This document shows positions 1 to 64,000 of a DNA stretch of 64,000 nt, one piece after another. Source of the DNA: Qipengyuania sp. ABI-127-1 (lineage in GTDB: Bacteria > Pseudomonadota > Alphaproteobacteria > Sphingomonadales > Sphingomonadaceae); contig JALJCR010000001.1 of the NCBI GenBank assembly GCA_022953095.1, positions 1,584,501-1,648,500 of the forward strand, given 5' to 3'. Within the stretch, counting starts at the first letter, position 1; each line of letters starts with the position of its first letter. A model generated the notes under the pieces. It was not told the DNA's origin. It was given only the letters and a program-made list of their open reading frames with translations, and did no database searches. A program made the position numbers and the translations under genes.

Positions 1-1251
1 TTCCAGGACTGGGGCCTGAAGGCGGCGCAGCAGCGCGGCGACTGGGACGATACCAAGTCGCTGATCGCGCGCGGGCATGACAATATCATCGAGGAAGTGA
101 AGGCTTCGGGCCTTCGCGGTCGCGGGGGTGCGGGCTTCCCCACGGGGCTCAAATGGTCGTTCATGCCGAAGGAATCGAAGGACGGCCGTCCCAGCTTCCT
201 CGTCATCAATGCCGACGAATCCGAACCCGGTTCGTGCAAGGACCGCGAGATCATCCGCCACGATCCGCACAAGCTGATCGAAGGCGCACTGGTCGCCGGT
301 TACGCCATGCGGGCGAGGGCGGCCTATATCTACATCCGCGGCGAATATATCCGCGAGGCCGAGACGCTGCAGGCCGCTATCGACGAAGCCTATGACGCCG
401 GTTTGATCGGCAAGAACGCTTCAAAGTCTGGCTACGATTTCGACGTCTTCCTGCATCGCGGCGCGGGCGCATACATCTGCGGTGAAGAGACTGCGATGAT
501 CGAGAGCCTCGAAGGCAAGAAGGGTCAGCCCCGCCTCAAGCCGCCATTCCCGGCCGGCGCGGGCCTCTATGGCTGCCCGACCACGGTCAACAACGTGGAA
601 TCGATCGCCGTCGTGCCGACCATCCTGCGTCGCGGGGCAAGCTGGTTCGCGAGCTTTGGGCGTGAGAACAACAAGGGCACCAAGCTCTTCCAGATCAGCG
701 GCCATGTGAACAAGCCCTGCGTGGTCGAGGAAGCGCTTTCGATCCCGTTCAGCGAGCTGATCGAAAAGCATTGCGGCGGCATCGTGGGCGGCAAGGACAA
801 CCTCCTTGCCGTGATCCCCGGCGGTTCGTCGGTCCCGCTGGTCCCGGCCGAGCAGATCTGGGATGCGCCGATGGACTTCGACGGCCTCAAGGACCTCGGC
901 TCGGGCCTCGGCACGGCGGGTGTCATCGTTATGGACAAGTCGACCGACATCGTCCGCGCAATCAGCCGCCTGTCCTATTTCTACAAGCACGAAAGCTGCG
1001 GCCAGTGCACCCCCTGCCGTGAAGGCACGGGCTGGATGTGGCGCATGATGGAACGCCTGCGCACCGGCGACGCAGCAATCGAGGAAATCGACATGCTGCA
1101 GCAGGTCACCAAGCAGGTCGAAGGCCACACCATCTGCGCGCTGGGCGATGCAGCCGCATGGCCGATCCAGGGCCTCATCCGCCACTTCCGCCCCGAGCTC
1201 GAACGCCGGATCAATGAGCACAACGCCAAGTTCGCGGAGGCAGCGGAATGA
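1..1251 (+). CDS. nuoF: NADH-quinone oxidoreductase subunit F (5' end cut by window)
   Basis: This is the NADH- and FMN-binding peripheral-arm subunit of respiratory complex I, which takes hydride from NADH. The reading frame is open from base 1, so the true start lies left of the window; about 416 codons are present. The glycine-rich nucleotide motif ([16 protein letters not shown]) lies near residue 35. The N3 4Fe-4S ligands appear late as [12 protein letters not shown], with the fourth Cys in HTICALGD. Its TGA overlaps the next ATG by 4 bp. Unusually, the next gene is not nuoG but a small exported protein. Confidence 0.97.
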
Positions 1252-1991
1252 GGGTGTCCTGCTTGAAAGCGATCATCGTTGGTTCGATCTTCGTGGGCGT
1301 CCTCTGCGGGAGTCCAGGTCATGCCCAACTGAAGCCGCATACTCCTGCAGGCACTCGTATCGCTAGCAACCCCAAAGCGATCGATCCCGACCTTGCTCGG
1401 AAAATGAAAAAGGACTTCGCCCGCTGCATTTACGAGCGAGACGACGATGTCGTCGATCGTTTGCTAAACAGCAGCGACCCGAAGACCGTAAACTTCGAGC
1501 AACTTGGCTTTGATGAAGCCGATCTGGTCGAGAAACTTGGGATGTCCAAGTGCCTGTCCCGAGCAATGACCGACGATCAATTGAGAGCGATGATGTCGTT
1601 TCAAATGGATGGCCTGCGGCCATTGCTAGCCGAAGAAGCTTACCTGAGTGCGACACGTGAACCGCCGCAGCTTGGCCCGGACGACGATGAATTCCTTACC
1701 AACAGGGTTTTTGTAGAGTCCGGCAAAGTCGTTCAGGCTAGGCTATACGGAGCGCTTGCCGACTGTATCGTCTTCAATGCACCTGCCGATGCCGATCGTC
1801 TTTTGCGGACTACTCCCGCAAGCGATGATGAATTGGCAGCAGTGAACGCGCTTGTCCCGACGCTGGGCAGGTGCGTGACGCAGGGGCAGGAGATCGTTCT
1901 TACGCCCTTGAGCGTGAGGGCACTGGTTGCAGACGGCCTATGGTCGCGGGTGCGATTTGGTGCGGAACGTGTGATGGAGGCCGCGGAATAA
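1248..1991 (+). CDS. Hypothetical exported protein with two Cys-paired repeats, inserted between nuoF and nuoG
   Basis: Function unknown; 247 aa. Residues 1-26 look like a Sec signal peptide (basic start, hydrophobic core, cleavage after GHA), so the product is probably periplasmic. The mature part seems to contain an internal duplication. Repeat 1 has Cys60, a DRLL motif and Cys102; repeat 2 has Cys173, DRLL and Cys209. In both, a hydrophobic helical segment follows the second Cys. Each Cys pair could form a disulfide. The gene is coupled on both sides: ATGA overlap with nuoF and TAATG overlap with nuoG. By eye it is richer in A/T codons than the nuo genes, which suggests acquisition. Nothing links it chemically to complex I. 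Confidence 0.8.
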
Positions 1992-4000
1992 TGCCTAAAG
2001 TCACCGTAGACGGACAGGAAATCGAGGTTCCGGACGGCGCGACCGTTCTTCAGGCCTGCGAGCTGGCGGGCAAGGAAATCCCACGCTTTTGCTATCACGA
2101 GCGGCTGTCGATCGCCGGCAACTGCCGCATGTGCCTGGTCGAGGTGAAACCCGGGCCGCCCAAGCCGCAGGCAAGCTGTGCGCTCCCGGCTACCGAGGGC
2201 CAAGAAATCCGCACCGACAGCGAGATGGTGAAGACCGCGCGCGAAGGCGTGATGGAATTCCTCCTTATCAACCACCCCCTCGATTGCCCGATCTGCGACC
2301 AGGGCGGCGAATGCGACCTGCAGGACCAATCGGTCGCCTATGGCCGCGGGGCGACGCGCTATGAAGAAAACAAGCGCGCGGTTACCGAGAAATATATGGG
2401 GCCGCTGATCAAGACGGTCATGACGCGCTGCATCCATTGCACGCGTTGTGTCCGGTTCAGCGAGGAAATCGCGGGCGTGGACGAGATCGGCGCGGTCGGT
2501 CGCGGCGAGGATATGCAGATCACGACCTATCTGGAACAGGCCGCCGAACACGAGTTGAGCGCCAATGTGATCGACCTGTGTCCGGTCGGTGCACTCACCT
2601 CGCGCCCCTATGCTTTCGAGGCGCGGCCGTGGGAGCTCAAGAAGACGCTCAGCATCGACGTATCCGATGCCGTCGGCGCGAACATCCGTCTCGACAGCCG
2701 TGGCCGCGAAGTCATGCGCGCGCTTCCGCGTATCAATGACGACGTCAACGAGGAATGGCTGTCCGACAAGGGCCGTTACCAGGTCGATGGCCTGACCAAG
2801 CGCCGCCTCGACAAAGTGTTCATGCGCAAGAGGGGCGGCCTCCAGCCCGCGAGCTGGGACGAGGCTTTCAAGGCTATCGCCAAGGCGAAGCCGGGCAAGG
2901 ACATTGCCGCCATCGCGGGCGACATGGTCGATTGCGAAACCATGTTCGCAGCCAAGGCGCTGCTGGAGGCTTGCGGATCGAGCCTGCTCGAAGGCCGCCA
3001 GACCGGCATGGATTACGATGTGTCGAATCTTGCCGCAGTGAATTTCAACTCGACCTTCGCGGGGATCGAGACCGCCGATGCGATCCTGATCGTCGGCAGC
3101 CACATTCGTTGGGAAGCCCCGCTGGTGAATGTCCGCCTCCGCAAGGCGGTGAAGCGCGGCGCCAAGGTTTTCGTCATCGGCCCGCGCTGGGAGACAACCT
3201 ATCCAGCCGAATTCCTCGGCGAGGACCTGTCGGTCCTGTCCAAGCTCCCGAAGGAAGTCGCCGAGGCTTTCAAGGGTGCGGAACGTCCCGCTATCATCAT
3301 GGGCGGTGCGGCTCTCGCCAAAGGCGCGCTCGGCGCGGGCCTTGCCTTCGCCGAGACTTACGGTCTCGCGAAGGATGGCTGGAACGGTTTCAACGTCATG
3401 CACTTCAGCGCCGCGCGCATGGGCGGGCTGATGCTCGGCTATGCGCAGAAGGGCGGGATGAAGGACATCGCGGCGGCGAAGCCCAAGGTGGTCATCAGCC
3501 TTGGCGCGGACGAGATGGATTTCGAACCCTTCGCCGACGCGCTCAAGGTCTATATCGGCCATCACGGCGATCGCGGTGCGCACGCGGCGGACATCATCCT
3601 GCCGGGCGCCAGCTTTGCCGAGAAGGACGGGACCTACGTCAACACCGAAGGGCGCGTGCAGTTTGCCGAGAAGGCCGTTTTCGCACCGGGTGACGCGCGC
3701 GAGGACTGGACGATCCTGCGTGCGCTGGCCGATGCGCTGGGCGTTAATGTCGGCTTCGATAGCTTCGCAGAGCTTCAGTCGGCGATGATCGCTGAAATCC
3801 CGGCGCTGGGCGAGGAAGGCCTCGCGAACTACGGGGCCTTGCCCAAGGCAGATGCTAAGGCCAAGGCAGAGGGCGTCATCAACGCCTATCCGATCAAGGA
3901 CTTCTACCTCACCAATCCGATCGCCCGCGCCAGCGCGGTGATGCAGCAGTGCTCGAGCGAACTGCTCGGCAATGGCGAGCTCGCGGAGGCTGCGGAATGA
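1991..4000 (+). CDS. nuoG: NADH-quinone oxidoreductase subunit G
   Basis: This is the iron-sulfur subunit of complex I that passes electrons from NuoF/E toward NuoI; 669 aa. The start at 1991 (MPKVTVDG) overlaps the preceding stop by one base; an upstream in-frame start at 1871 would lie inside that gene. The N-terminal 2Fe-2S domain shows [16 protein letters not shown] His-Cys cluster motif follows ([17 protein letters not shown]), then 4Fe-4S ligands (CIHCTRC and [10 protein letters not shown]). The rest is the degenerate molybdopterin-oxidoreductase domain that no longer binds molybdenum in complex I. Its length fits the alphaproteobacterial/mitochondrial form. Confidence 0.97.
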
Positions 4001-5058
4001 CCGAATTCTTCCAATCCCTCGGCATGAACTACGAATGGGCGTGGTTCACCGCGACGATCGCGGGCATCCTGCTGATCGCGCTGCCGCTGATGCTGGCGGT
4101 CGCGATGATAATCTATGTCGACCGCAAAGTCTGGGCGGCGATCAATTTGCGCCGCGGCCCGAATGTGGTCGGCCCCTTCGGCTTGCTGCAGAGCTTTGCC
4201 GACGGTCTGAAGGTGTTCCTGCAGGAAACCATCATTCCGAGCGCGGCGAACAAGGGTATCTTCCTGCTCGCACCGATCGTGACTTTCACGGTCGCGCTGC
4301 TCGCCTGGGCGGTGATCCCCTTCGATGCGGGCGTTGTGCTTGCCGATATCAACGTCGGCCTGCTCTACGTCCTCGCGATCAGTTCCCTCGGCGTTTACGG
4401 CGTGGTCATGAGCGGGTGGGCGAGTAACTCGAAATACCCGTTCTTTTCGGCCATGCGTGCCGCCGCGCAGATGATCAGCTATGAAGTCTCGATCGGCTTC
4501 ATCCTCGTCTGCGTCGTGCTGTTCGCAGGCACGTTCAACCTGTCCGGCATTGTCGCCGCGCAGCAGCAGTTCGGCCTCGGCATCATCAATGCCTATGTCG
4601 TGCACCCGCTGATCTTCCCGATCTGGGTGATGTTCTTCATCTCCTGCCTTGCCGAAACGCAGCGCGTGCCCTTCGACCTGACCGAGGCGGAGAGCGAGCT
4701 CGTCGCGGGTTACCAGACCGAATACAGCTCGATGAGCTTCGCGCTCTTCTGGCTGGGCGAATACGCCAACATCCTGCTGATGTGCTCGCTCAACACGGTC
4801 CTGTTCTTCGGTGGCTGGCTCCCCCCGCTCGATATCGACCTCATTCCGTGGTTCGATGTGCCGGGGATCGTCTGGTTCCTGCTGAAGACCTTCTTCTTCT
4901 TCTTCATGTTCAGCTGGGTCATGGCCACCGTACCGCGCTATCGCTACGACCAGTTGATGCGTTTGGGCTGGAAGGTCTTCCTGCCGCTCAGCCTTGGCTT
5001 CGTCGTTGTCATTTCCGGATATCTCATGGCCACCGGCCACTATGGAGCCGCCGCATGA
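3997..5058 (+). CDS. nuoH: NADH-quinone oxidoreductase subunit H
   Basis: This is the membrane subunit that forms the quinone-binding chamber at the joint of the two complex I arms; 353 aa. The start at 3997 overlaps nuoG's TGA in an ATGA. Family signatures are the [12 protein letters not shown] loop after the first helix and the acidic [20 protein letters not shown] loop. About eight hydrophobic helices are visible. The C-terminal [16 protein letters not shown] motif is typical. It is coupled to nuoI by an ATGA overlap. Confidence 0.97.
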
Positions 5059-5540
5059 GCGTCGCGCATCTGATCAAGTCGTTCACCCTGTGGGAGTTCG
5101 TGAAGGCGCACGCCCTCACGCTGAAGTACTTCTTCAAGCCAAAGGTGACGATCAATTACCCGTTCGAGAAGAACCCGATCAGCCCGCGTTTCCGCGGTGA
5201 GCATGCGCTGCGCCGCTATCCCAACGGGGAAGAACGCTGCATCGCCTGCAAACTGTGCGAGGCCGTGTGCCCCGCGCAGGCGATCACGATCGAGAGCGAA
5301 CCGCGCGAGGACGGCAGCCGCCGCACCACGCGCTACGATATCGACATGACCAAGTGCATCTACTGCGGCTTCTGCCAGGAAGCCTGCCCGGTCGATGCGA
5401 TCGTCGAAGGACCGAACTTCGAATACGCGACCGAAACGCGCGAGGAACTGCTGTACGACAAGGCGAAATTGCTGGCCAACGGGGACAAGTGGGAGCGTGC
5501 GATCGCCGCGAACCTTGAAGCCGACGCGCCCTATCGCTAA
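5055..5540 (+). CDS. nuoI: NADH-quinone oxidoreductase subunit I
   Basis: This 8Fe ferredoxin-like subunit carries clusters N6a and N6b and hands electrons to N2; 161 aa. Two full ligand sets are present: [12 protein letters not shown] and [12 protein letters not shown]. The amphipathic N-terminus ([19 protein letters not shown]) lies on the membrane. The start at 5055 overlaps the nuoH stop, whereas a much longer in-frame extension to 4782 would lie inside nuoH. Confidence 0.97.
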
Positions 5541-5567
5541 CCGCCGCGCCAACGAGAAACGGGGCCA

Positions 5568-6191
5568 ATGATTCAGATTATCGCCTTCTACCTGTTCGCT
5601 GCACTGGTCATCGCCAGCGCCGTCATGGTGATCATGGCGCGCAACCCGGTGCATTCGGTGCTGTGGCTGATCCTCGCCTTCTTCAACGCCAGCGGCCTGA
5701 TGGTGCTGGTGGGCGCGGAATTCATCGCAATGCTGTTGCTGATCGTCTATGTCGGCGCGGTTGCGGTGCTGTTTCTGTTCGTCGTGATGATGCTCGACAT
5801 CGATTTCGCCGAACTGCGCGCCGGATTCATCGCGAATTTTCCGCTCGGCATCGCCATCGCGTTGATCCTGGCTGCCGAGCTGATTTTCGGCATCGGGGCT
5901 TACCAGGCGGGGCAACTCGACCTTGGGGTTGCGGATGGGCGTGCATCGCCGATGCTCGAAGCTTCGAACACGGCCAATATCGGGGCTTTGCTCTACAGCG
6001 ACTATGTCTTCCTGTTCGAAGCTGCCGGTATCATCCTGCTCGTGGCCATGGTGGGGGCGATCGTTCTCACCCATCGCAAGCACCCCGGCGGCAGACGCGG
6101 TCACCAGGATATCGGCAAGCAGAATCGTCGCAATCCCGATGAAGCGACTGTCATGAGACAGCCCGAAGTGGGCAAGGGGGTAGAGCTGTGA
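5568..6191 (+). CDS. nuoJ: NADH-quinone oxidoreductase subunit J
   Basis: A small membrane subunit of the proton-pumping arm (207 aa) with five hydrophobic helices. The conserved third helix has its pi-bulge region around [17 protein letters not shown]. The C-terminal ~35 residues form a basic hydrophilic tail. The spacer to nuoI is only 27 bp, and the stop overlaps the nuoK GTG start. Confidence 0.95.
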
Positions 6192-6493
6192 TCGGCATCG
6201 AACACTATATCGTCGTCAGCGCTCTGCTTTTCGTGCTGGGTGTGCTGGGCATCTTCCTGAACCGGAAGAACATCATCGTCATTCTGATGGCGATCGAACT
6301 CATACTGCTCAGTGTAAACCTGCAACTGGTGGCTTTCAGCGCCTTCCTTGGCGATCTGGTCGGGCAGGTGTTCGCCATGTTTGTCCTGACGGTCGCTGCG
6401 GCAGAGGCTGCTGTCGGGCTCGCCATTCTTGTCATCTATTTCCGTGGCCGCGGCACGATCGCGGTCGACGATGTCGACCGGCTGAAGGGGTAA
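6188..6493 (+). CDS. nuoK: NADH-quinone oxidoreductase subunit K
   Basis: A three-helix antiporter-like subunit (101 aa, the usual size). It carries the membrane-embedded glutamates in [12 protein letters not shown] and [12 protein letters not shown] that belong to the hydrophilic axis of the proton arm. It starts with GTG at 6188, overlapping the nuoJ stop (GTGA). Confidence 0.96.
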
Positions 6494-6499
6494 GCCACG

Positions 6500-8491
6500 G
6501 TGCATCCGATCCTTCTTATCGTCTTCCTGCCGCTGCTTGCGGCGATCGTTGCAGGGCTGGTCAACAAGTCCGCGCCCAGCATATTCGCCAAGTCGATCAC
6601 GACTGGCGCGCTGTTCGTCAGTGCCGCGCTGAGCTGGCCGATTTTCCTCGGTTTCGTGGGCGGGACCTACGAACCGACGGTCGTGCCGGTGCTCAAATGG
6701 GTACAGTCGGGTACGCTGACCTTCGACTGGGCGTTGCGTGTCGACACGCTGACCGCAGTGATGCTGGTGGTGATCAACACCGTCTCCGCGCTCGTTCACC
6801 TGTATAGCTGGGGCTATATGGAAGAAGACCCGGATCAGCCGCGGTTCTTCGCCTACCTCTCGCTCTTCACCTTCGCCATGCTGATGCTGGTGACCGCCGA
6901 CAATCTGGTTCAGATGTTCTTCGGTTGGGAAGGGGTGGGCCTTGCCAGCTACCTGCTCATCGGTTTCTGGTTCAAGAAGCCCAGCGCCAACGCCGCCGCG
7001 ATCAAGGCCTTCGTGGTCAATCGCGTGGGCGACCTCGGCTTCATGCTCGGCATTTTCGGCACCTATCTGGTGTTCGACACGGTCTCGATCAGCGAGATCC
7101 TGGCGGCTGCTCCCGGCATGAGCGGGGCATCGATCGGATTCCTCGGCTACACTGTCTATACGATGGATGTGCTGTGCATCCTGCTGTTCATCGGTGCGAT
7201 GGGCAAATCCGCGCAGCTTGGCCTGCACACCTGGCTTCCCGATGCGATGGAAGGCCCGACACCGGTCTCCGCGCTGATCCACGCCGCTACGATGGTCACT
7301 GCCGGCGTGTTCATGGTCGTCCGGCTATCGCCCATGTTCGAAACAGCTCCTATCGCGCTTGGCTTGGTGACCTTTGTCGGCGCCGCGACCTGTATCTTCG
7401 CCGCCACTGTCGGCACGACGCAGTGGGACATCAAGCGCGTCATCGCCTATTCGACCTGTTCGCAGCTCGGCTACATGTTCTTTGCTGCTGGCGTGGGCGC
7501 ATACGGCGCGGCCATGTTCCACCTGTTTACGCACGCCTTCTTCAAGGCGCTGCTGTTCCTGGGCGCAGGCTCGGTCATCCACGCGATGCACCACGAACAG
7601 GACATGCGCTATTACGGCAACCTGCGTAAGCATATCCCGCTGACCTTCTGGGCGATGATGATGGGCACGCTGGCGATTACCGGGGTGGGCGTCTATCATC
7701 TGGGTGTCGGTTTCGCCGGTTTCTGGTCGAAAGATGCGATCATCGAAGTCGCCTTTGCACGCGGCACGGAACTCGGCAATTTCGCCTTCTGGATGGGTGT
7801 GTTCGCCGCGCTGCTGACCAGTTTCTATAGTTGGCGTCTGATGTTCCTCACCTTCTGGGGCAAGCCGCGCTGGATCGAGAGCGAACACATCCAGCACAGC
7901 GTTCACAAGACACCTGAAGAAGCGGGCGAGGATACCACCGGGGGCTATCACCCGCATGAAAGCCCGATTTCGATGCTTGTCCCACTTGGCGTTCTGTCGA
8001 TAGGTGCCGTGTTGGCCGGTCAGATTTTCGCGCCGACCTTCCTCGACGATGCGGCGTTCTGGGGCAGCTCGATCTTCTATAACGAGCCGTTGATCCACGC
8101 GATGCACGCCGTGCCTTACTGGGTGAAGTATTCGGCGTTGGTGGTGATGCTGATCGGCCTGTTGGTCGCCTGGCTGGCCTATATCAAGGACACCAGCATT
8201 CCGGGTAAGACCGCCGAACAGCTCGGCCCGATCTATCGCTTCCTCTACAACAAGTGGTATTTCGACGAACTCTACCACTATCTCTTCGTGGTCCCGGCCT
8301 TCTGGCTTGGCCGCCAGTTCTGGAAACTCGGCGATGTCGGCACGATCGACCGCTTCGGCCCCAACGGCGTGGCCTGGGTCGTCGAGAAGGGGGCCGTCGG
8401 CGCCCGCAAGTTCCAGACCGGATATCTGTATAGCTATGCGCTGGTGATGCTTCTCGGGCTCGTCGCCGCGATCACCTGGGTGCTGTTCTGA
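6500..8491 (+). CDS. nuoL: NADH-quinone oxidoreductase subunit L
   Basis: The distal antiporter-like, proton-translocating subunit with the long lateral helix; 663 aa, GTG start. The Proton_antipo_N region at the start includes [19 protein letters not shown]. The core has [18 protein letters not shown] (conserved Glu) and the [20 protein letters not shown] motif. The last ~150 residues hold the lateral helix and a final anchoring helix. It follows nuoK by 6 bp, and its TGA shares a base with nuoM's ATG. Confidence 0.97.
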
Positions 8492-10035
8492 TGGAGTTTC
8501 CCATCCTTTCCCTGATGCTCGCCATCCCGCTGGCCGGCGCAATCGCCTGCCTTTTCCTCGGGGCACAGGCCGCGCGGATGACCGCGTTGCTGGCCACGCT
8601 GGTCAATCTTGCTCTCGGCATTCTCCTCTGGGTGAATTTCGAGATCGGCGGGCCGCAGTGGCAGTTCGTCGAGCGCGCCGAAATCTTCGCCGTCTTCAGC
8701 TATGCCCTGGGGATAGACGGTATTGCGCTCATGCTGATCATGCTCAGCGTGTTCCTGATGCCGATCTGCATCCTCGCCTCCTGGGACGCGATCACCAAGC
8801 GCGTGGGCGAATACATGAGCGCCTTCCTGCTGATGGAAGTGCTGATGATCGGCGTGTTCGCCGCGCAGGACCTCTACCTGTTCTACATCTTCTTCGAAGC
8901 CGGTCTGATCCCGATGTATCTGATCATCGGCGTGTGGGGAGGCGATAACCGCATCTACGCCTCGTATAAGTTCTTCCTCTACACGCTGCTCGGCTCGGTC
9001 CTGATGCTGATCGCGATGATGTGGATGGTGAACCAGGCGGGCACCACCGACATCCCGACCCTGCTGAATTACGACTTCGATCCTTCGGCGCAGACCTGGC
9101 TGTGGCTTGCCTTCTTCGCCAGCTTCGCGGTCAAAATGCCGATGTGGCCGGTCCACACCTGGCTGCCCGACGCGCACGTTCAGGCGCCGACCGCCGGTTC
9201 GGTAATCCTTGCCGGCGTATTGCTGAAGCTCGGCGGCTACGGTTTCATCCGCTTCAGCCTGCCGATGTTCCCCGAAGCGAGCGAACAGTTCGCCTGGCTC
9301 GTCTACATCCTCTCGATGGTCGCGGTGATCTACACCTCGCTGGTCGCGCTGGTACAGAACGACATGAAGAAGCTGATCGCCTATTCCTCGGTCGCCCACA
9401 TGGCGATCGTGACCGTCGGCCTGTTCGCCTTCAACGTGCAGGGCATAGAGGGCGCGATGATGGTCATGCTCGGACACGGCCTCGTCTCGGGTGCACTGTT
9501 CCTGTGCGTGGGCGTCATTTACGATCGCCTGCACACCCGCGAGATCGCGCGTTATGGCGGGCTGTCGATCAACATGCCGAAATACGCGCTGTTCTTCCTG
9601 CTGTTCACCATGGCCAGCATCGGCCTGCCGGGCACCAGCAACTTCATCGGCGAATTCCTCGCGCTGGCCGGGATCTACAAGGTTTCGACATTGGTAACGC
9701 TGGTCTGCACCACGGGTATCATCCTGGGCGCCGCCTATATGCTTTACCTCTATCGCCGCGTGGCCTTTGGCGAACAGAAGAACGCCGATGCGGCCGCCAT
9801 GCCCGATCTCAACGCCCGTGAATGGGCCATGCTCGCCCCGATCGCAGCCGCCGTGTTGTGGATGGGCGTCTATCCGGAAAGCTTCCTTGCCCCCATGCGT
9901 CAGGACATTGCCGCACTCGAGGCGCGCATCGCACGTGCCGCACCCGATTTCGACGCCGACAATGTGATCGGCACCCCGCGCGAGCATAATGCGAATTATG
10001 TCGCGGCGGCCCATGGTGAGGAGGGAGCGCACTGA
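8491..10035 (+). CDS. nuoM: NADH-quinone oxidoreductase subunit M
   Basis: The middle antiporter-like proton channel of complex I; 514 aa and about 14 helices. The key Glu sits in FFEAGLIPMYLIIGVWGG, and the channel Lys/His region is MPMWPVHTWLPDAHVQAPT. The loop NDMKKLIAYSSVAHMAI is typical. It overlaps nuoL and nuoN by one base each (TGATG). Confidence 0.97.
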   Translation: MEFPILSLMLAIPLAGAIACLFLGAQAARMTALLATLVNLALGILLWVNFEIGGPQWQFVERAEIFAVFSYALGIDGIALMLIMLSVFLMPICILASWDAITKRVGEYMSAFLLMEVLMIGVFAAQDLYLFYIFFEAGLIPMYLIIGVWGGDNRIYASYKFFLYTLLGSVLMLIAMMWMVNQAGTTDIPTLLNYDFDPSAQTWLWLAFFASFAVKMPMWPVHTWLPDAHVQAPTAGSVILAGVLLKLGGYGFIRFSLPMFPEASEQFAWLVYILSMVAVIYTSLVALVQNDMKKLIAYSSVAHMAIVTVGLFAFNVQGIEGAMMVMLGHGLVSGALFLCVGVIYDRLHTREIARYGGLSINMPKYALFFLLFTMASIGLPGTSNFIGEFLALAGIYKVSTLVTLVCTTGIILGAAYMLYLYRRVAFGEQKNADAAAMPDLNAREWAMLAPIAAAVLWMGVYPESFLAPMRQDIAALEARIARAAPDFDADNVIGTPREHNANYVAAAHGEEGAH

Positions 10036-11501
10036 TGTCCTATGCAAGCTCTCTTTACCTGACCGGGGCTGAGGTCGGGCTTTCGCTGTTTGGGCTCGTT
10101 CTTCTGCTGGTGAGTGCCTGGAGCGGTCCCAGGTCGGGACGTCTGCTGACGGTAGTTACCGTTGCCGCGCTCGTCGCCGCTGCGGTGTTCAGCGCCCACC
10201 TTTTCGGCCGTGCCTCCGGTGGTGACGCAGTCGTGCGCGCCTTTGGCGATCTCTATCGCGCCGATGCTTTCGGCAGCTTCGCCAAGGTTCTGATCTATCT
10301 TGCGACCGCGGCCGTTCTCGTTGTGACACCGCGTTTCTTCGCGCAGGTCGGCGGGTATCGCGGCGAATACCCTGTTCTGATGCTCTTCAATGCGGTCGGC
10401 ATGGGCATGATGGTCTCGGCCAGCGATCTGATGACGCTCTATATCGGCCTCGAAATGTCGAGCCTGTCGAGCTACATCCTCGCAAGCTTCCTGCGGCAGG
10501 ATGACCGCTCGGCCGAAGCAGGGCTCAAATACTTCGTTCTCGGCGCGCTGGCTTCGGGCATCATTCTTTACGGCGTGAGCCTGGTTTACGGCTTTACCGG
10601 CACGACCAATTACGAAGGAATTCGCGCCGCTTTCGACACCAATTTCTCGACCGGTGCGCTGTTCGGCGTGGTCTTCGTGCTGGCAGGGCTAGCTTTCAAG
10701 GTGAGCGCCGTGCCGTTCCACATGTGGACGCCGGACGTGTATGAAGGCGCTCCGACACCCGTCACCGCGTTCTTCGCCAGTGCCCCGAAAGTTGCGGCAA
10801 TGGGGATGTTGCTGCGAATGGCGATGGATCCCTTCGCGGGTGAAGTCGATAGCTGGCGGCAAATCGTGATCTTCGCCGCGCTCGCCTCGATCGTGGTCGG
10901 TGCGCTGGGCGCGATCAGCCAGCAGAACCTGAAACGCCTGCTTGCCTATTCGTCGATCAACAATGTCGGCTTTATCCTGATCGGTCTGGCAGCGGCCACT
11001 CCGGCGGGCGTGGCCGGTGCGTTGACTTATCTCACCATCTATGTGGCGATGGTGGTCGGCAGTTTTACGGCCCTGCTCATGCTGCGCGATCCGACAGGCA
11101 ACAATCTGGAAACCTTCGCAGACATTTCCGGCCTGTCGACCAGGCGTCCCGCACTTGCCTGGTCACTGCTGGCCGTGATGTTCAGCCTTGCCGGCATTCC
11201 GCCGCTATTCGGCTTTTGGGGCAAGTTCGTGGTGTTCCAGGCCGCAGTGCAAGCCGATCTCGTCGCGCTGGCCGCCATCGGTATCGCGGCCAGCGTGATC
11301 GGTGCCTTCTACTACCTCAAGTTCATCAAGGTGATGTTCTTCGACGAGCCTATGCGCGAAGTCGAAGCGAGCAGCCCGATGGGACACTGGGCGGTGTTGG
11401 CCATCTGTGTCGCGATCATTTCGCCGCTCGGCTACCTGCTGACCATACCGCTGGGTGAGTGGACGGCGCAGGCGGCGGCGTCCTTCGTCGCCGCGATGTG
11501 A
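10035..11501 (+). CDS. nuoN: NADH-quinone oxidoreductase subunit N
   Basis: The proximal antiporter-like subunit, last in the nuo run; 488 aa. Typical motifs are YIGLEMSSLSSYILASF, VPFHMWTPDVYEGAPTPVTAFFA and NLKRLLAYSSINNVGF. The family's usual helix count is consistent with the hydrophobic profile. Its TGA overlaps the GTG chosen for birA, so the downstream genes are probably read with the nuo operon. Confidence 0.97.
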   Translation: MSYASSLYLTGAEVGLSLFGLVLLLVSAWSGPRSGRLLTVVTVAALVAAAVFSAHLFGRASGGDAVVRAFGDLYRADAFGSFAKVLIYLATAAVLVVTPRFFAQVGGYRGEYPVLMLFNAVGMGMMVSASDLMTLYIGLEMSSLSSYILASFLRQDDRSAEAGLKYFVLGALASGIILYGVSLVYGFTGTTNYEGIRAAFDTNFSTGALFGVVFVLAGLAFKVSAVPFHMWTPDVYEGAPTPVTAFFASAPKVAAMGMLLRMAMDPFAGEVDSWRQIVIFAALASIVVGALGAISQQNLKRLLAYSSINNVGFILIGLAAATPAGVAGALTYLTIYVAMVVGSFTALLMLRDPTGNNLETFADISGLSTRRPALAWSLLAVMFSLAGIPPLFGFWGKFVVFQAAVQADLVALAAIGIAASVIGAFYYLKFIKVMFFDEPMREVEASSPMGHWAVLAICVAIISPLGYLLTIPLGEWTAQAAASFVAAM

Positions 11502-12220
11502 TCCGCTTCGTTACCGAGACCGGTTCCACCAATTCCGATCTCGCCGCGCAATTACGCGCGGGCGAAACGGTGGCCGAGGGGCAGTGGCTGGTTGCCGATC
11601 GGCAGCTATCGGGGCGAGGGCGGCAGGGCCGTACCTGGTTCGATGGCCGGGGCAACTTCATGGGCTCCACCGCAGTTCATATCGCCCCGCGCGATCCAAA
11701 TCCGGCGACCCTTGCGCTGGTGGCGGGCGTCGCGGCCTACGAGGCGGTCTCGAAGGTACTCGCCGACCCCAGCCAGTTGCGCCTTAAATGGCCGAACGAT
11801 CTCATGCTCGGCAATGCGAAGCTCGCGGGCATCCTGCTCGAACGGGAAGGCGATGCGATCATTGTCGGCATGGGGGTGAACCTGGCGGCGGCACCCGAAT
11901 TGCCCGATCGCAAGACAATCGCGCTGTCTGCGCTGGGGCCGGTGCCCGACCGCGACCTTTTCGCCCATGCGCTGGCCCGTGAATTCGATCGCGAGCTGGA
12001 GCGCTGGCGGACCTATGGGCTCGAACCGCTCGTGCGCCGCTGGGTTTCGGTGGCACATCCTGCCGGAACATCTTTGGTCGTCCAGCCACCGGGTGAAGGC
12101 CGGATAGAAGGAAGCTTCGCTGGTCTGACCGCCGATGGGGCGCTCTCGTTGCGCTTGGCCGATGGCTCCACCCGTGCCATCCATGCGGGCGATGTAATGC
12201 TCGCGAATGAGGAGAGTTGA
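11498..12220 (+). CDS. birA: Biotin--[acetyl-CoA-carboxylase] ligase
   Basis: This enzyme attaches biotin to the biotin carboxyl carrier protein through biotinyl-AMP. It shows the substrate-recognition TGSTNSDL motif, the nucleotide loop SGRGRQGRTW, and LRLKWPNDLML with the catalytic Lys. There is no N-terminal DNA-binding helix-turn-helix, so it is a ligase-only form (240 aa). I chose GTG 11498 because it overlaps the nuoN stop and places the conserved domain at the N-terminus; ATG 11459 would add 13 residues lying inside nuoN. Confidence 0.9.
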   Translation: MIRFVTETGSTNSDLAAQLRAGETVAEGQWLVADRQLSGRGRQGRTWFDGRGNFMGSTAVHIAPRDPNPATLALVAGVAAYEAVSKVLADPSQLRLKWPNDLMLGNAKLAGILLEREGDAIIVGMGVNLAAAPELPDRKTIALSALGPVPDRDLFAHALAREFDRELERWRTYGLEPLVRRWVSVAHPAGTSLVVQPPGEGRIEGSFAGLTADGALSLRLADGSTRAIHAGDVMLANEES

Positions 12221-12223
12221 GCC

Positions 12224-12997
12224 ATGTTGCTGGCAGCCGATGTGGGGAATACCAATGTCGTCTTCGCGCTGATCGACGGGCGCGAAATCAAGGCGCGCTG
12301 GCGCATCGCCACCGACCCGCGCAGGACCGGCGACGAATACGCGGTATGGCTGTTGCAGCTCGCCGAATTCCAGGGCTTCGACAAGGGCGATATCACGCAG
12401 ATGATAATCGGTTCGGTCGTGCCGCGGGCGATCCACAACCTTACCGTCCTGTCGGAAAAGTACCTCGGCATAACGCCCCTGATCGCGGGACAAGGAAGCG
12501 CCCAGTGGGGTTTCGAACTCGATATCGAACAGCCCAGTTCGCTGGGCGCCGACCGGGCGCTCAACACGCTTGCCGCCCATGCGAAATACGATGGCGACCT
12601 GGTTGTGGTGGATTTCGGAACAGCGACCACTTTCGACGCGGTCGACTTCACCGGAGCATATAAGGGCGGAATCATCGCACCGGGCATCAACCTCTCGCTC
12701 GATGCGCTGGTCGGCAATACCGCCAAGCTGCCGCGCATAGCGATCGACCGGCCCGACAGTGACAGCGTGATCGGCCGCAATACCGAAGACCAGATGCTGA
12801 TCGGCGTATTCTGGGGCTATGTCGGACTTATCGAAGGATTGATTTCCCGAATGAAACACGAAATCGGCCGACCGGCCAAGGTAGTTGCGACCGGCGGATT
12901 GGCGATCCTGTTCGATGATAACACCGCGCTTTTCGACGCGGTCGATACCGATCTGACGCTTGAAGGGCTTGCCATTCTTGCGGAGCGCGCAGCTTGA
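12224..12997 (+). CDS. coaX: Type III pantothenate kinase
   Basis: Catalyses the first step of coenzyme A synthesis, the ATP-dependent phosphorylation of pantothenate. Its 257 aa fit the CoaX family, which has an ASKHA fold. The phosphate-1 motif [11 protein letters not shown] is at residue 6, the substrate motif [14 protein letters not shown] mid-protein, and the DFGTATTFD phosphate-2 motif near residue 130. It lies 3 bp after birA, and its stop overlaps the TTG start of the RNase J gene. Confidence 0.95.
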
Positions 12998-14643
12998 AGA
13001 AGGACTTCACTCCCGAAGACGAACTGCTCTTCCTCGCGCTCGGCGGCTCGGGCGAGATCGGCATGAACGTCAATCTCTACGGATGCCAGGGTCGGTGGCT
13101 GATGGTCGATCTCGGCATGACGTTCTCGGGCGATCAATATCCCGGCGTCGACCTCGTCTTCGCCGATCTCGAATTCATCGAAGACCGCGCCGACAAGCTC
13201 GATGCGATCGTGCTGACCCACGCGCATGAAGACCATATCGGTGCGGTGCCCTATTTCGCGGCCGATCTCGACGTGCCGATCTATGCGACGCCGTTCACTG
13301 CCGAGCTTGTCCGGCGGAAACTGCAGGAAGCCGGGCTGGTCGACCAGGTCGATGTGCATGTCATTTCCGACGATCACGGCAGCTTCGCCGTCGGTCCGTT
13401 CGAAATTACCTATATCCCGCTCGCCCACTCGATCGCAGAGGGCAATGCGCTGTTGATCGATACGCCGCATGGGCGCATTTTTCATACGGGCGACTGGAAG
13501 CTCGATGAAGACCCGATCATCGGCGAGCCGACCACCGAAGAAGAGCTGACCGAAATCGGTGATGAGGGCGTGCTTGCGCTGGTCTGTGACAGCACCAATG
13601 TCTTCAATCCCGCCCCCAGCGGATCGGAAGGCGCCGTGCACAAGGGGCTGCTCGAAGAAGTGCAGCGCCACGCAGGCAAGCGTGTACTGGTCACAACCTT
13701 CGCCAGCAATGTCGCGCGTTTGCAGACATTGGGCGATGTCGCGCGCGAAACCGGACGGCAGATATGTGTCGCCGGGCGTTCGCTCGATCGGATCATCGAA
13801 GTCTCTCAGGATAATGGCTATCTGCTGGACTTCCCCGAGCCGCTCGACTTCGACACCGCGATGGGCCTGCCGCGCGGCGAATTGCTGATCCTGGCCACGG
13901 GCGGGCAGGGCGAACCGCGCGCGGCGCTTGCCCGGATTGCCGACGAGAACCACCCGCTCGAACTCGTTGGCGGCGATGTCGTCCTGTTCTCGAGCCGCCA
14001 GATCCCCGGCAACGAAATTTCGATCGGGGCGGTGCAGAACAAGCTGGCCGCGCGCGGAATCACCATGGTCACCGATCGCCAGAGCATGATCCACGTATCC
14101 GGCCATCCGGGACGCCCCGAGCTGGAAGCGCTCTATGGCTGGCTGCGACCGGACATTCTCGTTCCCGTTCACGGGGAGATGCGCCATATGCAGGAGCAGG
14201 GCAGGCTGGGTAAGGCCAATGGCATTCCCGATCAGGTCGTGCAGCAGAACGGCGATATCGTCCGCCTCGCGCCGGGCGCACCGGGCAAGGTGGCCGAAGT
14301 GCGGGCAGGCAGGCTCGTTCTCGATGGCGATATCATCGTGCCCGCCGATGGCGAGGCGATCGCCATGCGCCGCCGGATCATGCGCGAGGGTGTGGTCATC
14401 GTTGCGCTGGACGGCGATCTCAATCCGCGTCTCGACAGCATCGGCCTGCCGCTGGACGAGGATTACGGGGATTTTCTCGCGGAAGCGGCGGACGATATCC
14501 GTGCGGCGATAGCGAAGCTGCGCGGGCGCGACCGGCGCGACGAGGCGAGCATTCACGAGGCCGCGCGTCTCGCCGCTCGCCGCGCGGCCCAGCGCTGGTC
14601 GGGCAAACGCCCGCAGGTTCGCGTCATTCTGCCCAATCTGTAG
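12994..14643 (+). CDS. rnj: Ribonuclease J
   Basis: A metallo-beta-lactamase/beta-CASP ribonuclease, with both endo- and 5'-3' exonuclease activity in the family, used in rRNA and mRNA processing; 549 aa. The metal motif HAHEDH covers residues 76-81; later motifs include [18 protein letters not shown] and [13 protein letters not shown]. The TTG start at 12994 overlaps coaX's stop (TTGA). The birA-coaX-rnj order behind nuoN is a familiar alphaproteobacterial arrangement. Confidence 0.94.
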
Positions 14644-14654
14644 GAGCCTTACCC

Positions 14655-14927
14655 ATGGAATGGACCAGCATTCTCGCGATCTATTTCCTGTTCTTCGTCT
14701 TCAGCGCCTTCGTGCTGCTGCCTTTCGGCGTGCGCACGCATGACGAGGCGGGTATCGAGAAAGTCCCCGGCCAGGCAGACAGCGCACCGGTGGAATTCCG
14801 GGGCGGACGGCTGTTGTTGCGCGCGGCCGTGCTCGCCGCTCTCGTCACGGCGGTCTATGTGGCCAACTACATCAATGGCTGGATAACGGTCGAGGACCTG
14901 ATCCTCTGGGGTCCCGACGCGGGGTGA
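14655..14927 (+). CDS. DUF1467 family membrane protein
   Basis: A 90-aa protein with two hydrophobic helices (about residues 4-24 and 52-72) joined by a short hydrophilic stretch starting GVRTHDEAG. It matches my memory of DUF1467, a family of unknown function often found next to rnj in alphaproteobacteria. It is 11 bp downstream of rnj, so probably the last gene of the long nuo-to-rnj operon. It ends directly against the stop of the convergent coiled-coil gene. Confidence 0.85.
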   Translation: MEWTSILAIYFLFFVFSAFVLLPFGVRTHDEAGIEKVPGQADSAPVEFRGGRLLLRAAVLAALVTAVYVANYINGWITVEDLILWGPDAG

Positions 14928-17552
14928 TTATTGCCGCAGGCGTTCGAGCGCCTGCGCCAGTACGACATAGAGCTTGCCCATATCGCTGCTGAGCAGGGTT
15001 ACGCTGACTGCATTGCCATCACGTGTCGACAGCATGGTGCGCAGCATGGATTCGAAATCATGGATGTAGCGGCTTACATGCTCGCGAAAATCCCGATCGG
15101 TATCATAGAGTTCCGCGATCTCGCGCGCTTCGGTATTGTCGACAAGGCGGACTGCGCGGCGAGTGAATATGCCGCGATCCCCGCGCAAATAGCTCGCCCA
15201 GGCGGTGTCGGTAACTTCGGTCGAAAGCACCTTCGCGATGTCGATTGCGTTGGAATTCAGGCTTTCCGTGATTAGCGCGACACGGCGCGAGAAGTCGTTA
15301 TCGACCTCCTCGCTGGCGCGCTCGCGTGCATGCGCGATGCGGCTTTCGAGATTGCCGGTCAGTTCGTTGACCTTGGCGAGCTGATCGCGGAGCTGGCGCA
15401 TGGAATCGCGGCCTGCTTCGGCTGAGCGTGCAGTAGCCTCGCCCAAAGCGGTAATCGCCTCTTCGGTATGTTCGCGCAAAGCCCTGTCGATTGCTTCCGC
15501 GCTCTGTTCCCCGACCTTATCCGCGATGCGGGCAATGCGTGTCGCCTGTTCGCTTTCAATCGCTGAAAGGGCGGTGCGGGCGCTTTCTTCCAACTGTGCG
15601 ATCGCGGCGCGCAATTCGCCGTGTACCCGCTCGGATAGTGTGGCGCTTTCGTCGCCCAAAGCAGCGACAGCGGAGCGCAACCGTTCGATACTGTCGATCT
15701 GAGCCACGGCGGTCTCGCCGAAGCCGGCCTGGAATTCGTCGACCGCACCCATCGCTTCGCGGCTGCGCAGCTCTGCGGTATCCATGCTCGCGGTCAGCGC
15801 CTCGCCCGCCGTTTTCGCCTGGTCGAGCAGATTCTTCACCTCCTCGGCACGCTCTTCGATACTGGCCAGACGATCCTCGCTCGCCGCCATTGCCACGGGC
15901 AGTTCGTCCCGGCTGTGCTTGACGCTCGCCTGTATAAGTTCGAGCAGGCGCACGCTGGCGTCGGTCAGGGCGGAGACTGCCTCATCGGTTCCCGTAAGCG
16001 CCTCCCGGCTTTCCGCCAGCTTGGCGTCGAGCGTGGCAATCCCGGAAGAGAGCTCCTGGCGGGCTTCGCGCCCTTGCTCGCTGACGGTGGAAAACGTCTC
16101 TCCGAGTGCGGCAATGCGGTCGGCAAGTTCTTCGCCTTCGGCGGCCATCAACGACAATTGCTCTGCTTGGGCGGCCCGGCGCTCGGCGATCACTTCATCG
16201 AGTTCGGCCAGGCGCTCGCTCATGCTGGTGCGCGCCTCGTCCTCGGTTTGAGATAGTTCGGCTTGGCGCCGCGAAGTTTCCTCCGCGAACAGGCGGTTGC
16301 GCTCGGCAATGCGCGCGTCGACCGTCTCGGCCTCGGCGAACAGATCCTTCAGCTTGGCATTGGCCGCGGCAATCGCCGAATCGTCGATCCGCGTAATCTC
16401 GGCAATGGCGTCGCGCAGCCGCTCCTGCATCGCTTCGACTTGTGCATTCCAAGCCGTCAAAGCATGCGCTTCTCCATCACGGATCGAGCTCGCTGTTTGG
16501 GCGGTTTCGTCTCTTAGACTGTCGAGGCGCTCGCGCAGGCTTTCCATGGCCGAATCCCGTTGGCGGGCGGCTTCGGCATCGGTTTCGGCCAACTCGCTGC
16601 GGAGCCGCTCGAACCGCGAACGGATCGAGGCGAGGGCCTCCACCTCGCGGCTGTCCAGCTCCCCGCGGAATGCTTCGCTGTTCGCGCGCAATTCGGCGAA
16701 ACGCTGTTCTGCGATCGTGCCGAGCTGTTCGGAGCGGTCCGATAATTCTTCAAGGGCGGCGTCGACCCGTTTCCGCAACGAGCCCACCTGTCGTTCGCTT
16801 GCCATCCCGAATTCGTTGAGCCGCTCGAACCCGGCGATCAGCTCGTCCAGTTGGCGCTGTGCCTCGCGGCCTGCCCCGCCGATCTGGTTCGAGACATCCT
16901 TGGCCGAAGTCGAGATGACCGGCAAATTGTCGCGCAGCCGATCCATATTTTCCAAGGCGGTGACACTTACGCGCGCAATAGATTCGACCTGCTCTCCATT
17001 GTCGCTGATCAGCGATTGCAGGCGATCGGCATGCTCGGACAGGCGATCTGTCGCCATGCGGCCCAGGTAATCGAGTTCGTTCGTTTGCGTGGCCAGGAAT
17101 TCGCGCGCCAGGCTGAGTTCGCGATTGACCGTGACGAGCCGGGTTTCCAGTTCCGCCGATCTGGCCGACAGGTCCTGAGCAACATCGGAAAAGCGTTTCG
17201 CTTCGCGCGTCGAATTGCGCATGGCCAGAAGCCATAGCGACACGATGAGTAGCACCGGTACAGCCCATTGGGTGACGATTTCCGTCCATCGGGACGGGGT
17301 GGGGCCGGCCAGTATTTCCAACTGGTGAGCCCAGCCGTAAAATGCCGTCCAACCGAACGTCGCCACTATGGCGAGAGTGGGGACAACCCACGCACGCTCT
17401 CTGGCCGGGTCCTCGTCCGCCCACCAATCCTCGTCGACAACCTCGTCATTCTCAAGCGAGGTTTCCTCGGTAACGCCCTCGGACCTAACGGCTTCCGGGG
17501 AACTTTCTTCGGTCGTCTTGTCGACGGCCTGGATTAGCGGACGCTTTGTCAT
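14928..17552 (-). CDS. Large two-TM coiled-coil protein, TipN-like
   Basis: 874 aa. An acidic N-terminus of ~50 residues is followed by two TM helices (about 55-74 and 92-111). Then come ~600 residues of heptad-rich, Ala/Glu/Arg coiled coil, and a compact C-terminal block ending with LLSSDMGKLYVVLAQALERL. Size, paired N-terminal TMs and coiled coil match the Caulobacter polarity factor TipN (888 aa), which marks the new pole. I call it TipN-like from architecture and my memory of the C-terminal motif. I chose ATG 17552, because a longer frame to 17663 would cross the divergent Hpt-like gene. A perfect CtrA box lies 33 bp upstream. The alternative is a generic coiled-coil envelope protein. Confidence 0.6.
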   Translation of the reverse strand: MTKRPLIQAVDKTTEESSPEAVRSEGVTEETSLENDEVVDEDWWADEDPARERAWVVPTLAIVATFGWTAFYGWAHQLEILAGPTPSRWTEIVTQWAVPVLLIVSLWLLAMRNSTREAKRFSDVAQDLSARSAELETRLVTVNRELSLAREFLATQTNELDYLGRMATDRLSEHADRLQSLISDNGEQVESIARVSVTALENMDRLRDNLPVISTSAKDVSNQIGGAGREAQRQLDELIAGFERLNEFGMASERQVGSLRKRVDAALEELSDRSEQLGTIAEQRFAELRANSEAFRGELDSREVEALASIRSRFERLRSELAETDAEAARQRDSAMESLRERLDSLRDETAQTASSIRDGEAHALTAWNAQVEAMQERLRDAIAEITRIDDSAIAAANAKLKDLFAEAETVDARIAERNRLFAEETSRRQAELSQTEDEARTSMSERLAELDEVIAERRAAQAEQLSLMAAEGEELADRIAALGETFSTVSEQGREARQELSSGIATLDAKLAESREALTGTDEAVSALTDASVRLLELIQASVKHSRDELPVAMAASEDRLASIEERAEEVKNLLDQAKTAGEALTASMDTAELRSREAMGAVDEFQAGFGETAVAQIDSIERLRSAVAALGDESATLSERVHGELRAAIAQLEESARTALSAIESEQATRIARIADKVGEQSAEAIDRALREHTEEAITALGEATARSAEAGRDSMRQLRDQLAKVNELTGNLESRIAHARERASEEVDNDFSRRVALITESLNSNAIDIAKVLSTEVTDTAWASYLRGDRGIFTRRAVRLVDNTEAREIAELYDTDRDFREHVSRYIHDFESMLRTMLSTRDGNAVSVTLLSSDMGKLYVVLAQALERLRQ

Positions 17553-17584
17553 GATTGCGAAATCTATCACCAAAGCGACCGGGC

Positions 17585-17601
17585 TTAAACCACAATTAAC
17601 C
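17585..17601. promoter_or_regulatory. CtrA-type binding site (TTAA-N7-TTAACC)
   Basis: TTAA at 17585-17588, a 7-base spacer, then TTAA at 17596-17599 followed by CC. This exactly fits the alphaproteobacterial CtrA consensus TTAA-N7-TTAA. It lies in the 71-bp gap between two divergent genes, 33 bp before the TipN-like start and 23 bp before the Hpt-like start, so it could serve both. Confidence 0.65.
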
Positions 17602-17623
17602 GCGTCGAGGGCATAGGGTATCG

Positions 17624-17920
17624 ATGGCCTATCATTCTGCCGAATTCGACGCCGCCCTGGCAACGGCGGCGGGCGACGATCCTTCGCTCCAGGGCGAGCT
17701 GCGCGCGGCTTTCGCAGGCAGCGTGGTTCGGCAACTGGATTTGCTGCGCCGTGCCCGCTGCGATGCCAATTGGGAAGTCGCTGCGGACAAGCTGCACGCT
17801 GTCGCCGCAGGCTTTCATGCCGTGGAACTGATGGGTTTGGCCGACGAGGCGCGTTTGGCGGCTCCCGGGGAGCCTACTGTTCTGCGCCGCATCGATGCTT
17901 TTGCCGAGGCTCTCGCCTGA
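17624..17920 (+). CDS. Hpt-domain-like protein with Asp at the phospho-His position
   Basis: A 98-aa all-helical protein whose middle resembles the Hpt signature (consensus AHxLKGxAxxxG). The matching residues here are ADKLHAVAAGFHA (53-65), so the phospho-accepting His is Asp55. His58 falls where the family has Lys. It may therefore be a degenerate phosphotransfer or docking domain. It starts at ATG 17624, with an AGGG stretch upstream, right after a CtrA box. It heads an apparent + strand operon that continues to the kinase-like gene at 20180. The Hpt assignment is by motif shape only. Confidence 0.6.
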   Translation: MAYHSAEFDAALATAAGDDPSLQGELRAAFAGSVVRQLDLLRRARCDANWEVAADKLHAVAAGFHAVELMGLADEARLAAPGEPTVLRRIDAFAEALA

Positions 17921-18006
17921 GGGTAAATTGGCTGCGCGACTTGGCTTGTGGTGGAAGACCGCCCTAGAAGATGGGTTCGTCCAAAACGTCGCAACCGGAG
18001 TGAAGC

Positions 18007-19185
18007 GTGCGCGTCGCCCTGCTGTCCGTGCTCGATGGCCAATCAGAACCGCGCAAGACAGGAGCGCCCTTCCGTATGCTCGCCGGTGCGCGCCTCGTGG
18101 AGCGGCAGCTCGATATCGCGCTAGCTGCGGGATGCGAGGTCATAGCGTGTCTGGCAGACACGGTGGGGCGCGAAGTGATCGAGCTGCAACACCGGGCCGA
18201 AGCGGGGGGCGCGCGCTTCATCGCGCTGCACGAACCGCGTAAGCTGTCCGGAATGGTCACGGCAAGCGACGAATTGCTGGTCCTGGCGCCAGGCGTATTG
18301 CCCCATGAGGATGCGGTGCTGCGGCATCTGGCAAAGCCCGGCGTGCTCGTTTTTCCCGCCGATCCCGCAGTCGATCGAGGGTACGAGAGGATCGATGCGC
18401 ATTTCGCGTGGGCGGGAACTCTGCTGGTTCGAGGCAATGCCGTCGAGCATCTGGCGCAGCTACCCGACGATGTGGACACTCCTTCCGCGCTTCTGCGGAT
18501 CGCCCTGCAATCGGGCGTGCGCACGCATCCACTTGAAATGCGCCTGCTCGACGAGAATGTCTGGCTGCGCGATCCCTCTCCCGAGGAGCTTGCGGATAGA
18601 GAGCGGAGCTGGGTGGCCGGTCATGCCGATGTCGCGCCATTCACGGCACCCGGCCTTGCCATTGCGGAGCGTATGGGCGCCCGCCTCGCGCGCGATACGC
18701 CGGGAGAGCGCCTGCCGCGCTTTCTGGCGCTGGGCACCGTTGCCGCAAGCCTGCTCGCTTTGTCTCTAGGCCTGGCAGGGTGGGTGTCCTCGGCCTTCGC
18801 TCTGGCCGCGTTGGCGGTAACGCTGTTCGCAATGGAGGGAGTCGTTCGGCGGGTCACCACTGCCGGACAGGTCCGTCCGCGCGTTCCGATGATCGTGCAG
18901 ATTCTAACTGTCCTGATCGATCCCCTGATCGTCCTGCTCATCGCTCTCGCATCTCCCGAAGACACCCAATGGCTGCGTCTCTTCGTGCCCGCGATCCTGA
19001 TCGGTCTGTTGCATCTCGGGGAACGGGTCAGTGCACTGCGCTGGCGACGGAGCTACGCCGATCGGGTAGTGCTGGTTTCGATACTGCTTCCCGCAGTCCT
19101 GCTCGGCATCGTTCAGCCCGTCGTCGGGGCTTTGGCGCTCGCGGTTTTGATATCGATTTTCGTGACTTCGGACCCCAGGAACTAA
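18007..19185 (+). CDS. Membrane protein with nucleotidyltransferase-like N-terminal domain
   Basis: 392 aa with a GTG start. Residues 1-~200 look like a GT-A nucleotidyltransferase fold: an opening beta strand, then GAPFRMLAGARLVERQLDIA and an AGCEVIACLA strand, as in MobA-like or cytidylyltransferase proteins. No full catalytic metal motif is evident. Residues ~235-390 hold five or six TM helices. The layout recalls proteins in which a sugar-phosphate nucleotidyltransferase precedes a CDP-alcohol phosphotransferase, but I do not see the CDP-alcohol signature. It lies 86 bp after the Hpt-like gene and 35 bp before the next. Function is unknown. Confidence 0.6.
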   Translation: MRVALLSVLDGQSEPRKTGAPFRMLAGARLVERQLDIALAAGCEVIACLADTVGREVIELQHRAEAGGARFIALHEPRKLSGMVTASDELLVLAPGVLPHEDAVLRHLAKPGVLVFPADPAVDRGYERIDAHFAWAGTLLVRGNAVEHLAQLPDDVDTPSALLRIALQSGVRTHPLEMRLLDENVWLRDPSPEELADRERSWVAGHADVAPFTAPGLAIAERMGARLARDTPGERLPRFLALGTVAASLLALSLGLAGWVSSAFALAALAVTLFAMEGVVRRVTTAGQVRPRVPMIVQILTVLIDPLIVLLIALASPEDTQWLRLFVPAILIGLLHLGERVSALRWRRSYADRVVLVSILLPAVLLGIVQPVVGALALAVLISIFVTSDPRN

Positions 19186-19200
19186 CGCTCGCTTAACCAT
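19182..19200 (+). promoter_or_regulatory. Probable CtrA box (CTAA-N7-TTAACCAT)
   Basis: CTAA at 19182-19185, 7 bases, then TTAA at 19193-19196 followed by CCAT. It has one mismatch to TTAA-N7-TTAA. It overlaps the end of the preceding gene and sits 20 bp before the ATG at 19221. It would place the unknown helical protein and the kinase-like protein under the same cell-cycle control as the divergent pair at 17.6 kb. Confidence 0.5.
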
Positions 19201-19220
19201 GCCGCTGCTAATTTCGCACT

Positions 19221-20183
19221 ATGCCGATGCCTGATGCAGCATCCCCCGGGGTCACCGACGACCAGGAGCCCCTGCGCGATGCACTCGCGCGGGGCAACGC
19301 CGCGCTTGCGCGGATCGGGCCGATACTGACGCACCTGATCGCCACTCCGGATCACTCGCTATTCAGCGACGAGATCATCGCTCGAGTCCGCGGCATGTGT
19401 CATAGCCTTGCCTGGCAGGCCCTGCGCGCCCAGGCCGAGGCGGCCGGACAAGTGGGTAGCGAGACCTTTGCCGAACGCCATGGCGAAGACCTTGCCAAGC
19501 ATTTCTTCAACAGCCCTTCTTTGCTCGCGCATTGTCATGCGCTTGCGCTCGAATGGCAGCTCACGGAAAAGCTGGAGGTGCAATACGGGATCGATCCGGT
19601 TCTCTCTCCACTGGTTCAGGAACTGATCGCCGCGCCCGATAGCGGGCTCGCCAGCGCTGCCATGGCCTTGCTGACCTCGCAGGCGCGCTTCGCCCAGGCG
19701 CAGCGCCGGATGGAGCTACCTCTGGCGGAGTTGCCGGGCGACCTGTTCCATGATCTGCTGATGGGGTGGCGCGCCTATGGTGGCCAGTTACGCTCCGACG
19801 CCATGATTCGAGCTGAGGCGAAGCTGCGCAATGCCTTCGACGAGGGGGCGGGCCGGTTGGCCCTGCTGGCGCGGGTCGTGGCGGGTATGGGCAATACCGC
19901 ATTGAGGGCACTGGACATCGATCAGGCGGGTACCGCATTGTATCTGACCGCGCTTGCCGTGCGATCGGGGCAGTCGCGGACCGCAGCCGTCCTGTCCACC
20001 AACCATCAGCAAACGGCCCGCCTGGCACTGGGGTTGCGGGCAGCAGGCCTCGATAGCGCCGACGTCGAGCGCCAGGTGTTGCGCCTTGTGCCCAAAGCGT
20101 TTCCCCCGCGGGAAATCGCCGGTATCGCCGCCGAGGAGGCGCGCTGTTTGCTTGCCGAGTCGGCACTTCCGGGAATGGCATGA
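19221..20183 (+). CDS. Hypothetical alpha-helical protein upstream of a histidine-kinase-like gene
   Basis: 320 aa with no signal peptide, no TM helix and no motif I recognise. It looks almost wholly helical and Ala/Leu-rich, like a cytosolic scaffold. It overlaps the kinase-like gene by 4 bp (ATGA), so the two are probably made in fixed ratio and may interact. A CtrA-like box immediately precedes it. Confidence 0.6.
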   Translation: MPMPDAASPGVTDDQEPLRDALARGNAALARIGPILTHLIATPDHSLFSDEIIARVRGMCHSLAWQALRAQAEAAGQVGSETFAERHGEDLAKHFFNSPSLLAHCHALALEWQLTEKLEVQYGIDPVLSPLVQELIAAPDSGLASAAMALLTSQARFAQAQRRMELPLAELPGDLFHDLLMGWRAYGGQLRSDAMIRAEAKLRNAFDEGAGRLALLARVVAGMGNTALRALDIDQAGTALYLTALAVRSGQSRTAAVLSTNHQQTARLALGLRAAGLDSADVERQVLRLVPKAFPPREIAGIAAEEARCLLAESALPGMA

Positions 20184-21622
20184 CCATGGCGAGCGTCGGA
20201 ACCCGATACGTTGCCCATGGCAAGGCCGATGCTGATGGAAATCTGGTACGGGCCGATGACGTTCTCGCCCAGCTTCATCAGGCTTGCGGTGGGAAAATCG
20301 GATCGCGGATTGCGATCCCCGAACTGCTCGCCTTGGTCGAAAAGGCTTTGCGTTTCGGGTTGAAGCTGGCTCGCCAGTTCGAAGCCATCGACGGCGAAAA
20401 CCGGGTCACTGCCTGGGTGGAGATTTGCCCCTTCACGGACGAAGCGGGAGAAGTGGCAGGCTGCACGATCGATGTTGTCAGTTGGCATAGCGAAGAATTG
20501 CCGCCCGAAAATGAAATCGAGGCGGCGCGGCGCCGGGTGGAGATCAATCGGCACCTTGCGGATTGCACCGCGCGGCTCGATTCGAACCAGCGGCTCTTGT
20601 CTATCGAGACACAGGCTCCCGACCTTGCCGATTTCGCCGAACAGGCGCTGGCCGCAGCCGGAAAACCGTGGACCGACCTGGTCCGCCTGCCGGGCAATAC
20701 CCATCGGCAGCCGCTCCACTGGCGTCTGCTCGATGGTGCCACGTGCGAAATCGACGGATCGAACCGCAAGTGGACAGCCCATCTCGAACCATTGGGTCAG
20801 CCGCAACCAGGTAGCGCAGGTTTCGTTCTCTATCTGAGCGCCGAGCGCCCACTGGCGGACGATGGTGGCGATAGGGACCAAGACGAAGCCGAGGCGCCGT
20901 CCTTCGGCAGGGATCTCACGCCTGTTCTGCGGCAGCCGATCAATCGTATCATCGCCAATGCCGAAACGATCCGCACCAAGCTCGCCGGGCCTCTGGCCGA
21001 TGAATACAGTTCCTACGCCGCCGATATCGCGACCGCCGCGCAGCACCTGCTTGCGCTGATCGACGACCTGTCGGATCTGGAAGTCGTGGAATCGGAGGAT
21101 TTCATGACCGCACCCGACCGTATCGAACTTGCCGACGTTGCCCGCCGGGCTTGTGGTATATTGGGCGTTCGCGCTCGCGAGAAAGGAATCACGCTTGTCG
21201 CGCCGCCCGAGGGCGAAAGCCAGTTGGCGATCGCCGAATTCCGGCGTGTGCTGCAGATTCTGCTCAACCTCGTCGGCAATGCGATCCGGTATTCTCCGGA
21301 CGACAGTCAGGTATGGATTCGGCTTGACCGGATCGGCAATCGCGCGCTCATAACCGTCGCCGATCAGGGACACGGGCTCGAACCGGAACAACAGGAGCGC
21401 GTTTTCGAGAAATTCGAACGCCTCGGGCGCAGCGGGGATGGAGGATCGGGTCTTGGCCTCTACATTTCCCGGCGAATTGCGCGCGCCATGGATGGCGATC
21501 TGACCGTGGAAAGTGCGCCGGGACAAGGTGCGCGGTTTACGCTTTCGGTTCCTGCGGCGGAGGATTTGCGCAAGGAGCCGCGCGACGGCCCGACCATACT
21601 GAAACCGCGCGACAAAGGCTAA
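20180..21622 (+). CDS. Cytosolic histidine-kinase-like protein lacking the phospho-His
   Basis: 480 aa with no TM segments. The N-terminal ~130 residues resemble a PAS-type sensory domain and are followed by a linker. The dimerisation helix around residue 248 reads PVLRQPINRII where kinases have HELRTPLN, so the phospho-acceptor His is Pro248 (codon 20921-20923). The ATPase domain looks intact: N box NLVGNAIRYSP, G1 DQGHGL, F box FEKFERLG and G2 GSGLGL. It may be a pseudokinase or allosteric partner, a role known for Caulobacter DivL, which carries Tyr instead of His. It overlaps the preceding gene by 4 bp. Confidence 0.8.
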   Translation: MTMASVGTRYVAHGKADADGNLVRADDVLAQLHQACGGKIGSRIAIPELLALVEKALRFGLKLARQFEAIDGENRVTAWVEICPFTDEAGEVAGCTIDVVSWHSEELPPENEIEAARRRVEINRHLADCTARLDSNQRLLSIETQAPDLADFAEQALAAAGKPWTDLVRLPGNTHRQPLHWRLLDGATCEIDGSNRKWTAHLEPLGQPQPGSAGFVLYLSAERPLADDGGDRDQDEAEAPSFGRDLTPVLRQPINRIIANAETIRTKLAGPLADEYSSYAADIATAAQHLLALIDDLSDLEVVESEDFMTAPDRIELADVARRACGILGVRAREKGITLVAPPEGESQLAIAEFRRVLQILLNLVGNAIRYSPDDSQVWIRLDRIGNRALITVADQGHGLEPEQQERVFEKFERLGRSGDGGSGLGLYISRRIARAMDGDLTVESAPGQGARFTLSVPAAEDLRKEPRDGPTILKPRDKG

Positions 21623-21645
21623 GCGATCGGTCTCGATCGCGGATG

Positions 21646-21671
21646 AAAAAAGGGGCGCCGGATGGCGCCCC
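21646..21671 (-). terminator. Rho-independent terminator of gltX-gltA
   Basis: A perfect 8-bp GC stem (21652-21659 with 21664-21671) and a 4-base loop. On the minus strand it is followed by six U (the A run at 21646-21651). It sits 24 bp past the gltA stop. Confidence 0.85.
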
Positions 21672-21694
21672 TCAACTATCCCCAAATTACCTTG

Positions 21695-22981
21695 TCAGCG
21701 CTGGCCGATGGGCACGTAGTCGCGTTCGGTCGGGCCGGTGTAAAGCTGGCGCGGACGGCCGATTACCTGAGCGGGGTCGGAAATCATCTCGTTCCACTGT
21801 GCGACCCAGCCGACCGTGCGTGCCAGCGCAAAGAGCGCGGTGAACATGGTGGTCGGGAAGCCGATCGCGTTGAGAATGATGCCGGAATAGAAGTCGACGT
21901 TCGGGAAAAGTTTCTTTTCCTTGAAGTAATCGTCGTTCAGGGCAAGCTCTTCCAGCTTCAACGCGGTTTCGAAGACCGGATCGTTCACGTTGAGCGCTTC
22001 GAACACTTCGCGCAGCGTCTGCTGCATCACCGTCGCGCGCGGATCGTAGTTCTTGTAGACCCGGTGGCCGAAGCCCATCAGGCGGAACGGATCGTTCTTG
22101 TCCTTGGCGCGCTCGATATAATGCGGGATGCGATCGGGCGAACCGATTTCCTGCAGCATGTTGAGCGCGGCTTCGTTGGCACCGCCATGCGCCGGCCCCC
22201 ACAGGCAGGCAATGCCGGCCGCGATACAGGCAAAGGGATTCGCCCCCGACGAACCGGCCAGGCGCACGGTCGAGGTCGAGGCGTTCTGCTCGTGATCGGC
22301 GTGGAGGATGAAGATCCGGTCCATCGCGCGTTCGATCGCGGGGTGGATTTCATATTCTTCTGCCGGAACGCCGAAGGTCATGCGCAGGAAATTGCCGGTA
22401 TAGCTGAGGTCGTTCTGCGGCTGCAGGAACGGCTGACCGACTGCATATTTGAACGCCATCGCCGCGATCGTCGGCATCTTGGCGATCAGGCGGTGGCTGG
22501 CGATCTTGCGCTGTTCGGGGTCCGAAATGTCGGTGCTGTCGTGGTAGAAGGCCGACAGCGCGCCGACCACGCCGCACATGATCGCCATGGGGTGCGCATC
22601 GCGGCGGAAGCCCTGATAGAACTGGCGGAGCTGGTCGTGCACCATAGTATGGCGCGTGATGGTGTAATCGAAATCGTCGAGTTCCTGCTGCTTCGGCAGC
22701 TCACCGTTCAGCAGGAGATAGGCGACTTCCATGAAGCTGGAGTTCTCGGCGAGCTGGCCGATCGGGTAGCCGCGATGGAGCAGGACACCTTCTTCGCCAT
22801 CGATATAGGTCAGCGCACTCTCGCAGCTCGCGGTCGACTTGTACCCTGGATCGTAGGTGAATTTGCCGGTCGTGCCATAAAGCTTGCGAATGTCGACGAC
22901 ATCCGGCCCGACGCTGCCCTCCAGCACGGGAAATTCCTGGGTCTTGTCGCCCAGATCGAGAGTTGCCTGCTTGTCGGCCAC
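21695..22981 (-). CDS. gltA: Citrate synthase
   Basis: Condenses oxaloacetate and acetyl-CoA in the first step of the TCA cycle. Its 428 aa fit the hexameric type II enzyme of Gram-negatives. The catalytic His lies in [10 protein letters not shown], a second conserved block is [11 protein letters not shown], and the catalytic Asp is in the late NVDFYSGI segment. It lies 9 bp after gltX on the same strand and ends at a strong terminator. Confidence 0.98.
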
Positions 22982-22990
22982 GCGTTTCTC

Positions 22991-24439
22991 CTACTCGTTC
23001 TTCTCGGTGCCTGTCGGCGAGACCTGCGCATCGATACGCAGGAGCGACTCTTCCTTGCCCAACAGGACCAGCACATCGAAAATGCCGGGCGACGTGGTTG
23101 TGCCCGTCAACGCTGCGCGCATGGGCTGCGCGAGCTTGCCGAGACCCAGTTCGAGCTGCTCGGCATAGGATTTTGTAGTGGCTTCCAGCGCCTCGATTGT
23201 CCAGTCATTTTGCACATGCAGCATTTTTGACAATCCGGCGAGGCGATGACGAGCGTCGTCGTCGAGGAGCTTGGCTGCCTTTTCGGTCATTTCGAGCGGG
23301 CGGTTCGCAAAAAGAAATGCTGCGCCATCAGCAAGTTCAACGATGGACTTCGCGCGGGTTTTGAGAACCGGCATCGCTTCTGTCAGCAGCGCGACATCCG
23401 CTTTTGGCCCGATCCTGGCGGCAACGATTTCCGCCAACCGTGCATCGTCGGCCTCGCGTATATAGTGGCCATTGAGGTTCTGCAGCTTCTTGCTGTCGAA
23501 GCGTGCGGGGCCTTTGCCGACTCCGTCGAGATCGAACAGCTCGATGGCCTCCCGTTTGGTGATCTCTTCGCGGTCGCCATGACCCCAGCCGAGCCGAAGG
23601 AGATAGTTGAAGAGGGCTTCGGGAAGAATGCCCTCTTCATCGCGATAGGCCTCGACGCCCACGGCGCCATGGCGCTTGGACATTTTCGCACCATCCGGGC
23701 CATGGATCAGCGGAACGTGCGCGTAGACCGGGTCGGGCCAGCCGCCCTCGATGGTGTCCATCGCACGGATGATCGGCAACTGTCGGAAAGCGTTGTTCAG
23801 ATGATCGTCGCCCCGGATGATGTGCGTCACCCCCATATCGTGATCGTCGACAACAACCGCGAGCATGTAAGTCGGCGTGCCGTCGGCGCGGAGCAGGACG
23901 TAATCGTCGATCTCGGCGTTGTTTACCGTGACCGCGCCCTGGACCGCATCGACGATCGTCGTCTCGCCTTCGGTCGGGACCTTCAGGCGGATCACAAAGG
24001 GCGCGCCGTCGGGCGCTTCGCTCTCGTCGCGGTCGCGCCAGCGTCGGTCGTAACGCATCGGCTGCTTGTTCGCGCGCTGCTCGGCACGCATTTCCTCGAG
24101 GTCCTCCGGGGTCGCGAAGCACTTATAGGCATGCCCCGCTTCGAGCAGCTTGTGTGCGACTTCGGCATGGCGTTCGGCGCGGTCGGACTGAAACACCGGT
24201 GCCTCGTCGAAATCGAGGCCCAGCCAGTCGAGGCCGTCGATGATTTTCTCGATCGCATCGGGGGTGCTGCGTTTGCGATCGGTATCCTCGATTCTCAGCA
24301 GCGCGCGGCCACCATGATGCCGCGCGTAAAGCCAGTTGAACAGCGCCGTTCGCGCACCGCCGATATGGAGATATCCGGTAGGCGAGGGAGCAAAGCGGGT
24401 GACGACCTGCCGGGTCTTGCTGTCACTATCGCTTGCCAT
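22991..24439 (-). CDS. gltX: Glutamate--tRNA ligase
   Basis: A class I aminoacyl-tRNA synthetase charging tRNA-Glu; 482 aa. The HIGH-type motif is in [18 protein letters not shown] and the KMSKR motif in [12 protein letters not shown]. The start is ATG 24439 (MASDSDSK); the frame stays open upstream, but that region belongs to the divergent comEC. The gap to comEC is only 28 bp, so the two promoters must overlap the coding starts. Confidence 0.97.
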
Positions 24440-24467
24440 TGTCTCACGCTTCCTTTCAAACACTTGC

Positions 24468-26669
24468 ATGGCGACGCAGGGGACGCCTTCGATACCGATG
24501 GGGGAAGCGGGCGAAGAAGCCCGCCAGATAGTGCCGCGCCATTGGCGCATGCGCGGTCTCTTGTCCAGTTTCGCACAGCGTATCGAGGCCTTTCTGGAGA
24601 CCGCACGTTTCGATCGCGGACCGTGGCTCGTCGTAGCTTTTACCGGTGGAATAGGTCTCTGGTTCCAGTTGGGAACACGGTGGCAGTGGCTGGCAGCGAT
24701 CGGGCTGGCGCTGGGAACAGCTCTCGGCGCGATCGCTCTATGGCGCGGCGAGGAGAAGCGCGGCATCACTTTGGTCGCAATCGTCTCGATCTGCATTGCC
24801 TTGGCCGCCGGGATCGCACTGGTCTGGGCGCGCTCGGCGATGGTGGGAGCGGAACCTATCCCGCACCCGCGCTTCGAACGGATCGACGGGCGGGTTCTTG
24901 AGCGCGAGGAACAGCCTGCGGAAGATCGCGTAAGGCTCATCCTCGCCGCTCGGGATTCCCAGACCGGCCGGGCGGTGGCCTATCGGGTCAACATACCGTG
25001 GACGCAGGACCGGGCGGAGCTGCGCGAAGGGGCGAGGGTACGCCTTTCGGCCCGATTGATGCCTCCGTCTCCGCCGATTGTCCCGGGTGCCTATAACTTC
25101 GCGAGACGGGCCTGGTTCGAGGGGCTTTCGGCGACCGGATTGGCAGTCGGCGAAATCGAGCTGATCGAGCCATCTCGGGATTCGGCGGCCTCCCTCGCAT
25201 CGATCCAGAGAGGCCTTTCGGGACATGTCCGCGATAGGCTCGGGGGCACCACGGCCGGCGCGATTGCAGCAACGCTGGCCAGCGGAGATCGGGGCGCCAT
25301 CCCCCAGGCGGACGAAGAGGCCATGCGCGATGCCGGGCTGACGCATCTGCTTTCGATCAGCGGGTTGCATGTCAGCGCGATCATTGCGGCAACCTATCTG
25401 CTGGCTCTCAAACTGCTCGCCCTTTGGCCCTGGCTGACCTTGCGCGTGAGGCTTCCGCTGCTTGCCGCCGGTACGGCTGCTCTTGCTGGAATTGGGTATA
25501 CGTTGTTGACCGGGGCCGAGGTTCCGACGGTTCGGAGCTGTATCGGGGCTTTGCTCGTCCTCGTTGCGCTGGCGCTCGGGCGAGAACCGCTTTCGATGCG
25601 GATGGTGGCGGTGGCGGCAGGCGCCGTGTTGGCACTATGGCCCGAATCGCTGGTGGGGCCGAGCTTTCAGATGAGCTTCGCCGCGGTTATCGCCATCGTT
25701 TCCCTCCACAATGTTCCGGCAATCCGGCACTTCCTTGCGCCGCGTGAAGAAAGCTGGCTGCGCCGACTCGGGCGGCGCGCATCCGTGCTTTTTCTCACCG
25801 GTCTCGTGATCGAGCTTGCGCTGATGCCGATCGTCCTGTTCCACTTCCATCGGGCGGGGGTCTATGGCGCGGCAGCCAACCTGATCGCGATCCCTCTGGT
25901 TACGTTCGTTTCCATGCCTCTCGTGGCGTTGGCTCTCTTGCTGGATCTTGTCGGAGCGGGCGCCCCCGCATGGTGGCTGGTCGGCCATTCGCTCGATCTG
26001 CTGCTCGCCATTGCGCATTTCTTTTCGGAGCAGCCCGGCGCGGTGAAACTGGCTCCGCGGATCGGGTTGAGCACCTTAACGCTATATCTCGTCGGCGCGT
26101 TGTGGTTGGCACTATGGCAGGGCAGGGCTCGCCTGTGGGGACTGGCGCCGGTTGCGATGGCCGCCTTCCTCATGATCTCTACGCCGACGCCTGATCTTCT
26201 CGTCACGCGTGATGGGCGGGATATCGGCGTGGCGAACCAAGCCGAACACGTGCTGGTCCTGCGCGGTGGCGAGACGAGCTACGCGCAGCAGAACTTGCTT
26301 GAGCTTTCGGGAAATGATCTGGAGCCGATACCGTTGGCTCAATGGCCGCAAGCCCGGTGTAGTGCCGAATTTTGCACGCTGACCGCAAAGCGAGCGTCCC
26401 CTGAGCAAGAACCTCGCTACTGGACGATCCTCGTCGCGCGCAACCGGGATCTTGTGGCGGAGCGCGCCCTGGCGGCGGCTTGCCAGAGAGCGGATATCGT
26501 TATCGCCGAACGCTATTTGCCACGGAGCTGCCGCCCACGCTGGCTGAAGATCGACCGCCGCTTCCTCCGAAGGGAAGGCGGGACGGCGATTTATCTTTCT
26601 TCCCGGAAAGTCGAGACTGTCGCGCAGGATCAGGGTGAACATGGCTGGTGGCGGGCTTCCGTCCGCTAA
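24468..26669 (+). CDS. comEC: ComEC/Rec2 family competence protein
   Basis: An inner-membrane channel family that moves single-stranded DNA into the cytoplasm during transformation; 733 aa from ATG 24468. An N-terminal TM pair and DUF4131-type domain come first. The Competence domain starts at [16 protein letters not shown] and includes [17 protein letters not shown] and [16 protein letters not shown]. The C-terminal ~130 residues are soluble, and I see no beta-lactamase HxHxDH motif. An in-frame start at 24498 is possible. It is convergent with lexA, 15 bp apart. Confidence 0.9.
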
Positions 26670-26684
26670 TCACCGATCCGTTCA

Positions 26685-27374
26685 TCAGTGGTAGCGCCGC
26701 AAGAGCCCCGCCAGCTTACCCTGCACCTGGACCCGGTGCGGTTCGTACATCTGTGCCTCGTAAGCGCTATTCGCCGGATCGAGCCGGACACGACCTGCAT
26801 CGCGGCGCAGATATTTGAGCGTGGCCTCCTCATTATCGACCAGCGCGACCACGATCTCTCCATCACGTGCATTGTCGGTACGCTTGATCAGCGCGAAATC
26901 GCCGTCGAAAATACCCGCCTCGACCATCGAATCGCCCGACACTTCGAGCGCATAATGTTCGCCAGGGCCGAGCAGCGCGGCAGGCACCGGCATGCTCGAC
27001 TGGCCTTCGATTGCCTCGATCGGAGCGCCGGCAGCGATGCGGCCATGCAGGGGAACGTCGATAATATCGTTGGCCGGCTCGGGAGCGACCGCCTTCGCGG
27101 TCAGCGCGGTGGCCATTGCATCGTTCGCAGGTGCAGGCTTGGGAGAACCCATGACTGCGTCTTCCGGCAGCTTGACAACCTCGAGCGCCCGCGCCCGATT
27201 GGGCAGCCGACGAATGAAACCGCGTTCTTCCAGCGCGGAGATAAGTCGGTGGACACCCGACTTGCTCTTGAGGTCCAGCGCCTCTTTCATTTCCTCAAAG
27301 CTGGGGGAAATACCGGTATCCTCCAGCTTTTGCTGGATGAAGCGGATCAATTCGTGTTGCTTGGCGGTCAGCAT
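26685..27374 (-). CDS. lexA: LexA SOS repressor
   Basis: A repressor of the DNA-damage response that cleaves itself when RecA filaments form; 229 aa. An N-terminal winged helix starts at [18 protein letters not shown] linker follows, then the cleavage site Ala-Gly in HGRIAAGAP. The catalytic Ser lies in [10 protein letters not shown] and the Lys in EATLKYLRR. Its own SOS box lies 37 bp upstream, so it should be autoregulated. It follows trpC on the same strand with a 147-bp gap. Confidence 0.97.
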
Positions 27375-27410
27375 GGTGCGAGCTCCCGTGTCGCCTGTTC
27401 ACAAGCGCGT

Positions 27411-27425
27411 GAACGAATGCGGAAC
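27411..27425 (-). promoter_or_regulatory. Alphaproteobacterial SOS (LexA) box
   Basis: GAAC at 27411-27414 and GAAC at 27422-27425, separated by exactly seven bases (GTTC-N7-GTTC on the other strand). This matches the direct-repeat LexA operator known from alphaproteobacteria. It lies 37 bp upstream of the lexA ATG, where it would block lexA transcription. Confidence 0.85.
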
Positions 27426-27521
27426 AAGTAAGCAACCTGTTTCGACAAGTCAAGCAATAGCCCCGGTTTGGAGCAAGTTGCGCCGGAACAGACGTTCACG
27501 CTTTGCTCCGCTTCGGCCGTT

Positions 27522-28307
27522 TCAGCCGACAAGCAGCGCTCGGGTTGCTGCTTCGACATCGGGCTGCCGCATCAGGCTTTCTCCGACAAGGAAGCTGCGC
27601 ACGCCAGAACGGGCGAGGCGGGCGCAATCGGAATGGGTCGAGATCCCGCTCTCGCCGACCAACAGGGCACCTTCCGGGGCGCGGGCAGCGAGCGTTTCGG
27701 TTGTCGCAAGATCGGTATCGAAGGTCTTGAGGTCGCGGTTGTTCACGCCGATCAAGCGCGATTTCAGCCCGGCAGCGCGTTCCATTTCGACGCTATCATG
27801 CACTTCGACCAGCACGTCCATTCCGTAATCGAATGCCGCTGCCTCGATTTCACGCATGGCACCATCGTCGAGCGCGGCGACAATGATCAAAATCGCATCG
27901 GCGCCGATCGCGCGGGCCTCGGCGACTTGCCACGTATCCACCAGGAAATCCTTGCGCAGGACCGGAAGGCTGCAGGCTGTGCGCGCTTCGACGAGGTAAT
28001 CCTCGTGCCCCTGAAAGTAGGGGGCATCGGTCAGCACCGACAGACAGGCAGCTCCGCCTGCGGCATAGGCGCGCGCGTGATCGGCGGGCCGAAAATCCTT
28101 TCGGATTAGGCCCTTGGAGGGTGACGCTTTCTTGATCTCGGCAATCAGGCCGAAACCGCTCTGCTGCGCACGTGCCAAGGCCGAGCGGAAACCTCGAGGC
28201 GCCGATTGTCCAAGCGCCGCCGCGTCGAGATCGGCGCGCGAACGGGCTCGCTTGCGCGCGGCGACTTCCTCGCGCTTGGTTGCGCAAATCTCTTCGAGTT
28301 TGTTCAT
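27522..28307 (-). CDS. trpC: Indole-3-glycerol-phosphate synthase
   Basis: Catalyses ring closure in tryptophan synthesis; a single-function TIM barrel of 261 aa. Conserved motifs are [13 protein letters not shown] near the start, [23 protein letters not shown] and [10 protein letters not shown]. The start is [15 protein letters not shown] at 28307, one base after the trpD stop. It forms the trpGDC block. Confidence 0.97.
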
Positions 28308-28308
28308 G

Positions 28309-29301
28309 TCAGATGGCCATCGCGATCCATTTTTCGAGCAGCGTCTTGGCCTTGCCCGAATCCAGCGCCTCGGCGGCGATTTCCGCGCCTTCGGTCCAGT
28401 CGTCGGTCCGCCCGGCGACGATGAGCGTCGCGGCGGCATTGAACAACACCGCGTCGCGATAGGGGCCGGGGGTCCCCGACAGAAGAGCCTCCAACGCCCG
28501 TGCGTTATGTTCGGGTTCGCCCCCGCGGATCGCTTCGACGGGTGAATGGGGCAAGTTGGCCTGCACGGCGACGACGCGGCGCATCTCGAAATCATTGCCC
28601 GTCACGTCGGCCAGTTCGTTTCCGCCCGCCAGGCTCAGTTCGTCGAGGCCTTCATCACCCGAGGCAATGAAGGTCCGCTCGGTCCCCAGCTTGGCCTTGG
28701 CGGCGGCATAGATAGGGACATAGGCGGGACGGGCGATGCCGATCAGTTGCCGCCGTACCCCGGCAGGGTTCGACAATGGCCCCATCAAATTGAAAATAGT
28801 CCGCACGCCGAGCTTCTGGCGAATGGGTTGAATGCGACCCATCGCAGGGTGGTGGTTTTTGGCGAAGAGAAAACAAATCCCGAGTTCCGCCAAAGTCTTC
28901 TCGGCGCTTTTCCCCGCCGCTTCCATGTCGAGGCCAAGCGCTTCGAGCGTATCCGCCGCGCCCGATTTGCTGCTCGCCGCGCGATTGCCGTGCTTTGCCA
29001 CCGGAACTCCGCATGCCGCGACGACCAGGCTCACCGCTGTCGACACGTTGAGCGTGTGATGCCCGTCACCCCCGGTGCCGCAGCAATCGACGGTCCCTTC
29101 GGGAGCTTCGACCGGAATCAGCCGGGTCCGGAGCGCACGGGCAGCCCCGGCGATTTCCTCGGACGTTTCACTGCGCGCCGACATGTCCACGAGAAAGCGG
29201 GCGACGTCCTCGTCGGATGTCTCGCCATCGAGAATCCAGCCGAAGACCTCTTCCGCCTCCTTCTCGCCAAGGTGCTGCTTTGCATCGGGAAGTCGTTTCA
29301 T
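28309..29301 (-). CDS. trpD: Anthranilate phosphoribosyltransferase
   Basis: Transfers phosphoribose from PRPP to anthranilate; 330 aa. The PRPP-binding motif is [18 protein letters not shown], followed by [21 protein letters not shown] and the GPLSNPAG loop. It overlaps trpG by 4 bp and precedes trpC by 1 bp, indicating a translationally coupled trpGDC unit. Confidence 0.97.
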
Positions 29302-29912
29302 GCCGGGACCTTGGCGGCGATACCGCAGATTTCGAGGAAGTTGGCAAGCAACGCGTGGCCGTGTTCGGTGGCAATGCTTTCGGGGTGGAACTGAACGCCG
29401 TGGATCGGCAGTTCGCGATGGCGGAAGCCCATCACGCTGCTGCCGTCGAGACCCGGTGTTTCGCTGGTGGCGTTGATCTCCAGGCAGTCGGGAATGTCCT
29501 CGACCACCAGCGAGTGATAGCGCGTCGCCGTGAAAGGCGAGGGAAGGCCGACAAAGATCCCGCTGGCATCATGCGTTACCGGAGACGTCTTTCCATGCAT
29601 CAGCCCGCCGCGGACCACGCGCCCGCCGAAATGCTGACCGATTGCCTGATGGCCGAGGCACACGCCGAGCAGCGGCTTGCCCGCATCGGCGCAGGCCCTC
29701 ACGAGGTCGAGGCTGACCCCCGCTTCGTTCGGCGTGCAGGGACCGGGCGAGATCAGATAACCCGCATGGTCTGCCGCCAGAGCCTCGCGCGCCGAAATGG
29801 CGTCATTGCGCAGCACTTCGACATCTGCGCCCATTTCCGTGAGGTAATGGACGAGGTTGAAGGTGAAGCTATCGTAATTGTCGATTACGAGAATGGCGCG
29901 GCTGTCGGTCAT
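29298..29912 (-). CDS. trpG: Anthranilate synthase glutamine amidotransferase subunit
   Basis: A class I glutaminase subunit that supplies ammonia to TrpE; 204 aa from ATG 29912. The nucleophile Cys is in [10 protein letters not shown]; the His and Glu are in [13 protein letters not shown]. The [12 protein letters not shown] start is typical. A TTG four codons upstream is a possible alternative start. Its partner trpE lies about 2 kb upstream, separated by two unrelated genes. Confidence 0.96.
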
Positions 29913-29987
29913 GTGTGCCGTCAATGAAGCTCTGGCGCTGGGCTTTCAAGCAAGGAAAGCTGCGAGATGCGAAACGTCAGCGTGACG

Positions 29988-30950
29988 TCACGCCCGTTTC
30001 CCGGCCAACCGGTCGGTGGCCCGGACCAGACCGTCGACAATACCGGGTTCGCTCGCACTATGTCCGGCATCGTCGACCATCCAAAGCTCCGCCTCGGGCC
30101 AGGCCTTCTTCAGAGCCCAGGCCGCGCTTGGCGGGGTGCAGATGTCATGGCGGCCCTGTACGATAATACCAGGAATACCGGACAGCCTGTCGACCTTCTC
30201 GAGCAGTTCGTTCTCCTCAAGGAAGAATCCTTCGAGGAAGAACTTGGCGCAGATACGCGCGAAAGGGACGGCCTTGGCCGGATCGCCGAAGCTTTCCAGC
30301 AGGGATTCGTTGGGCAACAGCGTGGCGACGTGGCCTTCCCACAGAGACCATTCGCGCGCCGCGGCAAGCCGCGTCGCCTCGTCCTCGCTCGTCAGGCGGT
30401 TGTAATAGGCGCGCACCAGATCGCCGCGTTCCTGCTCGGGAATGAGATCGATGAACTGGTCCCACTGTTCGGCCATGATCTCGCTCGCACCGTAGCCGTA
30501 GAGCCAGGTTTTTTCCCGTTCCCGAGCGAGAAAAACGCCTCGTAGAACCAGTTCGCTCACCCGGTTCGGATATTTCTGGGCATAGGCAAGCGCCAGCGTC
30601 GACCCCCAACTGCCACCGAAGACCTGCCATGTGTCGTGGCCGCACATCTCGCGCAGTCGCTCGATGTCGTCGACGATCCGCCAGGTGTCATTGTGTTCGA
30701 TTTCGGCGAAAGGTAGCGATTTTCCGCAGCCGCGCTGATCGAACAGCAGCACATCGTAGAGATCCGGATCCCACTGTCTGCGATGATCGGGCGCCATGCC
30801 GCCACCCGGACCTCCGTGGAGGAACACTGCAGGCTTCGCGCCCCTGGTGCCGACCCGCTCCCAATAGAGCGAGTGACCTTCTCCGACATCGAGCATACCG
30901 GTCTCGAACGGTTCGATCTCGGGATAGAGCGTGCGGCGGGTTCCGGTCAT
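29988..30950 (-). CDS. pip: Proline iminopeptidase
   Basis: An alpha/beta hydrolase that removes N-terminal proline from peptides; 320 aa. The oxyanion motif is HGGPGGGM, the family motif DQRGCGKS and the nucleophile Ser in GGSWGSTLALAYAQ. The late acid is in GRHDICTP and the His in DDAGHSASEP. The start at 30950 overlaps the stop of the upstream DUF2233 gene in an ATGA. It sits oddly inside the trp gene block. Confidence 0.93.
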   Translation of the reverse strand: MTGTRRTLYPEIEPFETGMLDVGEGHSLYWERVGTRGAKPAVFLHGGPGGGMAPDHRRQWDPDLYDVLLFDQRGCGKSLPFAEIEHNDTWRIVDDIERLREMCGHDTWQVFGGSWGSTLALAYAQKYPNRVSELVLRGVFLAREREKTWLYGYGASEIMAEQWDQFIDLIPEQERGDLVRAYYNRLTSEDEATRLAAAREWSLWEGHVATLLPNESLLESFGDPAKAVPFARICAKFFLEGFFLEENELLEKVDRLSGIPGIIVQGRHDICTPPSAAWALKKAWPEAELWMVDDAGHSASEPGIVDGLVRATDRLAGKRA

Positions 30951-31786
30951 TGGGAGGCCTTCTTCTTGATGACGGCGATCGGGCCGATGGGGGCCCCGGT
31001 GTCGAGCCGGTCGGTGGCGGGGTTCCACAGCAGAGACACATTGCCGTCGAGAAACAGTGCATTCTTTACATTGAGCTCGTCCTTGTAGAACCGGGCCAGC
31101 TTACCGAAAGAGATCGGGGCATTCGAGATCACGAAATGCGCGCGACCATTGTCGTCGACGCCGACTGCGTTGCGGATCAGGCGCGAAGGCCCGTCATGCG
31201 TTATTGTGGGATGGATTTTGCCATCCACCACCAGCATTGGTCCAGATTGCGTGCCGAATTCCGGGCGTTCCGTAACATTCGCGAGAAAGCTGTCGGTGCT
31301 GCGAACGACCCACTTGCCATCGCTGCCGTAGAACACGCCGTTGGGCTTCATGTGGAAATTGCCCTCGCCATCGGCGGTGTTGAGCGCCTGCAGGCGCTCG
31401 GAATCCTCAACGAAGTAGCCGATCGGCTCGCCCTCGTCGTCATACATCCCCGCATTCATTGCGAAAGCGATGGTGTCAGGATCCTGCGCGCGAGCGAAAT
31501 CGGTCAGGCTGCGATAGGGCGCTTCGCCTTCTGGTCCGAGGTCCATCGCGATCCGATGCCGGGAAGGCACTGCGAGACAATGGGTTAGCGGTGTGTCCTC
31601 GAAAATGATCGAGCGGCAGGCGCTCTCGACCTGGCTGGCGAGCGTGGCGGTGGCGCTTGGCTCCGGAGTGGGAGCGGCGGCAGGCTCCTGCCCGTCGATG
31701 CGCGCGCGAGCGACCGGTTCGCCTTCCGGCTGAGCCTCGCAGGCCGTTAGCGCCAGCAGGGCCATGGCAGCGATGGAATATCTCAT
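30947..31786 (-). CDS. DUF2233 / phosphodiester glycosidase-like lipoprotein
   Basis: A predicted lipoprotein of 279 aa, with lipobox LTAC around residue 16 followed by a Pro/Ala/Glu-rich linker. The rest looks like the DUF2233 / NAGPA-type phosphodiester glycosidase fold: AMNAGMYDDEGEPIGYFVED, FHMKPNGVFYG, TQSGPMLVVDG and the late FLDGNVSLLW. The substrate is unknown. ATGA overlaps on both sides (trpE upstream, pip downstream) make it part of the trpE transcript. Confidence 0.82.
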   Translation of the reverse strand: MRYSIAAMALLALTACEAQPEGEPVARARIDGQEPAAAPTPEPSATATLASQVESACRSIIFEDTPLTHCLAVPSRHRIAMDLGPEGEAPYRSLTDFARAQDPDTIAFAMNAGMYDDEGEPIGYFVEDSERLQALNTADGEGNFHMKPNGVFYGSDGKWVVRSTDSFLANVTERPEFGTQSGPMLVVDGKIHPTITHDGPSRLIRNAVGVDDNGRAHFVISNAPISFGKLARFYKDELNVKNALFLDGNVSLLWNPATDRLDTGAPIGPIAVIKKKASQ

Positions 31787-33282
31787 TGGCCAAATCCGGG
31801 TTCTCTCGCGAGACGAATGGCTTCTTTCGCCGCAGCGAGCAGGGCACCCGCTTTCGCTTCGCATTCACGCTGTTCATAGGCTGGATCGCTGTCGGCGACT
31901 ATCCCCGCACCGGCCTGGACGTGCATCGTCCCGTCTTTCACGACAGCGGTGCGCAGGACGATGCAGCTATCGACCGATCCATCGGGAGCGAAATATCCGA
32001 CCCCGCCGGCATAGGGGCCGCGCGTCGCCGGCTCGAGTTCGGCGATGATCTCGCACGCGCGTACCTTGGGCGCACCGCTGACGGTACCGGCGGGAAAACC
32101 GGCAAACAAAGCGTCGATCGCATCCTTCGACGGATCGAGCCTCCCGGTGACATTGCTGACGATATGCATGACGTGGCTGTACCGCTCGACAGTGAAACTC
32201 TCGGTGACAGTCACGCTGCCCGACTCGGCCACACGGCCCACATCGTTGCGGCCCAGATCGAGCAGCATCAAGTGTTCCGCCCGCTCTTTCGGGTCGGACA
32301 GCAGCGATTGTTCGGCGAGCCGATCTTCGGTCTGCGTCGCACCGCGCGGCCGCGTACCGGCAATCGGACGGATCGTGACCTCGCCCTCGCGCACGCGGAC
32401 GAGGATTTCCGGGCTCGAACCGACGATCGCGAAGCCGGGCATATCGAGGAAATACAGGAAGGGCGACGGGTTCACCCGGCGCAGCGCCCGGTAAAGGGCC
32501 ATGGGCGGTAGCGCGAAGGGCGACGTGAAGCGCTGGGACAGCACGACCTGGAATATGTCTCCGGCCTCGATATAGGCCTTGGCCCGCAGCACCATGGACT
32601 CGTATTCGTCCGCCGGCACGGTCGAGATGAGCTCGGGTTCCGGATGGTGCTGCACGGCGCCGCTTTCTACCACGACCGGACGAGCCAGCTTTCGCAGAAC
32701 TTCGTCGATCCGCTCCGCTGCTTTTTCGATCGAGCCTTCGCGCCACACCGGTGCGATGCAGAACAGCGCATCGCTGAGGCGGTCGAAAACCAGCAAAACG
32801 GTCGGCCGGACGAAAAGCATATCCGGCAGCGCCAGTTCGCTTTCTGCCGGACGAGGCAGCTTCTCTACCAGCCCGATAGTTTCGTAGCCGAAATGACCGA
32901 CCAAGCAGGCCAGCGCAGGGGGCAATTCGCCGGGCACATCGCATCGGCAGGTTTCAACCAGCGCGCGCAGACTCGCCAGCGCGCCATTCTCGCATGGTTT
33001 GAAAGCGTCCTGCCGCTGCTGCCAATCGCCGTTGATTTCCGCATCGTCGCCCGTCGCGCGGAAGACCAGATCGGGATCGAGGCCGATAAGGCTGTAGCGC
33101 CCGCGAATCTCTCCCCCCTCGACCGATTCGAGCAGAAAGTCGCCCCGGCCTTCTTCGAACAGCTTGAGGGCGGCGCCTACGGGCGTCTCCGTGTCCGACA
33201 CGATCTCGCGCCAGATAAGCGTAGATCTGCCTTGCGCCAAGGCCTCGCGGGCCTGGCCGACACCTTTCAGACCGTTGTCCAA
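31783..33282 (-). CDS. trpE: Anthranilate synthase component I
   Basis: Converts chorismate to anthranilate using TrpG-derived ammonia; about 499 aa. Chorismate-binding motifs include PSPFLYFLDM, RPIAGTRPRG and DLGRNDVGRVA, and the FPAGTVSGAPKVRACEII block is clear. There is no ATG near the expected N-terminus. I chose TTG 33282, which has a GAGG Shine-Dalgarno a few bases ahead and starts 7 bp after the ppiD stop. Alternative upstream starts would run into ppiD. Confidence 0.93.
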   Translation of the reverse strand: MDNGLKGVGQAREALAQGRSTLIWREIVSDTETPVGAALKLFEEGRGDFLLESVEGGEIRGRYSLIGLDPDLVFRATGDDAEINGDWQQRQDAFKPCENGALASLRALVETCRCDVPGELPPALACLVGHFGYETIGLVEKLPRPAESELALPDMLFVRPTVLLVFDRLSDALFCIAPVWREGSIEKAAERIDEVLRKLARPVVVESGAVQHHPEPELISTVPADEYESMVLRAKAYIEAGDIFQVVLSQRFTSPFALPPMALYRALRRVNPSPFLYFLDMPGFAIVGSSPEILVRVREGEVTIRPIAGTRPRGATQTEDRLAEQSLLSDPKERAEHLMLLDLGRNDVGRVAESGSVTVTESFTVERYSHVMHIVSNVTGRLDPSKDAIDALFAGFPAGTVSGAPKVRACEIIAELEPATRGPYAGGVGYFAPDGSVDSCIVLRTAVVKDGTMHVQAGAGIVADSDPAYEQRECEAKAGALLAAAKEAIRLAREPGFGQ

Positions 33283-33289
33283 CCGCGCC

Positions 33290-35224
33290 TCAGTTCCCGG
33301 CAAGCTGCTTGCGCACCGCCTCGATAGCCGACGCGTTGCGCGAAACACTCAGTTCCTGCTGCATGGCCTGGCCGAACTGTTCGACATATTCCTCGCCGAT
33401 CAGTGGACCCATCTGGCGCTTCGCTTGGCCGATCAGCGGGTCGTCTTCCGCGATATCGTCCATCTCGATGTCGTTGAGCCGCACGATGAAGAAACCCATA
33501 TCGCCTCCCGCATCGAGCTTTTTCGTGGTGTTCTTCGCCATGCTGAACAGCAGCGCGAGCGGCGGGGGAATACGCTGGTCGCGTTGGCGAGCCAGTTCCT
33601 CGCGGGTCATATTGACCGACTGTGCGGGCGGCACGCGGCGCTCTTCGGCCGCGAGAGCCTCGGCCATCGAATCGCCTTCACCGAGCCTGGCGATGACCCG
33701 GTCAGCGGCGGCCCGTGCGGCCTTCATACCCTGTGCGGCACGCCACCGGGCCTCGACCGCTTCCTCGATCTCGGCAAACGGAGCCGCAGCAGCGGGAGTG
33801 ATGTTGCTGGCCTCATAGACCAGGTAGGTCCGACCGCTTTCGACCGGAGCGATCTCGGGTTCTTCCTCGTCCATCTGAAAGGCGGTGGCCAGAGCAGGTC
33901 GCAACACTTCGGGAATCGACTGGCGCGGATTATCCGCGAGTCGCCCGTCGGCCAAGACGGGACCGACCGAGGCAAGTTCGAGATCAAGCTCTTCGGCGAC
34001 TTCGGTAAGCGTGGCACCGTCTCCCAGTTGCTCTTCGATTTCGCTGGCTAGGTTGGCAAGTCCGCTGACACGTTTTTCCTCGCGCACATCTTTGGCGATT
34101 TCTTCGCGAACCTGAGCCAGGCTGCGCGCAGGCTTGGTTTCGACATCGTCGACCCGCGCGACATGCCAGCCAAGCGGGCTACGGGCAGGCCTGCTCATTT
34201 CGCCTTGGACTGCTGTGAAATAGGCTGCCGCTACCGCTGGCGATGCCTGCGAAGCCAGTCCCTCACGCTCGACGTCCACGACAGGCGAGGCACGCAGGCC
34301 CGCTTCGCGCGCGACCTGTTCGAACGACGCACCGGCGGACACGCGGTCGCGGATCGAATTCGCCGCTGCCTCTGTGGGGACGATCAACTGGGTGAAATCA
34401 CGGGTTTCGCTGGCCGCGTACTGTTCGGCGTCACGCTCGTAACGCGCGGCGATTTCGGCATCGGTCGGTTCGATCCGGTTGCCAAGCGCTGCCGAATCGA
34501 ATGTCGCATAACGGATGTTTCTGCGTTCGGGGCGCACGAAATCGGCACGATTGGCATCGTAATATGCACGCAAGACCTTCGTCTCGGGATCATCCGAGGG
34601 CGCGTAAGTGGCCGCTGGCAAAAGTGCTATCGAGCCCTGGCGTCGTTCCTTGAAAAGCTGCGCGTACCGATAGGCCAGCTTGTCCGGTACGCTGGCGCCG
34701 AACCCTGCGGGAATCAGCATTTGCTGCGATAGCAAACCGATACCCAGATCTTCGCGTAACTGCGCGTCGGTCACGCGCTGGAGCGCCAGTGCCTGACGAT
34801 AGGTATCCTCGCTGAAGTTCCCATCGGGACCGCGAAAAGCCGGGATCATACGGATTTCGCTGTTCACCAGATTGTCGCCCGCACGAATGCCATGTTCATC
34901 GGCATAGGCTTTTATGGCGGCGCGTTGAATCAGGGCATCCAGTGCGGAGGTCAAACCCCCGTCCCGCAGGAACTGCTGCATCGTGGCAGTGGGCTGTTCC
35001 CGTCGAACCTGTTCCAACCCGTTATTGGCGGCGCGAACAAGGTCGGATGTGGAGATTTTTTCATCTCCCACCACTGCGACACGATCGCCACCGGCAATTC
35101 CACCGAAAGTTCCAGTGCTCGATACGTCGGCGCTGGCAAAGGCCAGGGCGATCAATCCCAGAAAGGCGAGAGAGATCGCCAGACCGAGTTTGGTTTTGAA
35201 AAAATTGCGGAAAAACTGGAACAT
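33290..35224 (-). CDS. ppiD: PpiD-type peptidylprolyl isomerase (SurA_N/parvulin)
   Basis: A periplasmic folding helper anchored in the inner membrane; 644 aa. One TM helix lies at about residues 11-32 (LGLAISLAFLGLIALAFA). A SurA_N-type chaperone domain covers up to ~200. A parvulin domain spans about 255-365, ending in PLGWHVARVDDVE. A second, divergent rotamase-like region follows. It is divergent from tpiA and first in the run leading to trpE. Confidence 0.92.
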   Translation of the reverse strand: MFQFFRNFFKTKLGLAISLAFLGLIALAFASADVSSTGTFGGIAGGDRVAVVGDEKISTSDLVRAANNGLEQVRREQPTATMQQFLRDGGLTSALDALIQRAAIKAYADEHGIRAGDNLVNSEIRMIPAFRGPDGNFSEDTYRQALALQRVTDAQLREDLGIGLLSQQMLIPAGFGASVPDKLAYRYAQLFKERRQGSIALLPAATYAPSDDPETKVLRAYYDANRADFVRPERRNIRYATFDSAALGNRIEPTDAEIAARYERDAEQYAASETRDFTQLIVPTEAAANSIRDRVSAGASFEQVAREAGLRASPVVDVEREGLASQASPAVAAAYFTAVQGEMSRPARSPLGWHVARVDDVETKPARSLAQVREEIAKDVREEKRVSGLANLASEIEEQLGDGATLTEVAEELDLELASVGPVLADGRLADNPRQSIPEVLRPALATAFQMDEEEPEIAPVESGRTYLVYEASNITPAAAAPFAEIEEAVEARWRAAQGMKAARAAADRVIARLGEGDSMAEALAAEERRVPPAQSVNMTREELARQRDQRIPPPLALLFSMAKNTTKKLDAGGDMGFFIVRLNDIEMDDIAEDDPLIGQAKRQMGPLIGEEYVEQFGQAMQQELSVSRNASAIEAVRKQLAGN

Positions 35225-35332
35225 GATGTGCGGGCGATCCGGTTGGCTTGCTGCTGTCGATCAGGCGGTGCCTGAATTGGTTGAGGCGCTTTATCCCCCC
35301 TGCGACCTCGCGGCAACAGGTTGGAAAGGGTT

Positions 35333-35361
35333 TTGACGTGTGAAGAAACCTTCTCTAGCGG
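35333..35361 (+). promoter_or_regulatory. Candidate tpiA promoter (weak)
   Basis: TTGACG at 35333-35338 is a good -35 hexamer. 17 bases later, TAGCGG at 35356-35361 is a poor -10. It lies in the 196-bp divergent gap between ppiD and tpiA, about 60 bp before the tpiA ATG. This is a visual match only. Confidence 0.3.
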
Positions 35362-35420
35362 AGCGCGAGCAAGGCCCCATATAGCGGGCCATTCACTCAG
35401 ACAATTCGCAGGACCTACTC

Positions 35421-36182
35421 ATGGCCGAACGGCCCTACATCGTCGGAAACTGGAAAATGAACGGCACGCGTGCAATGCTTTCCGAAGCGCGCGCGATCGA
35501 CCGGGCTGCGCAGCGGTATATGAAGGTCGAAGTGGCCGTCGCACCGCCTTACACCCTGATCCACGCGGTGCACCGCGAAGCCGAGCAGATCGGCGTTGGC
35601 GCGCAGGATTGCCATCCCGGTGCAGAAGGCGCGCACACTGGGGATATCAACGCCTCGATGATCGCCGATGCCGGCGCCAAGTTCGTAATTCTCGGCCATA
35701 GCGAGCGACGCCAGGATCATGGCGAGACCGGAGAGCTGATCAATGCCAAGATCGAATCGGCCCTCGAATCCGGATTGCGGGTGATCCTGTGTTGCGGTGA
35801 AACGCTCGAGACTCGCGATGCGGGGGAGGCCGAAAGCTACGTCCTGAACCAGATCGAATCTGCGCTGCCCCTGTTCGAAGATCCGGGTGAGCGCCTTACG
35901 ATCGCCTATGAGCCCATCTGGGCCATCGGTACCGGGCGCACGGCCACAACCGACGATATCGCTTCAATGCATGGCGCGATCCGCGAGTTGCTCGTCAAAA
36001 CCTATGGAGAGGAAGCTTCCGCGCAGGTCCGCATTCTGTATGGCGGGTCGGTCAAACCAGACAATGCGCGTGAAATCCTCGCCACGCCCGAAGTCGGCGG
36101 CGCGCTCGTTGGCGGGGCGAGCCTGTCGGCCGAAAGCTTTCTGGGCATCGTTGTCGGCGCCTCGGAATCGGAAGAGGCCTAA
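35421..36182 (+). CDS. tpiA: Triosephosphate isomerase
   Basis: Interconverts dihydroxyacetone phosphate and glyceraldehyde 3-phosphate; 253 aa. The active-site Lys is in GNWKMNG, the His in LGHSERR and the Glu in AYEPIWAIGTG. The phosphate loop is YGGSVKPDNA with a later GGALVGGASL. It heads the tpiA-secG-pyrG run on the + strand. Confidence 0.98.
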   Translation: MAERPYIVGNWKMNGTRAMLSEARAIDRAAQRYMKVEVAVAPPYTLIHAVHREAEQIGVGAQDCHPGAEGAHTGDINASMIADAGAKFVILGHSERRQDHGETGELINAKIESALESGLRVILCCGETLETRDAGEAESYVLNQIESALPLFEDPGERLTIAYEPIWAIGTGRTATTDDIASMHGAIRELLVKTYGEEASAQVRILYGGSVKPDNAREILATPEVGGALVGGASLSAESFLGIVVGASESEEA

Positions 36183-36260
36183 CTCCCGCAACCTTGCCGT
36201 TTGCCACGCGCGCGCCTAGATGCGCGGTAGCCCAGCAATCCCAGTTCCAAGAGTACCCGC

Positions 36261-36617
36261 ATGTTCCTCTTCCTCACCGTCGTTCAGGCGATCGTCGCAG
36301 CCGCGCTAGTCGGTGTCATTCTGATGCAGCGTTCCGAAGGCGGCGGCCTGGGAATCGGTGGCAGCCCCTCGGGTATGCTCAGTGCCCGCGGTGCCGCGGA
36401 CTTCCTCACCCGTTCGACGAAATGGCTCGCGATTCTGTTCGTGGTGCTCTCGATCGCGCTGGCTGCCGTGGCAGTCGACACGACCGGAGGGGACGCCATC
36501 GAATCGACGCTCGATCGCACGGTGGCTCCGGCTGCACCGGCCGATCCGCTGGGCGCGGCGACCACCGGCGAGGAAGCGCCGGCAGGCGACGATCCGCTGG
36601 CTGACGTTACCGAATAA
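36261..36617 (+). CDS. secG: Preprotein translocase subunit SecG
   Basis: An accessory subunit of the SecYEG channel; 118 aa. Two TM helices (about 2-22 and 55-75) flank the conserved loop VILMQRSEGGGLGIGG. The C-terminal ~35 residues are an Ala/Pro/Asp-rich tail typical of alphaproteobacteria. It lies 78 bp after tpiA, a standard order. Confidence 0.94.
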   Translation: MFLFLTVVQAIVAAALVGVILMQRSEGGGLGIGGSPSGMLSARGAADFLTRSTKWLAILFVVLSIALAAVAVDTTGGDAIESTLDRTVAPAAPADPLGAATTGEEAPAGDDPLADVTE

Positions 36618-36721
36618 TCCTCTTTCCATCGCAGGGGTGTGGATTGGGCCGCGTCGGCGGCGCAATGGTCATGTCTTTGCGCTTGCCCCGACTCCACTCT
36701 TCAGCTTAAGGCCCGACCCCC

Positions 36722-38356
36722 ATGGCGCGGTATATCTTCATAACCGGCGGCGTGGTCTCCTCGCTTGGCAAAGGTCTCATGGCGGCATCGCTTGCTGCCC
36801 TCCTACAGGCGCGTGGCTACAAGGTCCGCATTCGGAAATTCGACCCCTATCTCAACGTCGATCCGGGGACGATGTCTCCTTATCAGCACGGTGAGGTCTA
36901 TGTGACCGATGACGGGGCCGAGACCGATCTCGACCTCGGTCACTATGAACGCTTCACGGGCGTTTCGGCGCATCAGGGCGACAACATCACCTCGGGCCGC
37001 ATCTATCAGGACATCATCGCCAAGGAACGCCGCGGCGACTATCTCGGCGCGACGGTGCAGGTGGTTCCGCATGTCACCGACGAGATCAAGGCCTTCGCCC
37101 TTGCGGGGCAGGATGATCACGATTTCATTCTGTGCGAGATCGGCGGCACGGTCGGCGACATCGAAGGCCTGCCCTTCATGGAAGCGATCCGTCAGCTTCG
37201 TAACGATCTGGAACCATGGCAAACGCTGAGCGTCCATGTCACGCTGGTTCCTTACATCGCGGCGGCGGGTGAGCTTAAGACCAAACCGACCCAGCACTCG
37301 GTACGCGAACTCGCCAGCCTCGGTATCAAGCCCGATGTGCTGCTATGCCGCGCCGAACATCCCATCCCCGACGGCGAGCGGCAGAAAATCGCCAATTTCT
37401 GCAATGTTCGCAAGGAAGCGGTGATCCCGGCGCTCGATGCGCCGTCGATTTATTCGGTGCCGTTGCAGTATCACGGCGAAGGCCTCGATACCGAAGTGCT
37501 GCGAGCCTTCGGAATCACCGACGCACCCGATCCGGACCTTTCGCGCTGGTACGATGTGGTCGATCGCCATTCGAACCCCGAAGGTGAGGTGACCATCGGG
37601 GTGGTGGGCAAGTATGTCGGCCTTCAGGACGCCTATAAATCGTTGAACGAGGCTCTGGTGCATGGGGGCATGGCCCACCGCGTCAAGGTCAATCTCAAGT
37701 GGATCGACGCCGAGGTCTTCGAAGGTGAAGACGCGGAGATCGCCGCCAAGCTCGAGCCGATGCACGGCATTCTGGTACCGGGCGGTTTCGGCGAGAGGGG
37801 GAGCGAGGGCAAGATTGCCGCAGTGCGTTTTGCCCGCGAACGCAAAGTGCCGTTTCTCGGCATCTGCCTGGGTATGCAGATGGCTTGTATCGAAGCCGCG
37901 CGCACGGCAGGTTTCGACAAGGCTTCCTCCACCGAGTTCGGTGAGACCGAAGAGCCGGTCGTTGGCATCATTACCGAATGGATGACTGCGGAAGGGCTGC
38001 AGACCCGCGAAGCGGGAGGGGACCTTGGCGGGACGATGCGTCTGGGTGCTTATGACGCGGCTCTGACCGCGAATAGCCACGTGTCGAACATTTACGGAGG
38101 CGCAACGACGATCTCGGAACGCCATCGTCATCGATATGAGGTCAATGGCGCCTATGTCGAGCCGCTTGAAAAGCAGGGGCTGATCTTTTCCGGAATGTCT
38201 CCCGACGGACTTCTCCCTGAAATCGTGGAACGACCCGATCACCCGTGGTTCGTGGGGGTGCAGTTTCACCCCGAACTGAAGTCAAAGCCGTTCGACCCGC
38301 ATCCGCTGTTTGCCGGATTCGTCGGCGCGGCGCTGGAACAAGCTCGTTTGGTATAA
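36722..38356 (+). CDS. pyrG: CTP synthase
   Basis: Converts UTP, ATP and glutamine to CTP; 544 aa. The N-terminal synthetase domain begins [18 protein letters not shown], with the [19 protein letters not shown] block. The C-terminal class I glutaminase has the nucleophile in [12 protein letters not shown] and the His-Glu pair in [11 protein letters not shown]. The secG-pyrG spacing is about 100 bp. Confidence 0.98.
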
Positions 38357-38498
38357 CACACCGCCAAATCGCGCGCCTACCTAAGTGGCTGGAATCGCGG
38401 AGTTGTGATCTTCAGGCGCTTGTAACGAGGCGACAAAATTCCTGTGCCTGGGATCCGCGGGTTTATCTTTTGATATAGATAATGCAGAATACACCTGT

Positions 38499-38523
38499 TT
38501 CCGCAGTCTTATGCGGAAGTTTT
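38499..38523 (+). terminator. Terminator-like hairpin in the pyrG-hsp20 gap
   Basis: A seven-base stem TTCCGCA/TGCGGAA (38499-38505 with 38512-38518) and a 6-base loop, followed by GTTTT on the + strand. It may end pyrG (143 bp upstream) or a small transcript. The U tract is short. Confidence 0.4.
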
Positions 38524-38625
38524 GAGACATGCGCTTCGCTTGCAAGCGGTGGGGCTTGCCTCGATGACGGCTGTCTTCTGCGACCCGGACGGTCGATTTC
38601 GAGGTTAGGCGGCGTTAAACGTCGC

Positions 38626-38650
38626 GGGGGCGGAACCCAGTTCCGCCCCC
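38626..38650 (-). terminator. Probable hsp20 terminator hairpin
   Basis: A perfect 11-bp GC-rich stem (38626-38636 with 38640-38650) and a 3-base loop, 31 bp past the stop of the minus-strand small heat-shock gene. The U tract on that strand is weak (a GTTT a few bases later). Confidence 0.5.
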
Positions 38651-38681
38651 TATCGTTTCAATTGAGTTGTGAGTGTAGGGT

Positions 38682-39155
38682 TCAGGCAGCCTTGCTGCCG
38701 TCTTCCCCGTCATCCTTCACCACTTCGAGCGGTTGCTGGCCGCCGATAGCGATCTTCTTGGGCCTCATCGCTTCGGGTACCTCGCGCACGAGATCGATGA
38801 CGAGCAGGCCGTCGGCGAGATCGGCATTCGCCACACGGACGTAATCGGCCAATTCGAAACGGCGTTCGAAGCCGCGATTGGCGATACCGACATGCAGCAT
38901 TTCGCCGTCCGCGAGTTCATCGCGCTTCTTACCGGTCACGACCAGCAGGTTCTGCTGGGCGACGATGTCGAGATCGCCCTTGCGAAAGCCCGCGACGGCG
39001 AGCGTTATGCGATATTCGTCATCGCCGCGCCGTTCGATATTGAAAGGGGGGTAGTTGTCGCCACCGGCATTGCGTGCCTGGCGTTCCATCAGGTCGAAAA
39101 CACGATCGAATCCGACGGTGGAGCGACGAAAAGGGGTAAGGTCCATACGGTTCAT
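38682..39155 (-). CDS. Small heat-shock protein, Hsp20/IbpA family
   Basis: An ATP-independent holdase that binds unfolding proteins; 157 aa. The alpha-crystallin domain spans about residues 40-135: YPPFNIERRGDDEYRITLAV, FRKGDLDIVAQQNLLVVTG, GIANRGFERRFELADYV and LADGLLVIDLVREVP. The start is ATG 39155 (MNRMDLTPFRR), with an AGAGGA Shine-Dalgarno 9 bases ahead. The longer upstream frame runs through the regulatory leader. Both an RpoH-type promoter and a ROSE-like thermometer lie upstream. Confidence 0.95.
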   Translation of the reverse strand: MNRMDLTPFRRSTVGFDRVFDLMERQARNAGGDNYPPFNIERRGDDEYRITLAVAGFRKGDLDIVAQQNLLVVTGKKRDELADGEMLHVGIANRGFERRFELADYVRVANADLADGLLVIDLVREVPEAMRPKKIAIGGQQPLEVVKDDGEDGSKAA

Positions 39156-39239
39156 CGAAACAAATCCTCTTATGAGCGATTCTATGGTGGCGGGGTCCGC
39201 ATTCGGCACCCCGTCGCCGCCACACCCATAGTGGCGACG
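39156..39239 (-). promoter_or_regulatory. ROSE-like RNA thermometer in the hsp20 leader
   Basis: In the minus-strand leader, AAUCGCU (39181-39175) faces AGGAUU (39168-39163) across a 6-base loop. This pairs the AGGA of the Shine-Dalgarno with UCGCU and leaves the G bulged, which is the hallmark U(U/C)GCU hairpin of ROSE elements. Upstream, CTATGG and TGGCGG segments pair with CCGCCA and CCATAG, giving a longer stem. ROSE elements are known to melt on heating and free the ribosome site of alphaproteobacterial small heat-shock genes. Limits are approximate. Confidence 0.75.
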
Positions 39240-39245
39240 CATTCG

Positions 39246-39273
39246 AGATAAGCGCGCCATTTCGGCTTTCAAG
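39246..39273 (-). promoter_or_regulatory. RpoH (sigma-32)-type promoter for hsp20
   Basis: On the minus strand, CTTG (39273-39270), 17 bases, then CTTATCT (39252-39246). This fits the alphaproteobacterial RpoH pattern CTTG-N17/18-CyTATnT. Transcription would begin near 39240, giving a leader of about 85 bases that contains the ROSE-like structure. Confidence 0.65.
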
Positions 39274-39321
39274 AGCTGCCTGTGTGCTCTAGTTTTGTCT
39301 TTGAGATACAAGGGACATTCG

Positions 39322-39585
39322 ATGAACCAACCCCAAGTGGACATTTATACCAAATTCGGCTGCGGATACTGTTTCCGCGCCAAGCGCCTGCTCGATGAGA
39401 AGGGGGTGGATTATACCGAGTTCGACATCACCATGGGCGGCCCCAAGCGCGAGGAAATGCTGCAGCGGGCACCCGGCGCGATGACCGTTCCGCAGATTTT
39501 CATCGGCGATACGCATGTCGGCGGGTCGGACGAACTCGCCGCGCTCGAACGTGAGGGCAAGCTTGACGCGTTGTTGACTGCCTGA
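39322..39585 (+). CDS. grxC: Glutaredoxin 3
   Basis: A glutathione-dependent thiol-disulfide reductase; 87 aa. The active site CGYC is at residues 14-17, with the TVPQIFIGDTHVGGSDEL block that binds glutathione. The start is ATG 39322, with AAGGGA ahead. It is divergent from hsp20 and ends directly against the next gene's ATG. Confidence 0.95.
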   Translation: MNQPQVDIYTKFGCGYCFRAKRLLDEKGVDYTEFDITMGGPKREEMLQRAPGAMTVPQIFIGDTHVGGSDELAALEREGKLDALLTA

Positions 39586-40404
39586 ATGCCCAGAATTGCC
39601 ATCCTTCAGATGACCTCGGGAATCGATCCAGAGGCCAATGCGCATATGCTTGCCGATGCGGTAGAGCGAGCTGCGGGGGAGGGGGCGGCAATGCTCTTCA
39701 CTCCCGAAATGTCCGGATTGCTCGATCGTGATCGGAAACGCGCGGCAGGCGCGATCTCGATCGAACAGGAGACACCCGCCCTTGCCATGGTCCGGGACGC
39801 GGCCAGCAGGGCTGGAATCTGGGTGTCGCTGGGATCACTGGCCGTGGCGACCGATGAAGAGCGCTGGGCCAATCGTGCCTTCGTGATCGATCCGCGCGGG
39901 GAAATCGCAGCCCGCTACGACAAGATTCATATGTTCGATGTCGACCTTGCTAGTGGCGAAAGCTGGCGTGAATCGAATGCCTACAAGCCGGGCGACGAGG
40001 TCGTGACCGTGGCCGATACACCCGTCGGAAAGCTGGGTCTGTCGATTTGCTACGACATTCGGTTTCCCGCGTTGTTCGAGGCGCTCGGGCGCGCGCGTTG
40101 CGACTGCATCGCCATTCCCGCTGCTTTTACGGTTCCGACAGGCAGTGCACACTGGCACGTACTCCAGCGAGCACGAGCGATCGAGGCGAGCGCGTTTGTC
40201 GTGGCGGCAGCGCAGGTGGGCGAGCATGAGGATGGACGCCAAACCTACGGCCACAGTCTTGTCGTCGATCCCTGGGGCGAGGTGCTGCTCGACATTGGCG
40301 GGGAGCAGGCCGGGTTGGAATTTGCGGATATCGACCTTACCCGTATCGCTGCCGTGCGCGAGCAAGTACCAAGCCTTGCCAATCGCCGCGAAATCGCCAA
40401 ATAG
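39586..40404 (+). CDS. Carbon-nitrogen hydrolase, Nit1-type (deaminated glutathione amidase-like)
   Basis: A nitrilase-superfamily amidase of 272 aa. The catalytic triad is Glu41 (FTPEMSG), Lys113 (YDKIHMFDVD) and Cys155 (SICYDIRFP). The KIHMFDVD stretch and small size fit the Nit1 branch, which hydrolyses deaminated glutathione as a repair reaction. Its start abuts the grxC stop, and this pairing with a glutaredoxin supports a glutathione role. Other omega-amidase substrates remain possible. Confidence 0.85.
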   Translation: MPRIAILQMTSGIDPEANAHMLADAVERAAGEGAAMLFTPEMSGLLDRDRKRAAGAISIEQETPALAMVRDAASRAGIWVSLGSLAVATDEERWANRAFVIDPRGEIAARYDKIHMFDVDLASGESWRESNAYKPGDEVVTVADTPVGKLGLSICYDIRFPALFEALGRARCDCIAIPAAFTVPTGSAHWHVLQRARAIEASAFVVAAAQVGEHEDGRQTYGHSLVVDPWGEVLLDIGGEQAGLEFADIDLTRIAAVREQVPSLANRREIAK

Positions 40405-40413
40405 GCCGGTACG

Positions 40414-40875
40414 ATGATCGTATTCGACCTCTCTTGCAGTGAAGGCCATCGGTTCGAAGGCTGGTTCGGTTCTTCCGAAGATTATGCCGATCAGAAAGCC
40501 AAGGGCCTGTTGGCCTGCCCGGCCTGTGGAAGTGCCGAAGTTGCCAAAGCGCCGATGGCGCCTTCCGTACCGGCCAAGGGTAGCATGCGCGAGCAAAGTG
40601 GTGGCGATGTCACGCAGTTGGCGACAGGTGAAATGCCGGCGGAGGTCAAAAAGGCGCTGGAGACTCTCGCCAGGGTCCAAGCCAAGGCGCTCGAAAACAG
40701 CACTTGGGTGGGCGACCAGTTCGCCGAAAAAGCGCGCGAAATGCATTATGGCGAAGCCGACGAGGGGCCAATTCACGGACGCGCAACCCGCGACGAAGCG
40801 GAAGACATGCTTGCCGAGGGAATAGCCGTCGCGCCGCTGATTGTGCCCGTTGCGCCACCCGACGAACTCAACTGA
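40414..40875 (+). CDS. DUF1178 family protein
   Basis: A 153-aa soluble protein. The N-terminus has a Cys/His-rich element: Cys8 in LSCSEGHRFEGWF, then CPACGSAEVAKAP, a likely zinc ribbon. The second half is helical and ends in a hydrophobic stretch (IAVAPLIVPVAPP). This pattern matches DUF1178, a family of unknown function common in proteobacteria, often beside a Nit hydrolase and glutaredoxin. It lies 9 bp after the Nit gene. Confidence 0.88.
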   Translation: MIVFDLSCSEGHRFEGWFGSSEDYADQKAKGLLACPACGSAEVAKAPMAPSVPAKGSMREQSGGDVTQLATGEMPAEVKKALETLARVQAKALENSTWVGDQFAEKAREMHYGEADEGPIHGRATRDEAEDMLAEGIAVAPLIVPVAPPDELN

Positions 40876-40913
40876 TTGCCACCTCGGTCCGAGCCGCTAT
40901 ACGGGGCTCCGGA

Positions 40914-40990
40914 GCGCCCGTAGCTCAGTCGGATAGAGCATCAGATTCCTAATCTGGGGGCCACAGGTTCGAATCCTGTCGGGCGCACCA
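40914..40990 (+). tRNA. tRNA-Arg (anticodon CCT)
   Basis: A 77-base cloverleaf with encoded CCA. The acceptor stem GCGCCCG (40914-40920) pairs with CGGGCGC (40980-40986). The anticodon stem TCAGA/TCTGG encloses loop TTCCTAA, giving anticodon CCT, which reads AGG. The T arm contains GGTTCGAATCC. No integrase or repeated 3' end was seen nearby. Confidence 0.97.
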
Positions 40991-41066
40991 ATCTACTCCG
41001 GATGGCTGCCAATCGAACGCAAATCTCCATCGCGTGGAGCAAGGCCTGGCAAGTTTCCCGACGGCG

Positions 41067-42245
41067 TCACCGACCAAATCGACGTGCGATCGCGGCGAGC
41101 GCCGTAAGTGTCACCGAGCACAGGCCGAGCAGGATACAGGTCCCGGCCCAGCCATAGGCGTCATAGGCGGCGGTTCCGGCATAGCTCCCGAGCCCGCCGC
41201 CGATGAACATAATCACGACATAGACGGTGGTCAGCCGGGTTCGGATCGCTGGGTCCAGCGCGAGGAATGTCATACGTCCGGTCACGTCCACTCCCGGCCC
41301 GACCAGGTTCGTGATGATGAGGGGCACGAGCAACCCCCACAACGAACCGCCGAGTGGCCATAGGAGAAGGATCCCCACGAATTGGATCATCGCGAATATG
41401 GTGCGGGCATTTCGTGGACCGACATGATCCGCCCATCGCCCCAGTCGCGGGGTCGAGATGATGCTGACCGCTGCCAGACCGGCCAGATACCCTACCGTAT
41501 CGGTGCCATATCCCATTTGCGGAGAGGTGAGGTAGAGCGCCAGTCCCAACCACACGGCAATGAACTGCGCGAAATTGAGGGCCTGGATCGTGCCCGACAG
41601 CAACACTTCCTTGTGTTTTCCGACAAGCGGGAAGACCGACAACAGCAGGTTTCGATAGGACTGGCGCCCTTCGGCGGAGCGTTCCCCGCCTTCCATCAAC
41701 CGCGGCAAGGCGATGGTGACCGCCAGCATGAGAGTTGTCGCTATCCAGTACACGGCGCGCCAGCCGTACCGCTCGGAAACGACGCCCGCGCCGACACGGG
41801 CCACCAGAATACCGAGGATGATACCTGCTGCCAGCTTGGCGGTCACCTGCCCGAGCCGTTCCGGTGCCACGCGTTTGGAAGCGTAGGCGGGCAGGAGGTA
41901 CGGGGCGATAGTGAAATAGCCCAGCAGGGTAGAGCCCAGCACGAAGAGAGAAAATCCTTCGGCCAGGGTCATGATGGCCAGTGACAGGGTCTGACCGGTG
42001 GCGAAAGCGATTGTCAGACGGCGGTTCGATATCCGGTCACCCAGCGGGAGCAGCATGAAAATACCGACTGCCAGCGCGAGCTGGTTGAGCGCGGGCACGA
42101 GCCCTATTCGCGCATGGCTCACACCGAAATGATCGGCGACATCGCCGATGATCGGGTGAATGTAATAGGCGTTGGCGGTCACCACCGCTGCCGCAATGGC
42201 GAGCGAGGTTTCCTGCGCGCCGGTCAGTCGCGCGGGCTGTTTCAA
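41067..42245 (-). CDS. MFS transporter
   Basis: A 392-aa permease with about 12 TM helices. The loop 2-3 motif is LPLGDRISNRRLTIAFA, and a related GRWADHVGPRNARTIFA repeat begins the second half. It most resembles the YnfM/AraJ-like drug or metabolite efflux branch; the substrate is unknown. It begins with TTG 42245, overlapping the dehalogenase stop by 4 bp, so the two are coupled. It might export or import a dehalogenase substrate or product. Confidence 0.85.
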   Translation of the reverse strand: MKQPARLTGAQETSLAIAAAVVTANAYYIHPIIGDVADHFGVSHARIGLVPALNQLALAVGIFMLLPLGDRISNRRLTIAFATGQTLSLAIMTLAEGFSLFVLGSTLLGYFTIAPYLLPAYASKRVAPERLGQVTAKLAAGIILGILVARVGAGVVSERYGWRAVYWIATTLMLAVTIALPRLMEGGERSAEGRQSYRNLLLSVFPLVGKHKEVLLSGTIQALNFAQFIAVWLGLALYLTSPQMGYGTDTVGYLAGLAAVSIISTPRLGRWADHVGPRNARTIFAMIQFVGILLLWPLGGSLWGLLVPLIITNLVGPGVDVTGRMTFLALDPAIRTRLTTVYVVIMFIGGGLGSYAGTAAYDAYGWAGTCILLGLCSVTLTALAAIARRFGR

Positions 42246-43156
42246 ACCAGATGGCCCGCCTTGCGCGCCATATCGATCACACCCTGCGCCAGCGCCTCGG
42301 GCTGGTCTTCCTGGCAGAAATGTCCGCAGCTCGGCAGCGTTCGGTGGGGCTGATCTTTCGCGCCGACTATCCGCTCGATAAGGAAATTCTCGCTGCCCTT
42401 GGTTACCGGATCGTCCTCGCCGAACAGGGTCAGGAAGGGCTTGTCGTACGCCGCGAGCGAGGGCCAGGCCCGCTTGTTGTCGTCAACCCCGGGCATGCCA
42501 TCCTCGACCGGTACGAGCGCGGGGAAGGCGCGCGCGCCGGCCTTGAAAGGTTCGTCGGGGAAGGGGGCGTCGTAGGCGGCGATCTCTGCTTCGCTGCGCG
42601 GCGTGGCCGTGGCGCGGTCGAGCAGGGGGCCGATACGGAAATCGGGCGAGCTCCTTGCAAATTCGCGCCAAGCAAGAAAGGCTTGGCTCGGTGTGCCCCC
42701 TGCGGGCAGGAAGGTATTGCTGGCGACAACGCAAGCAAACAGGTCTGGGGCGTGTGCGACCATGCGCAGGCCGAGCAATCCGCCCCAGTCCTGGCAGAAC
42801 AGCGCCGCCGGTCGCGGTTCGATCGCCGTGCGCCACTGTTTCAACCAGGCGACATGGCGGGCGTACGTGTAAAACCCGATATCGTCGGGCTTGTCGCTCT
42901 TTCCGAAGCCGATCAGATCGGGGGCGAGCACGCGGAAACCGGCGTCGACAAGGATCGGGATCATCTTGCGATAGAGGAACGACCAGCTCGGCTCGCCGTG
43001 AAACAGCAAAACCGGCGGAGCATCTTTCGCCCCTTCGTCGACATAATGCTGCCGGGCGGTCAGCCCGTCGCCAAGATCGACCTCGAACCAGTTTTCCGCA
43101 AACGGATAATCCGGAATCCCGGCGAAACACTCTGATGGCGTGCGCAGGATCTGCAT
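42242..43156 (-). CDS. Haloalkane dehalogenase (HLD-I-like)
   Basis: An alpha/beta hydrolase of 304 aa that would cleave carbon-halogen bonds hydrolytically. The DhlA-type residues are present: Glu55 in HGEPSWSFLYR, nucleophile Asp123 with halide-binding Trp124 in FCQDWGGL, second candidate Trp163, acid Asp249 in GEDDPV and His279 in CGHFCQED. Asp rather than Ser at the elbow rules out an ordinary esterase. A GGAGAG ribosome site precedes ATG 43156. The true substrate cannot be read from sequence. Confidence 0.88.
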   Translation of the reverse strand: MQILRTPSECFAGIPDYPFAENWFEVDLGDGLTARQHYVDEGAKDAPPVLLFHGEPSWSFLYRKMIPILVDAGFRVLAPDLIGFGKSDKPDDIGFYTYARHVAWLKQWRTAIEPRPAALFCQDWGGLLGLRMVAHAPDLFACVVASNTFLPAGGTPSQAFLAWREFARSSPDFRIGPLLDRATATPRSEAEIAAYDAPFPDEPFKAGARAFPALVPVEDGMPGVDDNKRAWPSLAAYDKPFLTLFGEDDPVTKGSENFLIERIVGAKDQPHRTLPSCGHFCQEDQPEALAQGVIDMARKAGHLV

Positions 43157-43204
43157 CGGTCTCTCCTTCCAGGAGACCGCGCAACCCGGTCTCGATTCGA
43201 AACC

Positions 43205-44131
43205 TTAAGGCGTCTTGCGATCGGTGTCACCCAATTGGCTGACAGGCACGGCCTCTTTGAAAGTGTGGGTGACATAGGGGAAAGGGATCTCGATCCCGGC
43301 ATTGTCCAACGCAGCCTTGATCGCGCGCACGACCTTGTCCTTGCTTTCCCAGCCGTCGCGAGGCGTCGAGCCCGCCCACCAGCGGACGAGAAAATCGACC
43401 GAACTCGAATTGAATTCCTGCGCGAAAATGTCGACGCCCTTGCTCGCCAGTACGTTGTCGAGACCCTCGACCGCGCGGCGAATGATATCGGCGGCATGGT
43501 CGAGCTGGGTGTCGTAGGAAACCCCGACCACGACTTCGTGCCGCCGCTGTTCCTTATCGGTGAAGATCTCGACCGGGTTCTTGAACAGGATGGAGTTCGG
43601 AACGACCGTCAACTCGCCCGAGAGCTTGCGCACATGCGTCTCGCGCAGCGTGATGTGTTCGACCTTGCCGGTAATCCCTTCGCATTCGATCACATCGCCG
43701 ATGCGCATTTTCTCGCGCACCATAATGAGCACGCCGGCCAGAAAGTTCTCGAAGATGTCCTGGAATGCGAAGCCGATCGCCACCGCGCCGATACCCAGGC
43801 CTGCCAGCAAGCTGGCGGGCGTCATGCCGGGCATGACCACGATCAGTGCAATCATCAGACCGACGATCCAGATCGCGAGGCGCACGATCGTGTCGATCAA
43901 TTGTTTGAGGCTGGGGCGGATTTCGGTGCCAGCGGTCAGCCGGTCGGCAATCCGGACGGCAAATTTGGCTATGATCCAGGTCAGCAGAAGAATGAACAGT
44001 GCGATGACGAGCCCGGGCACCGCGCGAACGAAGCCCTCGGCCATATCGACCAACTGGTCCTGCAATGTGGAGAAGGTATTGACCGTCTGGTCGTAGGTTT
44101 CGCCGGCCGGCGTGGTCTGCGTGGCTTGCAT
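43205..44131 (-). CDS. Mechanosensitive channel, MscS family
   Basis: A small-conductance channel that opens under membrane tension; 308 aa. There are three TM helices; the pore helix region is LLAGLGIGAVAIGFAFQDIFEN, followed by VREKMRIGDVIECEGITGKV at the start of the beta domain. The C-terminal vestibule domain includes VVVGVSYDTQLDHA. The start at 44131 has GAGGAAC ahead. A hairpin separates it from the upstream VOC gene. Confidence 0.93.
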   Translation of the reverse strand: MQATQTTPAGETYDQTVNTFSTLQDQLVDMAEGFVRAVPGLVIALFILLLTWIIAKFAVRIADRLTAGTEIRPSLKQLIDTIVRLAIWIVGLMIALIVVMPGMTPASLLAGLGIGAVAIGFAFQDIFENFLAGVLIMVREKMRIGDVIECEGITGKVEHITLRETHVRKLSGELTVVPNSILFKNPVEIFTDKEQRRHEVVVGVSYDTQLDHAADIIRRAVEGLDNVLASKGVDIFAQEFNSSSVDFLVRWWAGSTPRDGWESKDKVVRAIKAALDNAGIEIPFPYVTHTFKEAVPVSQLGDTDRKTP

Positions 44132-44140
44132 GGAGTTCCT

Positions 44141-44169
44141 CGGTTGTCCCGCACTCAACGGGACAACCG
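44141..44169 (-). terminator. Strong hairpin after the hppD-VOC genes
   Basis: A perfect 11-bp stem (44141-44151 with 44159-44169) and a 7-base loop between the VOC stop and the mscS start. There is no U tract on the minus strand, so it may attenuate or stabilise transcript ends rather than terminate. Confidence 0.45.
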
Positions 44170-44188
44170 GAGGTGAGTTCCAGACCGG

Positions 44189-44770
44189 TTAACCCTTGGC
44201 TTTTTGGGCGTGTTCCTTGCGCGCGATCTCATGCAGCCAGTCGGCATGGCGCGGCGCTTTCTTGGTTTCGCTCCATTCGTCGAGCATCAGCGGCGCGACG
44301 CGCTTCAGTTCCGCATATTGCTCGTCGGTCCCGATATCGGCGGCCAGTTCCACACGGTGGCCGTTCGGATCGAAAAAGTAGATCGACTTGAAAATGCCGT
44401 GATGGGTCGGGCCGAGCACGTCGATGCCGAGGCTTTCGATATGCTCCTTGGCGGAGAGCAGCTCTTCCTCGCTATTCACGCGAAATGCGAGATGCTGAAC
44501 CCAGGCGGGTGTATTCTCGTCGCGGCCCATGTCCTTCTGGTTGGGCAGTTCGAAGAAGGCGAGGATGTTGCCGTTACCCGCGTCGAGGAAGACGTGCATG
44601 TAGGGATCGTAGGCGCCGGTCGAGGGCACATGATCCTCGGCAAAGGCAGTGGTATAATCCATGCCCAGTACCTTGCCGTACCATTCGACGGTCTCTTTCG
44701 CGTCCTTGCAGCGATAAGCGGCGTGATGCACGCCGCCCAGCTTCACGGGGTGGTCTGCGACGTCGCTCAT
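44189..44770 (-). CDS. VOC (glyoxalase/bleomycin-resistance fold) family protein
   Basis: A metalloenzyme-fold protein of 193 aa. A first metal-ligand candidate His lies in [13 protein letters not shown]. Others are in [10 protein letters not shown] and the Glu of [12 protein letters not shown]. This resembles single-chain VOC dioxygenases or isomerases. It overlaps hppD by 4 bp, so it probably acts in tyrosine/homogentisate breakdown, though the reaction is unknown. A short helical tail follows the VOC domain. Confidence 0.8.
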
Positions 44771-45888
44771 TCGGCAGGCTCCGCTTCGACCGTTTCGGCA
44801 TCTTCGACCTGGAGAACGCCGCGACGCACCTGATCGCGTTCCATGCTTTCAAACAGCGCCTTGAAATTACCTTCGCCGAAGCCTTCGTCACCCTTGCGCT
44901 GGATGAATTCGAAGAACACCGGGCCAACCTGCGCTTCCGCGAAAATCTGTAGTAGCAGACGCGGCTTGCCGCCTTCGGTGGTGCCGTCAAGCAGGATGCC
45001 GCGCGCCTTGAGCTCGTTTTCGTCCTCGCCATGGCCCGGAAGACGTTCGGACAGCATTTCGTAATAGGTTTCGGGCGGAGCGGTCATGAAGGGGACGCCG
45101 AGCTCCTTGAGATTATCCCAGCATTTGACAAGATCGTCGCAGATCAGCGCGATGTGCTGGATGCCTTCACCGTTGAATTCGCGCAGGAACTCTTCGATCT
45201 GGCCCTTGCCACCTTCGCCTTCTTCGTTGAGCGGGATGCGAATCTTGCCATCCGGCGCGGTGAGCGCTTTCGAGGTCAGACCGGTATATTCGCCTTTGAT
45301 GTCGAAGAAGCGGATTTCGCGGAAGTTGAAGAGCGTCTCGTAATAGTCTGCCCAATATTTCATGCGGCCATTGTAGACGTTGTGCGTCAGGTGATCGATT
45401 ACGTTGAAACCGGCGCCGACCGGCCATTTTTCCACTCCGTCGAGATATTCGAAATCGATGTCGTAGATCGATAGGCCGTCGCCGTCCTGGTCCGCATAGC
45501 GGTCGATCAGATAGACGATGGCGCCGCCAATCCCGCGGATAGCGGGAATGCGCAGTTCCATGGGGCCGGTCTCGACCGCAACCGGCTCGGCTCCGCGTTC
45601 GAGCAACTCGGCATAGGCGCCTTTCGCATCGCGCACGCGAAAGCCCATGCCACAGGCCGACGGGCCATGCTCGCGCGCGAAGAACCATGCTGCGCTTTTC
45701 GGTTCGTAGTTCAGAATCAGATTGATCTGGCCCTGACGCCACAGATGCACGTCTTTCGAACGGTGCGTGGCAACGTGGGTGAAACCCATGGCTTCGAAAA
45801 CAGGCTCGATCACACCCTTTTCAGGAGCGCAGAATTCGACGAATTCGAAGCCGTCGAGGCCGATGGGGTTTTCGAAGAGATCGGGCAT
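44767..45888 (-). CDS. hppD: 4-hydroxyphenylpyruvate dioxygenase
   Basis: An iron enzyme turning 4-hydroxyphenylpyruvate into homogentisate in tyrosine catabolism; 373 aa. There are two VOC domains. Iron ligands fit the His in [12 protein letters not shown], the His in [11 protein letters not shown] and the Glu in [20 protein letters not shown]. The C-terminus [15 protein letters not shown] is characteristic. A GGAAC-N17-CGTT element lies upstream, suggesting general stress control. Confidence 0.95.
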
Positions 45889-45963
45889 TTCAGTCCTCTG
45901 GTCACGTGATTTGGTTTCAGGAGAAACTAGTTACACCTGCAACCGTATCCTGTCAAGAAAACG

Positions 45964-45989
45964 AACGGGGCAAGGCCATGCAGTGTTCC
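45964..45989 (-). promoter_or_regulatory. Candidate EcfG (general stress sigma) promoter for hppD
   Basis: On the minus strand, GGAAC (45989-45985), 17 bases, then CGTT (45967-45964). This exactly matches the GGAAC-N16/17-CGTT pattern known for alphaproteobacterial EcfG. Transcription would start about 68 bp before the hppD ATG. Confidence 0.5.
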
Positions 45990-46062
45990 GCTCCTGCGGC
46001 GAAGCGGTTCCGGAGGAGAGAATTGCCTTGCGCGAAGGGGTTAACTGTGATTCTCTATTCCT

Positions 46063-46377
46063 ATGCGGCGAACACACTCCATGGCGGCGATTCAGCGGGC
46101 GAAGGCAATGCAGCATGCTGCACTGGCGGCGCTGCTCGTCATGGGAGGTCTGGCGATTGCTGGCCCTTCCGGCTTGCTTGCCTGGAGTGAGAATTTGCGC
46201 TTGCTGGACCAGCGCGAAGCACAGCTCGCTCAGCTTGAGGCACAGCGTGAGGCGCTGGAAAATCGCGTCGCCTTGCTGCACCCCGACCATGCCGATCCGG
46301 ATATGGTGGGCGAATTGCTGCGTAGCCAGCTCAATGTGGTCCACCCCGACGAAGTGGTGATCAAGCTCGAAGATTGA
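46063..46377 (+). CDS. ftsB: FtsB-like septum formation initiator protein
   Basis: A 104-aa single-pass protein of the divisome. A TM helix at about residues 19-40 is followed by a coiled coil rich in Leu/Gln/Glu (REAQLAQLEAQREALENRV) and a short domain ending in DEVVIKLED. Its position just before pdhA is usual in alphaproteobacteria. Starts at 46081 or 46108 would also keep the TM helix; none has a clear ribosome site. Confidence 0.8.
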   Translation: MRRTHSMAAIQRAKAMQHAALAALLVMGGLAIAGPSGLLAWSENLRLLDQREAQLAQLEAQREALENRVALLHPDHADPDMVGELLRSQLNVVHPDEVVIKLED

Positions 46378-46445
46378 CGGGGCGAAACCTTCGCTTTCCG
46401 TAAGGGTTTTTCGTATGCACCCGCGCTCTGCCGTTGCGCGAGGCC

Positions 46446-46467
46446 TGCGCCTGTGCCTATAGGCGCA
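46446..46467. promoter_or_regulatory. Inverted repeat upstream of pdhA
   Basis: TGCGCCT (46446-46452) and AGGCGCA (46461-46467) form a 7-bp dyad with 8 bases between, 38 bp before the pdhA start. It could be a regulator site or an mRNA hairpin; there is no direct evidence for either. Confidence 0.3.
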
Positions 46468-46504
46468 ACCGATATTCCTCCCCGGAAGTACAAGGACAAA
46501 AGTC

Positions 46505-47581
46505 TTGGCCAAAGCCCCTCGGAGCAAGAAAAAGCCCGCTCAGTCGCCTGCTGAAGATACCGACTTCGTTCTCCATTCGCTGCAAGACGCACTGGAGAAG
46601 AAGAAGCGCTATGACGCGAGCCAAGAGCAGATGCTCCACTTTTACGAGCAGATGCTGCTCATCAGACGGTTCGAGGAACGGGCCGGGCAGCTCTACGGGC
46701 TTGGTCTGATCGGCGGGTTCTGCCACCTCTACATTGGCCAGGAAGCCGTTGCCATTGGGCTCCAGTCGGCGCTCGACGGGGAGAAGGACAGCGTCATCAC
46801 CGGCTATCGCGACCATGGCCATATGCTTGCTTACGGCATCGATCCCAAGGTCATCATGGCCGAGCTCACGGGCCGCGAAGCCGGCATTTCGAAAGGCAAG
46901 GGCGGGTCCATGCACATGTTCTCGACCGAGCATAAGTTCTACGGCGGGCACGGCATTGTCGGCGCGCAGGTTGCACTCGGCGGCGGGCTCGCACTTGCGC
47001 ATCAATATAACAACGATGGCGGCCTCTGCCTCGCCTATTTCGGCGATGGCGCAGCCAATCAGGGCCAGGTTTACGAGACCTTCAACATGGCGAGCCTGTG
47101 GAAGCTGCCGATCGTGTTCGTGGTCGAAAACAACCAGTACGCCATGGGCACGAGTACGGCCCGGTCGAGTGCCGAAACCGAATTCTATCGCCGTGGCACC
47201 GCTTTCCGCATCCCGGGCATGGATGTGAACGGAATGGACGTGCTCGAAGTGCGTCAGGCAGCCGAAATCGCCTTCAAGCATGTGCGCGAGGGCAAGGGGC
47301 CTGTGCTCATGGAGTGCAACACCTATCGCTATCGCGGCCATTCCATGTCCGACCCGGCCAAATATCGCACCCGCGAGGAAGTGCAGGATGTGCGCGAACA
47401 TAAGGACCCTATCGAAGGACTTAAGAAGGTGCTCCTCGAGAACGGCTCGACCGAGGACGAGCTCAAGGCAATCGACAAGGGTATTCGCAAGACCGTGACC
47501 GAAGCCGCCGACTTCGCCGAGAATTCTCCCGAGCCGGACGCGTCCGAACTCTACACCGATGTTCTGGTGGAGGAGTATTGA
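46505..47581 (+). CDS. pdhA: Pyruvate dehydrogenase E1 component, alpha subunit
   Basis: The thiamine-diphosphate-binding half of the E1 heterotetramer that decarboxylates pyruvate; 358 aa. The motif from GDGAANQGQVYETFN to VVENNQYAMGTS is the cofactor/Mg site. The phosphorylation-loop-like YRYRGHSMSDPAKYRT is present. It starts with TTG 46505, after an AAGGAC ribosome site. The first ~30 residues are Lys/Ala-rich and probably flexible. It lies 3 bp before pdhB. Confidence 0.97.
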   Translation: MAKAPRSKKKPAQSPAEDTDFVLHSLQDALEKKKRYDASQEQMLHFYEQMLLIRRFEERAGQLYGLGLIGGFCHLYIGQEAVAIGLQSALDGEKDSVITGYRDHGHMLAYGIDPKVIMAELTGREAGISKGKGGSMHMFSTEHKFYGGHGIVGAQVALGGGLALAHQYNNDGGLCLAYFGDGAANQGQVYETFNMASLWKLPIVFVVENNQYAMGTSTARSSAETEFYRRGTAFRIPGMDVNGMDVLEVRQAAEIAFKHVREGKGPVLMECNTYRYRGHSMSDPAKYRTREEVQDVREHKDPIEGLKKVLLENGSTEDELKAIDKGIRKTVTEAADFAENSPEPDASELYTDVLVEEY

Positions 47582-47584
47582 GCC

Positions 47585-48970
47585 ATGGCTATCGAACTGA
47601 AGATGCCCGCGCTGTCGCCCACCATGGAGGAGGGCACGCTTGCCAAGTGGCTCAAGGCCGAAGGTGACGAGATCGTCGCCGGTGACATTATCGCCGAGAT
47701 CGAAACCGACAAGGCGACGATGGAGTTCGAGGCGGTCGATGAAGGTACGCTCGGCAAGATCATGGTGGCCGAAGGCACCGAGGGCGTGAAGGTGGGCACG
47801 GTCATCGCCATGCTTGCGGGCGAGGACGAGGAGGTTTCCGATGTCGAGGCGCCTGCCGAAAGCGCTCCGGTCGACGATGTTCCGGGAGAGGGCAAGGATG
47901 TCGGCCGTGAACCGAGCGAGGCGGAGATCACCAAGCCCGCGCGCAAGGTCGATGTGAAAGACCCCGAGGTCCCCGAAGGCACTACCTTCGTTTCCACCAC
48001 TGTGCGCGAGGCCCTGCGCGACGGCATGGCCGAAGAAATGCGCCAGGACGAACGCGTCTTCGTGATGGGGGAGGAAGTCGCGGAATATCAGGGCGCCTAC
48101 AAGGTAACCCAGGGCTTGCTCGACGAGTTCGGCCCCAAGCGCGTGATCGACACGCCGATCACCGAATACGGCTTTGCCGGTATCGGCACCGGCGCGGCGA
48201 TGGGCGGGCTGCGCCCAATCGTCGAGTTCATGACCTTCAATTTCGCCATGCAGGCGATCGATCATATCATCAATTCGGCAGCCAAGACCAATTACATGTC
48301 GGGCGGCCAGATGCGCTGCCCGGTGGTTTTCCGCGGCCCGAACGGCGCGGCGAGCCGCGTCGGCGCGCAGCACAGCCAGAACTACGGCCCGTGGTACGCC
48401 AGCGTGCCGGGCCTGATCGTCATCGCGCCTTATGACGCGGCCGATGCCAAGGGTCTGATGAAGGCCGCCATCCGCTGCGAGGACCCGGTGGTCTTCCTCG
48501 AGAACGAGCTGGTCTATGGCCGCAGCTTCGACGTCCCCGATGTCGACGATTACGTCCTGCCGATTGGCAAGGCGCGGATCATGCGCGAAGGCTCGGACGT
48601 CACCATCGTCGCCTATTCCATCGCTGTGGGCCTCGCGCTCGAAGCCGCCGAGCAACTGGCAGGCGAAGGCATCGATGCCGAAGTCATCGACTTGCGTACG
48701 CTGCGCCCGCTCGACAGGGATGCGATCCTCACCTCGCTTGCCAAGACCAATCGCCTCGTCATCGCCGAAGAAGGCTGGCCGACCTGCTCGATCGCGGCCG
48801 AGGTGATGGCCATTTGCATGGAGGACGGATTCGACCATCTCGACGCGCCGGTTCTTCGGGTGTGCGACGAGGATGTGCCGTTGCCCTATGCCGCCAATCT
48901 GGAAAAGCTCGCGCTGATCGACGCGCCGCGCATCGTGAAGGCGGCGAAGAAGGTCTGCTATCGCGACTGA
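47585..48970 (+). CDS. pdhB: Pyruvate dehydrogenase E1 beta subunit with N-terminal lipoyl domain
   Basis: 461 aa, about 130 more than plain E1 beta. Residues 1-78 are a lipoyl domain with the lipoylated Lys43 in IETDKATME. An acidic/Pro linker follows, then the E1 beta domain from about residue 135 ([34 protein letters not shown]). This fusion is known in alphaproteobacteria. No E2 or E3 gene follows here, so those lie elsewhere. Confidence 0.97.
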
Positions 48971-49001
48971 CGTACAGAGCAGGGGTGATGGCCTGTCGGG
49001 C

Positions 49002-49649
49002 TTGCTGGACGAATGTCCAGAGGTCTCGCGCATTGCCTTTGCGAGCGTTCGCGACAAGCCCGAAATGTGGCTGGCAGCCTTCGCGCTCGACGGGCGGATC
49101 GGTCGCATGGTGCTAAGTGCCAGCGAGCCATTGCTGGGCCAGATGCGGCTCGCCTGGTGGCGCGACCAGTTCGGCCGGTCCGTTGCGGAGCGACCGCGTG
49201 GTGACATCCTCCTCGACCTGATTGGCCGGACCTGGGAGGGGGCAGAAACCTCGCTTCTGGCGCTCGTCGATGGGTGGGAAGCCCTGCTCGCACCGCGACC
49301 GCTCGAGGCGTCTGCAATGGCTCGCTTCGTGGAGGGGCGGGAGAAGCTGGCTATCGGACTGGCGGAAGGTGCCGATGAAGCTTCGGCCAAGTCCGAGGCT
49401 GCGCGCGCGGGCAAGCTGTGGGCTTTGGCCGACCTGGCTGTCCACGCGCAGGACGATGGCGAACGGGCACAGGCGCTCGACCACGGAATGCGGCTGGCCG
49501 AACCAGTTCTGAAACTAGCGGGCTCCCTACGACCACTCGCCGTTGTCGGAGGCCTTGCCCGACGTTCGCTGCGTTCCGGGGGGCGCGAAATGCTGGGCGA
49601 TCGGTTTAGCCCGTTGGTGGCCTTGCGGTTGGGCCTGTTCGGACGTTAG
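49002..49649 (+). CDS. Squalene/phytoene synthase-like family protein
   Basis: An all-helical protein of about 215 aa. The segment GQMRLAWWRDQFGR resembles the first substrate-binding region of the squalene/phytoene synthase fold. However, I see no paired DxxxD motifs, so it is unlikely to be an active prenyl synthase. It resembles the NDUFAF6-like branch linked to complex I assembly. The start is uncertain: TTG 49002 is the first conventional codon, but the frame is open further upstream, overlapping the pdhB end. Confidence 0.6.
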   Translation: MLDECPEVSRIAFASVRDKPEMWLAAFALDGRIGRMVLSASEPLLGQMRLAWWRDQFGRSVAERPRGDILLDLIGRTWEGAETSLLALVDGWEALLAPRPLEASAMARFVEGREKLAIGLAEGADEASAKSEAARAGKLWALADLAVHAQDDGERAQALDHGMRLAEPVLKLAGSLRPLAVVGGLARRSLRSGGREMLGDRFSPLVALRLGLFGR

Positions 49650-49681
49650 TCTAAGCTCTGCGGGAATAGGGGAACGGGCCG

Positions 49682-50140
49682 ATGAACCGGATATTGCTAG
49701 GAGGGTTGGTGGCGCTCGCTCTGGTCGGGCTTGGCGCCTTCTGGTGGCAGGGCAGGGCGCAGATCGAGCGCGGCGCGCCGCCGCCGGCCCCGATCGAGAC
49801 CAGAGATCCATTGCCCGAGATACCGGCCTCGGATCCGGGCGATTTGGTCGGCCCGGCGCCGCCAATGGCGACCGAGCTCACCAGGGAACAGCGCCGTTTC
49901 TTTCGCTATGATCGCAACCGCGATTGGCGGATTACGCGAACCGAGATGCTCTCGACCCGTTCCGATGGGTTCCGGAAGCTCGACAAGGACGGCAACAACC
50001 TCCTCGATTTCGAGGAATGGGCCGTGGCGACGGTCGACAAATTCGAGAGCGCCGATACCGATGGCGACAATCAGCTAACGCCGGGTGAATTCGCCACCAC
50101 TGCGCCCAAGCCGAAAAAGACGCGTCGCTGCGCTTGCTAG
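49682..50140 (+). CDS. Membrane-anchored EF-hand protein
   Basis: 152 aa. An N-terminal TM or uncleaved signal anchor (residues 4-23) and a Pro-rich stalk precede three EF-hand loops: [24 protein letters not shown] and [12 protein letters not shown]. Each has acidic residues at positions 1 and 12, and the last two fit calcium ligation best. It likely faces the periplasm as a calcium sensor or buffer. It ends with a basic CAC tail, convergent with trmFO by a 4-bp overlap. Confidence 0.85.
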
Positions 50141-51504
50141 GCCGGAACGGCTTCCAGCCCCGCCAGCCATTCGCCGAAATCCTCCTTGGCGCGATTGGTA
50201 TAGGCTTCCTTACGAACCTTTTTGCCAACATCGTGCAGCGGCGGAAAGAGGCCGAAATTGACATTCATGGGCTGGAAGGTGGCGGCCTCGGCATCGCCGG
50301 TAATATGCGACAACAATGCGCCGAAGGCGGTGGTGCGCGGTGGCGATAACCAATCGCTCCCGGCCAGCTCCGCGGCTGCCATCAGGCCTGCCATCAGCCC
50401 CACGGCGGAGCTTTCGACATAGCCTTCGCAGCCTGTGATCTGCCCTGCGAAGCGGATATGTTCACTACCGCGCAGGCGCAATTGCCGGTCGAGAACCAGT
50501 GGAGAGTTGATGAAGGTGTTGCGATGCAGTCCGCCGAGCCGCGCGAATTCGGCGTTCTCCAGACCGGGGATGGTTCTAAAGAGCTCGACCTGCGCGCCGT
50601 ATTTCAGCTTGGTCTGGAAGCCCACCATGTTCCACAGTGTGCCGAGCTTGTTGTCCTGCCGTAGCTGAACCACGGCATAGGGCCAGCGCCCCTGCGGATG
50701 CTCCTCGGTTGTATCGTAGGGATTGTCGAGGCCGACACCCTTCATCGGCCCGTAGCGCAGCGTCTCCACCCCGCGTGCGGCCATCACCTCGATCGGCATG
50801 CAACCGTCGAAATAGGGTGTGTCCGCCTCCCATTGCTTGAATTCGGTCTTCTCGCCATCGATCAGGCCCTGGTGGAAGGCGAGGTATTGCTCCTTCGTCA
50901 TTGGGCAGTTGATGTAATCGCCGTCCTCGTTGCTGGCCTCGGTACGCTTGTTCCAGCGCGACTGGATCCAGCATTTGCTCATGTCGATGCTGTCGCGGTG
51001 GACGATAGGCGCGATCGCATCGAAGAAGGCAAGTCGGTCCTGTCCGGTGGCGCCCACGATGCTGTCGGCCAGTGCCTGTGCGGTCAGCGGCCCGGTCGCT
51101 ACGATGGCGAGACCGTCCTGGGGCAGGGCATCGACCCGTTCACGCACCACGGTTACGTTCGGATGTTCCTCCAGCGTCCGCTGCACTTCGGCGGAAAAAA
51201 CATCGCGGTCGACCGCCATGGCGGACCCAGCAGGAACGCGCGCAACCTTGCCGGCACGCATGATGAGACTGTCGAGCCGACGCATCTCGTGATGCAGCAG
51301 GCCGACCGCGTTCTTGGTGTCATCGTCCGAACGGAAACTGTTCGAACAGACGAGTTCTGCCAGCCCGTCGGTCTGGTGGGCGGGTGTCATCTCCCCGCTG
51401 CCGCGCATTTCGGACAAACGCACCTGGAAGCCGCGTCGGGCAAGTTGCCATGCAGCTTCGCTGCCGGCCAAGCCGCCGCCGATAATGTGGATATCATGGG
51501 TCAT
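50137..51504 (-). CDS. trmFO: TrmFO tRNA (uracil-54) methyltransferase, folate/FAD-dependent
   Basis: Makes ribothymidine at position 54 of tRNAs using methylenetetrahydrofolate and FADH2; 455 aa. The N-terminal FAD motif is [20 protein letters not shown]. The NSFRSDD block and the late [12 protein letters not shown] and [14 protein letters not shown] motifs are family-specific. It is GidA-related but shorter. Confidence 0.96.
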
Positions 51505-51557
51505 CGCGCGGCCCCTAATCCTTGCAAGGCCCCCTCGACAAGGCCTAGCGAGGCTGA

Positions 51558-52226
51558 ATGCCTCATCCCGCTCTTGCCAAACATCGTCCTTGGCTTCTCG
51601 CGAGCCTCGTTGCCGGAGTCAGCTATTTCTTCGTGTCCGATGATCCGATCGGCGGGGCCTGGCTCATGTTGTGGAAGGGCGCCGGTGTCGCCTTTCTGGC
51701 GATCTACGCGGCGTTTCGGGGCAAGGGCGTCGATGGTCTCCTGATCGCGGCCGTTCTCATGTTCGGCGCCATGGGCGACGTCGCTCTCGAACTCAGCTTC
51801 CTTGGCGGAGGCAGCCTCTTCGCCGTGGGGCATGCAATTGCCATCGCTCTCTACCTGCGCAATCGGCGCGAACATGCCAGCAGCAGTCAGGTGATGACGG
51901 CTGCCGCGCTTCTTCTCCTGACCCCGGTGATTGCCGGTTTGATTACCTATCCGGTGAACAACTGGCATGTCGCGACAGCCTATTCCGGGGTGGTCGGCGC
52001 AATGGCCGCAGCGGCATGGCTGAGCCGATTCCCGCGCTATCGGGTCGGGGCCGGTGCAGTCATGTTCGTCGTCAGCGATTTGCTGATTTTCGCCGGAGAG
52101 GCAGGGGCGCTACCGAGATCGGTCACCGAATGGCTCATCTGGCCCCTTTATTATGGCGGGCAGTTCCTGATCGCCACTGGCGTCGTGCAGACCCTGCGCA
52201 AGGATCCGGCCCCCACAGGGGCTTAG
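51558..52226 (+). CDS. YhhN/TMEM86 family lysoplasmalogenase-like protein
   Basis: 222 aa with about eight TM helices. The conserved [15 protein letters not shown] Asp region and [11 protein letters not shown] fit the YhhN/TMEM86 family, some members of which hydrolyse lysoplasmalogens. Whether this bacterium makes plasmalogens is unknown, so another ether-lipid or lipid role is possible. Its stop overlaps the convergent dioxygenase stop by 4 bp. Confidence 0.82.
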
Positions 52227-53065
52227 CCGCTCCAGGCCGCAATCGTGGTCCGGTGCAGTTCGCGCCGATATCCCTCATAACCGCCGGTCGCCTTGTGCAG
52301 GACCGAGCGATTGTCCCACATGACCAGCATGTCGTGTTCCCATCGGTGGCGATAGACGAACGCGTCGCGTGCCTGCCATTGCGCGAGGTCGGATAGCAGC
52401 GCGATCGCTTCGGCCTGGATCATGCCTTCTATCCCGACGATATAGCCAAGGGTGGAATAGAGGCATTCCACGCCGGTTTCGGGATGACGTTGGACGAGCG
52501 GATGCAGTTGAGTCGCGCGTGCGCTTTCATCGGGCTCGATCGCCATCGATCGCCCCTCATCACGCTTTCCATAGGTGCCTTCAGGTGCATAAGCGAGCTT
52601 AGCGCTATGGATCGCCGTGAGCTCGCGGAGGTAGTCCTTGCGCTGGTCGGGCAGGGCAGCGAATGCGGCGGCCTGGTCGGCGAACAACGTATCGCCGCCC
52701 TTGGGCGGAATATCGACCGCCAGCAGGCAGGTTCCGGCGGGCGGATGTTCGAGGAAGCTCCAGTCACTGTGCCAATTCTCGGCGAATAGCGGCGTCTGTT
52801 CGTCGGCCTCGCGCAGGATTGCGGCGATGTGCTCGCGCCCTTCAATCGGTGTGAAGAAAGGGTCATCGCCGAAGCCTCCCATTGCAAGCGTGAACGCCTC
52901 GAGCGCGTCATCGCTCATCGACTGTCCGGGGAAGGCCAGCACTTTGTGTTCGAGCCAGAGCGAGCGGATCTCCGCCGTCAACCAATCCGTTAGCGGCTGC
53001 GACAGGTCGAGCCCGGTGACATACGCGCCGCACGCCTCGCCGCTGGGCTCGACCGTCAGGCTCAT
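52223..53065 (-). CDS. TauD/TfdA family Fe(II)/2-oxoglutarate dioxygenase
   Basis: 280 aa. The iron-binding HxD is in ENWHSDWSFLEHPP. The distal His is in YRRELHRTTI, with the 2-oxoglutarate-binding Arg following the usual spacing. PPKGGDTLFADQAAAFAAL is the family signature. Substrates in the family include taurine, sulfonates and phenoxyacetates; none can be assigned here. It overlaps the gyrA stop by 4 bp, so it rides on the gyrA transcript. Confidence 0.9.
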   Translation of the reverse strand: MSLTVEPSGEACGAYVTGLDLSQPLTDWLTAEIRSLWLEHKVLAFPGQSMSDDALEAFTLAMGGFGDDPFFTPIEGREHIAAILREADEQTPLFAENWHSDWSFLEHPPAGTCLLAVDIPPKGGDTLFADQAAAFAALPDQRKDYLRELTAIHSAKLAYAPEGTYGKRDEGRSMAIEPDESARATQLHPLVQRHPETGVECLYSTLGYIVGIEGMIQAEAIALLSDLAQWQARDAFVYRHRWEHDMLVMWDNRSVLHKATGGYEGYRRELHRTTIAAWSG

Positions 53066-55899
53066 CCGCCCGGTTCCCCGTCGATATTCTTGTCCGAATG
53101 CTTGGTGGTGTAAGGCTCGGTCTTGTCGAAGCCGCCGCGATCCGCGATCTCATCCGCCACCGCTTCCTCGGCCTCGTTTTCCGGTTCCTCGTTTTCGTCG
53201 ATCCTCGCCGCTTTGACGATTTGTTCGCCCTTCGCCACATTGAAGATGCGCACGCCCGAAGACCCGCGGCCCGAAATCGAGAAGCCCTCATGGCTCTCGA
53301 ACCCGCCATCTATCAGATGGCGGAAAGTGAGCGGCAGACGGATCAGTTTGGCCTGGTCGGTTACCAGCATCAACTGCATGCCATGACGGACCGGGAAACT
53401 GGCCACGACATGGCCATTCCGGTTTGGATTGCTCGAGGGTTCGCCGATATTGGTCAGGCCCTGGCCACCACGCCCGGTCGTACGATATTCGTAGGCGGAG
53501 GAAATCTTGCCATAACCGTTGGCGGTCAGCGTGAGAATGAACTCCTCTGCCTCGGCCATTTCGGTGATCTTATCCCGGTCGAGCGTCGGGGCGTTCTCGT
53601 TGTTCTTCCAGTCGGCGGCACGCAGATAAGCATCGCGAACCTCGGTATCGCGTTCGCCTGCGTCGAGCACGGCCATCGAGACGACCTTTTCCCCATCCTT
53701 CAGTTTCATGCCGCGCACCCCGATGCCGGTGCGGCTTTTCGTCTCGCGCGCGTCGCTTGCAGCGAAGCGGATAGCCTTGCCGGCATCGGAAGCGAGGAAG
53801 ATCTCCTTATCCTCGGTAAGCAAACGCACGCCGATAAGGCGGTCGCCGCTGCCCTCGACGAAGCCCATCGCATATTTGCCGTTGCTGGGGACATTGGTGA
53901 AGGCATCCATCGAGTTGCGCCGCACCATGCCTTGCTCGGTCGCGAAGACGATGTTGAGTTTCGCCCATTCGTTCTCGTCCTCGGGGAGCGGGAGAACATT
54001 GGTGACCCGCTCCTCATCGCCCAGGGGCAGGAGGTTGACCATGGGGCGGCCCTTGGTCTGCGGGCCTCCTTCGGGCAGTTTCCAGACCTTCAGGCGATAG
54101 ACGCGGCCTGTGTTGGTGAAGAACAGCACCGGGTTGTGCGTCGAGGTGACGAACATCTCGACCACGGCATCTTCATCCTTGGTCGCCATCCCGCTGCGGC
54201 CCTTGCCCCCGCGGTTCTGTGCCCGGAAAGCGTCCAGCGGGGTGCGTTTGATGTAGCCGCCATGGGTCACCGTCACGACCATTTCCTCGCGCTCGATGAG
54301 GTCCTCATCCTCGATCCCGTCCCAAGCCGGTGCGATTTCGGTGATGCGCGGGGTCGCGTAGGTGTTGCGGATTTCAACGAGTTCTTCGCGCATCACGCTG
54401 TAGAGCTTTACGCGATCCGCCAGAATGGAGAGATATTCCTCGATGGCGAAACTGAGTTCTTTGAGTTCATCGCCGATCTCATCGCGACCCAGTGCCGTCA
54501 GGCGATGAAGACGCAGGTCGAGAATGGCCTTCACCTGACGTTCGGACAACCGATAGGTGCCGCCGGTCTGCTCGTCGTTCGGTTCGATCGCTTCGACCAG
54601 CGCGATGTATTGCGCGATATCGCCGATCGGCCATTCCTTGGCGAGCAGCTTGGCGCGGGCATCGGCGGGGTTGGACGATCCGCGGATCATCGCCACGACT
54701 TCGTCGAGATTCGAAACCGCGACAACGAGGCCGAGCAAGATGTGCGCCCGTTCGCGCGCTTTGTTCAGCTCGAACTTGGTGCGCCGAGTGATAACTTCCT
54801 CGCGGAAGCCGATAAAGGCTTGTACGAAGTCGCGAAGGGTAAGAACCTCGGGTCGACCGCCGCGTATAGCGAGCATATTGGCCGGGAAACTCGCCTGCGC
54901 GGGCGTGTAACGCCAAATCTGGTTGAGCACGACCTCGGGTGAGGCATCGCGTTTGAGATCGACGACAACCCGCACGCCTTCGCGGCTCGATTCGTCGCGA
55001 ATGTCCGAGACTCCCTCGATCCGCTTCTCCTTGGCCGCTTCGGCGATCTTCTCGACCAAGCCGCTCTTGCCGACCTGATAGGGGATCGCCGACAGTACGA
55101 TCGCCTGCCGATTGCCCTTGGTCTCGATCTCATGGCGCGCGCGCATCAGAATCGAACCGCGTCCCGTGGTATATGCCGCGCGGGCGCCCGACTTGCCGAG
55201 TATCAGGGGAGCGGTCGGGAAGTCGGGTCCCGGAATGATTTCGAACAGCTCTTCCGAGGTGAGGGCCGGGTTTTCGATGAAAGCAAGGCAGCCATCGATC
55301 ACTTCGCCGAGATTATGTGGCGGGATATTGGTTGCCATGCCGACCGCGATCCCGCCGGCGCCGTTGACCAGCAAATTGGGGAAGCGGGCGGGAAGGACGG
55401 TCGGCTCCCGCCGTGACCCGTCATAGTTGTCGGTGAAATCGACAGTATCCTTGTCGAGATCGTCGAGCAGGGCATTTGCCACACGTGCAAGCCGCGCCTC
55501 GGTGTAACGCATGCTGGCGGGCGGATCGGGGTCCATCGAACCGAAATTCCCCTGGCCATCGACCAAGGGTACGCGCAACGACCAGTCCTGCGTCATCCGG
55601 GCGAGTGCATCGTAAATCGCGGAATCGCCATGCGGGTGATAGTTACCCATCACGTCACCGACGATCTTCGCGCTCTTGCGATAGGGGCGCCCCGCGACGA
55701 AACCACCTTCCTGGCTGGCAAAAAGAATGCGGCGGTGGACCGGCTTCAGACCATCGCGCACATCGGGCAAAGCGCGGCTGACGATCACGCTCATCGCGTA
55801 ATCCAGATAGCTCGTCTTCATCTCATCGACGATGTCGATGCGTGCGTAATCATCTCCGCCGGGGGCGGGGGTATCCAGGATGTCGGTGTCGTTGGACAA
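53062..55899 (-). CDS. gyrA: DNA gyrase subunit A
   Basis: The DNA-cutting subunit of gyrase; 945 aa. The catalytic Tyr lies in ASMRYTEARL. The quinolone-determining region reads PHGDSAIYDALARMTQ, with Ser and Asp at the positions equivalent to E. coli 83 and 87. The C-terminal wrapping domain has the GyrA box QNRGGKGR. The last ~40 residues form an acidic tail. No partner gyrB is in the window. Confidence 0.98.
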   Translation of the reverse strand: MSNDTDILDTPAPGGDDYARIDIVDEMKTSYLDYAMSVIVSRALPDVRDGLKPVHRRILFASQEGGFVAGRPYRKSAKIVGDVMGNYHPHGDSAIYDALARMTQDWSLRVPLVDGQGNFGSMDPDPPASMRYTEARLARVANALLDDLDKDTVDFTDNYDGSRREPTVLPARFPNLLVNGAGGIAVGMATNIPPHNLGEVIDGCLAFIENPALTSEELFEIIPGPDFPTAPLILGKSGARAAYTTGRGSILMRARHEIETKGNRQAIVLSAIPYQVGKSGLVEKIAEAAKEKRIEGVSDIRDESSREGVRVVVDLKRDASPEVVLNQIWRYTPAQASFPANMLAIRGGRPEVLTLRDFVQAFIGFREEVITRRTKFELNKARERAHILLGLVVAVSNLDEVVAMIRGSSNPADARAKLLAKEWPIGDIAQYIALVEAIEPNDEQTGGTYRLSERQVKAILDLRLHRLTALGRDEIGDELKELSFAIEEYLSILADRVKLYSVMREELVEIRNTYATPRITEIAPAWDGIEDEDLIEREEMVVTVTHGGYIKRTPLDAFRAQNRGGKGRSGMATKDEDAVVEMFVTSTHNPVLFFTNTGRVYRLKVWKLPEGGPQTKGRPMVNLLPLGDEERVTNVLPLPEDENEWAKLNIVFATEQGMVRRNSMDAFTNVPSNGKYAMGFVEGSGDRLIGVRLLTEDKEIFLASDAGKAIRFAASDARETKSRTGIGVRGMKLKDGEKVVSMAVLDAGERDTEVRDAYLRAADWKNNENAPTLDRDKITEMAEAEEFILTLTANGYGKISSAYEYRTTGRGGQGLTNIGEPSSNPNRNGHVVASFPVRHGMQLMLVTDQAKLIRLPLTFRHLIDGGFESHEGFSISGRGSSGVRIFNVAKGEQIVKAARIDENEEPENEAEEAVADEIADRGGFDKTEPYTTKHSDKNIDGEPGG

Positions 55900-56202
55900 A
55901 ACGTGAAATTCCGTATTGCGAACTGCTTATGTTCTGGTGCCCCCAACCTTAGGCCAAAGGGGGGAGCAGCGCCACACAATGCGGGAACCATCGTCCGGTT
56001 TCGTGCGCTTTTTCCACATATGGGTAGGGCTTGTGCCAAGGATGACCATGAACGAGGAACAGAAGGCGCATTCAATCCGTATTCAGCACCGCCAGGGTAG
56101 AAAAATTTGCAATGAGAACGCACACGCGGCATGTGCCGCCCAACCAATTGCGATCTGTCGCTTCGTGCGTTCGAACCCCTGTCCACTCTTGGGAGTTTTC
56201 AC
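55900..56202. other. Divergent intergenic region gyrA / TPR protein
   Basis: 303 bp between divergent genes, presumably holding both promoters. I see a 14-base dyad, GCGGCA-TG-TGCCGC (56126-56139), and a GGGAG ribosome site just before 56203. A GGAAC at 55984 lacks the CGTT partner at the right distance, so it is not called as an EcfG promoter. Confidence 0.5.
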
Positions 56203-57501
56203 ATGATTTTCACTCGTCTCGGCCGCAAGAATAGCGCGGCTTCGACCTTCGCTCTTGCCATTGCGCTCGCGACCGGCGGGGCTTTTGCCGTTGCTGCGCT
56301 CGAAGCCCCGGCCTTCGCGCAAAAGGAAAAGAAGAAAAAGGAGGCCAAACCGCAATACTCGAAAGGCTTTATCGAAGCCTACAAGCCGCTCGAAACGATC
56401 GCTGCGGCCGAGGCGGTCGATTATCCGGCGATCAAGGCAGGTATTCCCAGCCTCGTGGCAGCCGTGGAAACCGATGACGATCGGTATGCGGCGGGCAGCT
56501 TTATCTATTCCAACGGTGCCAAGAACCAGGATCAGGCAGCAGCCCTGCAGGGTATGGAAATGATGCTGAAGAGCGGCAAGGTTCCCGAGGACAAAATTGG
56601 CCAGTTCAATTTCGTGGCCGGACAGGTGGCGTATACCGCCAAGGATTATGCGAAGGCGCGCCCCTATTTCCAGGCTGCGGCCGACGCTGGCTATACCGAA
56701 AACGATCCGATGATCTTCGTGGCCGAAAGCTATTTCGCCGAAAATCAGCCGCAACAGGGGCTGAGCTATCTCAGCGATCTGATCAATGCGAAAATCGCAG
56801 CGGGTGAGACCGTCGACGAGGGCTGGCTGCGGCGAGGCCTTGCGCAAGCCTACAACAATCAGCTCAACTCCGAGGTGAGGAAGTATTCCACTTGGTACGT
56901 CACCCAGCATCCGAGCGACGAGAGCTGGCGTGACGCCGTGGCGATCCTGCTCAATACGGGTGGCTATCAGAACCCCGAGATTCTCGACCTGCTGCGGCTT
57001 GGTCAGCGTGCTGGCGTTCTGAACGATGCCAAGCTCTATCTCGAGTACATGGATGCCGCGGATTATCGCCGCCTTCCGGCGGAGGTCGTATCGCTCATCG
57101 ACGAGGGATATGCGAAGGGGGTTCTCGACAAAACCGATCCCTATGTCGTCGACACCCGCCGTCAGGCCGCAGAGCGCGCTGCCAAGGACCGCGCCGACCT
57201 GGCGGGTCTGAAGGCTGATGCGGACAAGGCTAGCGCCTCGATCGCCACAGTTCTCGCTGCTGGCGATACGCTTCTCGGCCTGGGCGAACCGGCCAATGCA
57301 GAGACCTATTACGCAAAGGCGGTGAACATGCCGGGCGCAAACACGCCGATGGTCCTCACACGTTTGGGTATCGCGCAGTTCGACCAAGGCAAATTGGCCG
57401 AGGCGAAGGCGACCTTCGACAAGGTCGAGGGCGCGCGCCAGGCGATCGCCAACCTCTGGGCGATATACGCCACCCAGCAAGCAGATGGCGCCGCGATGTA
57501 A
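56203..57501 (+). CDS. Exported TPR-repeat protein
   Basis: 432 aa from ATG 56203, which has GGGAG ahead. The signal peptide ends near APAFA-Q, followed by a Lys/Glu-rich stretch. The rest is helical, with TPR-like units, for example GQVAYTAKDYAKARPYFQAA, LGEPANAETYYAKAV and FDQGKLAEAKATFDKV. It is probably a periplasmic scaffold; partners are unknown. A strong terminator follows. Confidence 0.8.
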   Translation: MIFTRLGRKNSAASTFALAIALATGGAFAVAALEAPAFAQKEKKKKEAKPQYSKGFIEAYKPLETIAAAEAVDYPAIKAGIPSLVAAVETDDDRYAAGSFIYSNGAKNQDQAAALQGMEMMLKSGKVPEDKIGQFNFVAGQVAYTAKDYAKARPYFQAAADAGYTENDPMIFVAESYFAENQPQQGLSYLSDLINAKIAAGETVDEGWLRRGLAQAYNNQLNSEVRKYSTWYVTQHPSDESWRDAVAILLNTGGYQNPEILDLLRLGQRAGVLNDAKLYLEYMDAADYRRLPAEVVSLIDEGYAKGVLDKTDPYVVDTRRQAAERAAKDRADLAGLKADADKASASIATVLAAGDTLLGLGEPANAETYYAKAVNMPGANTPMVLTRLGIAQFDQGKLAEAKATFDKVEGARQAIANLWAIYATQQADGAAM

Positions 57502-57524
57502 AGGCGGTACTCACCCATCACGAG

Positions 57525-57557
57525 AAAGGGCGCGATCTTCGGTTCGCGCCCTTTTTT
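57525..57557 (+). terminator. Rho-independent terminator after the TPR gene
   Basis: An 8-bp GC stem GGGCGCGA/TCGCGCCC (57528-57535 with 57544-57551), extended by A-T pairs, with an 8-base loop and six T. It also abuts the end of the convergent NYN gene and may serve both directions. Confidence 0.9.
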
Positions 57558-57559
57558 CG

Positions 57560-58279
57560 TCAGCGCAGCCGTTTTACGAAGCTCTGACCATTGGCGCGGC
57601 GCTCGACCGAAAAGTTGGGGATGGCCTCGATAAGGTCGGTGAGCCGAGCGAAACCGTAATTGCGCGTGTCGAAACTCGACCGATTGCCCGCCCGCTGGCC
57701 GACTTCCGCCAGCTTCGCGAAACCGTTTTCGTCACGCTTGCTTGCCGCATAGGCATCGAACAGCAAGTCGAGCAAATCCTGGTCGAGGACATTGGAATTG
57801 CCGCTCGGTCCGCTTTTGCCATTCTGTTCTTTTTCGGCTTTCACCAGAGCGTTCACGTCGATGAAGCGCGTGCAGGCCTGACGGAAGGCCTCCGGTGTTT
57901 TCGCGCCGCCGAAACCATAGACGGGTAGGCCCTCCTGTCGGATGCGCATCGCGAGTGGCATGAAATCGCTATCCGAACTCATGATCCCGAACCCGTGGAC
58001 ACGTCCGCGATAAAGCAGGTCCATCGCGTCGATGGTCATCTTCATGTCGGTGGCGTTCTTGCCCTTGGTCATGTCGAACTGCTGCTGCGGTTCGATGCCA
58101 TAGCGGTGCATCAGGTCGATCCACCCCTTGAGACTGGCCTTGCGCCAGTTCCCGTAGGCTCTGCGGATGTTGACTTGGCCGAGTTCCGCCAGGACGGTGA
58201 GGACCGGATCGATGCCGGTCGGGCTCGCATTGTCGGAATCGATGAGGAGGGCGATGTTGCGCGGTTCAAAGTCTGCCAT
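57560..58279 (-). CDS. NYN-domain protein with C-terminal OST-HTH/LOTUS-like domain
   Basis: 239 aa. The N-terminal PIN-like NYN (LabA/DUF88) nuclease domain has acidic residues at IALLIDSDNAS, KNATDMKMTIDAMDLL and IMSSDSDFMPLA, arranged as a metal site. Residues ~165-239 resemble an OST-HTH/LOTUS RNA-binding domain. It is likely an RNA-processing or decay factor with unknown targets. It follows the carbonic anhydrase gene by 41 bp on the same strand. Confidence 0.85.
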   Translation of the reverse strand: MADFEPRNIALLIDSDNASPTGIDPVLTVLAELGQVNIRRAYGNWRKASLKGWIDLMHRYGIEPQQQFDMTKGKNATDMKMTIDAMDLLYRGRVHGFGIMSSDSDFMPLAMRIRQEGLPVYGFGGAKTPEAFRQACTRFIDVNALVKAEKEQNGKSGPSGNSNVLDQDLLDLLFDAYAASKRDENGFAKLAEVGQRAGNRSSFDTRNYGFARLTDLIEAIPNFSVERRANGQSFVKRLR

Positions 58280-58320
58280 GGCATCGCTAGATGTCTTGCC
58301 CAGGCCCGCCGTTCAAGGAC

Positions 58321-58962
58321 TTATTCCTCAGCCTCGAATTCGCCCGTCTCCTCGTTGCGGACATAGAGCACACCCTCGGAAATGGCGAAGAACGCGCCGC
58401 GCAGCTTGAGGTCTCCACTTGCAACCTTCTCGCGTACGCATGGAAAGGTGCGCAGGTTTTGGATGCTGACGCCGACCGCTGCCATTTCCATCGCTCGTTC
58501 CGCTTCCCGGCTCTCGGTCCCATAGCGTCGGGCTATGGGATCGCGCGCCTCGTCGAGCAGATGAACCCAATTGGCGATGAAGCCGCCTTCCCCCAACTGG
58601 TTGCCATACAGGTCCTGCGTCAGCGCTGCCTTGCAACCGCCACACATGCCGTGCCCCATCACGACGATCTGTCGAACCTGAAGAAACTGCACGGCAAATT
58701 CAAGCGCGGCCGAAACGCCATGCTGCCCGGGCGATGTTTCAAAGGGGGGAACCAGTGCTGCGACATTGCGCACCACGAAGATTTCCCCCGGATCGACATC
58801 GAAGATCTGGGCCGGGTCCACCCTGCTGTCGGAACAGCCGATGATCATCAGTTTCGGATGTTGACCTTCGCTGACCAGAGTGTCGTAGCGCGCTTTCTGG
58901 CGCGGATACCCTTGTTTGCGGAAGCGCTTGTACCCTTCGAGCAGTTCGGCGAATTCGGGCAT
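58321..58962 (-). CDS. Beta-class carbonic anhydrase
   Basis: Interconverts CO2 and bicarbonate; 213 aa from ATG 58962. Zinc ligands Cys43, His104 and Cys107 lie in IGCSDSRVDP and VMGHGMCGGC, with the Asp45-Arg47 dyad. It is the last of three coupled genes with sbtB-like and sbtA, so it probably equilibrates imported bicarbonate. Confidence 0.95.
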   Translation of the reverse strand: MPEFAELLEGYKRFRKQGYPRQKARYDTLVSEGQHPKLMIIGCSDSRVDPAQIFDVDPGEIFVVRNVAALVPPFETSPGQHGVSAALEFAVQFLQVRQIVVMGHGMCGGCKAALTQDLYGNQLGEGGFIANWVHLLDEARDPIARRYGTESREAERAMEMAAVGVSIQNLRTFPCVREKVASGDLKLRGAFFAISEGVLYVRNEETGEFEAEE

Positions 58963-59270
58963 CAGAACCGCTCTCCGCGTATGACCTGAATATCCCACAT
59001 CGTCAGCAACAAGCCGTGACTGGTCAGAATCGGCGCGAGATCTTCGGCCAGCGCCATGGCCTTGCCTTCCGGAGCAATAGTGAGAACGAATACCTTGTCG
59101 GTTCCCATCACACGTTCCTCGCGCCAGTGACCGTCGCGGCCCTTGCCCGACTGCACCGGTGTGATCGTCCATCCGGTGATCCCGGCGCGATCGATGGCGT
59201 CGGTGACGCGGCGTACCAAGGCCACGTCGGCAAGGATTTCGATCCGCTTGCGGGTTACGGTTTCGATCAT
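58962..59270 (-). CDS. SbtB-like PII-family regulator
   Basis: 102 aa with the PII-like ferredoxin fold: a first strand at VTRKRIEILADV, a loop VQSGKGRDGHWREERVMG where PII has its T-loop, and the DKVFVLTIAP strand. The cyanobacterial SbtB C-terminal Cys motif is absent. Lying between sbtA and a carbonic anhydrase with overlaps on both sides, it most likely gates SbtA in response to an adenyl nucleotide. Confidence 0.8.
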   Translation of the reverse strand: MIETVTRKRIEILADVALVRRVTDAIDRAGITGWTITPVQSGKGRDGHWREERVMGTDKVFVLTIAPEGKAMALAEDLAPILTSHGLLLTMWDIQVIRGERF

Positions 59271-60250
59271 GGCGCGAGGCCTCCCTGTCCGGCGATCATC
59301 GAAGCGAAGGCGCTGATCAGGCCGATATTGATCAACACGTTGAAGGGGAAGGTAATGCTGAGCGACATGGTCAGGTAGATGCCTGGATCGGCTTCGGGCA
59401 GGGCAAGCCGCATGGCTGCCGGGACCGCGATGTAGCTGGCGCTGGCGCACAGTACGCCAAGCGCGGCGGCCGAACCGACGTCGAGCCCGACGACCGTGCC
59501 GAGGATCGTTCCCACTGCACCGTTCACCAGCGGAAGAAAAATCGCGATCGAGGCGAGGCGCCAGGTAATGGCGCGCGAATCCATCATGCGCCGCGCCGCG
59601 ATCAGTCCCATGTCGAGCAGGAAGATGCACAGCACGCCCTTGAACCCTGCTTCGAAGAAGGGACTGACATCGGCAAATCCGTCGGTCCCGCCGATCAGCC
59701 CGATGGCAAACGCCCCGAGCAGCAGCACGACCGACGAATTGAAGAACACTTCGTGCAGCATTTCGCGCATGCTCTGGCCATCGTCGCTGCCGAACCCGCG
59801 CGCCAGCAGCAGACCGGCAAGGATTGCGGGGCTTTCCATCGTAGCCATGACCGCGACCATGTAGCCACCGGAAGGCTTGCCCTGGAATTCGAGAATCTCG
59901 ACGGCGGTCACGAAGGTCACGACGCTGATCGAACCGTAATGGGCGGCAACCGCACCGGCGTTGATCCGGTCGAGCCGTCCGAAACCGCGGATCAGCCAGA
60001 ACGCGAAGATCGGCAGGATAAATCCGGCGGCGATACCCGCGATGAGCGCGACGGCAACCGTCAGGCTGAAACCCGATTCGGAAACCGCGACACCGCCCTT
60101 GAGGCCGATTGCCGCCATCAAATAGAGCGACATGCCCTTGGCGATTGCTTCCGGAATGGCGAGGTCCGACCTTGCAAAAGCTGCCAGCAGGCCGAGTACG
60201 AAAAAGAGCACCACCGGAGAGGTGAATGTCTGGAGTGTCGTAGCGTCCAT
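59267..60250 (-). CDS. SbtA-type sodium-dependent bicarbonate transporter
   Basis: 327 aa with about ten TM helices. It is related to the cyanobacterial high-affinity Na+/HCO3- symporter SbtA. Typical blocks are YLMAAIGLKGGVAVSESG, AAHYGSISVVTFVTAVEIL, MATMESPAILAGLLLARG and LCASASYIAVPAAMRLALP. ATG 60250 is favoured over an upstream in-frame start. It overlaps the sbtB-like gene by 4 bp. Confidence 0.88.
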   Translation of the reverse strand: MDATTLQTFTSPVVLFFVLGLLAAFARSDLAIPEAIAKGMSLYLMAAIGLKGGVAVSESGFSLTVAVALIAGIAAGFILPIFAFWLIRGFGRLDRINAGAVAAHYGSISVVTFVTAVEILEFQGKPSGGYMVAVMATMESPAILAGLLLARGFGSDDGQSMREMLHEVFFNSSVVLLLGAFAIGLIGGTDGFADVSPFFEAGFKGVLCIFLLDMGLIAARRMMDSRAITWRLASIAIFLPLVNGAVGTILGTVVGLDVGSAAALGVLCASASYIAVPAAMRLALPEADPGIYLTMSLSITFPFNVLINIGLISAFASMIAGQGGLAP

Positions 60251-60347
60251 GTCCGTCGCGGTAGCTCTGGCTTCGACGCGCGGCAAGCGGCATTCAGTAC
60301 GAGTTCACAGTGTGCGCACCAGTCCTCGGCCTGATCGGGGAGGGGAT

Positions 60348-60860
60348 ATGAAAAGAAAAATCGCAATAGCTACGGTCAGCCTCTTGGCGCTGAGTGCGTG
60401 CGGACCCAATTATTTCGTCAAGGGTCACGCCCTGAAACCCGCCCAGCAGGTCGACGTCGCGACCGCGCCGACAGGAGCGCTCGTCAGCAACAATTTCGGC
60501 AATTCCTGCCGGACCCCGTGCAAGCTCCCTCTTCTGACGGCGCGCGGAGGAGAACTGCTGATCGAGAAGGAAGGGTATTTCGCCGAACTTTACTATATCG
60601 GCTCGGAGATCTCCGGCACGAAGGTCGCCTTGCAAGCGAGCGATATAGCGCTCGACGCGATCGATCCCGAACCGGTGACGATCGGGCTGACCGCAATTGC
60701 CCATATGATCAGCGGGAAGGGCGCCGTAATGGACCTCGATCGCCGTGAGATACGCAGCGAACTCATTCCGTTGCCCGAGGGCGAGGAGGAAACGCTGGCC
60801 ACATCCGATCCTCTGACGGGAGAACGCATTCCCATCGATCTTTCGGAGCCCGCTTCCTAA
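60348..60860 (+). CDS. PEGA-like lipoprotein
   Basis: 170 aa. The lipobox LSAC is at about residue 19. After it comes a PEGA-like beta domain: VDVATAPTGALVSNNFG, CRTPCKLPLLTARGGELLIEKEGY. The start has a strong GGGGAGGGG ribosome site. Probable outer-membrane or periplasmic anchoring; function unknown. It is divergent from sbtA. Confidence 0.78.
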   Translation: MKRKIAIATVSLLALSACGPNYFVKGHALKPAQQVDVATAPTGALVSNNFGNSCRTPCKLPLLTARGGELLIEKEGYFAELYYIGSEISGTKVALQASDIALDAIDPEPVTIGLTAIAHMISGKGAVMDLDRREIRSELIPLPEGEEETLATSDPLTGERIPIDLSEPAS

Positions 60861-60900
60861 TGCGAATGCCATGGTTGCGGCCCGGACGGCGAGGGCCTAG

Positions 60901-61854
60901 ATGGGCCGCGACATGAACGACCTCTCCTCCCCGCCCAAGCCCGAGGGCGAACGCCCCAAGATGCAGCGCAAACCCGACTGGATTCGGGTAAAGGCGCCGG
61001 TCAGCCACGGCTATCAGGAAACGCGCAAGCTTATGCGCGAACTGAACTTGCACACCGTTTGCGAGGAAGCGGCGTGTCCCAATATCGGCGAGTGCTGGAC
61101 CAAGAAGCACGCCACGGTGATGATCCTCGGCGATACCTGCACGCGCGCCTGCCGATTCTGCAATATCAAGACGGGCATGCCGATGCCGGTCGACCCGCTG
61201 GAACCAGAACACACCGCCGCCGCGGCCGCCGCGATGGGGCTTGAACATATCGTCATCACCAGCGTCGACCGCGACGATCTCCCGGATCGCGGGGCGAGCC
61301 AGTTCGTCAAGGTCATCACCGCGCTGCGCCGCGAAACGCCCGATACAACGATCGAGATCCTCACACCCGACTTCAAGGGGCGGATGAAGCAGTCGATCGC
61401 CGAGATCTGCGAGGCAGGCCCCGACGTCTTCAACCACAATCTGGAGACCGTGCCGCGCCTCTACCCGACGATCCGCCCGGGCGCGCGCTATTATGCCTCG
61501 CTGCGACTCCTCGAAGAGGTCAAGGCGCACAACCCGCTGATCTTCACCAAGTCGGGCATCATGCTCGGTCTCGGCGAGGCCCGGCTCGAAGTGCACCAGG
61601 TGATGGACGATATGCGCAGCGCGGATATCGATTTCATCACCATGGGCCAGTATCTCCAGCCCACGCCCAAGCATGCGAAGGTGGAGGAATTCGTCACGCC
61701 TAAGCAATTCGCCGCTTATGGGGCGATTGCCCGGGCCAAGGGTTTCCTCCAGGTAGCCTCGAGCCCGCTGACCCGGTCGAGCTATCATGCCGGTGACGAC
61801 TTTGCGCAAATGCGTGCCGCGCGCGAAGCGAAACTCACCAAACAGGGCGCCTGA
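60901..61854 (+). CDS. lipA: Lipoyl synthase
   Basis: A radical-SAM enzyme inserting two sulfurs into octanoyl chains, needed by pyruvate dehydrogenase among others; 317 aa. The radical cluster Cys are in [15 protein letters not shown], and the auxiliary cluster Cys in [16 protein letters not shown] 60901 has a GAGGG ahead; ATG 60913 is an alternative. Its TGA overlaps the coq10 ATG. Confidence 0.97.
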
Positions 61855-62309
61855 TGCCCGGTATAAACGAGAAACGTCGCCTACCGTACAGCCAGGAACA
61901 GATGTTCGATCTGGTCGCCGACGTCGGCCGCTATGGAGAATTTCTACCTTGGGTTGTCGCGACGCGCGTGCGGAGCGACAGCGAAACCGAAATGGTCGCC
62001 GACATGCTGGTCGGCTTCAAGGCGATCCGCGAAAAGTTCACCTCGCGGGTGCTCAAGCATCGGCCCGATCATATCGAGGTCATCTACGTCGACGGTCCGT
62101 TGAAGGATCTCGACAACAATTGGACCTTCACCGCCACGGATGATGGGGGGTGCGAAGTCGATTTCTGCGTCGAATTCACTTTCCGCAATGCCGTCTTCGA
62201 AGCTCTGGCCGGGCAGTATTTCGACCGCGCGTTTCGCAAAATGGTCCAGGCTTTCGAAGATCGCGCGGACGAACTCTATGGCCGTGAAAACGCCGTAGCC
62301 AACCTCTAG
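61854..62309 (+). CDS. COQ10/RatA-type START-domain protein
   Basis: 151 aa of the SRPBCC fold, like mitochondrial COQ10, which binds ubiquinone. Signatures are YSQEQMFDLVADVGRYGEFLP near the start and FDRAFRKMVQAFEDRADELYG at the end. In this family the RatA name from E. coli is a misnomer for most members. It is coupled to lipA. Confidence 0.9.
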   Translation: MPGINEKRRLPYSQEQMFDLVADVGRYGEFLPWVVATRVRSDSETEMVADMLVGFKAIREKFTSRVLKHRPDHIEVIYVDGPLKDLDNNWTFTATDDGGCEVDFCVEFTFRNAVFEALAGQYFDRAFRKMVQAFEDRADELYGRENAVANL

Positions 62310-62806
62310 GGCAGGAGCAATTCCAGCGCGCATATCGTCGCTTCGCGGCGTATTTCGGCGCGCGAAGCCGGTTCGAAACGCTTGAGCTCGCCTTCGGGTT
62401 CGCCTTCCTCACCGCGAACCACGCGGGCAAAGACCACGGTACCCACGGGTTTCAGATCGGTGCCTCCGGCAGGCCCGGCAACCCCGCTGATCGCGACCGC
62501 AATATCGGCGTTGCTTCTTTCCAGTGCGCCCTTCGCCATGGCCCAAGCACAGGCGATCGATACGGCACCGAAAGTCTCTATGATCTCGAGCGAGACATCG
62601 AGGCATTCCATCTTCGATTCGTTCGAATAGGTCACGAAACCGCGGTCGAGCACGGAGGAAGACCCGGGCACCTCGGTCAGAGCGGCGGCTACCAGGCCGC
62701 CGGTGCAGCTTTCCGCCACGGTCACCTTGCGGCCTATTGCGCTGTTCGCTTCGACCACGCGCTTCGCGAGCTCTTCGATCTCGGGCGGGAGGAGACCGTC
62801 GCTCAT
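62306..62806 (-). CDS. CinA C-terminal family nicotinamide-nucleotide amidase
   Basis: Hydrolyses NMN to nicotinate mononucleotide in pyridine salvage (PncC activity in the family); 166 aa, the amidase domain only. The catalytic Ser is in VAESCTGGLVAAAL, and other motifs are FVTYSNESK and ISGVAGPAGGTDLKPVGTV. Its start overlaps the stop of the upstream exported protein. Confidence 0.92.
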   Translation of the reverse strand: MSDGLLPPEIEELAKRVVEANSAIGRKVTVAESCTGGLVAAALTEVPGSSSVLDRGFVTYSNESKMECLDVSLEIIETFGAVSIACAWAMAKGALERSNADIAVAISGVAGPAGGTDLKPVGTVVFARVVRGEEGEPEGELKRFEPASRAEIRREATICALELLLP

Positions 62807-63339
62807 TGCGTTTCCGTTTCACAGATCGCGGGCTCCTTGACGCCGGTAACGTCGAGGATGAAGGTCAGAAGGCCGCCGAGGTTTTCGGGCGGCAACGGCG
62901 CGAGCAGTTCCATCGCCCGTTCGATCTTCGAACAGTCCTTCGGTTTGATCTCCTCGCCGACCTTCTGGGCAAGGAACGCGTCGACGATCGGGCGGAGCGC
63001 ATCGGCGGGAAGCTCGCCCAAGGCACCGGCCTGTTCATCGGCCCCGCCACTGGCGGCCAGAGCGAGGAATACGCGCAGCGTGCCGGGCCAGTGTTCGCTC
63101 TGCATCGCGCTGTAGGGAGCGACGAAGTCCTCGCCTTGCGTCGCAAAGAAACCGTCTGCGGCGAGATGCGGGGTGCATGACACGCGAAAACCATCGGCCA
63201 CGACCGGGATCGCATAAATCCCGGCATCGGTCACATCGTCGGGGGCGAGGCAAGCCTGTGCCGACGCGGACTTTGCCTGGACGAGCGCGATGGCGGTCAT
63301 GAATGTCGTGACTATCCTGCTGTTCCGTTTCATGCCCAT
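62803..63339 (-). CDS. Hypothetical exported protein
   Basis: 178 aa. The N-terminus looks like a signal peptide ending near SASAQ. The mature part has Cys in QACLAPDD, RVSCTPHL, PKDCSKIE and PAICETE, so two disulfides are possible. No family recognised. I chose ATG 63339, with GGGAG seven bases ahead; ATG 63333 is close by. It lies between ispDF and cinA and is coupled to cinA by 4 bp. Confidence 0.65.
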   Translation of the reverse strand: MGMKRNSRIVTTFMTAIALVQAKSASAQACLAPDDVTDAGIYAIPVVADGFRVSCTPHLAADGFFATQGEDFVAPYSAMQSEHWPGTLRVFLALAASGGADEQAGALGELPADALRPIVDAFLAQKVGEEIKPKDCSKIERAMELLAPLPPENLGGLLTFILDVTGVKEPAICETETQ

Positions 63340-63343
63340 TCGC

Positions 63344-64000
63344 CTACTCCCTGATGACCGAAGTGATCGCCTGCGCGGCAATGCCTTCGCCGCGCCCGGC
63401 GAAGCCGAGCCGTTCGGTCGTGGTGGCCTTTACCGATATCGCTCCGATGTCAATGTCGAGCAGATTGGCGATCCGTTCGCGCATCGCATCACGATACGGG
63501 CCGATTTTTGGCGCTTCGCAGATAATCGTCAGGTCGATATTGCCGACACGGTAGCCGGAGTCGCCGACCAGCTTACCGGCATGGATGAGAAAGCGATCGC
63601 TGCTGGCTCCCTGCCATTGCGGATCGCTCGGCGGAAAGTGGCTGCCGATATCGCCCTTGGCGACGGCGCCGAGCAAGGCATCCACGATGGCATGTAGCGC
63701 GACATCGGCATCGCTGTGCCCGGCGAGCCCCTTGTCATGCTCGATGCGAATACCGCCGAGCCACAATTCCTCCCCTTCGGCGAGGCGATGGACATCGAAC
63801 CCCATTCCGGTGCGAATGGCTGGTGCAACCTTCATGAAGTCCTCCGCGAATGTCAGTTTCGCCAGGTGTTCGTCGCCCTGCACATGGGCAACCTCGCCCC
63901 CTGCCGCGCGCAGCACTTGCGCATCGTCCCCCGCATCGGTTTCGCCATCCCACGCACGGTGGGCTTCGAGAATAGGCCGATATCGAAATGCCTGCGGTGT
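63344..64000 (-). CDS. ispDF: Bifunctional IspD/IspF (5' part beyond window)
   Basis: Two enzymes of the MEP isoprenoid pathway in one chain. The frame is open through the right edge, so the start is missing. Up to about 63830 it shows the IspD C-terminus (TPQAFRYRPILEAHRAWDG, then DDAQVL, GDEHLAKLTF). From there it is IspF: GMGFDVHRLAEG with metal ligands, GHSDADVALHAIVDALLGA, DIGSHFPPSDP and TTERLGFAGRGEGIAAQA. The fusion is common in alphaproteobacteria. Confidence 0.95.
   Translation of the reverse strand, partial: TPQAFRYRPILEAHRAWDGETDAGDDAQVLRAAGGEVAHVQGDEHLAKLTFAEDFMKVAPAIRTGMGFDVHRLAEGEELWLGGIRIEHDKGLAGHSDADVALHAIVDALLGAVAKGDIGSHFPPSDPQWQGASSDRFLIHAGKLVGDSGYRVGNIDLTIICEAPKIGPYRDAMRERIANLLDIDIGAISVKATTTERLGFAGRGEGIAAQAITSVIRE

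Follow-up and report, generated by a model that had tools for sequence, protein, structure and literature searches.

TipN of Caulobacter crescentus is given as a protein of 882 aa (PMC13170164), and the similarity of GPR to TipN has already been stated (PMC8546619). GPR of Agrobacterium (2115 aa) and RgsE of Sinorhizobium (2089 aa) are described as having two N-terminal transmembrane segments followed by apolipoprotein-like helices, and GPR lacking 221 or 332 residues at its C terminus is reported not to complement (PMC8262873, PMC7327166). In Sphingomonadales, CckA-ChpT-CtrA is described as kept and DivJ-PleC-DivK as degenerate or lost, although several members of the order still have orthologs of DivK or PleC (PMC2877005).

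The locus analyzed here lies in a 64-kb stretch of DNA (the window) and comprises five genes designated A to E (Table 1). B is divergent from A, and C, D, and E follow in the direction of B, with the reading frames of D and E overlapping by 4 bases. On rechecking, the coordinates of this five-gene arrangement, as given in an earlier sequence-only reading, were right; the span 17552..21622 used there takes in only the start of A. We give an even chance to the interpretation that the block is a CtrA-activated cell-polarity module, in which a landmark protein (A) would be combined with former enzymes (B, C, and E) kept for binding.

Table 1. Positions in the window of the genes, sequence elements, and conserved neighbors of the block.
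Feature	Position	Strand	Basis or remark
A, 874-aa TipN/GPR-like membrane-anchored coiled-coil protein	14928..17552	-	ATG at 17552
A, C-terminal domain of about 120–140 aa, occurring across Alphaproteobacteria	14931..15350	-	profile matches
A, strong hydrophobic segment, residues 90–115	17208..17285	-	hydropathy only
B, probable degenerate Hpt of 98 aa without phospho-acceptor His	17624..17920	+	weak Pfam Hpt matches in orthologs; alignment
B, Asp55 codon, aligned with the Hpt phospho-acceptor His	17786..17788	+	alignment
C, degenerate IPCT-DIPPS-like membrane protein	18007..19185	+	GTG start
D, all-helical, probable distant DUF2336 relative	19221..20183	+	Pfam match of a D counterpart; model
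E, cytosolic pseudo-histidine kinase, DivJ/PleC-type DHp, ATP-binding motifs intact	20180..21622	+	HATPase_c, HisKA
E, Pro248 codon, phospho-acceptor His position	20921..20923	+	alignment
CtrA-like box in the divergent A–B gap	17585..17600	.	TTAA-N7-TTAAC; position conserved in related loci
CtrA-like box ahead of D–E	19182..19197	+	one mismatch; the first half site shares bases with the stop codon of C
Conserved neighbor, RNase J-like (presumed)	12994..14643	+	present in 28/31 loci
Conserved neighbor, DUF1467 (presumed)	14655..14927	+	present in 28/31 loci
Conserved convergent neighbor, citrate synthase, gltA (presumed)	21695..22981	-	present in 29/31 loci

Protein A gave weak matches to apolipoprotein and SMC-like coiled-coil profiles, below the curated cut-offs. 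It had been read as a coiled-coil protein with two transmembrane segments; the coiled coil stood, and of the two segments one (Table 1) passed the hydropathy threshold used, the first, at about residues 56–74, being weaker. N-terminal membrane segments followed by a long coiled coil, the layout of the landmark family, are thus found in A. The A profile matched 128 of the 147 genomes of the order and 47 of 190 genomes of the class, three of the latter belonging to the family of the window; all but five of the 44 class matches outside this family fell in the C-terminal region. The uncut frames among titled A-like records were 693–2000 aa long (Azorhizobium 2000, Nitratireductor 1606, Rhizobium MAG 1466), and two N-terminal hydrophobic segments were present in nine of 11 such records, one in a single record, with the remaining record cut by the locus edge. 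The C-terminal domain of A ends rhizobial proteins of 1466–2000 aa that have two N-terminal hydrophobic segments, an arrangement matching the one described for GPR and RgsE. It was also detected in 20 of 26 genomes of a family (every E-value 2.5e-4 or better) that we take to be probably Caulobacteraceae, because DivJ scores 415–466 bits there, though below the curated cut-off. In 13 of 14 loci fetched from these genomes, the domain ends frames of 830–1203 aa with two N-terminal hydrophobic segments, and the full-length A profile showed slight similarity to the proteins (E<0.01 in 3/13). These frames have the look expected of TipN. The resemblance of A to TipN, proposed earlier from size and layout, now extends to a C-terminal domain that TipN-sized proteins also have, and A probably marks the cell pole. 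TipN-sized and GPR-sized proteins are linked by this one domain, for which Pfam has no family.

A protein search with D gave matches in 32 of the order's 147 genomes, and a D profile gave 43 matches in the same set, 11 of them weak. The 31 related loci (stretches of about 13 kb, the window being extra) were picked via D, so that D is present in 31/31 by construction; A and E were found in all 31, C in 30, and B in 27, the counts for neighbors being given in Table 1. B was absent from four of these loci and C from one. The order A-B-C-D-E was retained in relatives whose proteins were only 19–48% identical to those of the window at the lowest. Lack of conserved synteny had been set beforehand as grounds for giving up the proposal, and the block proved to be kept. 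Twenty further loci of the window's family were selected as having A without a strong D; the RNase J and DUF1467 genes adjoined A in 19 of them, B was present in 14, C in 11, and a recognizable D in three, and E adjoined gltA in nine. Judging by the counts in the two sets, the block belongs to the family as a whole and is eroding in places.

The erosion bears on the alternative that these genes are neighbors and not one machine, A being a polarity or growth-pole scaffold and C–E an operon apart, with an envelope or metabolic role and the same CtrA timing. The persistence of C, and of E beside gltA, in part of the further loci fits this alternative, as do the 20 loci examined in other families and orders (L163–L182), where A occurs without C–E, and the separate box of D–E described below. 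The nature of C is in keeping with it too: its N-terminal half is nucleotidyltransferase-like, its C-terminal half contains membrane helices, and the whole resembles a lipid/inositol enzyme, IPCT-DIPPS (4mnd). However, what we take to be the catalytic motif of CDP-alcohol phosphotransferases, DxxDGxxAR...GxxxDxxxD, occurs in none of 31 C sequences, which makes C unlikely to be a lipid enzyme itself, and the gene order has been kept despite the low identities. We regard the separate-operon alternative as unlikely. D of the window gave no match to DUF2336 (Pfam PF10098), and one of 32 orthologs matched below the cut-off (1.1e-6); the D counterpart in locus L145 exceeded the cut-off (56.4 vs. 34.6 bits). 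The predicted structure of D had a pLDDT of 91.2. C and D, previously regarded as unknown proteins, are less so now, with C having a degenerate IPCT-DIPPS fold and D probably being a distant DUF2336 relative.

The two CtrA boxes noted in the sequence-only reading, a perfect one between A and B and a one-mismatch one before D and E, were both found. TTAA-N7-TTAA at 17585 is the single occurrence in the window (shuffle mean 0.04). With one mismatch allowed, a box stood in the 90 bases ahead of the start codon of D in 31 and of A in 23 of 32 loci, against means of 1.06 (D) and 1.25 (A) loci and maxima of 5 and 4 in 100 dinucleotide shuffles; the same search of control upstream regions found none for C (0/31), E (0/32), RNase J (0/29), gltA (0/30), or DUF1467 (0/29). 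The box of D, typically [CA]TAAC-N6-TTAACCA, mostly lies 38–45 bases ahead of the start (27 in locus L057). In the A–B gaps of 28 loci (four loci without B were left out), the box was perfect in 10, had one mismatch in 12 and two in six, and stood 30–32 bases from the start of A in 22 and 23–27 bases from the start of B in 26. Thus, a conserved TTAA-N7-TTAA box lies upstream, as in members of the CtrA regulon, and the cell-cycle regulator CtrA apparently activates transcription of the block.

Boxes serving another regulator, or CtrA acting as a repressor, would be the alternative here. In its favor, the motif was not enriched over the reversed control in the genome: TTAAN7TTAAC had seven matches against seven, and HTAAN7TTAACC nine against seven. 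The nine HTAA-N7-TTAACC matches fall at seven places, two of them within this block, and the other sites, as read by eye, are not all in front of cell-cycle genes. As the motif alone is not enriched, the evidence consists in its conservation in place. Against this alternative, the boxes agree with the CtrA consensus in spacing and in their half sites, and in the 24 of the 32 loci that were aligned the bases of the half sites hardly vary, unlike the spacer, which drifts. The genome also encodes ChpT and a CtrA ortholog. The latter is 81% identical to a Caulobacter CtrA probe, and a DivK-like regulator is 49% identical to a DivK probe. We judge this alternative improbable.

Compared with Hpt domain proteins, B occupies the same place near A and has a weak profile match, 11 of 28 orthologs matching Pfam Hpt at E<=1 (best 1.5e-4) and B of the window not matching. 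The phospho-acceptor His was found in none of 42 aligned sequences (28/28 members of the set and 14/14 further family members lack it); ten different residues occur in its column. Lys or Arg at H+3 was retained in 36/42 and Gly at H+4 in 32/42. In the window these two are also lost, being His and Ala. A surface-exposed glycine at H+4 has been described (PMC6341664).

An Hpt with His was found near A elsewhere. Of the loci L163–L182, 13 had one, each with an HxLKG-like motif and His (13/13), and seven had none. A second set of 80 loci from the genome collection was reduced to 59 named loci by dropping 21 in which the frame of A started no more than 1,600 bases from the edge; the two sets have two loci in common, and many of the named records are close relatives. 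Here, Hpt lay upstream of A on the opposite strand in 55 loci, all with His (HxLKG-like motif in 52, AHxLVG in three), and was not found near A in four. The space between the genes reached 1.7 kb, so the pair are not always direct neighbors. Of these 55 spaces, 39 contained a box with one mismatch or none, against 4.6 in single-base shuffles, and five a perfect one, against 0.2. B seems to derive from a genuine Hpt, encoded close to the landmark gene in many other alphaproteobacteria. It offers a clean natural series of an Hpt that lost its His yet stayed in place.

E matched HATPase_c (7.5e-29) and HisKA (7.8e-7). As the earlier reading held for both signaling proteins, the catalytic His is missing: its position is occupied by Asp55 in B and Pro248 in E, with Pro in 31 and Ser in one of 32 E sequences. 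At H+4, 31 sequences have Gln and one has Ala; in kinases with phosphatase activity as well, this residue is Thr or Asn. Nine further family members have Arg (three), Pro (two), Glu (two), Ala, or Asp at the His position. The key residues of the ATP-binding boxes, which we take to be N, G1, F, and G2, are invariant in all 32 sequences. The DHp helices (GPL..Y..YA..I..AG.HLL.LI.DL) are much like those of three DivJ-like sequences from probable Caulobacteraceae, and this signature was lacking in 12 other aligned kinases of the genome (of 14 kinase matches, one was E and one was left out). The DivJ/PleC type of E is presumably the one labeled PdhS. Grouping of E with DivJ in the tree had modest support (0.66–0.91), and the closest solved structures were those of ordinary kinases, DivL ranking tenth. 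That the lost His was replaced by unusual chemistry, E using another residue or being an ATPase or protein kinase, would suit the invariant ATP-binding boxes, but it is very improbable given the variety of residues at the His positions of E and B and the Gln or Ala at H+4 of E.

Taken together, these data suggest the conversion of a chemical signal relay into a control complex that works by binding only. Active CtrA would turn on A and B through the shared divergent box, and D and E through the second one. A would serve as a landmark like TipN and GPR, anchored in the membrane; B, a putative dead Hpt with receiver-docking residues mostly kept in its family, and C, a putative dead lipid or nucleotide enzyme that could tether the complex to the membrane, would join it. 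E, as a DivJ/PleC-type kinase, should bind ATP and be unable to phosphorylate or to use the usual phosphatase residue. At the pole it would then, with B, bind a DivK-like receiver or a different partner and pass its state on by shape change, as is thought for DivL. In this way, the pole would feed back on CckA-ChpT-CtrA and itself perform no chemistry. The CtrA-linked polarity module suggested at the outset is in this way borne out in part, at the level of sequence, by the TipN-like A, the conserved CtrA-like boxes, the synteny, and the loss of both His residues.

A wider interpretation is possible but rather doubtful: TipN/GPR-like landmarks may partner their own Hpt across much of Alphaproteobacteria, tying polarity or polar growth to an undescribed phosphorelay. 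In the window's family, this relay would have given up catalysis and become a complex controlled by CtrA, whose inactive Hpt and inactive DivJ/PleC-type kinase sense a DivK-like regulator at the pole, replacing the input lost with DivJ-PleC. Since Hpt is indicated as a genomic partner of landmark proteins, the upstream signal of polar growth becomes directly testable. The block is a concrete candidate for coupling polarity to CtrA in Sphingomonadales despite the degenerate DivJ-PleC-DivK (as described in PMC2877005).

Among known systems, TipN is like A in size, N-terminal membrane segment(s), and long coiled coil, and the link by the C-terminal domain runs through TipN-sized proteins of probable Caulobacteraceae. 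No Hpt was found near these genes in any of 13 loci. GPR and RgsE are also similar to A in layout, and the domain is shared with GPR-sized rhizobial proteins; however, A is less than half as long, and its Hpt neighbor is catalytically dead. E shares the DHp signature of DivJ type with the DivJ/PleC kinases. Unlike DivL, DivJ, and PleC, it has no transmembrane segment and lies beside a landmark gene. DivL has Tyr at the His position, where E has Pro; both have a kinase fold without the phospho-acceptor His, and E keeps the ATP site.

Across Alphaproteobacteria, TipN/GPR-like proteins end in a conserved C-terminal domain of about 120–140 aa, for which no Pfam family of its own was found. The table locates it in the TipN/GPR-like coiled-coil protein of the block.

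C-terminal domain of the TipN/GPR-like protein
Feature	Window position	Strand	Alignment
C-terminal domain of A	14931-15350	-	A6

In many alphaproteobacteria (genome-collection loci L183-L262; loci of other families and orders L163-L182), the TipN/GPR-like gene was accompanied by a genuine Hpt gene, upstream and divergent. The Hpt and TipN/GPR-like genes were adjoined by a receiver protein in L172 and by a putative one, judged by its appearance, in L167.

The block of the relative L064 lacked the degenerate IPCT-DIPPS-like protein between the Hpt-like gene and the DUF2336 relative, yet retained both CtrA-like boxes. Box-like sites were also seen by eye between putative ParA-like ATPase and Sel1/SPOR-like genes (L138; G000:C3:56920) and upstream of a putative CHASE2-type signalling protein (L142; G000:C5:453387).

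A citrate synthase gene (21695-22981), convergent with that of the pseudo-histidine kinase, was its conserved neighbour. In Caulobacter, TipN and CtrA are reported to be genetically linked to the citrate synthase CitA (PMC7083601).
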